Assembly (NCBI GenBank): GCA_027012135.1
Contig: JALUZF010000262.1
Location: 1 to 50,290 of the forward strand
Direction of reading: 5' to 3'
From: Gammaproteobacteria bacterium
GTDB lineage: Bacteria > Pseudomonadota > Gammaproteobacteria > GRL18
DNA: 50,290 nucleotides
Below the pieces are notes generated by a model. It worked only from the letters and a program-made list of their open reading frames with translations, was not told where the DNA came from and searched no databases. The position numbers and the translations under genes are program-made. Within the stretch, counting starts at the first letter, position 1, and each line of letters opens with the position of its first letter. Shown here in pieces: positions 1 through 50,290 of the stretch.

Positions 1-823
1 TATAACCTTCAACCACCAGCACCCGGTCGATTTTTCTTAATGCCTGTTTGAGTTCAAACAGGCCGTAAAGTTCCTGGCCTTTATGAAATAAACGGGTTTC
101 AGGAGAATTAAGGTATTTCGGCTTACCGTCACCCAGAATACGTCCGCCAAAAGCAATGGTGCGCCCACGGCGATCACGAATGGGAAACATCAGCCGTTCC
201 CGAAAACGATCGTACCAGGGAGACTGATTCGGTCTGTTATTATCGCTTTCTTCCCGCCTGATCAGCATACCAGTATCTGCCAGTGCCTGAATTTTCTGCT
301 CATTGCCGGCCCCGATAACATTTAGAACATTGTCCCAGCCCGGCGGGGCAAAACCCAGGCCATAAGTCTGAATCACCTCGTCACTCAGACCTCGCTGTTT
401 AATATAAGCCTGCACTTTATGGGCCTGAGCATGATGGCTTAACTGATACTGATAATAATTGGCCACCTGATCCAGCAGTTCAAATTGCTCCGGATCCTGC
501 CGGGGCTGGTTATTGTCGTAGGCCACTTTGGGTACTTCCATCCCGGCCATTTGTGCCAGCTCTTCCACCGCCTCCACAAAGCTCAGGTGTTCATATTCCA
601 TCAGAAAGCGAATCGCATCACCGCTGGCTCCACAGCCAAAACAGTGGTAAAACTGCTTCGGCTGACTGACACTGAACGAAGGCGTTTTCTCGCCATGAAA
701 GGGACAGCAGGCCATATGATTACTGCCTGAACGTTTTAAAGGCACTCGAGAGTCAATCAGCTCGACAATATCCGTATATGCGAGGACTTCATCTATAAAT
801 TCTCTTGGGATTGAGCCGGCCAT
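1..823 (-). CDS. dnaG: DNA primase, N-terminal part (cut by window edge)
   Basis: DnaG makes the RNA primers for chromosome replication at the fork with DnaB helicase. About 274 residues are visible, starting MAGSIPREFIDEVLAYTDIV. The CHC2 zinc finger is intact (C40, H43, C61, C64 in the CCPFHGEKTPSFS...YHCFGCGASGD region). The catalytic core follows, and the reading frame runs off the window at VLVVEGY, the first TOPRIM motif, so most of TOPRIM and the DnaB-binding C-terminus lie outside. It follows yqeY and rpsU on the same strand, the classical macromolecular-synthesis gene order. The 234-nt gap to yqeY is AT-rich and shows no gene. Confidence 0.97.
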   Translation of the reverse strand, partial: MAGSIPREFIDEVLAYTDIVELIDSRVPLKRSGSNHMACCPFHGEKTPSFSVSQPKQFYHCFGCGASGDAIRFLMEYEHLSFVEAVEELAQMAGMEVPKVAYDNNQPRQDPEQFELLDQVANYYQYQLSHHAQAHKVQAYIKQRGLSDEVIQTYGLGFAPPGWDNVLNVIGAGNEQKIQALADTGMLIRREESDNNRPNQSPWYDRFRERLMFPIRDRRGRTIAFGGRILGDGKPKYLNSPETRLFHKGQELYGLFELKQALRKIDRVLVVEGY

Positions 824-1057
824 TACCTTCCAGAAAAAGTGGTTATCTACTTAGATTATGCTCTACTGCTATAACAGAACAGTAAGTTTAAAATTGTATA
901 AAAGCAGTATTATTAAACACCGGTTAAAAGCATTTTTATACTTTATTATTTTAGACGTTTAACAGGATTTAAGGGATAGAAAGCGTATTTTTATTGCAGA
1001 ATAAGAACTGCTTAACGCCTGGGTTGTTTTGAGCCTGTTTCGGGTATCAGCTCTGGT

Positions 1058-1507
1058 TCAGCTTAGCTGCTGTTTGATCAGAGCACTGACTTCGGACATA
1101 TCAGCACGCCCCTGAACCTGGGGTTTTAACAGGCCCATCACCTTGCCCATATCTTTCATGGACTTGGCACCGGTGGAACTGACAGCATCATCTATCAGCC
1201 GGGCTATTTCTTCTGCGGATAAAGCAGCGGGCAGGAACTCCTGAAGAACTTTCATCTCCATTTCTTCTTTTTCTGCCAGATCAATTCGATCGGCATCACG
1301 AAACTGCTGGGCAGAGTCTTTGCGCTGTTTAACCAGCTTGTCTAATACCGCCAGTACCTGGGTATCATCAAGCTCGATCTGTTCATCAATTTCACGTTGT
1401 TTTATGGCCGCAAGTACCCCGCGAATAACCACCAGGCGCTCTTTTTCTTTAGCACGCATGGCCGCTTTCATGGCATCAGTAAGATCTAACTTTAAGGTCT
1501 GGCTCAT
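1058..1507 (-). CDS. yqeY: GatB/YqeY domain protein
   Basis: A 149-residue stand-alone YqeY protein. The family resembles the tail domain of the GatB amidotransferase subunit, which contacts tRNA, but the role of the free protein is not established. Typical family features are visible: N-terminal LKLDLTDAMKAAMRAKEKERLVVIRGVLAAIKQREID, the KLVKQRKDSAQQF helix and the MKDMGKVMGLLKPQVQGRADMSEVSALIK C-terminal domain. Length is normal for the family. It lies between rpsU and dnaG on the same strand, as in many Gammaproteobacteria. Confidence 0.95.
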   Translation of the reverse strand: MSQTLKLDLTDAMKAAMRAKEKERLVVIRGVLAAIKQREIDEQIELDDTQVLAVLDKLVKQRKDSAQQFRDADRIDLAEKEEMEMKVLQEFLPAALSAEEIARLIDDAVSSTGAKSMKDMGKVMGLLKPQVQGRADMSEVSALIKQQLS

Positions 1508-1672
1508 TTTTAACTCAATCTATTTATAATAAGAGGTTAAGTGACCAACTTATCGGGCCGTTATTGTCTGACAGGCCTTAATAAGCGATTGAAATACAAT
1601 AAAAACAACGGATGATAGAACAATAATTACTTTTAACTGGCTTTATCTCATTGAGAAAGTCAGTCAGAAGCT

Positions 1673-1888
1673 TTAGTACATACGTCTGCGACGACCAATC
1701 TCACGAGACTGTTTTTTCTGCCAGCGTTTAACAGCTGCTGCTGCTTTACGTTTACGTACTGCAGTTGGCTTTTCATAATGTTCGCGACGACGAACTTCAG
1801 ACAGGATGCCTGCTTTTTCACAGGAACGTTTGAAACGACGTAAGGCTACGTCAAATGGTTCATTTTCTTTTAACTTTACCGATGGCAT
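1673..1888 (-). CDS. rpsU: 30S ribosomal protein S21
   Basis: S21 joins the 30S subunit near the anti-Shine-Dalgarno end of 16S rRNA and helps initiation. The 71-residue product starts [27 protein letters not shown] and ends with the basic [11 protein letters not shown]-type tail typical of the family. The ATG at 1888 is preceded by a good AGGAG (TTAGGAGTTTTCATG). A longer in-frame extension upstream is not conserved in S21 and was discarded. A weak promoter candidate on the minus strand has GATAAT at 1928-1933 and TTGTCT at 1949-1954, with a short 15-nt spacer. The gene heads the rpsU-yqeY-dnaG cluster. Confidence 0.97.
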
Positions 1889-2374
1889 GAAAACTCCTAA
1901 ATTAAAACATTTTACCCAGCAATTTGTATTATCTGCTTTATATTTCGGAGACAAAGCTTGCTCTTTGACCCAAAACGCAGACACGGGATCATACTCTTAT
2001 TTTGTGCTGACTGCAAAAATTTTTACAAAAAAATTCAATGAAATGCATAGTATCAATAGGGCAGAAGCATTCTTTTGTTAAAAAAGCATTTAATATGAAA
2101 AAACTTTACATTTATAACCTCTGAGTATCCATCAGTTGTGCTTCTTGATGAAGTTTCGGCAGCAGGGATGCTGCCGAAAAGCCTCCATGGATGCGCTCTT
2201 TATTAAGAGAAAGGCGTCTTCAGCAAGGAGTACAGCTGATGGATACGGAATTTGGGTTTAAATGAGAATTATTAACAATATGCTTTTGCCTTGGCAGCAT
2301 CAGAATCAATAAGCTTAGTTGCTGAAATTCCCCTCAACTTGCAAGATCCCATAATAGAGTACACAATAACGCCC
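1889..2374. other. 486-nt intergenic region between divergent rpsU and tsaD
   Basis: The rpsU-proximal part (about 1890-2100) is AT-rich and should hold the rpsU promoter. The centre (2125-2246) is occupied by a fold-back element described separately. The tsaD-proximal 128 nt carry no obvious Shine-Dalgarno for tsaD and no clear sigma-70 promoter that I can defend. No ORF here has coding character. Confidence 0.6.
2125..2246 (+). repeat. 122-bp structured fold-back element (three-stem)
   Basis: The outer arms start with a perfect 11-bp inverted repeat, GTATCCATCAG (2125-2135) and CTGATGGATAC (2236-2246). Continuing inward, about 29 positions pair with one true mismatch. Three of the other differences are G-U wobbles when read as plus-strand RNA. 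Inside sits a 10-bp hairpin, TTTCGGCAGC/GCTGCCGAAA with loop AGGGAT, and a second weaker stem-loop (GCCT...TCTT-TATT-AAGA...AGGC). The layout resembles a three-way junction. It could be a MITE-like dispersed element or a structured RNA; motifs such as GCAGCAGGGATGCTGC recall intergenic repeats of other Gammaproteobacteria (from memory, unchecked). Confidence 0.6.
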
Positions 2375-3400
2375 ATGAAAGTACTGGGTATTGAAACATC
2401 CTGTGATGAAACAGGCATTGCGATTTATGATGACGAACAGGGTATTCTTGCTGATGCCTTGTACAGCCAGATAGCACTGCATGCCGACTATGGCGGTGTG
2501 GTGCCGGAACTGGCTTCCCGGGATCATGTGCGGCGCATTATTCCCCTCATTAAACAGGTGATGAGTGAGTCCGGCTGTCAACCCGGTGATATTGACGGTA
2601 TTGCCTATACCGCCGGGCCAGGCTTAATGGGAGCACTGATGGTGGGTGCAGCCGTTGGCCGCTCACTGGCCTGGACCTGGCAATGCCCCAGTATTGGTGT
2701 ACACCATATGGAGGGACATCTGCTGGCCCCCATGCTGGAAGAAAATGTTCCCCGTTTCCCTTTTCTGGCCCTGCTGGTTTCCGGCGGCCATACCCTGCTG
2801 GTGGATGTAACAGCTATCGGCTCCTATAAAGTTATAGGAGAATCACTGGATGATGCCGTGGGTGAAGCCTTTGATAAAACAGCCAAAATGCTGGGGCTGG
2901 GTTATCCCGGCGGCCCGGTTATTTCAAAACTGGCCGAATCCGGTATCACAGGCCGTTATAAATTTCCCCGGCCCATGGTTAATCGGCCCGGACTGGATAT
3001 GAGTTTCAGCGGCCTGAAAACCTTTGTGCTGAATACCTGGATGGAATCGGATAAAACTGACCAGACCCGGGCTGATATTGCCTGGGCCTTTCAGGATGCT
3101 ATTGTGGATACCCTGACCATTAAGTGTAAACGGGCCTTAAAAGCCACCGGTTATCAGCAGCTAGTCATTGCCGGCGGCGTCAGTGCCAATCAAAACCTGC
3201 GTGAACGTTTAAACCAGCTGGCTAAAACCAGTCCGCTGGAGGTCTTTTATCCCCAACCCCAGTACTGTACCGATAACGGCGCCATGATTGCCTTTGCCGG
3301 ACTGCAGCGTCTTAAAGCCGGGGAACATGACGGAGAAGGTTTTAGTACCCGGCCACGCTGGCCTCTGGATGAGCTTGAGGTTTTAGGTAATAAGTTTTAG
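2375..3400 (+). CDS. tsaD: tRNA N6-threonylcarbamoyladenosine transferase
   Basis: TsaD (with TsaB, TsaE and TsaC) transfers threonylcarbamoyl to A37 of tRNAs that read ANN codons. The 341-residue product starts [22 protein letters not shown], the conserved Kae1/Qri7 N-terminus. The metal-binding histidines are present as H111 and H115 in [11 protein letters not shown], and the C-terminal block [14 protein letters not shown]...CTDNGAMIA is intact. The ATG at 2375 was chosen because family homology begins exactly there; a 28-residue in-frame extension has no homology. No clear SD is seen. It converges with plsY, 16 nt apart. Confidence 0.97.
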
Positions 3401-3416
3401 GGGGGAAGTTCTTGGC

Positions 3417-4004
3417 TTATTTTTCAGTGCCTTCCAGTAAGCGTTGAATATTGCTTCGATGGCGCCAGATCAATAGTACGGCAATAAAGGTACCCATAAT
3501 CATATAAGTGGTGGAACCGCTGAAGAACCAGAAATAAAAAGGTGACAGAGCGGAAGCCACCAATGCCGCCATGGAGGATATTTTAAAGCCATAGGCAACA
3601 ATCAGCCAGGTCACAATCATAGCCAGAGCCACCGGCCAGCTGACACCCAGTATAGCCCCCAGTGAAGTGGCTACTCCTTTACCACCCTTAAAGCCGAAAA
3701 ACAGCGGATAAAGATGCCCCAGAAAAGCTGCCACAGCCACCAGAGCCAGGGTTAACTCATTCCCAGTAAACCAGCGAGCCACCAGCACCGGCACCAGCCC
3801 CTTTAACATATCCCCCAGCAGGGTAATAGCCGCCGCCTTTTTCCCACCAATACGCATCACATTAGTCGCACCGGGATTCCTGGACCCCTGAGTACGCGGA
3901 TCAGGCAAGCCCATCAGCTTACAGGTAATAATAGCAGCAGATACAGAGCCCAGAAGATAGGCAAAAACAATTAAACTGATTGAAGTGAGCGGATCGCTGA
4001 ACAC
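3417..4004 (-). CDS. plsY: glycerol-3-phosphate acyltransferase PlsY
   Basis: PlsY acylates sn-glycerol-3-phosphate using acyl-phosphate, giving lysophosphatidate for phospholipid synthesis at the inner membrane. The 195-residue protein has about five membrane segments and the family motifs SRNPGATNVMRIGGKKAA, GHLYPLFFGFKGGKGVAT and RHRSNIQRLLEGTE. The start is GTG at 4004; GAGA lies upstream. plsY next to tsaD and folB/folK is a common gammaproteobacterial order. Confidence 0.96.
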   Translation of the reverse strand: MFSDPLTSISLIVFAYLLGSVSAAIITCKLMGLPDPRTQGSRNPGATNVMRIGGKKAAAITLLGDMLKGLVPVLVARWFTGNELTLALVAVAAFLGHLYPLFFGFKGGKGVATSLGAILGVSWPVALAMIVTWLIVAYGFKISSMAALVASALSPFYFWFFSGSTTYMIMGTFIAVLLIWRHRSNIQRLLEGTEK

Positions 4005-4042
4005 GGGGTTGTCTCTTGAGTTATAAATGGGGAATTATACTC

Positions 4043-5224
4043 TTATCCTTCCTGCCCATCCACCCGCGGCGCACTCAAAATCGATGTATACGCCAGACTA
4101 AAGAATACAAACGCAACAACCCATAGCGTAATAGATATCTCAATCCACAGGATATACTGGCTCATGGCAATCAGAGGCATAAATACCCGCAGCAGTGCTG
4201 CAATAAATAACAGGTAGAAACCCCATACGGCAAATTTAGGCGGCACCATTTCCCGGCCGGTGTGGCCCAGGGAAACGCGGGCCATCATACCGTAGGTGGT
4301 AATACCGATTACACCGACGGTCCAGGCATGGATAGCCAGATTATTAGTTACCAGATCCAGTCCCACCAGCAGTTTCATGGCAAAACCGATAATCAGCCAT
4401 AAATAACCAGCATACAGTACCCAGAGTATGGGGATATTAAGCACTGGCTTAGAAAACCAGGGTATGACCCGCATCAGATGTGCCGCCAGCATTACTGCTG
4501 CAAGCAAAGCAATAATCAGTCCGTTAAGAGTAAAGACATCGGCCAGTCCCAGTAATAGCAATGTATAAAGCAGCACTTTTTCCAGTAAAGGGCGTTCCAC
4601 CACCTGGGTGCCGGGTACTACTACCCGGGTAAAAAAAGGCATTACTCTGCCAGTCAGAACCTGAATTATCATTAAAATACTGTACAGCGCCAGGGTATTA
4701 CCCGGGATTAGAGTACCTGTAGTTATCCCAAGATGTTGTATCTGTACCAGAATATCAGCCAGCATAAAGGTCGAAATAATAACCACCATAATAATATTAT
4801 GCCATTGCTTTGCTTTTATAATGGGATGAGCAATAGCCAGGGCCAGCAATAGAAAAAAACTGATATCAACCAGGGCAATCAGAATACCCGGTACAGGCGT
4901 AAAAGGCAGGATACGAGCCAGCAGCCAGACAGCAGCCAGTATGGCTAATGGTGTTTTGGTAATAGTCTGCACACTGGTCCAGTTTCTAACGGCTGTCAGT
5001 AAAAACCCAGCAATAACGGCTGAAGCGTAACCAAACAGCATCTCATGACTATGCCAGTCTATAAAGCCGTAATAATTATTCAGGTGCATAGTGTTGGTAT
5101 ACATCAGAGCCCACAGGCTCATTAACACAACCGCTGACCACCCGGCTAACAGGAAAAAAGGCCGAAAGCCCAGGTTAAACAGGGCAAAGCTGCTGGTTGG
5201 CTTTTCATTGATCTGTAACAACAC
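4043..5224 (-). CDS. nnrS: NnrS family membrane protein
   Basis: NnrS proteins are polytopic inner-membrane haem- and copper-containing proteins linked to nitric oxide stress and denitrification. This one has about twelve hydrophobic segments and the family N-terminus ALFNLGFRPFFLLAGWSAV, plus IDWHSHEMLFGYASAVIAGFLLTAVRNWT and VIGITTYGMMARVSLGHTGR with conserved histidines. I place the start at GTG 5224 (or TTG 5221), because GAGGA lies 5-8 nt upstream. A longer frame beginning with GTG at 5254 would start inside a strong hairpin and is unlikely. An FNR/NNR-like box lies about 100 nt upstream. Confidence 0.93.
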   Translation of the reverse strand: MLLQINEKPTSSFALFNLGFRPFFLLAGWSAVVLMSLWALMYTNTMHLNNYYGFIDWHSHEMLFGYASAVIAGFLLTAVRNWTSVQTITKTPLAILAAVWLLARILPFTPVPGILIALVDISFFLLLALAIAHPIIKAKQWHNIIMVVIISTFMLADILVQIQHLGITTGTLIPGNTLALYSILMIIQVLTGRVMPFFTRVVVPGTQVVERPLLEKVLLYTLLLLGLADVFTLNGLIIALLAAVMLAAHLMRVIPWFSKPVLNIPILWVLYAGYLWLIIGFAMKLLVGLDLVTNNLAIHAWTVGVIGITTYGMMARVSLGHTGREMVPPKFAVWGFYLLFIAALLRVFMPLIAMSQYILWIEISITLWVVAFVFFSLAYTSILSAPRVDGQEG

Positions 5225-5246
5225 AATAGTCCTCAAACAGGTAAAT

Positions 5247-5279
5247 CCAGCCACTTGCCTTTATTAGGCAAGTGGCTGG
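5247..5279 (-). promoter_or_regulatory. 14-bp perfect hairpin in the nnrS leader
   Basis: CCAGCCACTTGCCT (5247-5260) and AGGCAAGTGGCTGG (5266-5279) form a perfect 14-bp stem with a 5-nt loop. It ends about 22 nt before the likely nnrS start codon, just upstream of the Shine-Dalgarno. There is no T-run on either strand, so it is not a standard terminator. It could be an mRNA leader stem or a palindromic protein-binding site. Confidence 0.7.
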
Positions 5280-5326
5280 GTAAAATTCAGAAGAGCTCAT
5301 TAGAACAATATTTAACCAGCAAGTGA

Positions 5327-5340
5327 ATGACCAAGATCAA
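5327..5340 (-). promoter_or_regulatory. FNR/NNR-like box upstream of nnrS
   Basis: Read on the minus strand the site is TTGATCTTGGTCAT. This matches 8 of 10 defined positions of the FNR/DNR/NnrR consensus TTGAT-N4-ATCAA. It lies about 100 nt upstream of the nnrS start. NnrS genes are classical targets of NO-responsive FNR-family regulators. No regulator gene is present in the window, so the link is inferred from motif and gene function. Confidence 0.45.
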
Positions 5341-5410
5341 GGGGCAAAAATGAGGTACTGACAGACAGGCAGGATCAATTAGCTATGGGCAAATATCCAG
5401 ACCTCTATAT

Positions 5411-5830
5411 TTAATAACTGAATACTACAGCAGGGGCTTTGTAATGCGCCACATAAATGATGTAGGCAAACACCACAACCGCAGCAAGCGCTGCGGTTGC
5501 CCGAAGGGTTTTTGTTTTTGCCCATTTTAAAGCCACCATACCCAGCAGGATATACAGACACAGGCCAACAATTTTTTCTGCAATCCAGAAAGTGGTAAAA
5601 GGATTAAGACCCAGTAAGTACACCATGAACAGGGCACTGGCAAGCAGCACGGTATCGACCATATGCGGCACTTTTTTAAACCAGTAACGATTCTGATAAG
5701 GTGAATCTCTGAGTTTCAGAATAACACGGGTAATAAAGCCGGTAATGGACAAAGAAATAGCGGTAACGTGGATTAACTTGGTAATTTCAAATAAGGTCAT
5801 ATGGAAATCAGGTTTCAGGTAATTGGGCAT
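5411..5830 (-). CDS. SirB-like membrane protein
   Basis: A roughly 139-residue protein with four hydrophobic segments, matching the SirB2 family of small inner-membrane proteins of unknown biochemical function (SirB was named from Salmonella invasion regulation). Visible pattern: FEITKLIHVTAISLSITGFITRVILKLRDSP, then WFKKVPHMVDTVLLASALFMVYLLG, where the KxxPHxxDTxLL block is characteristic. The start is uncertain: ATG 5830 or ATG 5800 (MTLFEITKLIHV, closer to the usual family start); neither has a strong SD. It lies upstream of nnrS on the same strand, but 186 nt with a candidate regulatory box separate them. Confidence 0.85.
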   Translation of the reverse strand: MPNYLKPDFHMTLFEITKLIHVTAISLSITGFITRVILKLRDSPYQNRYWFKKVPHMVDTVLLASALFMVYLLGLNPFTTFWIAEKIVGLCLYILLGMVALKWAKTKTLRATAALAAVVVFAYIIYVAHYKAPAVVFSY

Positions 5831-5918
5831 TGATTTTAGCTGAATAATCAACGATTATGCTACACTTTATTTTACTTACATTTTCCTCACATTTACCGTG
5901 CCGGTTCAGGGTTCTTTT

Positions 5919-6284
5919 ATGGACATTGTTTTTATTGAACAGTTCAAACTGGATACCATTATTGGTATTCATGACTGGGAGCGTGAACAGCCCCAGCCGA
6001 TTGTTCTGGATATTGAAATTGGCTGTTGTATTAAAAAAGCCGTGCAAAGTGATCATATAAAAGACTGTGTGGATTATTTTGAAGTCTGTGAGCGGATCCG
6101 GCAGTTAGCGGCTACCCATCATTTTCAGCTGGTTGAAACACTGGTGGAAGCCATTAGTGATATTATTATAAATGATTTTGGTGCCCGGCAGGTTAAAATA
6201 AAGCTGAGCAAGCCCAGTGCGGTTGCCGGGGCTCAGGGCGTCGGTGTTATAATTGAGCGCTCTGCTGATAACAGGAATACATAA
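5919..6284 (+). CDS. folB: dihydroneopterin aldolase
   Basis: FolB converts 7,8-dihydroneopterin to 6-hydroxymethyl-dihydropterin in folate synthesis. The 121-residue product starts MDIVFIEQFKLDTIIGIHDWEREQPQPIVLDIEIG, with the conserved GIxxWEr motif. KLSKPSAVAGAQGVGVIIER carries the usual C-terminal catalytic Lys region. ATG 5919 has AGGG eight nt upstream; an upstream in-frame GTG was rejected. The next folate gene, folK, begins 3 nt after the stop, so they are co-transcribed and encode consecutive steps. Confidence 0.96.
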   Translation: MDIVFIEQFKLDTIIGIHDWEREQPQPIVLDIEIGCCIKKAVQSDHIKDCVDYFEVCERIRQLAATHHFQLVETLVEAISDIIINDFGARQVKIKLSKPSAVAGAQGVGVIIERSADNRNT

Positions 6285-6287
6285 TAC

Positions 6288-6797
6288 ATGAATATGCATC
6301 GGGTCTATGTCGGCATTGGCAGCAATATAGAACAGGAAAAATACATTCGACTGTCTGCACAATATCTGCGCAATGCCTTTGGAGACAATTGCGGTTTACA
6401 GTTGTCTCCGGTTTATAAAACCCGGGCAGTAGGTTTTGATGGCGATGATTTTTATAATCTGGTGGCCTGTTTTGACACGGATAAAAGCGCTGTTGAGGTG
6501 GAAAAAACCTTAAAACAGATTGAGCATGAAAACGGCAGGCAGCGCAACCAGGAAAAATTCTCTGCCCGAACTCTGGATATTGATTTATTACTTTATGATC
6601 AGGACATTATTCAGGCAGATGGTATCTCTGTACCCAGAGATGAAATTGAAAAGTACGCCTTTGTACTGTCTCCGCTGGCTGATCTGGCACCGGAACTGGT
6701 ACATCCTCAAACAGGTAAAAGCATGGCTGAAATGTGGCAGGTTATGCAGGCAGAGATTGATAAAAACAGCCTGCAGAAAATTGATTTTAACTGGTAA
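6288..6797 (+). CDS. folK: 2-amino-4-hydroxy-6-hydroxymethyldihydropteridine diphosphokinase
   Basis: FolK pyrophosphorylates 6-hydroxymethyl-dihydropterin using ATP, the step after FolB. The 169-residue protein has the N-terminal YVGIGSNIEQEKYIR, and the metal/ATP motif RNQEKFSARTLDIDLLLYDQDII, whose D-I-D pair binds magnesium. SVPRDEIEKYAFVLSPLADLAPELVHP is the typical C-terminal block. The start is ATG 6288, with AGGA about 12 nt upstream; ATG 6294 is also possible. It converges with the HDOD gene. Confidence 0.96.
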   Translation: MNMHRVYVGIGSNIEQEKYIRLSAQYLRNAFGDNCGLQLSPVYKTRAVGFDGDDFYNLVACFDTDKSAVEVEKTLKQIEHENGRQRNQEKFSARTLDIDLLLYDQDIIQADGISVPRDEIEKYAFVLSPLADLAPELVHPQTGKSMAEMWQVMQAEIDKNSLQKIDFNW

Positions 6798-6838
6798 TAA
6801 AGCCTGTTTATTCAGGCCGGCTGTTGATACAGGCTCTT

Positions 6839-8080
6839 CTATAAATGCAGGAGTGCCTTGGTTTGTGCTATCTTTTCCTTAGCCTTTTCCAGCACCTTGA
6901 TACTCAGCCTGGGTGTCAACTGGCCCAGTGCCAGTTTATGGAAAGCCGGGGTCTGGTCAATAATAGGTACCTCACGCTGACGTGGGGTGCCTATATAGCT
7001 GTGTAAATGCGCCATATTAACAATATCCACCAGATCGGGCCTGTCGTTGTAATCCCGCATCCAGTTTTCTGTTTCTTCGGTCACCTCAATAAAATCTTCC
7101 GAAAAGTCCCAGCGGCTTAAAATGGAGGAACCAACCTGAGAATGCATTTTTTTTATTACCTTATCCAGATGTTCCTCACTATCCATAATCAGAGGATGAT
7201 CAACAGCCTTGTTTAAAATAGCCACTACACCGATGTCATGGATAAGCCCGGCCAGCAGCGCATGTTCCGCATTGAAACCGGGCGTTATTTTTGCCAGTAC
7301 AAAACTGATGGCGGCAATTTCAATACTGTGCTCCCAAAGCATACACATGTGTTTGGTCAGGATGGGATTTTTAGAGGTAAATATTTCTTTCAGTGTAAAG
7401 GCAGTGACCAGCTGTACTGTGGTTTTGGTTCCCAGACTGACCACCGCTGTTTTTAAATCCTCGGCTTTTTTACGGCGCTGATAAAGTGCGCTATTAGCGG
7501 CTTTAATAACTTTAGCGGCAATGGCCGGATCAGTCAGAATCACATTGGCAATGTCCACTGCACTGGAATTTTCATCTGCCACCACTTCACGAATACGGGT
7601 GGCAATACTGGGCATACTGGGCAGTATAAAATTCCCTTTCTGCAGTTCCAGAATGAGTTCATACAATACCCGGTCTTCTTCGTGTTCTTCATCCAGCTGA
7701 GTTTCATTAATACTATAGGCTGATGTTTCTGACTGTTCGATGGCGGTGTCCATAAAGTCTTCTTTTAATACCAGGATCTTACTGGGTGCCTCGGTCGTGA
7801 CCTTGTATCGGCTGGGACGCAATTGAGCAACTGGACTCCGGGCTCGTTCTGTACCGGCTTCCAGGACCATTTCTGAATCATCAAATGCAGTCAGTTTTAA
7901 ACGGCCTTCAAGTAATAAAAATTTGTCTTTTGAGTCGGAGTTTAATTCCAGAATGACCTTACCTTTGGGTAGATTCAATACCTGAGTATTAACGGAAATA
8001 TAGTCCAGTTGTTTGTCTGAAAGTGCATGAAACGGCTTAAAGAACCTCAGGCGTTTGGCATCAACCACTTCTGTTTCCAT
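6839..8080 (-). CDS. cyclic-nucleotide-binding-like / HDOD signalling protein
   Basis: A 413-residue cytoplasmic protein with two parts. Residues about 1-125 look like a cNMP-binding (Crp-type) beta-roll (FLLLEGRLKLTAFDDSEMVLEAGT...ILVLKEDFMDTAIEQ). Residues about 145-340 form an HDOD domain (FILPSMPSIATRIREVVADENSSAVDIANVILTDPAIAAKVIKAANSALY; GLIHDIGVVAIL keeps an HD pair). HDOD proteins often act as non-catalytic signalling partners and the specific output is unknown. No effector domain such as GGDEF or EAL is attached. An imperfect 17-bp direct repeat lies 26 nt upstream. Confidence 0.85.
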   Translation of the reverse strand: METEVVDAKRLRFFKPFHALSDKQLDYISVNTQVLNLPKGKVILELNSDSKDKFLLLEGRLKLTAFDDSEMVLEAGTERARSPVAQLRPSRYKVTTEAPSKILVLKEDFMDTAIEQSETSAYSINETQLDEEHEEDRVLYELILELQKGNFILPSMPSIATRIREVVADENSSAVDIANVILTDPAIAAKVIKAANSALYQRRKKAEDLKTAVVSLGTKTTVQLVTAFTLKEIFTSKNPILTKHMCMLWEHSIEIAAISFVLAKITPGFNAEHALLAGLIHDIGVVAILNKAVDHPLIMDSEEHLDKVIKKMHSQVGSSILSRWDFSEDFIEVTEETENWMRDYNDRPDLVDIVNMAHLHSYIGTPRQREVPIIDQTPAFHKLALGQLTPRLSIKVLEKAKEKIAQTKALLHL

Positions 8081-8105
8081 AATTATTTTTCTTCTACCGT
8101 GCTAT

Positions 8106-8139
8106 TACAAAATACCAGCGTCTACAAAATACCAGAGTC
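8106..8139. repeat. two tandem 17-bp direct repeats
   Basis: TACAAAATACCAGCGTC (8106-8122) is followed at once by TACAAAATACCAGAGTC (8123-8139), one mismatch apart. They lie 26-59 nt upstream of the HDOD start codon, where a promoter is expected. They could be a tandem operator or a simple duplication. Confidence 0.6.
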
Positions 8140-8288
8140 CGTTATTACAGGAATATTGTATATTTTAAACCCGCCCGTTACAAAGTATAGTATTTTTCCG
8201 GCAATGGAACCACTTTCTAAAGTTATCTATCACTATTTTCTGCTTTTATTACACTTTTGTTCTGTTTGTCACCCAATTTTAACAGTAT

Positions 8289-9404
8289 TTATAAAGCAAT
8301 GGGCTGACGGCGACTGCCCCAACGCCCAGGCTGAGGGTCAAACCGTCCATGCAAAGCTGTACCGCAGTGTATACAATGACCATCAGCGGTTAAATTCCAT
8401 TCACTTAACTCGTACCAGTCCCGGCCAATCAGTTCCTGGCCACAATAATGACAGAATGTACTGCTGCTGAGCTTGTCATGCACATTGCCGCTGTAAACAT
8501 AATAAAAGCCATTCTTTTTAGCAATATCCCTGGCTCTTAGCAATGAGGTCAGAGGGGTTGGCTCCAGATCGGTCATCTTATAGTCAGGATGAAAAGCGGT
8601 AAAATGCCAGGGTACTTCCGGACCCATATGTTCTATACCCCATTGCGTCATAGCTTCTATTTCAGCTTCAGAATCATTTAAACCCGGGATCAGCAAGGTA
8701 GTAATTTCAAACCAGACATCGGTATGATGGTAAAGATATTCCAGGGTATCCAGCACCGGCTGTAGATGGCTACCAGTCTCTTTCTTATAAAATTCTTCTG
8801 TAAAGGCTTTTAGATCTACATTGGCAGCATCCATAACCGAAAAGAATTCTTCCCGAGGCTCAGCACAGATGTAACCGGCGGTTACAGCCACTGACTTAAT
8901 GCCCTTTTCCCGACAGGCATGAGCCACATCCAGAGCATATTCATGAAAGATAACCGGATCATTATAAGTATAGGCCACGCTTTTACATTGATAATCCTGA
9001 GCGGCCTGGGCAATTTTCTCTGGTGAGGCAAAGCTCATCATTTTATCCATTTCCCGGGATTTCGTGGTATCCCAGTTCTGGCAGAACTTACAGCCTAGGT
9101 TACAGCCTGCCGTGCCAAAAGACAGCACGGCCGAACCGGGATAAAAATGATTCAGAGGTTTCTTTTCAATGGGATCGATACAGAAACCGCTGGAACGACC
9201 ATAAGTGGTTAAAACCACTTCCCCATTATGATTGGCCCGTACATAACAGAAACCCCGCTGCCCCGGTTTTAAGGCACAATACCTGGGGCAGAGATCACAT
9301 TGTATCCGGGGTTCTTTTTTATGCTCGTCTTTTTGCTCTTCAAGCTTATGCCAGTAGCGGGTAGCAACGGTAGTATCACCTTCAAATAAAATATCATTCG
9401 CCAT
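8289..9404 (-). CDS. amrS: AmmeMemoRadiSam system radical SAM enzyme
   Basis: A 371-residue radical SAM protein of the AmmeMemoRadiSam family, whose reaction is not established. The SAM/4Fe-4S motif CxxxCxxC is seen as CNLGCKFC (C101, C105, C108), after TAG and before QNWDTTKSR. An N-terminal cysteine cluster (C36, C39, C43, C53) and a C-terminal pair of CxxC motifs (CHYCG...CIHCG) suggest further metal binding. ATG 9404 has a strong GGGGGAG Shine-Dalgarno. Its partners amrB and amrA lie divergently across a 180-bp palindrome. Oxygen-labile cofactors are likely from the family. Confidence 0.93.
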   Translation of the reverse strand: MANDILFEGDTTVATRYWHKLEEQKDEHKKEPRIQCDLCPRYCALKPGQRGFCYVRANHNGEVVLTTYGRSSGFCIDPIEKKPLNHFYPGSAVLSFGTAGCNLGCKFCQNWDTTKSREMDKMMSFASPEKIAQAAQDYQCKSVAYTYNDPVIFHEYALDVAHACREKGIKSVAVTAGYICAEPREEFFSVMDAANVDLKAFTEEFYKKETGSHLQPVLDTLEYLYHHTDVWFEITTLLIPGLNDSEAEIEAMTQWGIEHMGPEVPWHFTAFHPDYKMTDLEPTPLTSLLRARDIAKKNGFYYVYSGNVHDKLSSSTFCHYCGQELIGRDWYELSEWNLTADGHCIHCGTALHGRFDPQPGRWGSRRQPIAL

Positions 9405-9717
9405 AACGATCTCCCCCTCACTTTTTATACTATTTTTAACCTAAATAAATCAGTTGAAACGTAGCGAGAATGATCAGAGTGCTGAAGATACAAGGATTTA
9501 CAGGTTATTTTGGCTTTATTCGTAGCCACCCTACGGGTGAAGTCAAAATGTTCTGGAAAGCCTTGTAGGTTCAATGCTATGGACATTCGCAGTAGGTTCA
9601 ACTGATTTATTTAGGTTTAATACCGCTTTTTATCGCAGTCCTTAATAGCACTCTTTATAAAAAAGAGTTATGCCTATATATCTACTATATATAATACAGA
9701 TGGGGGTAAAAACAGCA
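9405..9717. other. 313-nt divergent intergenic region amrS/amrB
   Basis: Most of this gap is filled by the 9438-9617 fold-back element. Only 33 nt separate it from amrS and 100 nt from amrB. The amrS promoter must therefore overlap the element or lie in it, unless amrS is read from elsewhere. The amrB side (9618-9717) is AT-rich and may hold its promoter. No ORF is seen. Confidence 0.7.
9438..9617. repeat. 180-bp near-palindromic element, MITE-like
   Basis: The two ends (9438-9458 and 9597-9617) are perfect 21-bp inverted repeats. The arms stay alignable almost to the middle: shared blocks include TGAA, TACAAGG, CAG and ATTTTG. The core is CGTAG-CCACC-CTACG (9521-9535). In the inner 18 positions the four differences are G-U wobbles if the plus strand is transcribed, which suggests constraint at RNA level or transition decay. 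No transposase ORF and no clear target-site duplication were found. It may be a non-autonomous miniature transposon or a long RNA hairpin. Confidence 0.75.
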
Positions 9718-10527
9718 ATGACAATATTGAATAGCACACCAGCACATCGGCCACCTGCAGTAGCCGGTATGTTTTATCCTGGCCCCGCCAGTGAACTGGA
9801 GCGATCAGTAGAACTTTATCTGCAACAGGCTCCTGTTGAGCCACTGTCTAAACGGCCTAAAGCTATGATAGTCCCACATGCGGGTTATATTTATTCTGCA
9901 CCGGTAGCCGCCCGTGCTTTTAAACAACTAGAGCCTTTTGCCGATGAAATTTCCCAGGTGATCCTGTTAGGGCCTTCCCACAGAGTTCCTTTTACCGGCA
10001 TTGCCAGCAGTTCTGCCGAAGCTTTTGATACACCGTTAGGCGCTATTCCACTAAACCGGAACACCATTGACAGGGTCAATCAGCTGCCATTTGTTGTGCC
10101 ATACGATGAGGCTCACCAGCAGGAACACAGTCTGGAAGTACAGCTGCCTTTTCTACAGAAAGTACTGTCTGATTTCACCCTGGTACCGCTGGTTATCGGC
10201 CAGGCCAGTGATGAACAGGTGGGTCAGTTAATTGAATACCTGTGGGATGATCCGGGCACCCTGTTTCTGATCAGCTCGGATTTAAGCCATTACCTGGATT
10301 ACGATACCGCCAGGCAATATGACTTTGCCACCATGAAGGCCATTGAACAGCTGGAACCACAGAAAATTCAATATGAACAGGCCTGTGGCCGTACCGGCAT
10401 TGCCGGCTTGTTACTGGCGGCAAAAAATCATCATTTAAAGGTTAAAACCCTGGATATTCGTAACTCGGGGGATACAGCGGGTAGTAAGGATCAGGTTGTG
10501 GGGTATGGGAGTTGGGTGTTTGTTTAA
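9718..10527 (+). CDS. amrB: AmmeMemoRadiSam system protein B (Memo-like)
   Basis: A 269-residue homologue of eukaryotic MEMO1, of the fold related to class III extradiol dioxygenases, found with AMMECR1 and a radical SAM protein. Family signatures: RPPAVAGMFYPGPASELERSVE, AMIVPHAGYIYSAPVAARAF, VILLGPSHRVPFTGIA, DEAHQQEHSLEVQLPFLQ, LISSDLSHYLDYDTA and the C-terminal VGYGSWVF. The histidines in PHAGY, PSHR and EHSLEV are the putative metal site. ATG 9718 was chosen because homology starts there; upstream ATGs give only a short non-conserved leader. The last 60 nt are strongly G/T-rich, beside a heptamer array. Confidence 0.93.
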   Translation: MTILNSTPAHRPPAVAGMFYPGPASELERSVELYLQQAPVEPLSKRPKAMIVPHAGYIYSAPVAARAFKQLEPFADEISQVILLGPSHRVPFTGIASSSAEAFDTPLGAIPLNRNTIDRVNQLPFVVPYDEAHQQEHSLEVQLPFLQKVLSDFTLVPLVIGQASDEQVGQLIEYLWDDPGTLFLISSDLSHYLDYDTARQYDFATMKAIEQLEPQKIQYEQACGRTGIAGLLLAAKNHHLKVKTLDIRNSGDTAGSKDQVVGYGSWVFV

Positions 10528-10533
10528 GAGCGA

Positions 10534-10567
10534 GCGTTCAGCGTTCAGCGTTCAGAAAGAGCATAGA
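10534..10567 (+). repeat. heptamer array A: 3 x GCGTTCA plus conserved tail
   Basis: Three perfect GCGTTCA units (10534-10554) are followed by GAAAGAGCATAGA (10555-10567). The same 13-nt tail follows array B at 37962-37974. The array fills the gap between amrB and amrA and ends 14 nt before the amrA start codon. Confidence 0.9.
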
Positions 10568-10581
10568 TTGAGAGGTGGGTG

Positions 10582-11133
10582 ATGTTAAGTGATGGGGACA
10601 GGAAGGTTTTGAAGGAGGTGGCTTGTCGGTCGGTTTTGAGTGGGCTGGAGCATCATCGGCCATTGGATGTGGATATTGGGGAGTATTCTGATAGCCTGCG
10701 GCAGAAACGGGCTACGTTTGTGACTTTGAATATTGATGGTAATCTGCGTGGGTGTATTGGTACGCTGGAGGCTTATCGGCCGCTGGTGGTGGATATTGCG
10801 CATAATGCTTATGCGGCGGCGTTTTCTGATCCGCGCTTTCCTCCGCTGGGGCCGGCTGAATATGAACAGCTGGATTACCATATTTCGGTACTCAGTGACA
10901 CCAGCCCGATGCAGTTTGATTCTGAGGCTGATTTACTGAGCCAGATCCGTCCCGGTATTGACGGCCTGGTGCTTGAAGACAATGGCTATAGAGGTACCTT
11001 TCTGCCCTCGGTCTGGGAGCAATTGCCAGAGCGGGAAGCCTTTCTGGCTCATCTTAAGCAGAAGGCCGGCTTACCGGCCAGTTACTGGAGTGATACCTTA
11101 AAGGTCAGTCGCTATACGGTGGAAAGTTTTTAG
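10582..11133 (+). CDS. amrA: AmmeMemoRadiSam system protein A (AMMECR1 domain)
   Basis: A 183-residue AMMECR1-domain protein, the third member of the AmmeMemoRadiSam set; biochemical role unknown. The signature is [35 protein letters not shown], with the conserved LRGCIGT motif, then YHISVLS and the [14 protein letters not shown] block. ATG 10582 follows GAGAGGTGG; a GTG 3 nt earlier is in frame. The first half of the gene is unusually G-rich: I count 41 G and 10 C in 10582-10680, and the second half returns to the neighbours' style. Its stop overlaps the ridA stop by 4 nt, convergently. Confidence 0.93.
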
Positions 11134-11513
11134 TCCAGTTCCAGAACGCCGTCCATTTCCACCCCGGCATTTTTAGGTAAAGAAGCCACACCAATGGCCG
11201 CACGGGCCGGATAGGGCTGACTAAAATAACGGGCCATCACTTCATTAACCAGTGGGAAATGGCTTAAATCCGTCAGGAAAATATTCAGTTTTACAATATC
11301 ACTTAGATCGCCACCGGCGGCTTTGGCCACTGCAGTCAGGTTTTCAAAAACCCGAACAATCTGTGCTTCCATATCACCCTCCACCATTTCCATGGATTCC
11401 GGTATCAATGGTATCTGTCCGGACAGGTACACGGTAGTGCCGACTTTAACAGCCTGTGAATAGGTGCCAATGGCCTGAGGGGCCTGATCGGTTGCAATAA
11501 TTTCTTTTGCCAA
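11130..11513 (-). CDS. ridA: RidA family enamine/imine deaminase
   Basis: RidA hydrolyses reactive 2-aminoacrylate-type enamines made by PLP enzymes. The 127-residue protein matches family length and has the motifs [43 protein letters not shown] and [21 protein letters not shown], including the catalytic Arg of PARA. The start is TTG at 11513 (TTG-GCA-AAA), supported by an AGGAG seven nt upstream and by homology beginning at MAKEII. It converges with amrA with a 4-nt overlap. Confidence 0.96.
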
Positions 11514-11554
11514 AGTATTCTCCTTTTTTGAATATTTAAAACTATTATTTAAAC

Positions 11555-12322
11555 CTATAAAAACAATGACCGACCACCATCCACGGCAATGGTCTGACCG
11601 GAAATATAGTCGGCACTGGCCGCCAGAAACAGCACCGTGCGGGCAATGTCTTCGGCACTGCCCTTACGCTTTAAATAAGTGCGTGACACAATACGCTGTT
11701 TGGTGACTTCGTCCATTTCCTGGGTCGGCCACATAATAGCACCGGGTGCCACCCCGTTAACCCGGACTTCCGGACCCAGTTCAAAGGCCAGGGTTTTGAC
11801 CAGCATGCCCAGGCCGGCCTTGGCCATATTATAAACGCTATGACCTTCCATGGGTCTTTCGGCATGGATATCGACAATATTAATAATACAGCCCTGCTGC
11901 TTTTTCAGGTGCGGTGCGGCCGCCTGGGACAGGAAAAACGGTGCTTTCATGTTACTGCCCACCAGGTCATCCCAGTGCTGTTCGGTCACTTTGCCTATGG
12001 GGGTTGGGTAAAAGCTGGAAGCATTATTAACCAGCACATCCAGACGCCCCCACTGTTCCAGTGCCTGCTTGATAATCACCGGCAGGCTGTTAATATCCAG
12101 TAAGTCCGCCTGGATCAGAATCACCGAGTTTTCCCGAACCGCATTAAGCTCTTCCTGCAGGGCCAGGGCCGGCTGCCTGGAGTTGCGGTAATGTATCACC
12201 AGGTTAGCTCCGGCCGCATGTAAAAACCGGGCCGTCATGGCACCGACCCTCTGTGCTCCACCGGTGATCAGCACAACCTGTCCACTCAGGTCATTTTGCA
12301 GCATGTCTTGCGTTATTTGCAT
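11555..12322 (-). CDS. pteridine reductase (short-chain dehydrogenase)
   Basis: A 255-residue SDR enzyme. The N-terminal cofactor motif is TGGAQRVG, with Arg where most SDRs have Gly; TGxxxRxG is diagnostic of pteridine reductases such as PTR1 and FolM. IHYRNS fits NADPH preference. NNAS is present and the catalytic pair is YNMAK in [14 protein letters not shown]. The C-terminus [14 protein letters not shown] is typical. It probably reduces dihydrobiopterin or dihydrofolate-type pterins. It lies 41 nt upstream of ridA on the same strand. Confidence 0.9.
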
Positions 12323-12440
12323 TTTACTGGACTCAATTGAATTCTAAAGTTCTGTCAAATTGGATATTAGCAGATAAGTACCGCATAATATAGCGCATTT
12401 AACACACCGTAAAACCCTAAAATTTATATGCCAACTGATT

Positions 12441-13673
12441 ATGCCTACTGAGCCGCCCCGTTCCAGCAAGAAAGCCAGCGACACCTTTCCACAACCTTCT
12501 GCTGAAGCTATTGCCCATAGTAATAAAGTAAAGGAACGGATTATTGCGGCCATCGAATCTGCCGGGGGTAAAATCAGTTTTGAGGCTTATATGAACCTGG
12601 CCCTGTATGCACCGGGACTGGGTTATTATAGTGCCGGGCTCAAAAAATTTGGCCGCCTGGGTGATTTTATTACGGCCCCGGAAATTTCCCCCCTGTTTTC
12701 CCAGTGTCTGGCCATTCAGTGCCGTCATATTATGCAGCAGAGCGGACTGAGTACTCTGCTGGAAGTGGGTGCCGGCTCCGGAATTATGGCTATTGATATT
12801 ATGCAGGAACTGGAACGGCAGGACAGTCTGCCGGAGCAATATCTGATCCTGGAACTCAGTGCCGACCTTCGGGATCGTCAGCAAAAAGCCATTGAGGATA
12901 AAATACCTCACCTGGCCAGTCGTTTTCACTGGCTGGATCAGCTACCTGCCAGACCATTTAACGGCATTGTTATTGCCAATGAACTGCTTGATGCTTTGCC
13001 TGTTCACCTGCTCAGACTGTCCGGCACACAAAGTTTTGAGCGTTTTGTGGCACTGGATAAGGAACAGGAGTTTATCTGGCAGGATCAAAGTATTGAGGAG
13101 CCCCGCCTGAATACTATTGCTGATGAAGTTCGGGATATCCACCTGTCCATGCAGACTCTTAATGATAAACCGGGGCAGGATTATATTACCGAAGTGAATT
13201 TACTGGCCATGGACTGGATCAGCAGCATTGCCGATATTATGGAGCAGGGAGCCGTATTACTGGTGGACTACGGTTATACGGCCCGGGAATATTATCATCC
13301 ACAGCGCTTTATGGGCACATTAATGTGTCATTATCAGCATCATCGTCATGATGATCCCTTTTATCTGCCGGGCATGCAGGATATTACGGCCCATATTAAT
13401 TTCAGTCACATTGCCCGTAGTGCCGAAGCCACCGGTCTGACACTTTGCGGTTTTACTACCCAGGCACATTTTTTAATGGCCGGCGGCCTGGTGGAACTAA
13501 CCCGCGATCTGGATCCGGAGGATGTAGTACATTTTACCGAAACTGCCCGGCAGATAAAAATGCTGACCCTGCCTGAAGAAATGGGCGAACTGTTCAAAGT
13601 CATTTTACTTGCCAAAGGGAAACCGCTATCATTACCAGCATTTCAATTTCAGGATTTCAGTCAGCGGCTGTAA
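12441..13673 (+). CDS. MidA-type SAM-dependent methyltransferase
   Basis: A 410-residue class I methyltransferase of the MidA/NDUFAF7 family (COG1565). The SAM motif is LEVGAGSGIMAID (about residues 107-119). The family blocks ISFEAYMNLALYAPGLGYYSAG, KFGRLGDFITAPEISPLFSQCLA, VIANELLDALPV and LLVDYGYTAREYYHPQRFMGTLMCHYQHH are present. NDUFAF7 methylates an arginine in a complex I subunit; whether the bacterial protein does so is not established. An NDUFA9-like protein lies about 2.7 kb away. The next gene, uppP, starts 14 nt downstream. Confidence 0.92.
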   Translation: MPTEPPRSSKKASDTFPQPSAEAIAHSNKVKERIIAAIESAGGKISFEAYMNLALYAPGLGYYSAGLKKFGRLGDFITAPEISPLFSQCLAIQCRHIMQQSGLSTLLEVGAGSGIMAIDIMQELERQDSLPEQYLILELSADLRDRQQKAIEDKIPHLASRFHWLDQLPARPFNGIVIANELLDALPVHLLRLSGTQSFERFVALDKEQEFIWQDQSIEEPRLNTIADEVRDIHLSMQTLNDKPGQDYITEVNLLAMDWISSIADIMEQGAVLLVDYGYTAREYYHPQRFMGTLMCHYQHHRHDDPFYLPGMQDITAHINFSHIARSAEATGLTLCGFTTQAHFLMAGGLVELTRDLDPEDVVHFTETARQIKMLTLPEEMGELFKVILLAKGKPLSLPAFQFQDFSQRL

Positions 13674-13687
13674 GAATAAGGTAATAA

Positions 13688-14521
13688 ATGGATACTTTTC
13701 AGATTATTGTACTGGCTCTGGTTCAGGGACTGACCGAGTTTTTACCGATTTCCAGTTCTGCTCATCTTATTCTGGTTCCCAAATTGTTCGGCTGGCAGGA
13801 TCAGGGGCTGGCCATTGATGTGGCTGCGCATTTTGGTACTCTACTGGCAATTTTATGGTATTTCCGCCGAGATCTGCATCCTCTGTTTTCAGACTGGAAC
13901 CGTTCAATTCGTTTGCGTAAAACCACTGGAGACTCGGTACTGGCCTGGGGTGTTCTTATTGGTACCCTGCCTGCTGCCATTGCCGGTTATTTTCTGGATG
14001 ATTATAGTGAACAACTGCGCAACCCCTTAATTATTGCCTCCACCACGCTAATATTTGGTGCCCTATTGTGGTACGCCGATGCTTCTGCGCAAAACAAATT
14101 ACGCCTGATGCAGAAACTGGATGCCACAGCACAGCAGAAAAACGAACATCAGCTTGACCTGAAAATGATCCTCTTTATTGGTTTTGCCCAGGCCATTGCG
14201 CTTATCCCCGGCACTTCCCGTTCCGGTATTACCATTACCGCCGGTTTATTAATGGGCATGAGCCGCAAGGCAGCTGCGCGTTTTTCGTTTTTATTATCCA
14301 TCCCCATTATCCTGGCGGCCAGTCTGCTAAAAACGCTGGATTTAAGTGCTTCTCCGGTACATATTGACTGGTTCGATGTAATGTTAGTAACCACCCTGTC
14401 AGCAGTCAGCGCTTACCTGTGTATTTATTACTTTATCCGCCTGCTGGACAGTGTCGGTATGATGCCGTTTATTATCTACCGTTTCTTTCTCGGTGCGGTA
14501 CTGCTCTGGGTCTTTTTATAA
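13688..14521 (+). CDS. uppP: undecaprenyl-diphosphate phosphatase
   Basis: UppP (BacA) dephosphorylates undecaprenyl diphosphate at the inner membrane to recycle the peptidoglycan lipid carrier. The 277-residue polytopic protein carries both active-site motifs, QGLTEFLPISSSAHLILVP and the C-terminal-half PGTSRSGITI. About eight membrane segments are visible. AAGGTAAT precedes the ATG. It is probably co-transcribed with the MidA-type gene before it and the VanZ-like gene 5 nt after it. Confidence 0.96.
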   Translation: MDTFQIIVLALVQGLTEFLPISSSAHLILVPKLFGWQDQGLAIDVAAHFGTLLAILWYFRRDLHPLFSDWNRSIRLRKTTGDSVLAWGVLIGTLPAAIAGYFLDDYSEQLRNPLIIASTTLIFGALLWYADASAQNKLRLMQKLDATAQQKNEHQLDLKMILFIGFAQAIALIPGTSRSGITITAGLLMGMSRKAAARFSFLLSIPIILAASLLKTLDLSASPVHIDWFDVMLVTTLSAVSAYLCIYYFIRLLDSVGMMPFIIYRFFLGAVLLWVFL

Positions 14522-14526
14522 AGAAC

Positions 14527-14913
14527 ATGCATTATCGACGTCTCTGGTTATTACTGGGCTGGCTGTATGTACTACTGGTGTTATACGGTTCTTTAAGTCG
14601 GGTACCTGATATTGACATGCCTTTTGACAATACCGATAAACTGATCCATTTTTTAATGTATTTTATTCTGGCCGGCTGGTTTGTACAGCTATACAGCCGC
14701 CGGTCTCAGCGTATAGTTATTTTAGGCAGTGCTATTTTACTGGGTATTATAATTGAGTTTTTACAGGGGCTGACCGCTTACCGAAGTTTTGATATGCTGG
14801 ATGCCCTGGCAAACAGTATTGGGGCCATAAGCGCTTTTTTACTGGCGGGCACTTCACTGGCATTACTACTGAAACGTTTTGATAACTGGCTTTATCAGCG
14901 GAGAAACAATTAA
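14527..14913 (+). CDS. VanZ-like membrane protein
   Basis: A 128-residue protein with four hydrophobic segments in the VanZ-like pattern: an N-terminal segment, then DIDMPFDNTDKLIHFLMYFILAGWFVQ (the DKxxHFxxY motif), LGSAILLGIIIEFLQGLTAYRSFDMLDALANSIGAISAFL (the EfxQ and DxxDxxxNxxG motifs). VanZ gives low-level teicoplanin resistance in enterococci, but most homologues have no known role. The ATG at 14527 follows the uppP stop by 5 nt. A longer frame overlapping uppP was rejected. Confidence 0.9.
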   Translation: MHYRRLWLLLGWLYVLLVLYGSLSRVPDIDMPFDNTDKLIHFLMYFILAGWFVQLYSRRSQRIVILGSAILLGIIIEFLQGLTAYRSFDMLDALANSIGAISAFLLAGTSLALLLKRFDNWLYQRRNN

Positions 14914-14934
14914 AAGAACTGCAACAATACTTCG

Positions 14935-14986
14935 TTACGGGTTCCACGCAGGAACATGGGAACCCGGTAAAACAGGTAGAACCTGT
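14935..14986. repeat. paired hairpins in the convergent VanZ/cca gap
   Basis: TTACGGGTTCC (14935-14945) pairs with GGGAACCCGGTAA (14958-14970) with one bulge, and ACAGGT-AGA-ACCTGT (14972-14986) forms a second stem at once after it. There is no T-run. The position between two convergent stop codons and the GTTCC/GGAAC theme fit a degenerate REP-like element that may slow or end transcription from both sides. Confidence 0.55.
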
Positions 14987-15006
14987 CATACCTCTCGTGC
15001 TTATTG

Positions 15007-16230
15007 TTATTTCTGTTGCCGTAATTGCCTGACTGCAGCAATACGTTTAAGCCTGAGCTGCTCAGCAATTTCCGGCCCTTTATAACCCTGCTCGACAATT
15101 GCTTTTGGACTGACCTGCGCAGCAGCCTGGAAAAAATTTCTGAACAGCCGGGTTTTATCATCCGGCAAATCCTCATAACCTGAACGTCCTCTGGAATCTG
15201 CTTCACAGGCCAGTAAAAACTGTTCAAAGCGTTCCGGACGTCGAAAAGCATCCAGTCGGGATAATAAATCCACAATAGTAGACGGTTTCAGTTCTTCTAT
15301 GCGATGGTAATTCAAATGAAACTCGGTCACCAACAGGGCCAGAGCACGAAACTCATTAGGCACTTTTAAACGCTGACAGAGCTGTTCAACCAGCGGCACG
15401 CCCCTGGCTTCATGGGCAATATGCTTGGGCCATTGCTCCCTGGGCGTTGTGCCCTTGCCCAGATCATGCACCAGCGCAGCAAATCGTACCACCGATTTAT
15501 CAGACAAACGCTCAGCCTGTTCCAGCACCATCATGGTATGAATACCAGTATCAATTTCCGGATGCCATTGTTTTGACTGAGGCACCCCAAACAGGCGATC
15601 CACTTCCGGAAACAGTCGGGCCAGGGCACCGCACTGGCGGAGCACTTCAAAAAAGATTCTGGGATGATGATCACTGAGGGCTTTTTCCACTTCCTGCCAG
15701 ACCCGTTCCGCAACCAGTGCCTCCATTTCATCATGTTCCACCAGGCACTGCATCATGGCCATGGTTTCATCGGCAATGGTGAAGCCATAATCCGCATAAC
15801 GGGCTGCAAAACGGGCCACCCGTAATACCCGTAACGGATCTTCCACAAAGGAGGGAGAAACATGGCGTAAAACCCGGTCTTTAATATCCTGCACACCATG
15901 ATAAGGATCGTATAAATTGCCCTGCTCATCTTCTGCAATAGCATTTATTGTTAAGTCACGGCGGATCAGATCTTCTTCCAGGGTAACCTCTTTATCGGCA
16001 TGAAAAGCAAAGCCATGGTAGCCTTTGCCGGTTTTTCGCTCAGTACGGGCCAGGGCATATTCTTCATGAGTCTCAGGATGAAGAAAGACCGGAAAATCCT
16101 TGCCTACGGGCGTAAAGCCACGCTCCAGCATCTCATCCACTGAGGCACCCACAACCACATAATCGTGATCTACGACTTTACGCTTTAATAGTTTATCCCG
16201 GACGGCACCGCCCACTTTATAGATTTGCAT
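15007..16230 (-). CDS. cca: multifunctional CCA-adding tRNA nucleotidyltransferase
   Basis: Cca builds or repairs the 3' CCA of tRNA from CTP and ATP. The 407-residue length matches the long proteobacterial form with an HD phosphohydrolase domain. The N-terminal nucleotidyltransferase motif is YKVGGAVRDKLLKRKVVDHDYVVVGA (GGAVRD and the DxD pair DHD). Next are DLTINAIAEDEQG and DPLRVLRVARFAARY. The HD motif VRFAALVHDLGKGTTP is intact, followed by the C-terminal helical region. The start is ATG 16230. Confidence 0.97.
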   Translation of the reverse strand: MQIYKVGGAVRDKLLKRKVVDHDYVVVGASVDEMLERGFTPVGKDFPVFLHPETHEEYALARTERKTGKGYHGFAFHADKEVTLEEDLIRRDLTINAIAEDEQGNLYDPYHGVQDIKDRVLRHVSPSFVEDPLRVLRVARFAARYADYGFTIADETMAMMQCLVEHDEMEALVAERVWQEVEKALSDHHPRIFFEVLRQCGALARLFPEVDRLFGVPQSKQWHPEIDTGIHTMMVLEQAERLSDKSVVRFAALVHDLGKGTTPREQWPKHIAHEARGVPLVEQLCQRLKVPNEFRALALLVTEFHLNYHRIEELKPSTIVDLLSRLDAFRRPERFEQFLLACEADSRGRSGYEDLPDDKTRLFRNFFQAAAQVSPKAIVEQGYKGPEIAEQLRLKRIAAVRQLRQQK

Positions 16231-16391
16231 TATTTTTTTATTCAGGATCCGCTTAATATTGGCTGTGATCCTATGTGAAACTGGCTGGAATTTCTATAAA
16301 AACAGGAATTATTCGGTGAGTTTCACACAAGCGCAGGCAACCTGCCCGCGCACCCAGGGTATGAGATTCAGGCAATATCATGAAGATCGTA
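16231..16391. other. intergenic region with inverted repeats between cca and the NDUFA9-like gene
   Basis: TGTGAAACT (16274-16282) and AGTTTCACA (16319-16327) are perfect 9-bp inverted repeats enclosing an AT-rich 36-nt loop. A short GC-rich stem (GCAGG-CAA-CCTGC) follows. The region contains the 3' end of the NDUFA9-like transcript and the cca promoter, both on the minus strand. No gene is seen. Confidence 0.5.
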
Positions 16392-17330
16392 CTAACGTCC
16401 GGCCTTTCTTCTCAATTCATCCATCTGCCCGGCAAAGTCTCCGCCTGCCAGGTATAAAGGCACAACACTGTCCAGACTGTGCAGTGACAGATCTAATACT
16501 TCTACAGCCTGGTTATCCTGGCAGATACTGTCCTGTTTCATGCTGTTAAAATTATCCCGGGTAATGGGAGAACCGGGAATTAAGTTCATAATGGTCACCA
16601 GTGGACTGGAAAAAAAGCGGTTCAGCGGAACAATTATACTTTTACTGCCCGTCTGTTTAGCCGTGTACTGCACCAGTTCTTTCAGAGTATAGACTTCCGG
16701 ACCACATAACTCGTAATTTTTACCATAGGTTTCAGGCTTATGAATACTGTTTATAAACGCATCGACAACATCCCCGACATAAACCGGTGCAAAACGGGTT
16801 GCGGCACTGGTCAGGGGAAATACCGGTAACAGGCTCAGCAGGGAGGCAAACATATTAAAAAAGCTGTCACCGGGACCGAGAATAACCGAAGGGGCAAAAC
16901 TGGTGGCCTGCAGACCTTCAGTAGCCAGTACCAGTTTCTGTGCTTTTCCCTTGGTACGTAAATATTCACTTGGGCCGTTTTCATCGGCATTCAGGGCACT
17001 CATATGCAGCAAGCGGGGTGTTTCTACAGAACGGGCTGCTTCCGCGACTCTTCGCGTCACTTCAACATGTGCTTTTTCAAAGGTATTAACACCCTGCGGA
17101 TTTAGAATACCAGCCAGGTTAATAACCACATCGTAGCCGTCCAGCTGACGCTCAAGTATTTTGTTACCAAAAAAATCAATGCTGATCAGTTTGACTGACG
17201 GCAGGGTGAGCAAGTGCCTGTGGCGTTCAGGGTGACGGGTAATTACTTTTACGCTGTGACCCAGCATCACCAGTTTATTAATCAGATGGGTTCCAACAAA
17301 CCCCGTGCCTCCAATGATACAGATATTCAC
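16392..17330 (-). CDS. complex I NDUFA9-like NAD(P)-binding protein
   Basis: A 312-residue atypical SDR resembling NDUFA9 and NmrA-like epimerase-fold proteins. The dinucleotide motif is at the N-terminus (ICIIGGTGFVGTHLINKLVMLGHSVKVITRHPER). Further family blocks are YDVVINLAGILNPQG, LLHMSALNADENGPSEYLRTKGKAQKLV and SFAPSVILGPGDSFFNMFASLL. Bacterial members are not complex I subunits in most species and their role is unclear. The start is GTG 17330 behind a GAGGG-type Shine-Dalgarno. Confidence 0.88.
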   Translation of the reverse strand: MNICIIGGTGFVGTHLINKLVMLGHSVKVITRHPERHRHLLTLPSVKLISIDFFGNKILERQLDGYDVVINLAGILNPQGVNTFEKAHVEVTRRVAEAARSVETPRLLHMSALNADENGPSEYLRTKGKAQKLVLATEGLQATSFAPSVILGPGDSFFNMFASLLSLLPVFPLTSAATRFAPVYVGDVVDAFINSIHKPETYGKNYELCGPEVYTLKELVQYTAKQTGSKSIIVPLNRFFSSPLVTIMNLIPGSPITRDNFNSMKQDSICQDNQAVEVLDLSLHSLDSVVPLYLAGGDFAGQMDELRRKAGR

Positions 17331-17520
17331 TGTCTTAACCCTCTCCAGTTTAAGCTTCCCGCTGGCTCATTTGTAGTTATAATAACCACAGAAAACTTTT
17401 ATATAATTATTAGTAATTACTTATATTGTAATACTTTTTTAACAAAAATATCAATCCGTTATTACCCTAAGGGAGGGCTTTTGGTTACAATAGCAGTACT
17501 AAACAGCTTATCGGATTGCT

Positions 17521-18729
17521 ATGCAAACTATTCTATTCAGCCTTTCCCGCTTCCCTCGAATTGAATTCGGTACCGGGAAAATTCAGTTATTACCGGAAAA
17601 AATTGCTCTATACGGCCACCGTGTACTGATTATTACCGGACAGAACTCCTTTTACGGCTCTCCCGCCTGGAAAAAACTGACCGCACAACTGAAAAGTTCA
17701 GCCATACAGTGGTTTCACAGCAGTATTGCCGGTGAACCCTCACCTGAATATGTTGACCGTACAGTACAGAAATTCCATAAGCAGAATATAAACTGTGTCG
17801 TGGCCATTGGCGGCGGCAGCGCCCTGGATGCCGGTAAAGCCATTAGCGGCCTGCTGATAACCGGCGATTCAGTGATGAATTATCTGGAAGGGGTGGGTGC
17901 CGGTAAAACCTATAGCGGCCCGGCAGTACCCTTTATCGCCCTGCCCACCACCGCCGGCACCGGCAGTGAGGCCACCAAAAATGCGGTATTAAGCCAAATT
18001 GCCGAAGACGGTTATAAAAAATCATTTCGGGATGAACAGCTGATCCCGCAATACGCTATTGTTGATCCAGATCTGTTAATCAGCTGTCCCAAATCCCTGA
18101 TTGCCGCCAATGGCATGGATGCCCTGACTCAGTTACTGGAATCCTATCTATCAACCAAAGCCAACCCTCTGACTGATGCCCTGGCTCTGAGCGGTCTGGA
18201 GAGAGTTCGTGACAGCCTGCTGCTCTGGTACCAGAGTTCTCCTGAACAGAGTCCTCAACCAGAACTGGCTCTGGCCCGCTCCAATATGGCTTATGCCGCA
18301 TTATTATCCGGCATTACCCTGGCCCAGGTCGGGCTGGGCAGTGTACACGGGCTGGCTTCTCCCCTGGGCGCTTTTTTTCCCATCCCTCATGGGGTGGCCT
18401 GCGGCACAGTACTGACTGAGGCTGTACGCATTAATATTCAGGCCATGCAGGAACGGGAACCGGATAATATCGGCCTGAGTAAATACGCTCATATTGGGCG
18501 TCTGTTAAGTAAAAAGCCGGAACTGAGTGATTCAGAGGCTCTGCAGGCCTTAGTGGATTTTCTGTCTGACTGGAACCGTAAAATGACCATTGCGCCTTTA
18601 TCTGAATTTGGGATCAGCGAACAGGATATCCCCCGACTGGTGGCCAATATCAGCCCCAGCAGTATGCAGACCAATCCCATTATTCTGACCCAGGAAGAAA
18701 AAGAAGCCCTGGTTCGTAATTGTTTGTAA
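17521..18729 (+). CDS. iron-type alcohol dehydrogenase with a substituted metal ligand
   Basis: A 402-residue group III (Fe-ADH) NAD(P)-dependent dehydrogenase. The cofactor motif is VAIGGGSALDAGKAI (about residues 94-108), followed by LPTTAGTGSEATKNAVL. The metal region has D200 (GMDALTQLLESYLS), then the histidines of GSVHGLASPLGAFFPIPHG. The usual second ligand, His in DAxxH, is Gln204 here. The substrate cannot be read from sequence. It is divergent from the NDUFA9-like gene and converges with yifB. Confidence 0.9.
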   Translation: MQTILFSLSRFPRIEFGTGKIQLLPEKIALYGHRVLIITGQNSFYGSPAWKKLTAQLKSSAIQWFHSSIAGEPSPEYVDRTVQKFHKQNINCVVAIGGGSALDAGKAISGLLITGDSVMNYLEGVGAGKTYSGPAVPFIALPTTAGTGSEATKNAVLSQIAEDGYKKSFRDEQLIPQYAIVDPDLLISCPKSLIAANGMDALTQLLESYLSTKANPLTDALALSGLERVRDSLLLWYQSSPEQSPQPELALARSNMAYAALLSGITLAQVGLGSVHGLASPLGAFFPIPHGVACGTVLTEAVRINIQAMQEREPDNIGLSKYAHIGRLLSKKPELSDSEALQALVDFLSDWNRKMTIAPLSEFGISEQDIPRLVANISPSSMQTNPIILTQEEKEALVRNCL

Positions 18730-18755
18730 CTGCAAACTGTCTGCAGCACCGCTGA

Positions 18756-20264
18756 TTATTTAATTCTGTAACCAATAGACTCGGTCAGGTGCTGCAGCTG
18801 GATCTGTTCGCTATTGTCCAGATCAGCAATGGTTCGGGCCAGCTTAAGAATACGATGATAAGCTCGGGCAGACAGCTTCATTTTTTCCATACTCTTCTGC
18901 AGTACTTTTTGATCTTCAGGTTGTAATATACAGTCCTGTTCTATTTCCCGGTTATTTAAATGGGCATTGCATTTGCCCCGTCTTTGTTTCTGGCGTTGAT
19001 GAGCCTGAACCACTCTTTGTTTAACCTGGGCACTGGTTTCGGTTGCTTCAGTGCGATGCTGCAATTCCCTGTGACTGATGGCCGGAACCTCAATATGAAT
19101 ATCAATTCGATCCAGCAGGGGTCCGGAAAGTTTACTTTGATAACGCTCAATTTGCGCGGCCGAACAGCGGCAGTTATTGTGTGCATCCCCATAATAACCG
19201 CAGGGACAGGGATTCATCGCAGCAATAAGCTGGAAAGAGGCTGGAAAAGTCACCTGTCTGGCGGCCCTGGAAATGGAGATTTTTCCGGATTCCAGCGGCT
19301 CTCTTAACACTTCCAGTACCTTACGACTGAATTCCGGCAGTTCATCCAGAAACAGCACGCCGTGGTGAGCCAGGCTGATTTCCCCCGGCCTGGGATAGCT
19401 GCCGCCGCCCACCAGGGCCACCCCGGAAGCGGTATGATGCGGAGTACGAAAACCTCTTACCCGCCAGTTAGCCTGGCTGACCGTTTCTCCGCTGATGGAG
19501 CGCAAAGCCGCGACTTCCTCAGCCTCATCTTCATCCATATCCGGTAAAATAGTATTCAGACGGCTCGCCAGCATGGTTTTACCGCTTCCTGGAGGGCCCT
19601 TCATCAGCAGGCTGTGCTGACCGGCTGCAGCTATTTCCAGTGCCCGCCGGGCATTTTGCTGACCGTGAATATCGGACAGGCAGATACTATAGCTTTGTTC
19701 CGGCTCTGTGTAAGATACCTGTGGCTGAGCCAGGGACTGCTCACCTGTTAAAAAGGCACAGACATCCAGCAGGTGTCGAGAGGTATAAACCTTCAGGCCT
19801 TTGATTAAAGCCGCTTCCGGGCCGTTCTGTTCCGGTACTATTAAGGTTCTGTGCTGTTTTTTTGCCTGGCGGGCAATGGGCAGGATACCATTAACAGGCC
19901 TTAACTCGCCGCTAAGGGCCAGTTCGCCCACAAATTCAAATTGCTGCAGGAATTCTGCCTGCTGATTGTTATTAATGTCCAGTTGTTCCGAGGACAGTAA
20001 AATGCCCAGCGCAATAGCCAGATCAAAACGCCCTCCTTCCTTGGGCAAATCAGCCGGAGCCAGATTGACGGTAATACGCCGGACAGGGAATTCAAACCGG
20101 CTGTTTAATATGGCACCTCGAACCCGGTCTTTACTTTCCTTAACCGCCGTTTCAGGAAGGCCGACTATATTCAGAGCAGGGAGCCCGTTAGTCAGTAGTA
20201 CTTCAACCGTCACAAGGGGCGCATCCAGCCCCCCGGCACGGCTGTACACAATAGACAGCGACAT
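18756..20264 (-). CDS. yifB: YifB/ComM family Mg-chelatase-like AAA+ ATPase
   Basis: A 502-residue hexameric AAA+ protein. ComM, its best-known member, is a branch-migration helicase used in natural transformation. Order: N-terminal Lon-protease-like fold (IVGLPETAVKESKDRVRGAILNS), ATPase with Walker A KGPPGSGKTMLA, the LPDMDEDEAEEVAALRSISGE insertion, Walker B VLFLDELPEF, a Zn-binding CPCGYYGDAHNNCRC loop and the C-terminal lid ARAYHRILKLARTIADLD. ATG 20264 has AGGA. In many Gammaproteobacteria yifB is next to ubiK; here a four-gene block separates them. Confidence 0.95.
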   Translation of the reverse strand: MSLSIVYSRAGGLDAPLVTVEVLLTNGLPALNIVGLPETAVKESKDRVRGAILNSRFEFPVRRITVNLAPADLPKEGGRFDLAIALGILLSSEQLDINNNQQAEFLQQFEFVGELALSGELRPVNGILPIARQAKKQHRTLIVPEQNGPEAALIKGLKVYTSRHLLDVCAFLTGEQSLAQPQVSYTEPEQSYSICLSDIHGQQNARRALEIAAAGQHSLLMKGPPGSGKTMLASRLNTILPDMDEDEAEEVAALRSISGETVSQANWRVRGFRTPHHTASGVALVGGGSYPRPGEISLAHHGVLFLDELPEFSRKVLEVLREPLESGKISISRAARQVTFPASFQLIAAMNPCPCGYYGDAHNNCRCSAAQIERYQSKLSGPLLDRIDIHIEVPAISHRELQHRTEATETSAQVKQRVVQAHQRQKQRRGKCNAHLNNREIEQDCILQPEDQKVLQKSMEKMKLSARAYHRILKLARTIADLDNSEQIQLQHLTESIGYRIK

Positions 20265-20373
20265 TTAAAATCCTTTTTAAAAAACAGTCTGAAAAAATCC
20301 AGTAATTCGTCTTAACAGGTATTATAAAGTACTAAGCCGCCACCGGCTGTCAGTAAAACCTGTCAAAAACGGT

Positions 20374-20805
20374 TTATTTTTGAATATAAGGCCGGCCATC
20401 ACATTCCTGCTTAAGGGCAGCCACTTCCTGTTTATATTCTTTTACCGCCTGGTTATATGCATTAACTTCCTGTTCATACATATCGACAGTATCATTAAGT
20501 TTCTGGTTAACTCTATTGTAGTGATCCACAGACTGAAGGTCATGCAGATTCAGTGCCTGTCCCAGGTTATCCCGCTGCTGCGTCAGTTCGCTAATACGCT
20601 GTTTTAACTGCTCAAGTTCAGCCTGCTGTTCCTGCAATTGTACCGCTTTTTGATTGGACTGCTGCGTTCGAGCCTGACATTGCTGGTACTGTTCCAGCGT
20701 TAAAGGCTCCAACTGCTCTCCTTTGACCTCTGCTTTAGCTTCTTCCTGAGCATAAACAAGAGCACTCAGACACATAAAAACCAGACTCGTTAAAAACACC
20801 CGCAT
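20374..20805 (-). CDS. small secreted coiled-coil protein, function unknown
   Basis: I do not recognise a family. The 143-residue product starts MRVFLTSLVFMCLSALVYAQEE, a signal peptide with an AxA-like cleavage site. The mature part is very rich in Gln, Glu and Lys, with heptad-like leucines (LQEQQAELEQLKQRISELTQQRDNLGQAL and DTVDMYEQEVNAYNQAVKEYKQEVAAL), so a periplasmic coiled coil is likely. Two cysteines (QYQQCQ and QECDG) bracket the coil and could form a disulfide. ATG 20805 has GAGGAG seven nt upstream. It starts 31 nt after the histidine kinase and probably belongs to the same operon. Confidence 0.75.
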   Translation of the reverse strand: MRVFLTSLVFMCLSALVYAQEEAKAEVKGEQLEPLTLEQYQQCQARTQQSNQKAVQLQEQQAELEQLKQRISELTQQRDNLGQALNLHDLQSVDHYNRVNQKLNDTVDMYEQEVNAYNQAVKEYKQEVAALKQECDGRPYIQK

Positions 20806-20836
20806 AAAAATTCTCCTCACCTAAACCTGTTCCCTG

Positions 20837-23374
20837 TTACTTATGAAAAAACTCTGCTAATTCTGCCATGGTATCAGACAGGGCAGCCTGCAGCTGATTT
20901 AATAATTTCGGATAATCCACACCTTCTTTTATTATGCCTTCTTTCAGACTTAATTCCAGCTGTTCAGCCATATCACCCACCCGATTAATACCCAGTGATC
21001 GGGAGGCCCCTTTTATTTTATGTGCCATTTCTGAAACTTGCCGGTATTGCTGTTGCTCGTAAGACTGCCGGATCTGCTCAAAATATTCAACATAAGTATC
21101 ATAGTATTTTTCCAGCAGTTTCTTCAACAGTTCAGCATTATTATTTAGACGTATCAGAACATCTTCCAGATCAATACACTGGAGAAAACTAAAAAGATCA
21201 GAACCTCTTTGCAAATCCTGGTTCTCAAGCAGGCTGTCCATAACACTGGACATAGAACCCGATGGCGACTTACTTTCAGTCTGCTTTGGCTCGTTATAGG
21301 AATCCATTTTCAAACCCTGTTCTTCCAGTACGGATTTATTTTCAGCCTGTGCGGCCATATCTAATTCATTTTTCACTGCCTCTTTATACTCAGGCAGGTC
21401 AGAATATTCTTTAATCAGAGTATTAACACCCAGCCAGCGCTGCAGTGCTGCATTAAGCGTTTCCATCTGAACCGGTTTACTTAGATAATCATCCATACCC
21501 GCTTCCAGGGCAGCTGAATTAGCATCGGAATAGACATGAGCACTAAGGGCAATAATGGGTGAGGAAAAGCCAAAGTCTCTCAGCTTCCGGGTCGTGGTAT
21601 AGCCATCCATAACCGGCATCTGGATATCCATAAGAACCAGATCATAATAATGGTTGCCCTTTTTCTCAACCAGTTCCAGCGCTTCAGCACCATTATTGGC
21701 CAGTTCCACATTAAACTCCATGCTTTCCAGAATACTGCTGATCACTTCCAGATTAACCGGATCATCATCTGTCAGCAGAATAATATAATCACTATTATTT
21801 AAATGTTCACTGGACTGAACTTCCTGGGAAAGTTCCTGGATCTTGGCATTTTTTATCAGTTCTTCCGGAGTCACTTTTTTAAAGTTCAAGCTAAAAAAGA
21901 AACGACTGCCTTTACCCTCAGTACTTTCCACCTGGATTTCACCACCCATTAAACGGGTAAGATTCTGGGAAATAGCCAGCCCCAGGCCTGTTCCACCAAA
22001 TTCTCTGGTAATGGAATTGTCAGCCTGGTGAAACACGTTAAACAGTTCATTTAATACTTCTGATTTCATACCGATACCGGTATCTTCTACTGAAAAACAA
22101 AAACTGATCACGTGCTCTGTTTCTTTTAGCAATTCCAGTCCGACAGTAATTTTGCCATGCTCAGTAAACTTGATAGCATTGGATACCAGGTTATTAAGGA
22201 TTTGTTTTAAACGAAATGGGTCACCAATCAGGTAACCGGAATTTGAGGATTCCAGAAGCAGTTCAAGCTGCAGTCCTTTTTCTGCAGCCTGGTTAGAAAA
22301 GGTTTCCTTAACATCCATCAGTACCTGGTTGGGCTGGAAAATAATTTCTTCAAGTTCCAGCTTGTTCGCTTCAATTTTAGAAAAGTCCAGAATATCATTA
22401 ATGATGTTCAACAGCAGCGCACTGGAATTAAGGATCATTTTTGCATAACGCTTCTGTCGTTTTTCCAGGTTACTGTTCAGTAATAATTCTGTCATTCCGA
22501 TAACGGCATTCATAGGGGTACGGATTTCATGACTCATGGTTGCCAGAAATTCACTCTTGGCACGACTGGCGGCATCAGCCTGTCGGGTACGTTCTTCTAC
22601 CAGGGCTTCCAGGTGTTCCCGGTATTCATTCAGTTCAATATCCCTGAGCTGTATCTGGGCCAGCATTTCATTAAAGCATAATCCCAGTTTGGCCAGTTCA
22701 TCGCTACCCTCCACATTCACCCGCAATGAATAGTCTTCTTCGTTGGAAACGCGGGTACTGACATCAATAACATTATCAATGGGTTTAGTAATGCTTTTCT
22801 GCAGATATTGCCAGATCAGATAGGTCAGCAGGTTAATCAGCAGAAATACAATTAACGCAACCAGTATCACCCAGAAAATATGCTGATAAAACCGACTTAG
22901 GGAGATCTGTAAAATAATTTTTCCTATCACTTCGTTATCAAAGCGAATATTGTGCTTGATCAGCAGGTGATTATTTTGAAAAACAATACTGCTCTTTTCA
23001 CCGGGACTGCGTTCAAACTGAAGATCGTCTGGACTTAAACTAATAAAATCACGATGACTCTGATCAATCATATATTTAGACAATAATTTATTGTTCCTGT
23101 TATAAACATAGGCTGCATCTACATCGGGATTAATACTGAAGGCGGACAATGCCTTTGAGATATAGTTATTATCCTGAAACAGAATCGCTGAACGGATATT
23201 CAGACCAATGCTTTCAGCCAGTACCGCATGATGTCTTATCATGGCCTGGCCGTTAAAATAGATTTCTGTCATCACAAAAATCAGACACCCCAGTGCAATG
23301 GCTATACTTGAGGTCAGCATGGTCATAAAAGACAGCTTCTGTTTAATGCTCTGATGCTTTTGAAACAGCTTCAT
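20837..23374 (-). CDS. CHASE8-like hybrid sensor histidine kinase with REC and Hpt
   Basis: An 845-residue inner-membrane kinase. TM1 (about 14-36) and TM2 (about 165-190) enclose a periplasmic domain of the CHASE8 type seen in the diguanylate cyclase YfiN ([48 protein letters not shown]). Then come HAMP (about 190-245), HisKA with H282 in [11 protein letters not shown], HATPase (N box about 393-400, [15 protein letters not shown]), REC with acceptor D583 in [12 protein letters not shown], and C-terminal Hpt with H785 in [12 protein letters not shown]. Its ATG overlaps the stop of the YfiR gene (ATGA). No dedicated response regulator is nearby, so the relay target lies elsewhere. Confidence 0.93.
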
Positions 23375-24000
23375 TGTTTTATCCTGTCGGGTTCACTGAT
23401 GATATTACCCAGTTTTAATAATTCTGAACCAATACTAATATTCAGTCTTTGTGCTGCTGTTTTGTTTACTTCAAACCGGAGATGCAAGTTACTCCGGATT
23501 AAACGAAAGATAACCTTGTTTTCCAGTGTTTTAAAACTGACCGACTCATCCGTTAAATCAGTTATCGTTATCCTGTTTTTTAGATTGCCTGTATCATTAA
23601 ATTTCAGAAAACGCTGTAAAGTGGATGTCGGTATCAGGATAACATCACACGGCTCTGTTATTCTATCTGATTTAATAACTCTGGACTGAACTTTACGAAA
23701 CTTAAGTCTTTTTCCTGTCAGGATCTCAAGTCCATCATACAGAAAATTTTCCTGATACAGACAAATTTCAATCACCTGTTTATTACGGAATCCGCTGTTT
23801 TTTTGCCATTGACTGAAGCGCACTAGGTTGCGGATAAAGGCCGCTTTAACTTTTAACTGCCGCTCATATTCAGCAGAATGCGTATCAGCATATACCACAA
23901 TAGACAGATCGAATAAAACAAATACAAATACCATACTCAGCACATATTTTAATATGCCCGTCCTGTATTTCCGGGGATAATATTCAGCGTATTTAAACAA
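23371..24000 (-). CDS. YfiR/DUF4154 periplasmic protein
   Basis: A 209-residue protein with an N-terminal hydrophobic signal (about 18-38, ending near VVYADTHS) and the DUF4154 (YfiR) pattern: [97 protein letters not shown]. Family knowledge: YfiR represses the inner-membrane cyclase YfiN by binding its periplasmic side. The start is TTG 24000 with AGGGG upstream; later starts are possible. It sits 11 nt after the TonB-dependent receptor and overlaps the kinase by 4 nt, so the three are translationally linked. Confidence 0.9.
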
Positions 24001-24011
24001 GATAAATACCC

Positions 24012-26024
24012 CTAGAACGGGTAATGCCAGGTTAATTTACCCCAGACCTCCCGGTCCGTTCTCTGGGTATTGTATGCATCTGAAAAATCACCCGCTGGAT
24101 CAAATACCTTTTCATCAGTCAGATTTTTAACTCCAAGCTGGTAGGATATATTATCAAGCAACTGTCCATGAGCATTAAAGTCTAGAGTTACAAAACTGTC
24201 GGGGTCATCCCGTTTATCAGGAAACCGGCTATCATTGGTATCTTCCCTGCTGCTGTTATAAAAAGCTGACAGGCCGATAAAGTGTGAAGTCATCCATTGA
24301 TAGTCAGCAAACAGGCTGGCATTCCATTCTGCTATATAAGGAATATTATTGTATTGCCTGTTTTGTGCTTTCAGCCAGCCCAGGCTGGCTCTTAAGGATA
24401 TTCTGGATACGGGTCGGTATTCAGTTAATACCTCAATACCATGCATACGCCAGGTACCATTATCATTAACAAAATATTCATCTTCAACATTGGATATAGT
24501 AGGCGCATCTGCCTGCTTGATAAAATCTTCAAACTCATTATAAAATCCGGTAACGGAAATATTGGCATTCTGCCATTGATAGGCATAACCCAGTTCAACC
24601 GTCTGCATTTTTTCGGTATCCAGTTTGGACTGGACAAAATCAGGCACATCCAGGACTTTCAGGTACTCCCTGTAAGTGGGTTTTCTGACACTGCTGCCCC
24701 ATAAAAATTTGAAGGTCTGTCTGTCCGTAGGAGTATACACCAGTGCAAATCGGTAATTCCTGTCATTATCAAAAGCATCAAATGCATCATAACGACCGCC
24801 CAGTGTCATGGTCAGTTCATCACTTAATTCCCATACATCCTGGATAAATAAAGCATAGTCATTATTCTGTTCACCTGGTACGGTTAATAATGAACCAGAC
24901 TTAGGTATCAGATAAAACCCATTGCTGTGATCCCAGTACCTGGTTTTATCCATATCCTTTGCTTCATCGTGCTGCCACTCTGCACCAATGGACAAAGTAT
25001 GTACAGAGAACATTTTTTTAAACCAGGTGGATTTAATACCATAGTAAACAGCATCCCTGTTTTCTTTATAGGCCTTTTTGCCTGTAGTCTGCTCAAACTC
25101 CTTTTCGGCTGCCTGATCATCGGTAAAATAAGCAATGGTTTCCAGTTTACCCTGCTGCAGATCACCGAATTCATAATGCAGTGAGACATTATACGATTCA
25201 GCATCGGTATTAATATTGACCAGCCCTGGCGCAAATACAAACGGAGTATCCATAGCCTGATAATTAAAGCTTAGCTGCAACCCTTTTACTGGCTGTGCTT
25301 TAAAATACAGATTGGTGTAATCTTCATCCCGTGGTTGTGATACTTTATCACCTATAAAACTTTGCCTGTTTTTTCTAAAGGGTGCATCCTGATCCAGATA
25401 GCTGACAAAGCCCTGTAACTTCTGACTGTTATAGAAAATCTTGCCTCCTGTGCGGCTGTTATCTCCCACATCCAGGGTGGTTTCCACATAGGAAGTCTGT
25501 GCATTTTCTGTAAAGGGACGGGTTGTTACTGAAATAACACCGGCAAAGGCATTGGCGCCATAAAGGGAAGAAGCCGGGCCGACAATGATTTCTACTTTAT
25601 CAACTTTCTCCAGAGGCAGATTTTCACCATCGGCAAAATCACCATAATAAACATGCTGCATGGGCACACCATCCACCAGCATTTTCATTTTATTGTTATA
25701 GCGGTCAATGACGCCTCTGGCCCACACCGAGCGATGACGCTTTTTGTACTGGTTCTGTTGCAGACCGGGAACATAGTCCAGCAGCTCATCAATAGTTCTG
25801 ACACCAAGACGTAAAAAGTCCTTTCGGTTGAAGCTGTAAACCGTACCGGGTGCTTTTTTTATTTCCGTCGGCAGCATGGAAGCGGAGGTGAAAATCTCCA
25901 GCGCCATTAATTCCTTAAGACTAAGCTCGGTATAATCTTCCCCGGATGAGGACTCAGGATAGCTGCTAACGGGCAATAACAGACTCAACCAGATAGCGGC
26001 AGATAGTAGCCGATTATTTCGCAA
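24012..26024 (-). CDS. TonB-dependent outer-membrane receptor
   Basis: A 670-residue outer-membrane receptor. A signal-like N-terminus (LLSAAIWLSLLLPVSSY) is followed by YTELSLKELMALEIFTSASM, the pre-plug motif common in receptors encoded beside YfiR genes. A plug domain (PGTVYSFNRKDFLRLGVRTIDELLDYVPGLQ...VEIIVGPASSLYGANAFAGVISVTTR) leads into a long beta-barrel ending with aromatic HYPF. The start is taken as TTG 26024; the true start may differ slightly. The substrate is unknown. It is the first gene of the operon with yfiR-like, the hybrid kinase and a secreted coiled-coil protein. Confidence 0.93.
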   Translation of the reverse strand: MRNNRLLSAAIWLSLLLPVSSYPESSSGEDYTELSLKELMALEIFTSASMLPTEIKKAPGTVYSFNRKDFLRLGVRTIDELLDYVPGLQQNQYKKRHRSVWARGVIDRYNNKMKMLVDGVPMQHVYYGDFADGENLPLEKVDKVEIIVGPASSLYGANAFAGVISVTTRPFTENAQTSYVETTLDVGDNSRTGGKIFYNSQKLQGFVSYLDQDAPFRKNRQSFIGDKVSQPRDEDYTNLYFKAQPVKGLQLSFNYQAMDTPFVFAPGLVNINTDAESYNVSLHYEFGDLQQGKLETIAYFTDDQAAEKEFEQTTGKKAYKENRDAVYYGIKSTWFKKMFSVHTLSIGAEWQHDEAKDMDKTRYWDHSNGFYLIPKSGSLLTVPGEQNNDYALFIQDVWELSDELTMTLGGRYDAFDAFDNDRNYRFALVYTPTDRQTFKFLWGSSVRKPTYREYLKVLDVPDFVQSKLDTEKMQTVELGYAYQWQNANISVTGFYNEFEDFIKQADAPTISNVEDEYFVNDNGTWRMHGIEVLTEYRPVSRISLRASLGWLKAQNRQYNNIPYIAEWNASLFADYQWMTSHFIGLSAFYNSSREDTNDSRFPDKRDDPDSFVTLDFNAHGQLLDNISYQLGVKNLTDEKVFDPAGDFSDAYNTQRTDREVWGKLTWHYPF

Positions 26025-26126
26025 GTGCTTTACTCTTCGTCCAGTGGATAACCGAGCACCTGATACTAATGCACACGGATTAATAACGGGCTCACATATT
26101 ACTCATATATTAGATAGCAGGTGGTG

Positions 26127-26375
26127 TTAATCCAGTTTTAATTTTTGTTCCAGTTCAGCCAGTTTATGCTCCAGCTGTTCCAGCTTTATTCTGGTTTTCT
26201 GCAGTACCGCAGACTGTACTTCAAAATCTTCACGGGTCACCAGATCCAGCTTATCAAAAGCATTATGCAGTATCCCCCGAATCGTCTGTTCCAGTTCTGC
26301 TTTCATATTACCGGGAACAGGCGGCATTGCCTGACTAATTTTACTGCTTAAATCATCAAAAAACTGTTTATTCAT
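26127..26375 (-). CDS. ubiK: ubiquinone biosynthesis accessory factor UbiK
   Basis: An 82-residue BMFP-family protein that helps UbiJ in ubiquinone synthesis and can fuse membranes. The N-terminal amphipathic region MNKQFFDDLSSKISQAMPPVPGNMKAELEQTIRGILHNAFDKLDLVTREDFEVQ and the C-terminal coiled coil KTRIKLEQLEHKLAELEQKL are typical. ATG 26375. It is divergent from glnK-amtB, a familiar neighbourhood. Confidence 0.94.
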   Translation of the reverse strand: MNKQFFDDLSSKISQAMPPVPGNMKAELEQTIRGILHNAFDKLDLVTREDFEVQSAVLQKTRIKLEQLEHKLAELEQKLKLD

Positions 26376-26507
26376 TTAATGGTTACCCCTAGTTGTTATC
26401 CCTGTTATTATTGAATACTCAAAGCCCAGGGTGAATACTCACAATTATACTGCACCCATTACCCCTCGTCGAATTTTGCAGGAATCCTGAACAATCCTGA
26501 AACAGGA

Positions 26508-26565
26508 TGCACCAGCTTAGCGCACCATTTTTGTGCAGGCGATTTATTTTTTCTATTTTGGTGCA
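26508..26565 (+). promoter_or_regulatory. cluster of NtrC-like binding sites
   Basis: CGCACCATTTTTGTGCA (26521-26537) matches the enteric NtrC consensus TGCACCA-W3-TGGTGCA at all but two fixed positions. An overlapping weaker site starts with a perfect half, TGCACCA (26508-26524). A further perfect half-site, TGGTGCA, lies at 26559-26565. They sit about 80-135 nt upstream of the sigma-54 -12 element, normal for NtrC enhancers. Confidence 0.7.
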
Positions 26566-26629
26566 TAAGAGCTTAAGAAAGCCTCTCAAAATTAAACTAA
26601 GATATTGTATAAAAATAACTTTTTTTCAA

Positions 26630-27069
<440 letters not shown>

Positions 27070-27095
27070 GAAGGCTTTAATAGGAGATATTACTC

Positions 27096-28364
27096 GTGGA
27101 AAATAATGTTTATCACTTACAATATGCAATGGACACATTTTATTTTTTAATGTGTGGCGCCCTTGTTATGTGGATGGCCGCTGGCTTTGCTATGCTGGAA
27201 GCCGGTCTTGTGCGTACTAAAAACACCGCTGAAATTCTGACCAAGAACGTCGCTCTGTATGCGATTTCCTGTATTATGTACCTGATTATCGGTTACGACA
27301 TCATGTACGGCGGCAGCATGTTCCTGAACGGCCTGGTGGTTGGCGATGGTTATGTTGACGAAACCTTAAAAGCTTTTGCTGAACAGGCTGATTTTACCGG
27401 CGGTTCTATTTATTCCGGTGCTTCTGATTTCTTCTTCCAGGTGGTCTTCGTTGCCACTGCTATGTCAATTGTATCCGGTGCAGTTGCTGAACGTATGAAA
27501 TTATGGGCGTTCCTGTTATTTGCAGTATTCATGACTGCCTTTATATACCCAATGGAAGGTTCCTGGACCTGGAATGGTGCTGACGTATTCGGCCTGTACA
27601 ACCTGGGCGACCTGGGCTTCTCTGACTTTGCCGGTTCCGGTATTGTACACATGGCTGGTGCTTCTGCTGCCTTGGCCGGCGTTTTATTACTGGGTGCCCG
27701 GAAAGGTAAATACGGTAAAAACGGTGAAGTCAAAGCGATTCCTGGTGCCAACCTGCCTTTAGCGACTTTAGGTACTTTCATCCTGTGGATGGGCTGGTTC
27801 GGTTTTAACGGCGGTTCTGTTCTAAAACTGGGCGATATTGCTAATGCTAATGCTGTTGCCATGGTATTTCTGAACACCAATGCCGCGGCTGCTGGTGGTG
27901 CTGTTGCTGCCCTGATTGTGGCCCGTATCCTGTACGGTAAAGCTGATTTAACCATGCTGTTAAACGGCGCTTTAGCCGGTCTGGTAGCAATTACAGCTGA
28001 GCCTTCTACGCCGACTCCTTTGCTAGCTACCCTGTTTGGTGCTGCCGGTGGTGTTCTGGTAGTCTTCAGCATCCTGACTCTGGATAAAATGCGTATTGAT
28101 GATCCAGTCGGTGCTATCTCCGTGCACGGTGTAGTAGGTTTCCTGGGTCTAATGCTGGTACCTCTGACTAATGGCGATGTCAGCTTCTCCGGTCAGTTAA
28201 TCGGTGCTGCAACTATATTTGGCTGGGTATTCGGTACTTCACTGGTCGTCTGGCTGGTTATTAAGATGATTATGGGTATTCGAGTCAGCGAAGAGGAAGA
28301 ATACGAAGGTGTCGACCTGGCAGAATGTGGCCTGGAAGCCTACCCAGAGTTTACCAACAAATAA
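27096..28364 (+). CDS. amtB: ammonium transporter
   Basis: A 422-residue Amt/Mep/Rh channel of the inner membrane with eleven or so membrane segments. Characteristic regions include ALVMWMAAGFAMLEAGLVRTKN, the signature FAGSGIVHMAGASAALAG with the first pore histidine, LGTFILWMGWFGFNGGSVL, and ISVHGVVGFLGL with the second pore histidine. The start is GTG 27096 behind GGAG (no in-frame ATG nearby). It is co-transcribed with glnK, 26 nt apart, and ends at a strong terminator. Confidence 0.97.
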   Translation: MENNVYHLQYAMDTFYFLMCGALVMWMAAGFAMLEAGLVRTKNTAEILTKNVALYAISCIMYLIIGYDIMYGGSMFLNGLVVGDGYVDETLKAFAEQADFTGGSIYSGASDFFFQVVFVATAMSIVSGAVAERMKLWAFLLFAVFMTAFIYPMEGSWTWNGADVFGLYNLGDLGFSDFAGSGIVHMAGASAALAGVLLLGARKGKYGKNGEVKAIPGANLPLATLGTFILWMGWFGFNGGSVLKLGDIANANAVAMVFLNTNAAAAGGAVAALIVARILYGKADLTMLLNGALAGLVAITAEPSTPTPLLATLFGAAGGVLVVFSILTLDKMRIDDPVGAISVHGVVGFLGLMLVPLTNGDVSFSGQLIGAATIFGWVFGTSLVVWLVIKMIMGIRVSEEEEYEGVDLAECGLEAYPEFTNK

Positions 28365-28443
28365 ACTCTACTATATAAGCATACGTAAGAATACGTATGT
28401 ACACATAAGCAGAATGAATTAACATTCATGAGCTTATTTATAG

Positions 28444-28470
28444 AAAGCACCCTTCGGGGTGCTTTTTTTT
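28444..28470 (+). terminator. rho-independent terminator of glnK-amtB
   Basis: AAAGCACCC (28444-28452), loop TTCG and GGGTGCTTT (28457-28465) form a perfect 9-bp stem with the stable UUCG tetraloop, followed by five more T. It lies 80 nt after the amtB stop. Confidence 0.95.
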
Positions 28471-28647
28471 GCCCTGTAATCTGTTAATCTGGACCTGGAC
28501 CACAAAAATCAGGCCTTTTATTCATTAAAATTCTAAATTATTAATTAAATCCTCGTGGTATTGAGAACATTTACCAAAAAAGAAACTATAATAAAAATTA
28601 TTGAAAAAAGTTATTGGAATAAGCTTTAGCCACTTTCAGGAGACAAA

Positions 28648-29088
28648 ATGAAACCGTTAATTATCCGTTCAGCTAAATTAAGTATAGTACTTATATTATC
28701 ATTACTGTTTCTGAGCCAGTTTGCTCAGGCTGAAAAAACAACGGAAATTTATAAGTGGGTAGATAAGGAAGGCCGGGTACACTATGCAGCCCGCCCAGGC
28801 GACAAGAGTGCCCAGAAAATGCACCTGGGCAGCCGGATATTTCATAAACAGTCGGCTGCAGATAAAGAGCAACAAAACCAGGAAAATAATCAGGAACGGG
28901 TTAAATTGTGCAAAGACTCTCGTGCCACCCTGGAAAAATACAAAAAAGCACCGTTTCTTTATCGCTATGATGAAGAGAAAAAACAAAAGGTTCGCCTGAC
29001 TGAAGCCGAAGCAAAAGAGGCTTTTATGCAGGCAGAAAAAGATGTCAGCTACTGGTGTAACCCACCCTTATCTGAGACAGAGCAATAA
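28648..29088 (+). CDS. DUF4124 domain-containing exported protein
   Basis: A 146-residue protein with a signal peptide (LSIVLILSLLFLSQFAQA, cleavage after AQA). A DUF4124-type segment follows, TTEIYKWVDKEGRVHYAARPGDKSAQKM, the Y-W-D-x-x-G-x-x-Y/H-Y pattern of this small periplasmic domain. The rest is charged, with two cysteines (KLCKDS and YWCNPP). Function is unknown for the family. An excellent SD (AGGAGACAAAATG) fixes the start. It stands alone between the amtB terminator and the OmpA lipoprotein. Confidence 0.88.
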   Translation: MKPLIIRSAKLSIVLILSLLFLSQFAQAEKTTEIYKWVDKEGRVHYAARPGDKSAQKMHLGSRIFHKQSAADKEQQNQENNQERVKLCKDSRATLEKYKKAPFLYRYDEEKKQKVRLTEAEAKEAFMQAEKDVSYWCNPPLSETEQ

Positions 29089-29188
29089 ATACCTGAGCAA
29101 AAGCTAAGCAAAAGAAAGTCGTTGGATAGCTGGTAATTAAATCAGGCTGTCCGCTTATAACACAGCATAAAAAAGAGCTAAAACTATT

Positions 29189-29899
29189 ATGAATAACAAT
29201 CTTGTAAAACCCCGTGGACAGAGTTTAAAAATTGCAAAAAAATCAAAAACGACCCTGGCCGTCAGTGCTATCTTATTAGGCAGTCTTGCCTTAGGTGCCT
29301 GTACTACCATTGATCCCTATACCCGGGAAGAAAAAACCAGTAATGCAGCTAAAGGTACTGCCATTGGAGCCGTCGGCGGTGCAGTTTTAGGTGTGCTTGC
29401 CGGTGACAGCAGAAAAGCCACCCTGATCGGTGCCGGTATTGGAGCTCTGGCAGGTGGCGGTATTGGTTATTATATGGATACCCAGGAAGCCAAGCTTCGC
29501 CAGGAACTGGAAGCCACTGGTGTCAGTGTCACCCGTAGCGGTAATTCCATTATTCTGAATATGCCCGGTAATATTACTTTTAATACCAATTCCAGTGCCA
29601 TTTCCGCTAATTTTTACCGGGTCCTGGATTCCGTAGCCAAGGTGATTAATGAGTTTGAAAAAACTTATGTGGATGTCTATGGCCATACCGATAGTGTTGG
29701 TGATGCAGCTTATAATATGAGGCTGTCCCAGCAGCGTGCTGATGCCGTGGCAAAATACCTGGAAACCCGCAATGTTCTGCCCCAGCGTATTATGACCAAG
29801 GGAATGGGTGAAGATTATCCTATTGCATCCAATGATACCGCCGATGGTCGTTCGCAGAACCGTCGGGTAGAAATCAAACTAACCCCCATAACTAACTAA
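29189..29899 (+). CDS. OmpA-family lipoprotein with glycine zipper
   Basis: A 236-residue outer-membrane lipoprotein. The lipobox LALGAC places the lipidated cysteine at residue 38 after a long, basic signal sequence. Residues about 53-95 form a glycine zipper (AAKGTAIGAVGGAVLGVLAG...LIGAGIGALAGGGIGYYMD). The C-terminal OmpA domain (about 120-232) binds peptidoglycan through the conserved YGHTDSVGDAAYNMRLSQQRADAVAKYL block. It resembles YiaD-type proteins. A GC-rich hairpin follows the stop codon. Confidence 0.92.
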   Translation: MNNNLVKPRGQSLKIAKKSKTTLAVSAILLGSLALGACTTIDPYTREEKTSNAAKGTAIGAVGGAVLGVLAGDSRKATLIGAGIGALAGGGIGYYMDTQEAKLRQELEATGVSVTRSGNSIILNMPGNITFNTNSSAISANFYRVLDSVAKVINEFEKTYVDVYGHTDSVGDAAYNMRLSQQRADAVAKYLETRNVLPQRIMTKGMGEDYPIASNDTADGRSQNRRVEIKLTPITN

Positions 29900-29907
29900 T
29901 CCCCTGG

Positions 29908-29928
29908 CCCTCTCCCTCCGGGAGAGGG
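29908..29928. terminator. GC-rich hairpin between convergent genes
   Basis: CCCTCTCCC (29908-29916) and GGGAGAGGG (29920-29928) form a perfect 9-bp stem with loop TCC. There is no T-run. It sits between the OmpA lipoprotein stop and the convergent CWC gene stop. It may act as a bidirectional pause or as a REP-like repeat. Confidence 0.55.
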
Positions 29929-29932
29929 GATA

Positions 29933-30145
29933 TTAACATTTAACATTCACCCTTTCCCAGCAGCTTCTGCAAATACATTGTTTCCTGTCCAGTAGCAAAT
30001 TTTCCAGCACGGATTTATCCAGAGTTTTCGGCATTGAAAAACACCAGCATTCCTTAACGCCTGTCTCCGGCTTTGCTGTCGCCATTGCACAATGATTCAG
30101 CTGACCACATAGAGGACATATTCCAGGCTGTTGAATTACGTTCAT
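29933..30145 (-). CDS. cysteine-rich CWC family protein
   Basis: A 70-residue protein with eight cysteines, in the CWC pattern CPLCGQLNHC...ECWCFSMP...CICRSCWE. Metal binding is likely and function is unknown. Its ATG overlaps the stop of the TauE-family gene (ATGA), so the two are co-translated, a pairing seen in other Proteobacteria (from memory). Confidence 0.88.
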   Translation of the reverse strand: MNVIQQPGICPLCGQLNHCAMATAKPETGVKECWCFSMPKTLDKSVLENLLLDRKQCICRSCWERVNVKC

Positions 30146-30975
30146 CCGTTAATAAGCCCATAAATAATTTTTAACGCCAGAATAATCAGCAGTATTGAAA
30201 AAAAACGGCTTAATGCCTGTTTTGACAGTCGATGGGAAAGATAGACACCAACAGGAGCCGTCAGTACAGACAGACTGATAATGGCAAAAAAAGCAGGCAA
30301 ATAAACATAGCCCAGCATTCCCGGCTGGAGGATCACTCCACCGATGTTATTTTCCAGGCTGCGCCAGTAAAAACCCAGCGTACCAAACAGGGCTATGGGC
30401 AGGCCCAGGGCACTGGAAATGGCCACCGCATTCTGAATAACAATACTACTGCGGTTAAGAAAGGGGACAGTCATGGTTCCACCGCCAATCCCCACCAGGG
30501 AGGAAATTATTCCAATCAGCAAGGCAACCAGACTGGTTGCAGGAAATGAGGGCAGCTGTGCTTTATGCCGGGGTGACCAGCCCAGCCACATTTTAATACT
30601 GACCAGCATTAGAAAACCTGCAAATACCAGTAGTAACCAAGTTCGTGGAATATAAGTCGCCAGCCATGCCCCCAGAAAAGCACCGGCCAGGATACCCGGC
30701 GCCAGTTGCCGGAATACTAACCAGTCAATCGCCTGTTTTCTGTGCTGGGAATAAATGGCCGAAACAGCAGTAAAGATAATCGTTGCCAGCGATGTGGCTA
30801 TGGCTACATGCGCCTGTAATTCATGGGGAATATTAAAATTCTGATGGCCTGTTAAATAATCAAATACCATCAGAGTGAAAGGGACTATAATCAGTCCACC
30901 GCCTATACCCAGTAAGCCTGCGGCAATGCCGGTAAAAGCGCCAATGGCCATAAAACTGATAATTTCTATTAACAT
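30142..30975 (-). CDS. TauE/SafE family sulfite-exporter-like permease
   Basis: A 277-residue protein with about eight membrane segments and the duplicated family motif: GIAAGLLGIGGGLIIVPF near the N-terminus and LIGIISSLVGIGGGTMTVPFLNR in the second half. Family members export sulfite, sulfoacetate or similar organosulfur anions. The actual substrate is not readable from the sequence. It is co-translated with the small CWC protein. Confidence 0.92.
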   Translation of the reverse strand: MLIEIISFMAIGAFTGIAAGLLGIGGGLIIVPFTLMVFDYLTGHQNFNIPHELQAHVAIATSLATIIFTAVSAIYSQHRKQAIDWLVFRQLAPGILAGAFLGAWLATYIPRTWLLLVFAGFLMLVSIKMWLGWSPRHKAQLPSFPATSLVALLIGIISSLVGIGGGTMTVPFLNRSSIVIQNAVAISSALGLPIALFGTLGFYWRSLENNIGGVILQPGMLGYVYLPAFFAIISLSVLTAPVGVYLSHRLSKQALSRFFSILLIILALKIIYGLING

Positions 30976-30997
30976 AAAAGAGCCGGGGAAACAGGGG

Positions 30998-31645
30998 TTA
31001 TAGTTTTTGCATAAAGGTATTGATGTTCCGGGCCTTTAACTGTGTCTTTACCTGTTCCATTTTCTTGCGGTCAGTGCTGGGGCCGACTCGTACCCGGTAC
31101 ATTTGCTGGTTGTTATTACGGATCACCTGGATATTGGATTCTACGCCTAAAAAGGCCAGTCGGGCTTTCATGGCATCGGCTTTGCTGAGTTCCTTAAATG
31201 CACCGACCTGGAGTTGATACAGCTGATTTGAAAAGACCGGTTTACTGGCAGGCACTTGAGTCTGAGTTGTTTTAGCTGCTTTTGATGCAGTTTGACTGGT
31301 CTTCGGTCTGGCTGAATTTTTTGATGCCGCCCGGTATTTGGCTGTCGTACTTTCCGGACGGATCACTTCGACTTCCCGATCTGGTAAAACAGTATAAAAA
31401 TCGAACTGGTGTTCTTTAGTATTTTCCTGCTTATGGTCAGATTTTTTTTCAGGTTTTGGCTGAATTTTTACTGTCGTAGTTTCACCCTGCTCCGGCAGTT
31501 GATCCAGATGAATCAGAAAAGCGACAAAAGCAGCCAGCAGAACAGCCATAACCGCCCAGGATAAAACCGAATTTTTTTTCTCTGTTTTACGGGTTGCTCC
31601 GGATTTTTTCCTGCCACGTTTGCCAGGTTTTTTGCCTGTCGCCAT
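30998..31645 (-). CDS. FtsN-like SPOR domain protein
   Basis: A 215-residue bitopic protein with a basic N-terminus (KKPGKRGRKKSGATRKTEKK), one membrane segment (about 29-46), a charged periplasmic linker and a C-terminal SPOR domain (about 137-215; YQLQVGAFKELSKADAMKARLAFLGVES...YRVRVGPSTDRKKMEQVKTQLKARNI). SPOR domains bind denuded glycan at the septum. Its position 3 nt after argS fits the usual argS-ftsN order and suggests an FtsN role in cell division. Confidence 0.9.
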   Translation of the reverse strand: MATGKKPGKRGRKKSGATRKTEKKNSVLSWAVMAVLLAAFVAFLIHLDQLPEQGETTTVKIQPKPEKKSDHKQENTKEHQFDFYTVLPDREVEVIRPESTTAKYRAASKNSARPKTSQTASKAAKTTQTQVPASKPVFSNQLYQLQVGAFKELSKADAMKARLAFLGVESNIQVIRNNNQQMYRVRVGPSTDRKKMEQVKTQLKARNINTFMQKL

Positions 31646-31648
31646 GAT

Positions 31649-33406
31649 TTACATCTCCTCCGGCGCAGACACACCCAGCAATGCCAGGCCGTTTTTCAGC
31701 ACCTGGCGGGTAGCCACTACCAGTACCAGGCGGGCATTACGCAGGGCTTCGTCCTCTACCAGAAACTGGTGGGCGTTATAATAAGTATGCAGGGCATTCG
31801 CCAGTTCCCGCAGGTAATGGGCAATTAAATGCGGTTCATGCTGACTGGCCGAAACCAGTACCACTTCCGGATACCTGGCCAGCTGCTGCAGAATATCATC
31901 CTCATGGGACTCCGTCAGCAATGCCAGATTAGCCAGCCCAAGTATCTGATCAAAATTCAGTTGCTTGTCCTTCATCTGCCGGAACACACTGCAGATACGG
32001 GCATGGGCATACTGAATATAATAGACCGGGTTTTCCGAACTTCTGGACTTGGCCAGATCCAGATCAAAATCCAGGTGCTGTTCACACTTGCGCATGACAT
32101 AAAAGAAACGTGCGGCATCACTGCCCACTTCCTCACGCAGTTCCCGCAGAGTCACAAAAGAGCCGCTGCGGGTGGACATCTGTACTTTTTCTCCGCCCCG
32201 GTATAAATTGGCAAACTGTACCAGCAGCACATCCAGTGCTTCCGGATCATAGCCCAGAGCCTGCAGAGCCGCTTTTACCCTGGGTACATAGCCGTGATGA
32301 TCGGCGCCCCAGACATCGATAACCTGAGCATAGCCCCGATCAAACTTATCCATATGATAGGCAATATCTGAGGCAAAATAAGTGGTCTGACCGTTATCCC
32401 GCTGTACTACCCGATCCTTGTCATCACCAAAATCCGTAGAGCGGAACCATAAGGCACCACCTTTTTCATAGACGCGATTATTTTCACGCAGACGTTCAAT
32501 GCCCTTATTCACCAGCCCCTTATCCATCAGGGAACGCTCTGAATACCACTCATCATAATGCACGCCAAAACCCTGCAGATCTTCACGAATATCATCCAGT
32601 ATAGAATTCAGCGCCAGTTCAAAGACAAAACGGTAGCGGTTATCCCCCAGGAGCATTTTGGCTTTCTGGATCAGAGCATCAATATGTGCTTCCTTATCAC
32701 CGCCCTGAGGCTCATCCGCCGGCAGCTCAGACATAACCGCATCGGCATCCGTCAGATAAGTATCACCATGTTCACGGATCAGTTCGGCCACAATATCACG
32801 GATATAATCGCCTTTATAGCCATTGGCTGGAAAGACAATAGCGACCTGATACTGTTCCAGGTAACGCAGCCAGACTGAGGTTGCCAGAATATCCATCTGC
32901 CGGCCGGCATCATTGACATAATATTCCCGATGCACTTTATAGCCAATGGCTTCCAGCAGATTGGCCAGGGTCGCACCATAGGCCGCACCACGGCCATGCC
33001 CTACATGCAGCGGCCCGGTGGGGTTAGCGGATACAAATTCCACCTGTACTGTCTGCCCAGCCCCCTTATCCGAACAGCCGAATTGATCACCCTGTTCAAT
33101 AACCTGGCTGATAACACTTAAACGGGAATCACTGCTGACAAAAAAGTTGATAAAACCGGGGCCGGCAATATCGACTTTTTCCACAAAATCATTTTCCGGC
33201 AGAGCATCCACAATGAGCTGGGCTATTTCGCGGGGATTTTTACGAGCCGGTTTGGCCAGCATCATGGCGACATTGGCTGCAAAATCACCATGGCTTTTAT
33301 CGCGGGTCCGATCAATTTTAATAACCGGTATATCAACGCTTAGAGAACCATTGTCTATTAAAACCTGAATAGCATCGCTAAGCAGTGTCTGCAGTTTATC
33401 TTTCAA
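31649..33406 (-). CDS. argS: arginyl-tRNA synthetase
   Basis: A 585-residue class I synthetase that charges tRNA-Arg. It starts [20 protein letters not shown]. The HIGH-type motif is [17 protein letters not shown] and the KMSKS-like segment is VQMSTRSG. The N-terminal additional domain ([32 protein letters not shown]) and C-terminal anticodon-binding DALRR region are typical. The start is TTG 33406 with AGGA upstream. The SPOR gene follows by 3 nt. Confidence 0.97.
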
Positions 33407-33759
33407 GGCCAGGATCCTGTTTTTCGATATTGAAAACCCGCTATTCTAACCTTTAAAGTATAAAAGAACAAAACAGAATCCAATACTAAACTATTAATAT
33501 TTCTGCCCTCATACCTTAAACTCAGTGTCAGGAAACCTTACAATAACAGCACATCAAAGGACAGAACTATGTCAGCTTTTTTTACAACTACTGTAAAAAA
33601 AAATTATCACGCAAATTAAAAATAAAAAAATACCTTATACATGTCAATAAGTTATAGCGGATCTATCAATGAAGGCATAGTTTGTGCTTAATGTAAAGTA
33701 CTAGGTGTAATAAATATGTGATAATTATGTCAGACATATTTAAAAATGGAGATTAAAAA
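33407..33759. other. 353-nt intergenic region between argS and the PEP-CTERM gene
   Basis: Very AT-rich. The argS promoter should lie in the first part on the minus strand. The second part contains a sigma-54-like promoter (33673-33688). A/T runs occur near 33584-33630. No gene was recognised. Confidence 0.65.
33673..33688 (+). promoter_or_regulatory. sigma-54-like promoter of the PEP-CTERM gene
   Basis: AGGCATAGTTTGTGCT has GG (33674-33675) and GC (33686-33687) exactly 10 nt apart, and GGCA and TGCT blocks matching TGGCAYR-N5-TGCW. Initiation near 33699 would leave a leader of about 60 nt. PEP-CTERM genes in floc-forming bacteria are known to depend on RpoN with the PrsK/PrsR pair, which supports the call. 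Confidence 0.6.
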
Positions 33760-34509
33760 ATGAAAACCAAGATAAAATTATTAGTAGCTCTGGCTGCTAT
33801 AACCATAGGAACATCAGCCAACGCAACCATTGCTACCGTTTTTGATGGTATTACTGCTGGTGTAAGTTCTTTTAGTACGACTGTAAATAACGCTGGTGGT
33901 ACAGAAAGTGTTGATGTCTGGACGAATATAAGTAATGGTGTCAGCATCAACCGAACCGATTACACCATTACGCAAAATGATGGCGGAGTTGGCACTGTAA
34001 CCACCTATCACGATATGTCTGGAAAAGCCATAGTTATTAATCCAGCAGGTGGTGGTTCCAATCCACGTACAGATCCTATGGATTATTTTAACAGTGGTAT
34101 TAGCTTTACTTTTACCTCTGCTGTAAATGCCATTGGTTTTGAAGTTGGAGACTGGGCAACCTGCTGTTTTGCTCCAACAACAGAATTATTTATCTCATTT
34201 GATGACGGCGCTCCTATTTTAGTAGCAAGCGCAACTACTGGTAGTGACGGCAGGTTTCCTTCACAATTTAATCCTAATAATCTTGTAACTGATATCTTTG
34301 TTGCTGCCTTTGATGATACCGGTGACTTTACTAAGGTTTCTTTCTGGGGTAATGGCTTAGGTGAATATTTAGTTGCTGGTGGTCAGGTTCGTTATGCCTT
34401 ACTTAATCAGGGTAGTTTACCCGGTGGTGTACCTGAGCCTGCCTCTTTAGCTCTTTTTGGTCTTGGCATCTTAGGACTGGGTTTTGCCCGCAGAAGAAAA
34501 ATAAACTAA
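33760..34509 (+). CDS. PEP-CTERM sorting domain protein
   Basis: A 249-residue exported protein. The signal peptide is MKTKIKLLVALAAITIGTSANA. The middle part is Asn/Thr/Gly-rich with a short paired-cysteine motif (DWATCCFAP). The C-terminus is a textbook PEP-CTERM signal: VPEPASLALFGLG, a hydrophobic stretch, then the basic ARRRKIN end. Exosortase would recognise this signal, cut it and release or anchor the protein in the extracellular matrix. No exosortase is encoded in the window. Good SD (GGAG); single-gene unit with its own terminator. Confidence 0.93.
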   Translation: MKTKIKLLVALAAITIGTSANATIATVFDGITAGVSSFSTTVNNAGGTESVDVWTNISNGVSINRTDYTITQNDGGVGTVTTYHDMSGKAIVINPAGGGSNPRTDPMDYFNSGISFTFTSAVNAIGFEVGDWATCCFAPTTELFISFDDGAPILVASATTGSDGRFPSQFNPNNLVTDIFVAAFDDTGDFTKVSFWGNGLGEYLVAGGQVRYALLNQGSLPGGVPEPASLALFGLGILGLGFARRRKIN

Positions 34510-34573
34510 TAGATTTAGTTTATTTCATTGCTAAACAGCTCTTACGATATATTATTTTATCGGTTTAAGAGAG

Positions 34574-34607
34574 AAAGCCAGCTTAATTTAAGCTGGCTTT
34601 TTTATTT
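34574..34607 (+). terminator. rho-independent terminator of the PEP-CTERM gene
   Basis: AAAGCCAGCTT (34574-34584), loop AATTT and AAGCTGGCTTT (34590-34600) form a perfect 11-bp stem followed by TTTATTT. It is 65 nt after the PEP-CTERM stop. The reverse strand also has a short T-run, so it may serve the convergent priA too. Confidence 0.93.
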
Positions 34608-34638
34608 GCTCTGCTACACTGTAAACTCCTCCCAAAGC

Positions 34639-36900
34639 CTAGTACAAATCCTGCGGATCAATATCTACTGACCAGCGGACTCTCTGAGCCGCTTTATTCT
34701 GTTCAATGACATGGATCAGTTCATTAAGGATAGAATGCAGCTGTCTGCGCTCACTGGCCTGTATTAATAACTGGCCTCTGAATTTACCCGCTTTTTTCTC
34801 CATAGGTGCGGAAACAGGACCTAGCAACTGGATATTTTCTTGCTTATTTTGATTCTTCTGACAAGCCGTTATGATATTAAAACAATACTGTAAAAAATCC
34901 TGATAGTGTTGCACCCGATTTGACTCTGCCCGGATAAGCGCCTGATAGGTATAGGGAGGCATCTGTAATTCTTTGCGTTCCTGCAAAACCTTTTGGGCAA
35001 AGCCGGAATAACCGGACTGCAGCAGGACATTAAGCATTTCATCTTCCGGATGAGAGGTCTGCAGAACCACCTGGCCTTTTTTCTCCGCCCGACCGGCACG
35101 ACCAGAAACCTGTACAATCAGCTGCGCCAGTCGTTCCGGGGCACGAAAATCCACGGAATAAAGTCCCTGATCAATATCCAGAATGGCTACCAGGGTGACA
35201 TTGGGGAAGTGATGTCCCTTAGCCAGCATCTGGGTGCCGATAAGGATCTGTTTCTGCCCGTCTTTTACCGATTCCAGTAAATCCTGCAGGGCATTTTTTC
35301 TTGAAGTGGTATCCCGGTCTATGCGCACCACCTCAATTTCCGGGAATAATAACCTGACGGTTTTTTCTACCCTTTCGGTACCCACACCCAGACAGGATAA
35401 TTCACTATTACTGCATTGCGGGCATCGAAGAGGTAGTGACTGCTCACTCTGGCAGTGATGGCAGCGTAAAATATTACGCTGATAGTGATAGGTCAGCCGG
35501 GCATCACAGCGATGGCAGTGACTGATCCAGCCGCACTTATTACACAATAGCACCGGTGCATAGCCTCTGCGGTTCTGAAACAATAGTATCTGATTGTTTT
35601 TTTCCAGATGCTGCTGCATCAGCTCTATTAAGGTCCGGCTTAAACCATGCTGTAAAGTCTGCCCCCGTACATCAATTAAATGCACCTCGGGCGAACGGGC
35701 ACCGCCGGCTCTCTGGCGTAATTTAAGCTGTGCCATTTTCTTCTGCCGACATAAATACAGTGATTCCATGGAAGGTGTTGCCGAACCCAGAATAACAGGA
35801 ATATCCGCCTGACTGGCACGCACCAAAGCCACATCCTTTGCCGAATAGCGAATGCCGTCCTGCTGTTTAAAGGACATATCATGTTCTTCATCAATAATAA
35901 TGGCGCCCAGTTCAGGCATAGGGGTAAATACGGCAGAGCGGGTACCTATTAAAATGCGTATTTTGCCATTGCCGGCCTGCTGCCAGATTTTCATCCGTTC
36001 GGTATTATTAAGTCCCGAATGCAAAGTGGCAATAGTGACATGAAAACGCTGTTCAAAACGATAAATTAACTGCGGTGTCAGACCGATTTCCGGCACCAGC
36101 ACCAGAATCTGCCGGCCCTGTTCCAGCTGCCGGGCAATAAACGCCAGATAGACTTCAGTTTTGCCGCTGCCGGTAATACCATCCAGCAAGGTGGCCTGAT
36201 AAGACTCACTATGAGCATTTAGAAACTCTACGGCCTGCTGTTGCTCTGTATTCAGTGATAAGCCTGGAACACGGTTAATTTCAGTCAGCCCGGTATTGTT
36301 AACAGCAGAAGATAACCCGGTATCTGCTTTTTTAAAAAATTCTTCCACCCATTGTTTGTTAATGAGTGTTTTAAGGGCAGGCTGCCATTGCCCTTCCAGT
36401 TCCCGGGCTAACTGTTCCCGACTAAGCCCCTGCTCCGATGTTATTAAGCGCTCCAGAATACTGCGCTGACGAACTGCCCGCTTTAAACTATCCCAGTCAG
36501 CCTGTCTGCCTGTTTCAGTCAGCCGGTACAGGCATTGCACTGCTTCCAGTGCCTCTGCTTTTTTTCGGTAATGCACCGGCAATGCCGTCTGGAAGACCTC
36601 ACCTATAGGATGATGGTAATAGGAAGCTACCCAGTCCAGTAAACGCATAATATCAGCCGGTAAAATAGGCTGATCATCCAGAATTTTTTCAATGGGCCTG
36701 AGTTTTTTGGGATCAATATCAGAATGATCAGACAAGCCCAGTACAATGGCAATTTTTTTGGTCCGTCCAAAGGGGATTAATACCCGTTGACCGGGTAGTA
36801 TGGAGTCTGGATTTATGGAATCAGATAACAGATAATCGAATTTTCGGCGCAGCGGTGTCGGCACAGCGACCTGAACAATAACGGGGTTCTTTTCTGGCAT
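34639..36900 (-). CDS. priA: primosomal protein N' (replication restart helicase)
   Basis: PriA is the 3'-5' helicase that reloads the replisome at stalled forks. The 753-residue protein has the N-terminal DNA-binding domain (VQVAVPTPLRRKFDYLLSD...LPGQRVLIPFGRTKKIAIVLG), Walker A LLDGITGSGKTEVYLA, the DEEH box AIIIDEEHDMSFKQQDG, a zinc-binding cysteine array (CNKCGWISHCHRCDARL...CHHCQS...CPQC) and helicase motifs V-VI (GTQMLAKGHHFPNV, VSGRAGRAEKKG). ATG 36900. It is divergent from the fructosamine-kinase gene. Confidence 0.97.
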   Translation of the reverse strand: MPEKNPVIVQVAVPTPLRRKFDYLLSDSINPDSILPGQRVLIPFGRTKKIAIVLGLSDHSDIDPKKLRPIEKILDDQPILPADIMRLLDWVASYYHHPIGEVFQTALPVHYRKKAEALEAVQCLYRLTETGRQADWDSLKRAVRQRSILERLITSEQGLSREQLARELEGQWQPALKTLINKQWVEEFFKKADTGLSSAVNNTGLTEINRVPGLSLNTEQQQAVEFLNAHSESYQATLLDGITGSGKTEVYLAFIARQLEQGRQILVLVPEIGLTPQLIYRFEQRFHVTIATLHSGLNNTERMKIWQQAGNGKIRILIGTRSAVFTPMPELGAIIIDEEHDMSFKQQDGIRYSAKDVALVRASQADIPVILGSATPSMESLYLCRQKKMAQLKLRQRAGGARSPEVHLIDVRGQTLQHGLSRTLIELMQQHLEKNNQILLFQNRRGYAPVLLCNKCGWISHCHRCDARLTYHYQRNILRCHHCQSEQSLPLRCPQCSNSELSCLGVGTERVEKTVRLLFPEIEVVRIDRDTTSRKNALQDLLESVKDGQKQILIGTQMLAKGHHFPNVTLVAILDIDQGLYSVDFRAPERLAQLIVQVSGRAGRAEKKGQVVLQTSHPEDEMLNVLLQSGYSGFAQKVLQERKELQMPPYTYQALIRAESNRVQHYQDFLQYCFNIITACQKNQNKQENIQLLGPVSAPMEKKAGKFRGQLLIQASERRQLHSILNELIHVIEQNKAAQRVRWSVDIDPQDLY

Positions 36901-36956
36901 TCAATCTCTTATAGGTAGTATCTATACAACATCAGTATAATTTAAATACTGTCAGA

Positions 36957-36990
36957 GTACCTGGTTAGTGCAGTGGCTCTAACCAGGTAC
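36957..36990 (+). promoter_or_regulatory. 12-bp perfect inverted repeat upstream of the fructosamine kinase
   Basis: GTACCTGGTTAG (36957-36968) and CTAACCAGGTAC (36979-36990) with a 10-nt spacer, ending 30 nt before the ATG at 37021. No T-run follows. It could be an operator in the priA/kinase divergent region or an mRNA leader stem. Confidence 0.6.
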
Positions 36991-37020
36991 GGTAACTTTA
37001 AACTTAATTAATCAATTATT

Positions 37021-37905
37021 ATGACTCACTGGCAAGCCATCAGCACACATATTAGCGAAAGTCTGGGTAAAAACTTTCAGATACAGCAGCACAGCAGTAT
37101 TGGCGGCGGCAGCATCAATTCCGCCTGGAAGGTCAGCGGTACAGACAATCTGGAATTTTTTGTTAAACTGAATTCCGCCAGCCTGGAATTTATGTTTCAG
37201 GTGGAATATGACAGCCTGAACGAATTATTACAGGTCACGGTAACAGATGCCAGCATTATGCAGATCCCAAAACCGATCTGCTTTGGAACTACAGGCTCTC
37301 AAAGCTACCTGGTTCTGGAATATATTCCCATGACGTCCCATGGGGACGGCCGCCTGATGGGGCAGGCACTGGCCCGGATGCACCGCATTACAGCTGAGCA
37401 GTTCGGCTGGTATCAGGACAATATTATCGGCAGCACCCCGCAAAGCAATACCCGGCATTCCGACTGGCTGAGCTTCTGGCGTGAAGAACGCATAATACCC
37501 CAGTTTAAAATGCTTTATGACAAGGGATATAAAAGCTATCTCAGACCTCTGGACGAAAAACTACTCAATAACCTGGATAACCTTCTGGCAAACCATAAGC
37601 CTGCCCCCTCTTTATTACACGGTGATTTATGGTCAGGCAATTATGCCTATACCAGGGACGGCAATCCGGTTATCTTTGACCCGGCCATTTATTATGGCGA
37701 CCGGGAAGCCGATATTGCCATGACAGAATTATTTGGCGGCTTCGGGCGGGATTTTTATGATGCCTATAATGCCAGCTGGCCACTGGACGCTGGATACAGT
37801 CAACGTAAAACACTGTATAACCTGTATCATATTCTTAACCATGCTAATTTATTTGGTAGTTCCTATTTAAATCAGGCGGTGGGGATGATTGAGAGGCTGG
37901 TTTGA
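37021..37905 (+). CDS. fructosamine kinase family protein
   Basis: A 294-residue protein of the fructosamine-3-kinase/APH fold. Bacterial members phosphorylate ribulosamine or erythrulosamine on glycated proteins for deglycation. Signatures are SIGGGSINSAWKV (P-loop-like), FFVKLN with the ATP-contacting Lys, LVLEYIPM hinge, catalytic LLHGDLWSGNYAY and FDPAIYYGDREADIAMTELFGGF. It is a little longer than many homologues but complete. Its last codons are G/T-rich and run directly into a heptamer array. Confidence 0.92.
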   Translation: MTHWQAISTHISESLGKNFQIQQHSSIGGGSINSAWKVSGTDNLEFFVKLNSASLEFMFQVEYDSLNELLQVTVTDASIMQIPKPICFGTTGSQSYLVLEYIPMTSHGDGRLMGQALARMHRITAEQFGWYQDNIIGSTPQSNTRHSDWLSFWREERIIPQFKMLYDKGYKSYLRPLDEKLLNNLDNLLANHKPAPSLLHGDLWSGNYAYTRDGNPVIFDPAIYYGDREADIAMTELFGGFGRDFYDAYNASWPLDAGYSQRKTLYNLYHILNHANLFGSSYLNQAVGMIERLV

Positions 37906-38016
37906 ACGTTGAGCGTTGAGCGTTGAGCGTTGAGCGTTGAGCGTTGAGCGTTGAGCGTTGAGAAAGAGCATAGAGTGTTAAGTGTTAAGTGTTAAGTGTT
38001 AAGTGTTAAGTGTTAA
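37906..38016 (+). repeat. heptamer array B: 7 x GCGTTGA, tail, then 6 x GTGTTAA
   Basis: A compound tandem array. One degenerate ACGTTGA unit overlaps the end of the fructosamine kinase gene (37906-37912; the gene ends at 37905). Seven perfect GCGTTGA units follow (37913-37961), then the tail GAAAGAGCATAGA (37962-37974), then six perfect GTGTTAA units (37975-38016). The two unit types differ only by C/T and G/A at positions 2 and 6. This is the only array with both types. Confidence 0.95.
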
Positions 38017-38112
38017 GTATATAGTTTGTGAAACTTTTATTTTTTCTAGTACTTTTTGTGTTTTGGACTAAACTTATGGGTAGTTATTATTTTTAAAGCG
38101 GGTGGAAAGTAT

Positions 38113-38550
38113 ATGTTTGGTTTTAAAGCTCAGACAAAGGCTGTTTTTGGTGTTTTAGTGTTCTTATTGTTCAGTTTAGCGGTAGTTAATCCTTTATACG
38201 CAGAAGAAGGTGGCGGTGAAGAAACTGTAGATGATACCAAATATTATGAGCTGTCCCCGCCTTTTGTGGTTAATTTGCAGACTAAAGAACGCAGAATGCG
38301 TTTTTTACAGGTACGCATTCAAATCCTCGGCACACCGGATGCCATTGCCGAAGTACAGAAGCATAATGCACCCTTACGGGATATTATTATTACCCTGCTC
38401 TCAGAACAGAGCCGTGAATCAGTCAATACTCCCAAGAAGAAAAAAGCCCTGCAGGAAAAAATTCAGGCGGCTGTTGAGGATGTATTAAAGGAACTGACAG
38501 GGAAAAAGCAAATTGAGGGACTTTATTTTACGAATTTTGTGATTCAGTAG
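38113..38550 (+). CDS. FliL-like protein with signal peptide
   Basis: A 145-residue protein of the flagellar basal-body FliL family. FliL normally sits beside the stator as a single-pass membrane protein. Here the N-terminus (MFGFKAQTKAVFGVLVFLLFSLAVVNPLYAEEGG) ends in an AxA-like site, LYAEE, so it may be cleaved and periplasmic. The FliL core is clear: YYELSPPFVVNLQTKERRMRFLQVRIQILG, NAPLRDIIITLLSEQS and the C-terminal IEGLYFTNFVIQ. ATG 38113 was chosen over an upstream start because the signal peptide starts there. No flagellar gene is nearby. Confidence 0.85.
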   Translation: MFGFKAQTKAVFGVLVFLLFSLAVVNPLYAEEGGGEETVDDTKYYELSPPFVVNLQTKERRMRFLQVRIQILGTPDAIAEVQKHNAPLRDIIITLLSEQSRESVNTPKKKKALQEKIQAAVEDVLKELTGKKQIEGLYFTNFVIQ

Positions 38551-38557
38551 AGACATA

Positions 38558-38620
38558 GCGTTGAGCGTTGAGCGTTGAGCGTTGAGCGTTGAGCGTTGAG
38601 CGTTGAGAAAAGCATAAACA
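38558..38620 (+). repeat. heptamer array C: 7 x GCGTTGA plus tail variant
   Basis: Seven perfect GCGTTGA units (38558-38606) begin 7 nt after the FliL-like stop. They are followed by GAAAAGCATAAA, a variant of the tail of arrays A and B. CAAAAT-CC-ATTTTG just beyond forms a small perfect hairpin. Confidence 0.93.
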
Positions 38621-38654
38621 CAAAATCCATTTTGTAAAGTCCGGGCTCTTTTCT

Positions 38655-38679
38655 TTTGCTCTTTCTCAGCGCTCAGCGC
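38655..38679 (-). repeat. heptamer array D: 2 x GCGCTGA plus tail, at the hemE stop
   Basis: On the minus strand GCGCTGA-GCGCTGA (38679 down to 38666) is followed by GAAAGAGCA. This is the same unit-plus-tail layout as arrays A-C but in the opposite orientation. The TGA in the first unit is the hemE stop codon (38673-38675). Confidence 0.85.
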
Positions 38680-39746
38680 TGCTCTTCATGATACTGCTTA
38701 CTATACTCATGCACCGCATTAATAAACACCCCAACCCGTTCCGGATTAATATGCTGGTGGATACCATGGCCCAGGTTAAAGACGTGGCCATTGCCCTTGC
38801 CGTAGCTGGCCAGGACGGTTTTAACTTCTTCTTCAATGCGTTCCGGTTTGGCATACAGGATACTGGGGTCCATATTACCCTGTAAGGCAACCTTATCCCC
38901 TACCATAGCTCTGGCATCGGCCAGATCCAGTGTCCAGTCCACGCCTAATGCATCACAGCCGGTCTGAGCCATTGTTTTCAGCCAGCCGCCGGCGCCTTTG
39001 GAAAATAGTACGACAGGTACTTTACGGCCATCATTTTCAGGGGTCAGGCCTTCTACAATCCGCTGCATATAGGCCAGGGAAAATTCTTTGTAGTCTCTTG
39101 GCGTTAAAACACCGCCCCAGGTATCAAAAATCATAACCGCCTGAGCGCCGGCGGTTATCTGGGCGTTGAGATAGGAGGTTACCGACTGAGCCAGGGTGTC
39201 CAGTAATTTGTGCATGGTTTGGGGCTCATCAAACATCATACCTTTGACTTTACCGAACTCCTTGGTTGAGCCGCCTTCAACCATATAGGTGGCCAGTGTC
39301 CAGGGACTGCCGGAAAAACCGATTAAGGGTACCCGGCCGTTCAGTTCTCTGCGGATGGTGCGTACCGCATCCATGACATATTTTAATTCCCCTTCCGGAT
39401 CAGGAATACCTAAAGCATCCACATCGGCCCTGCAGGTAATGGGTTTGTCGAACTTTGGGCCTTCGCCCTGGGCAAAACGCAGCTGCAGTCCCATGGCATC
39501 GGGTATGGTCAGAATATCAGAAAACAGAATAGCCGCATCAAGAGGATAACGTTCCAGGGGCTGAATCGTCACTTCACAGGCCAGTTCCGGATTCATGCAT
39601 AAATCCATAAAGCTGCCGGCTTTTTCACGGGTAGCCCGGTATTCAGGTAAATAACGACCGGCCTGACGCATCATCCACACCGGCGTCATGTCCACGGGCT
39701 CACGTAGTAAGGCTTTTAGAAAACGATCGTTTTTTAGTTCAGTCAT
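38673..39746 (-). CDS. hemE: uroporphyrinogen decarboxylase
   Basis: HemE removes four carboxyl groups from uroporphyrinogen III to give coproporphyrinogen III in haem synthesis. The 357-residue protein has the substrate-binding N-terminus [30 protein letters not shown], the [17 protein letters not shown] block, [17 protein letters not shown] and [16 protein letters not shown] near the C-terminus. The stop codon and the last sense codons (CAGCGC) fall inside or beside a heptamer array, and the last ~100 nt are G/T-rich on the coding strand. It follows gltD by 65 nt, in the usual gltB-gltD-hemE order. Confidence 0.97.
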
Positions 39747-39811
39747 TAATTCTGCTCCGGCAGATTAAAAAATTGAAGGGCATATAAAAAGTATTCTGGT
39801 ACGGACTTTAT

Positions 39812-41221
<1,410 letters not shown>

Positions 41222-41298
41222 TTAAGTAGTAGCGCTTGATACGGCTTACTTGCCAGGCCGCCATCATAAATTTAGTTTCTGTATGCCGATGGTGCTGT

Positions 41299-44200
41299 TC
41301 AGGCCGCTTCTGTGGACAGTGTTTCCAGCAGGCTGTCAATGGAAGCCGCCTTGGGCTTGACCAGCCAGAACTTACCGCTCATATCAGCAAAGTTATCCAG
41401 AATATGCTGACCCCATTCACTGCCGGTGGCCTGGACAAACTCCTCGATATTACCCTTCAGGTAATGGCGATGAGCTTCCATGGTTTCATTATTGATGCGG
41501 TTAATATCAATTAACTCATGGTTATAACGATCCACAAAGTTATTATGCAGATCCAGCACATAGGCAAAACCGCCGGTCATACCGGCACCAAAGTTCAGGC
41601 CGGTTTCACCCAGTACGGTAATGACACCGCCGGTCATATATTCACAGCCGTGATCACCAATGCCTTCGACAACCGCATGAGCCCCGGAGTTTCTGACCCC
41701 GAAACGTTCACCAGCCAGACCAGCCGCCAGTAATTTACCGCCGGTGGCACCATAGAGACAGGTATTGCCAATAATAGCAGCTTCACTGGTTTTAAAGGTG
41801 GTTCCGCAGGCCGGGAACAGGACAATGCGTCCGCCAGCCATGCCTTTGCCCACATAGTCATTGGCATCACCTTCTACCTCCAGATACAGACCGCCGGCAT
41901 TCCAGACGCCGAGGCTCTGACCGGCAGAACCTTTCATCTTAACGGTAATGGGGTTCTCACACATGCCCAGATTGCCATAGCGTTTGGCAATTTCACCGGA
42001 CAGGCGGGCTCCGATGGAACGATCAGTATTCTGAATCTCATACTCAAAGGTACCGCCAGATTTGCCTTCAATAGCAGGCAATATGTCAGCTACCATTTTC
42101 TCTGCCGTTTCGCCCTTGTCATAAGGCTCATTTTTCGGCTCTATACAGTAGCGAGGCTTGCTGTCATCATCTATGGTTTTTAATAAGGGTGTTAAGTCCA
42201 GACGGCTCTGACGTTCAGTCTGACCTTCCAGTATTTCCAGTAAGTCAGTACGGCCTATCAGGTCTTCCAGTCTGGAGACACCTAAAGAAGCCATCCATTC
42301 ACGGGTTTCCTGAGCCACAAACTTAAAGTAGTTCATCACCATTTCCACTTTACCGATAAAGTGGTTCATACGCAGAATATTATTCTGAGTGGCTACCCCC
42401 ATGGCACAGGTATTAAGGTGACAGATCCGTAGGTATTTACAGCCCATGGCAATCATAGGAGCAGTACCAAAACCAAAGCTTTCTGCCCCTAAGATGGCGG
42501 CCTTGACAATATCCAGGCCGGTCTTTAAACCACCATCAGTCTGCAGACGGATTTTACCGCGCAGATCATTAGCACATAAGGCCTGCTGAGTTTCACTCAG
42601 ACCCAGCTCCCAGGGAGAACCGGCGTATTTAACCGAAGCCAGAGGACTGGCCGCAGTACCGCCGTCATATCCGGAAATGGTAATTAAGTCGGCATAGGCT
42701 TTGGCCACGCCGGCGGCAATGGTACCGACACCCGGTTCGGAAACCAGTTTCACGGAAACCAGAGCATCAGGATTTACCTGTTTCAGGTCATAGATTAACT
42801 GGGATAAATCCTCAATGGAGTAAATATCATGATGCGGAGGTGGTGAAATCAGGGTGACACCGGGCACAGAATAACGCTGGCGGGCAATGTTCTCATCTAC
42901 CTTGTGGCCGGGCAGCTGACCGCCTTCTCCAGGCTTGGCGCCCTGAGCAATTTTAATTTGCAGCACTTCAGCATTAACCAGGTAATGGGGTGTTACGCCG
43001 AAACGCCCGGAGGCAATCTGCTTGATCTTGGACACTTTTACGGTATTGTAACGGGCCGGATCTTCACCACCCTCACCGGAATTGGAACGGGCGCCCAGAC
43101 GATTCATGGCTTCTGCCAGCGTTTCATGGGCTTCAGGTGACAGTGCGCCTAAAGACATGGCGGCACTGTCAAAGCGTTTGTACAGTGCTTCGGCCGGTTC
43201 CACCTCATCTATGGCAATAGGGTCAATATCCTCACGCACTTTTAATAAATCACGCAAAGTAGCAATGGGACGCTTATTTACTTCATCAGCATATTTTTTA
43301 TAGGCATTATAATCCCCGCTTTGCACTGCCTGCTGCATATACTGAACCACATCAGGATTATAGGCATGGTATTCACCACCATGAACATAACGGTAAATAC
43401 CGCCGTGATCATTGTTTTTACGGGGGTTCCAGGCAACCTTGTTGAGGAAGCGCTGGTCACTTTCAAAATCTTCAAAGCCGGCACCGGCCAGGCGGCTGGT
43501 GGTGCCCTTAAAGCACATTTCGGTGACTTCTTCATCAATACCAATGGCTTCAAATAACTGGGAACCTCGATAACTGGCAATGGTGGAAATGCCCATTTTG
43601 GACATCACCTTATACAGGCCCTTATTAATGCCCTTACGATAGGCCTTGGTTGCCTTACCAATATCGCAGTCTTCAATTTCCTTATGCTCTATGAGCTTGG
43701 CCAGGGTTTCATAGGCCATATAAGGATAAACCGCAGACGCACCGTAACCTATCAGGGTGGCAAAATGATGGGGATCCCGTGCGGTACCGGTTTTAACAAT
43801 AATATTGGCATCGCAGCGCAGGCCTCTGGCAATCAGGTGATGATGTACCGCACCAGTAGCCATTAAAGCATGAATGGTAATTTTGTCCTTAGACAGTGCT
43901 TTGTCATTAAGCACAATAATTACCTTGCCGTTTCTAATGGCCTGTTCTGCCTGTTCACAGATATTAGTCAGAGCTGTTTTCAGACTGAACTGAGGATCAT
44001 AGTTCAGATTGATGATTTCATTGGCATAAGCCGGATCATCCATATTGATCAGGTTTTCATACTTGGCACAGGACAGTACGGGTGAATCTACCAGCAGACG
44101 GGTGGCATGTTCAGCAGTTTCTTCAAACAGGTTCTGTTCCGCCCCCAGACAGGTTTCCAGGGACATGACAATGCTTTCACGAATAGGGTCGATTGGTGGA

Positions 44201-45849
44201 TTAGTGACCTGGGCAAACTGCTGACGGAAATAATCATAAAAAGGTCTTACCCGGCTGGAAAGTACCGCCATAGGTGTGTCATCCCCCATGGAGCCCACGG
44301 CTTCTGCGGCATTTTCAGCCAGTACCTTAATAACATATTCTTTTTCTTCATTGGTGATCTGAAACTGTTTTTCATACACCTTAAAGGTTTCATCATCCAT
44401 ACAGCCGACCACGGAAGACGGCTCAATCAGTTCAGATTTAAGGTACTTAATGCCCTTGTTTAACCACTCTTTGTAAGGCTGACGGTTTTTAAGATGTTCG
44501 TCCACATCATCAGGCAGCATCAGCTCACCAGTATGGGTGTCGGCCGCCAGCATCTGGCCGGGCTTAAGACGCCCCTTGGCCACTACATCGGTTTCTGCAT
44601 AATCATAGACGCCGGTTTCAGAAGCCAGGGTAATGACACAGCCGGAATAAGTAACATCCTTAAGACCGTCCTGACCATGAAGGTTTCTGGTAATCACATA
44701 ACGGGCCGGGCGCAGACCGTTTCTGTCCAGGGTACAGGCCGCATAACGGCCATCGGTCATAACCACACCGGCCGGCCCGTCCCAGGCTTCCATATGCATG
44801 GAATTGTATTCATAAAAGGCTTTCAGATCGGCATCCAGATTATCCACATTCTGCCAGGCGGGTGGAATTAACAGACGCATGGCACGGAAAATATCCATAC
44901 CGCCGGCCAGCAATGCTTCCAGCATATTATCCATACTATTGGAATCAGAACCGCTCATGGAAACCAGCGGACGAATATCGTCCATATTTGGAATTAAGGG
45001 AGTTTCAAACTTATGACCGCGAGCCACTGACCAGTTACGATTACCCTGCACGGTATTAATTTCACCATTATGAGCCAGGTAGCGGAACGGCTGAGCCAGG
45101 CGCCATTGAGGCCAGGTATTGGTAGAAAAACGCTGGTGGAATACACACATACCGGTCGCCATGCGCTCATCATTTAAGTCTTTATAAAAAACCGGCAGAA
45201 ATTCCGGCATAACCAGGCCTTTATAGGAAACTACCTGGGAACTCATGGACGGGATATAAAATACCTCGTCATTGTCCTGAATGGTTTTTTCAGTACGGCG
45301 ACGTGCAATATACAGGTGCCGGTCAAAGGTTACAGGATCCATACCCTCGGCTGGATTAATAAAAATATGTTCAATTTGAGGCAGTGATTTAAGCGCTTCA
45401 TCACCACAGGCGCTTTCATCCACTGGTACTACACGCCAGCCGGCCACCTGCAGACCTTCTGCCTCCAGTTCTTTATTCAACTGAGTTCTGGCCGTTTCCG
45501 CTACCGTATTGTCCTGACTTAGAAAAACCATGCCCACGGCATAGTTTTCCGCCAGTTCAAAACCCTGTTCCTGGGCCACAGCTCGCATCAGCGCATCAGG
45601 TTTCTGTAATAACAAACCACAACCATCACCGGTTTTACCATCAGCAGAAATCGCACCACGGTGTGTTAAACGCGCCAGTGCCTTAATGGCTGTATCCACC
45701 AGCCAGTGGCTGTTAGCACCATCCATATGGGCAATCAGACCAAAACCGCAATTATCTTTTTCAAATGAAGATTGATAGAGAGTATCTTGCAGCACTTTCG
45801 GAGCATTCTGCTGAACGTGTGTGTGATATTGTGTTTCAAATATTGGCAT
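41299..45849 (-). CDS. gltB: glutamate synthase large subunit
   Basis: GltB hydrolyses glutamine and transfers ammonia to 2-oxoglutarate. The start ATG 45849 has GAGG seven nt upstream and gives 1516 residues; a 15-residue upstream extension was rejected. A short propeptide precedes the catalytic cysteine in [14 protein letters not shown], the N-terminal nucleophile of the class II amidotransferase domain. Then come the central domain, the FMN-binding region ([31 protein letters not shown]), the 3Fe-4S cysteines [19 protein letters not shown], and the C-terminal GXGXG beta-helix. Five 19-bp-type repeats lie upstream. Confidence 0.97.
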
Positions 45850-45936
45850 TACAGGCCTCAATTGATAGAAATTGTGAATATTAAAACATCTCAACCCGCT
45901 TTTCGAGTCGGACTCTTCTTATTTGCCGGGTAATAA

Positions 45937-46027
45937 GCCTTTAGCTAGATATATAGCCTTGAGCTAGATATATAGCCTTGAGCTAAATAAAAAGCCTTGA
46001 GCCAAATAGCCTTTAACCAGACAAAAA
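45937..46027 (-). repeat. five imperfect 19-bp tandem repeats upstream of gltB
   Basis: Units begin with GCCTT: GCCTTTAGCTAGATATATA (45937-45955), GCCTTGAGCTAGATATATA (45956-45974), GCCTTGAGCTAAATAAAAA (45975-45993), a 15-nt copy (45994-46008) and GCCTTTAACCAGACAAAAA (46009-46027). Identity decays toward the damX side. They lie 88-178 nt upstream of the gltB start codon, where operators or leader sequence would be. Confidence 0.8.
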
Positions 46028-46131
46028 GAAGGTTTATTTCAGCCATACAGGGTCGAAAGAGCCAGATATTATACCCTGTCATAAGGATTTGGTCTAGATG
46101 TGGAAATGCCGAGAAGAGGGTATCATAGCTG

Positions 46132-46164
46132 GTATAAGTAACAGAGTACCGTCGTTACTTATAC
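46132..46164 (-). terminator. 11-bp perfect hairpin after the damX-like gene
   Basis: GTATAAGTAAC (46132-46142) and GTTACTTATAC (46154-46164) pair perfectly around an 11-nt loop, two nt beyond the stop codon of the damX-like gene. No T-run follows on the minus strand, so termination efficiency is doubtful; it may protect the 3' end of the mRNA. Confidence 0.5.
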
Positions 46165-46166
46165 GC

Positions 46167-49013
46167 TTATTGAACTGTCATTATATTATGGATATCAGAA
46201 AAACGTCTGATCCAGGGTTTACTGCCGGAAATTTTGCCTTTCAGTTGCTGTGCAGCCTGTTCTGCTGAAGCCTTATTCGCATAACTTCCGTAAATAAGAA
46301 TATATAATGGTTTACCATTTTTCAGGTATTTAAAATACACCGCCTGATCATCCAGATGATATCTGGATATATAGGCTTTAATACTGCTTTCACTGCTTAA
46401 GGCAACCAGCTGTAAGGTATAATCGGCCGGACTCTGAGTCCATATCCAGGCTTCGTCTTTTGTTTTAGAAACGGCTTTAGAGACAGAACCAGAAATATTT
46501 ACAGGCACTGAATCAGGTCTGGCTTTGGTGACTTTGGAAGTTTCTGTAGCAGCGGTCTTTTTATTTTCCGCTAATTGCAATTTAATACTGGCAAATGTTC
46601 TTATCCAGGGCTTTGTTTTACGCAATTGCGGATTTAATCCTGAAACCGCCTTTTCTGCCGCCGGTTTTGTTGCAAATGAACCATAAATCAGGCTAAACCA
46701 GGTTTTTCCATCCCTTTGACTGGCAAAACGGGCAATATTACCCTGCAAAGCATATTTCTGGACAAAACCTTCGATGGCCTGCTGTTCGTAGGAGCTGAAT
46801 AACTGAACAGTATAAGCACTGTCTGGCTGCTGGCTAATCCACGCCTCCTGTTTTATTTGAGAGGAAACCGGTGTGCTGGCGATTTTAGTTTTCTGGTTTT
46901 CTTTAAGCTGATTTCTTACTGTAAATGAAAAATGGCTTGTTGCCCCGCTCTGAGGCTCTTTTGCCGTTACTTTCCATTTTCGTTCCTGGGTACCCGTCGT
47001 AATATACAGACGAATTTCATTACTGCTGATATATTTAAACTGCTCAGGCGATAAACTGGATGAAAAATGTTTATTATTTTTATCCCATTTTAATTCTATG
47101 ACTGTCTTTGGCGTAAACCCCTGCCCCTTAATTGTAATGATCTGACGTTTATTACTGCCCGGAACAGGCTCAGGTGCAATGGCTGTTATCGCCATATTAG
47201 CAATAAAAGGTTTAACTACATCAAAAACAAGCACACTGGAACGCTGCCCTCCGGGGTTTTCTGCAATTACCCGCCAGGTCTCTGTTTCTATGCCGGTAGT
47301 CAGCTGCAGTTTTACCTTATTGCTATTAATATACTGCCATTGCTCCGGGGTCTGAGCCGCTGAAAATATCTTGCTGTTTTTTCCCCAGGAGACAATGAGT
47401 CGGCTGTCCGGCTGAAGCTTACGGCCAATAATCGTAATAGTCTGGCGCTTACTGGAACCAATAACCGGCTCTGGTTCTACGGATTTAAGTTCTGGAATGC
47501 CTGCAGCCGATGAAGATTCTACCTGAATAGCATCATTCCTGTTCCGAGCTGCAGCCTGATCTGATAAGGATATACTAGCAGCGGTTTCTGCCTTCTGTTG
47601 CACGTTCTTCTGGTCTGGCTGCTGCTCTGATTTTTCAACCAGAAGCGGTTTAGAGGTATCTACCGGTTCAGACAATTCCGGAAGCTGGTTAACTTCCTGG
47701 GAAACTGTTTTTTCCTGCATGGGAACTGGAGCATTTAATACCTTTTTCGTTTCCTGATTTTTAACTGAACCGGCATCAGACTGTGCGGATGAAGAGTTCT
47801 GCTGCTTGGTCTTATTGCCTCCCGAATTATTATTTTGTACCGGCAGTTCCAGAGGAAGTAATTCTATTTGTTCTTCTTCAGTCAACTGCTTATTTTGACT
47901 CAAATCTGACGGATGATTAAAAACGCTGAAAATGACAATTATCGCAAGGACAACAACAGCAATAACAGCACTGGGGATCATCATGCGGGATAAAACAGAA
48001 GCTTGTTGAGGCGGTTCATTTTCTTCAGAGGAGGTTAAAAAATCAGACACCTCAGAATTATAGCTGTCCTCTTCACTTTCATTAAACTCCCCATCATGGG
48101 AAGACGGTTCTGTCAGTTTCTCGATTTCATCAAATTTTTCAGTCAGGCGATTCAGCTGTTGTTCGGCCTGGTCAATACGATCATCCTGTATATCAGCTTC
48201 CTGCCATAATGCTTCATCCTGCACTGCCACGGATTCTGTTGCAGCTGATTCATCTTCGGTAATATAGTCTGCCGCCTTGCCGCTGGAAGCCAGAAATTTA
48301 TTGGCATAAAAATCAACTTTTTCCGGTATTCCCTGTGAATCTTTAAAAATACTGTCAATAATACGGGGGGTAAATGGCGATTCCCGATCAAAACCGACAA
48401 TAGCCAGTTTGTGCCTCAAATAACCTGAAACTCCTTCTTTATCCAGTGCTTCCAGGTGAGCAATATGAATAGCATCCCGAAAAGCTCTGAGCTCAGACGA
48501 CTGCAGATTTTCTGTGATTTCCGCGCCGGCAAACAGGACAATTTTAATATAAGGTTCATCATCCTGCTGTTGCTGGGAAAGCTGTAGTAGAAAACGTATG
48601 GAATCAACAGAAAGATAGTGGGCATTATCCAGAAACAGGACCGGTTTAAAACCCAGTTGCAGGGTATCACTTAACTGGTTTTCAAGGGCTTCAAGTAGCT
48701 CTTCACCTGCGTCTATCTTCCCGCCGAAGGCTTCCAGAATCTCATGGATTAAGGATAAGGTGTCCACCTGCTCATTTACCTGGATAGTGGCAATACGCCA
48801 GTTATTATCCAGGCGATGTGCCAGAGTGTTAAGTAAGTGTGACTTACCCATACCCGGATCACCGATAATAACCTGTACATTACTGGAAAACTCTATCTGG
48901 TGTTCGGTAGCTTCCAGGATCTGGGCACGATTTTGATCGGCATAATAATAACGATAGTCGTTATTTTTTTTAAAAGGATTGTCTTTCAGACCAAGGTTAT
49001 CCAGGTGCGGCAC
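46167..49013 (-). CDS. damX: DamX-like AAA ATPase with tandem Ig-like and SPOR domains
   Basis: A 948-residue protein much larger than enteric DamX. Order: cytoplasmic ExeA/GspA-type ATPase (about 1-240; Walker A GDPGMGKS at 51-58, Walker B VLFLDNAH), an acidic linker, one membrane segment (about 347-365), a long Gln/Ser-rich stretch, two related beta-rich repeats (about 511-600 and 613-700; PEPVxGSxKRQxITIxG...W), then two related SPOR domains (about 723-805 and 855-945). SPOR binds septal glycan. The start is GTG 49013 with GGAG. The aroB-damX-gltB order matches other Gammaproteobacteria. The gene symbol rests on this context and the SPOR/ATPase layout. Confidence 0.85.
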   Translation of the reverse strand: MPHLDNLGLKDNPFKKNNDYRYYYADQNRAQILEATEHQIEFSSNVQVIIGDPGMGKSHLLNTLAHRLDNNWRIATIQVNEQVDTLSLIHEILEAFGGKIDAGEELLEALENQLSDTLQLGFKPVLFLDNAHYLSVDSIRFLLQLSQQQQDDEPYIKIVLFAGAEITENLQSSELRAFRDAIHIAHLEALDKEGVSGYLRHKLAIVGFDRESPFTPRIIDSIFKDSQGIPEKVDFYANKFLASSGKAADYITEDESAATESVAVQDEALWQEADIQDDRIDQAEQQLNRLTEKFDEIEKLTEPSSHDGEFNESEEDSYNSEVSDFLTSSEENEPPQQASVLSRMMIPSAVIAVVVLAIIVIFSVFNHPSDLSQNKQLTEEEQIELLPLELPVQNNNSGGNKTKQQNSSSAQSDAGSVKNQETKKVLNAPVPMQEKTVSQEVNQLPELSEPVDTSKPLLVEKSEQQPDQKNVQQKAETAASISLSDQAAARNRNDAIQVESSSAAGIPELKSVEPEPVIGSSKRQTITIIGRKLQPDSRLIVSWGKNSKIFSAAQTPEQWQYINSNKVKLQLTTGIETETWRVIAENPGGQRSSVLVFDVVKPFIANMAITAIAPEPVPGSNKRQIITIKGQGFTPKTVIELKWDKNNKHFSSSLSPEQFKYISSNEIRLYITTGTQERKWKVTAKEPQSGATSHFSFTVRNQLKENQKTKIASTPVSSQIKQEAWISQQPDSAYTVQLFSSYEQQAIEGFVQKYALQGNIARFASQRDGKTWFSLIYGSFATKPAAEKAVSGLNPQLRKTKPWIRTFASIKLQLAENKKTAATETSKVTKARPDSVPVNISGSVSKAVSKTKDEAWIWTQSPADYTLQLVALSSESSIKAYISRYHLDDQAVYFKYLKNGKPLYILIYGSYANKASAEQAAQQLKGKISGSKPWIRRFSDIHNIMTVQ

Positions 49014-49039
49014 AGGTTAACTCCATGTAGGGGTATGCA

Positions 49040-49123
49040 GTGTTGAGTGTTAAGTGTTAAGTGTTAAGTGTTAAGTGTTAAGTGTTAAGTGTTAAGTGTT
49101 AAGTGTTAAGTGTTAAGTGTTAA
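49040..49123 (+). repeat. heptamer array E: GTGTTGA plus 11 x GTGTTAA
   Basis: Twelve tandem units without interruption, the longest array in the window. The first unit, GTGTTGA, is intermediate between the GCGTTGA and GTGTTAA types; the other eleven are identical. It fills most of the gap between aroB and the damX-like gene, both on the minus strand, and would be transcribed as TTAACAC repeats. No GAAAGAGCA tail is present. Confidence 0.95.
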
Positions 49124-49140
49124 GTTATTATGGTGTTTTT

Positions 49141-50235
49141 TCAGGCTGTAGCAAAGGTTTTTATTGTTTCGTTCAGTTTTTCTATGTCAAAATCGGCTGT
49201 AATAAAGCTTTGCCCCAGTTCTTTTATTAATACCAGGTGTAATTGTCCGTCCAGTACTTTTTTGTCGCCGGCCATCAGGCTGAGAAACTGTTGTGCAGTA
49301 ATACGGGCATCGGTATCTGTTGGCACACTGACCGGCAGACCGGCTTTTTGAATTAACGCGCTTATCTGTTGCTGCACATCATCGTTTATCCAGCCGTGTC
49401 TGACGGATAAATCAGCTGCCATTACCATACCAATGGCTACCGCTTCCCCGTGTAAACAGTTGCCGTATCCCAGAGCGGTCTCTATGGCATGACCAAAGGT
49501 ATGACCAAGGTTTAACAAGGCTCTTTGTCCGGCTTCTTTTTCATCGGCAGCAACAATATCAGCCTTGTCCTGACAGGAAAATTCAATAGCATAGGCCAGT
49601 GCTTCCGGCTCCCTCTGTACCAGTCGTGGCATATTATCAGACAACCAGGTGAAAAACTCGCGACTGTTGATGAGGGCATATTTAATCACTTCTGCCAATC
49701 CTGCGCTGAGCTGCCTTTCATCTAAGGTGTTCAGGGTATTGGTATCGGCAATGACACACTGGGGCTGGTGAAAAGCGCCTATCATGTTCTTGCCCAGAGG
49801 ATGGTTTACACCGGTTTTACCGCCTACGGAAGAATCTACCTGGGCCAGTAAGGTTGTGGGGATCTGGATAAAATTTACACCACGTCGATAAATAGCCGCA
49901 GCAAATCCCGTCATATCTCCAATTACACCACCGCCAAGAGCAATAAGGGTGACCCGGCGATCAAACTGCTTTTCCATAAGTCGGTCGATAACAGGCATAA
50001 TGCCTTCCCAGGTTTTATAAACTTCACCGTCAGGCAGAATAACCGTTTCACATTGATAGTCTGTCAGACCGCTGAGTGTTTTTTCCAGGTACAAAGGCGC
50101 TATTGTTTCATTAGTAACAACGACAACCTGCTTACCGGCTATATAGGGCGATAACAGAGCAGAATCACCTAGAATGTCCTGTCCGATAAAAATAGGATAA
50201 CTGCGTTCACCTAAATCAACATTTAATGTAATCAT
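49141..50235 (-). CDS. aroB: 3-dehydroquinate synthase
   Basis: AroB cyclises DAHP to 3-dehydroquinate, the second shikimate step, using NAD and a divalent metal. The 364-residue protein has the NAD motif [47 protein letters not shown], the metal region AEVIKYALI with the conserved Glu-Lys, and metal-ligand histidines in [12 protein letters not shown] and [13 protein letters not shown] 50235. Repeats flank both sides of the gene. aroK would be expected just beyond the window. Confidence 0.97.
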
Positions 50236-50246
50236 AAAAAAACAGA

Positions 50247-50274
50247 GCGTTCAGCGTTAAGCATTCAGCGTTCA
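50247..50274 (+). repeat. heptamer array F: four mixed units upstream of aroB
   Basis: GCGTTCA, GCGTTAA, GCATTCA, GCGTTCA (50247-50274), then GATAAAAAAC. The units mix the variants seen in other arrays. It begins 12 nt upstream of the aroB start codon, so on the minus strand it covers the place where the ribosome-binding site or promoter would be. Confidence 0.85.
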
Positions 50275-50290
50275 GATAAAAAACAAATTA

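Follow-up and report, generated by a model that had tools for sequence, protein, structure and literature searches.

Here we report that a TonB-dependent receptor, a YfiR-like periplasmic protein and a CHASE8 sensor domain form a set of three envelope parts that are encoded together, recur across phyla, and co-diverge without the transmitter of the kinase to which the CHASE8 domain belongs. The best explanation, and in our judgment a probable one, is a trans-envelope module in which the receptor releases a YfiR-like repressor from the CHASE8 kinase. The signal driving YfiR-type systems has been uncertain, and the lipoprotein that serves as their outer-membrane partner in Pseudomonas is believed to respond to envelope stress. 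Should a ligand-specific receptor replace that lipoprotein in many phyla, kinase relays and c-di-GMP could both take input from nutrient sensing at the surface by way of a single periplasmic shuttle, and the input half of such systems could be studied apart from their outputs.

The set lies in a 50,290-nucleotide stretch of a gammaproteobacterial assembly (contig JALUZF010000262.1), referred to here as the window. It is a diverged variant of a kind already named by curators, for which we found no published mechanism in the open-access literature. Nor is it new in principle, as kinase and Hpt outputs are described by Malone et al. 2012 (PMC3375315) and a trio of NCBIfam models covers the three protein types. 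The present work adds how broadly the genes are linked, that the three envelope parts co-diverge, and that a seam runs inside the kinase; recurrence and co-divergence suggest a relay between cell surface and cytoplasm that is widespread but has had little study. The features are as follows.

24012-26024, minus strand: TonB-dependent receptor, 670 aa, with plug, barrel and signal peptide and without an STN domain
23371-24000, minus strand: YfiR-family (DUF4154) periplasmic protein, 209 aa, with signal peptide and predicted YfiR fold
20837-23374, minus strand: hybrid sensor kinase, CHASE8-HAMP-HisKA-HATPase-REC-Hpt, 845 aa
22910-23233, minus strand: CHASE8 periplasmic domain of the kinase, in which SAILF-QD aligns with AAVVF-AD of E. 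coli DgcN
20374-20820, minus strand: secreted coiled-coil protein, 148 aa, adjoining the module in the window's genus only

Open reading frames and Pfam matches place the three genes directly next to one another in the order receptor, YfiR-like protein, CHASE8 kinase. TTG is the start codon of both the receptor and the YfiR-like gene, in each case preceded by an AG-rich stretch, and the kinase ATG overlaps the stop codon of the YfiR-like gene as ATGA, the coupling that a first-pass annotation of this DNA had described and that can be read in the sequence. The flanking genes are, by family resemblance, presumably ubiK (upstream) and comM (downstream). With these two, the receptor and the coiled-coil gene as its neighbours, the window operon contains no gene for YfiB, an OmpA/Pal-like lipoprotein, and, as had been noticed at first reading, no response-regulator gene. 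An Rfam search gave no matches. Some 3 kb away from the receptor gene, outside the operon and on the opposite strand, positions 29189-29899 encode an OmpA-family lipoprotein whose counterparts in the sister genus occupy the same position; YfiB is likewise an OmpA/Pal-like lipoprotein.

Profile searches upheld the domain assignments of the first-pass annotation, which had placed a TonB-dependent receptor at the outer membrane, a YfiR-family protein in the periplasm, and a CHASE8 N-terminus on a kinase with HisKA-HATPase-REC-Hpt output. Plug (3e-20) and barrel (1e-35) are the receptor's sole Pfam matches over the cut-off, with no STN signalling domain among them. The YfiR-like protein matches DUF4154 (YfiR/HmsC-like; 8e-21, 75 bits against a cut-off of 24.9) and the kinase N-terminus matches CHASE8 (2e-10, 41 bits against 27). 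The HAMP, HisKA, HATPase, REC and Hpt domains each score above their Pfam cut-offs, the kinase translation holds the phospho-acceptor motifs of HisKA, REC and Hpt (AHKIKGAS among them), and Pfam finds the HisKA-HATPase-REC-Hpt series in the place of a GGDEF output. A model of the YfiR-like protein built from 41 relatives reached a mean pLDDT of 88, and all 15 chains retrieved at E<=0.001 in a fold search of the PDB were YfiR structures. PDB sequence searches with the YfiR-like protein and CHASE8 as queries yielded no true relatives, and a single-sequence model of the kinase N-terminus (pLDDT 56) was set aside.

The published YfiR/YfiN contact residues appear from alignment to be conserved in the window system. 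In the mapping by Malone et al. 2012 (PMC3375315), AAVVF is the site on YfiN to which YfiR binds, and the corresponding surface of YfiR consists of hydrophobic residues around Phe162 near the C-terminus. With E. coli DgcN and E. coli YfiR as alignment references, SAILF and then QD stand at the AAVVF contact position of the window kinase; of 107 CHASE8 proteins, 99% have this Phe and 94% the Asp after it. LRFEVN of the window YfiR-like protein aligns with VRFAVN of E. coli, a region conserved among relatives and, judging by the motif, probably the region of Pseudomonas Phe162. The first Cys pair is present and the second YfiR disulphide pair is missing. These sites also bear on the idea that the YfiR-like protein is a small-molecule sensor, in which case the receptor would import a ligand and the ligand-YfiR complex would act on CHASE8 much as a binding protein does. 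The YfiR fold does bear a remote resemblance to substrate-binding proteins (E ~0.002, TM 0.36-0.44), and a ligand sensor would account for the receptor and CHASE8 covarying with the YfiR-like protein, but the strongly conserved sites are those of YfiR-YfiN contact, and we regard this idea as improbable.

Several known systems come close to the window set. YfiBNR (AwsXRO, TpbB) of Pseudomonas and YfiR-DgcN-YfiB of E. coli likewise set a YfiR fold next to an inner-membrane CHASE8-HAMP protein; they have, however, a GGDEF output where the window has kinase-REC-Hpt, a YfiB lipoprotein where the window has a TonB-dependent receptor, and the second Cys pair that the window protein lacks. In NCBIfam 20.0 the models NF053590 (TOL_0244 receptor), NF053591 (TOL_0243 YfiR-like) and NF053592 (HK near YfiR-like) describe the same three protein types side by side. 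The window receptor finds its best curated match in NF053590 at 143 of 645 bits, the YfiR-like protein reaches 45 of 125 bits against NF053591 and the kinase 140 of 194 bits against NF053592; all are below cut-off, and the window proteins therefore represent a diverged branch. Sister triplets in the same genome come closer, with a YfiR-like protein at 127.6 of 125 and receptors at 625 and 631 of 645 bits.

In the account of Malone et al. 2012 (PMC3375315) the YfiR-YfiN core is modular, GGDEF being replaced by GGDEF-EAL, Hpt or sensor kinases, including a hybrid-kinase case with two YfiR genes in Thauera; their degenerate Yfi operons, like the window, combine a YfiR homologue with a YfiN-type sensor on a (hybrid) kinase. 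A text search of that paper found no mention of TonB, and no receptor is described there. Our search of the open-access literature, which is weak evidence of absence, found no paper linking YfiR/DUF4154 to TonB receptors. FecA-type transducing receptors resemble the window receptor as proposed here in being TonB-dependent and signalling inward, whereas the window receptor has no STN domain, no adjacent FecR or sigma factor, and as partners a soluble periplasmic protein and a kinase. TOL_0244, the curated receptor closest to that of the window, rose sevenfold on n-C28 alkane relative to Tween 80 and has been likened to Alcanivorax OmpS, implicated in alkane detection (PMC6304351). Alkanes are a first ligand class to consider, as a lead only: the window receptor is far from TOL_0244.

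The arrangement is not confined to the window. A profile search of its genome found five DUF4154 genes, four of which (the window set and three more) stand in triplets of receptor, YfiR and CHASE8 kinase, one of them with a kinase that carries additional REC, Hpt, GGDEF and EAL domains by fusion. The fifth belongs to a YfiR-CHASE8 kinase pair interrupted by a contig end; another contig begins with a gene for a REC-GGDEF protein that shares 83% identity with the regulator encoded after the equivalent pair of a sister species, so that by sequence comparison this system very likely feeds a diguanylate cyclase. The two contig starts in question, G000:C142 (L007) and G000:C219 (L217), are probably pieces of one split operon for a YfiR-like protein, a CHASE8 kinase and a REC-GGDEF protein.

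DUF4154 occurs in 16 of 115 genomes drawn evenly from the class. A combined survey of class and family comprised 66 DUF4154 genes, counts that include one genus's orthologues and are not independent; 55 have a CHASE8 neighbour on the same strand and 30 a receptor beside them. The receptor is not obligatory, as 36 of the 66 have none on the same strand. This number favours a reading in which the YfiR-like protein and the kinase are the signalling pair and the receptor is regulated uptake cargo that never touches the YfiR-like protein. The lack of the STN domain of known transducing receptors favours it too, as does the proposal that TOL_0244 is an alkane uptake receptor (PMC6304351). We nonetheless consider the cargo reading unlikely, on evidence from the comparison of trees and from receptor-YfiR pairs given below.

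When a one-genome-per-species collection was queried with receptor sequences only and the downstream genes were then inspected, 45 of 64 receptors at the best 80 loci had DUF4154 just downstream, and 43 also had CHASE8 nearby; these loci were ranked by similarity to the window receptor's group, and 70% is not the rate for receptors at large. Conserved linkage of the three genes, on which the reading of the first-pass annotation depended, is thereby supported. Among the same best 80 loci the linkage spans at least 10 phyla, with linked receptors in Gamma-, Beta- and Alphaproteobacteria, Desulfobacterota, Nitrospinota, Nitrospirota, Planctomycetota, Verrucomicrobiota, Armatimonadota, Gemmatimonadota, Deferribacterota and Wallbacteria, phyla being assigned from the titles of the genome records. 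Most carriers have 1-5 DUF4154 copies per genome (one has 9), and ten genomes with linked receptors, no more than one or two of them by title from Pseudomonadota, have 1-4 each; because the family is so sparse, and yet 45 of 64 receptors have a member downstream, chance adjacency is negligible. In 59 adjacent triplets the median gap is 9 bp between receptor and YfiR and -4 bp between YfiR and the CHASE8 protein.

Several loci depart from the simple triplet. L170 has duplicated receptor-YfiR pairs on both sides of one CHASE8 kinase. In G055, the genome with 9 DUF4154 genes (L047, L049, L051), several are paired with a receptor and have no CHASE8 protein nearby, the paired receptor at L049 and L051 being of a different type. 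Three further loci (L087, L088, L090) have the order YfiR-like protein, receptor, CHASE8-GGDEF, with a YfiN-like cyclase and a receptor of another subtype. A docking motif specific to YfiR-linked receptors was sought and rejected: the N-terminal signature L-x-L-E-x-L-M...VTSVSKK is common to linked and unlinked receptors, and so marks a receptor subfamily and not a YfiR partnership. It lies at what we take to be the position of the TonB box in BtuB/CirA.

Evidence that the receptor belongs with the other envelope parts comes from mirror trees of 44 triplets with a HisKA domain. With the window's orthologues excluded, pairwise distances correlate between receptor and YfiR (rho 0.39), receptor and CHASE8 (0.51) and YfiR and CHASE8 (0.49), with 0 of 500 shuffles as high in each case; a non-redundant subset (n=33) gives 0.42, 0.50 and 0.48. 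The HisKA-HATPase transmitter correlates with none of the three (0.02 to -0.12; up to 0.17 and not significant in a 35-triplet subset). Positive controls behaved as such (HisKA/HATPase-REC 0.41, plug-barrel 0.48), but the plug-CHASE8 correlation was weak (0.20), which counts against the module. Since the envelope parts correlate with one another and the transmitter, although on the same polypeptide as CHASE8, does not, an evolutionary boundary runs through the kinase gene and separates its sensor from its transmitter. Joint duplication of receptor-YfiR pairs ahead of a single kinase (L043, L209, L211) and the kinase-free pairs of G055 point the same way. Receptor distances that follow YfiR and CHASE8 but not the transmitter encoded with that CHASE8, like receptor-YfiR pairs that duplicate jointly and can occur without an adjacent kinase, argue against mere uptake cargo. 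The pattern fits an input cartridge of receptor, YfiR-like protein and CHASE8 but is no proof of contact, since block inheritance of the operon with exchange of transmitters can give similar co-divergence.

The trans-envelope module agrees with the envelope-to-cytoplasm relay suggested in the first-pass annotation, which is upheld as the best reading. By analogy with YfiR on YfiN, the YfiR-like protein would bind CHASE8 and lock the kinase in one state. A ligand-loaded or TonB-engaged receptor (two TonB-like proteins are encoded in the genome) would then capture it at the outer membrane, the job of YfiB in Pseudomonas, and this capture would free the kinase and begin the relay. Phosphate would pass from His to Asp to His through HisKA, REC and Hpt, and on to a response regulator encoded elsewhere. 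The direction of control, repressing or activating, is borrowed from YfiBNR and may differ here.

The likeliest kind of end point for the relay is a REC-GGDEF diguanylate cyclase, since in many relatives such a protein is fused to the system or encoded by the following gene. A linked GGDEF is found in 27 of the 55 CHASE8-linked loci (9 directly, 3 by fusion to the kinase and 15 through the following gene), comprising kinase/REC-GGDEF operons, GGDEF-EAL fusions and CHASE8-GGDEF(-EAL) proteins. These relatives suggest a c-di-GMP output, which for the window kinase is putative. Alternatively, and compatibly with the trans-envelope module, c-di-GMP may play no role and Hpt may pass phosphate to a transcriptional response regulator for the receptor's uptake pathway. 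The window operon has no GGDEF gene and 23 of the 55 loci have a kinase without an adjacent regulator, as this alternative would have it; the physical linkage of GGDEF in the 27 others, the probable REC-GGDEF target of the genome's fifth DUF4154 system and the 50 GGDEF matches in that genome weigh on the other side, and we lean somewhat against it. More broadly, the TonB-dependent receptors of this group may be viewed as a further widespread signalling class that reports ligand to CHASE8 through a YfiR-like shuttle, with receptor, YfiR and CHASE8 as one input cartridge and kinase relays, GGDEF-EAL or both as exchangeable outputs, a generalization that we put forward tentatively, at nearly even odds.

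The first-pass annotation had listed the coiled-coil protein with the operon; as a fourth component of the system it is not supported, since synteny argues against it. In the window's genus its gene adjoins the kinase wherever the module is present (5 of 5 genomes), but it is missing from all orthologous loci of the sister genus g4, where distant homologues, if found, share 25-34% identity and lie elsewhere in the genome; in G020 a homologue stands beside ubiK without the module. The gene is probably a neighbour and not a core part, perhaps co-transcribed with the module in the window's genus. Its product gave weak Pfam and NCBIfam matches, all below cut-off, that look like coiled-coil noise. 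The protein and its relatives (L105-L115) have two cysteines in the mature part, and distant homologues in the family occur at unrelated loci. The module itself occupies the same ubiK-comM place in several g4 genomes, and either entered this site long ago or is an old module repeatedly lost. In G015, G009 and G023, ubiK and comM are directly adjacent without the module; such junctions in three sister-genus genomes (L121, L127, L132) are candidate empty sites.
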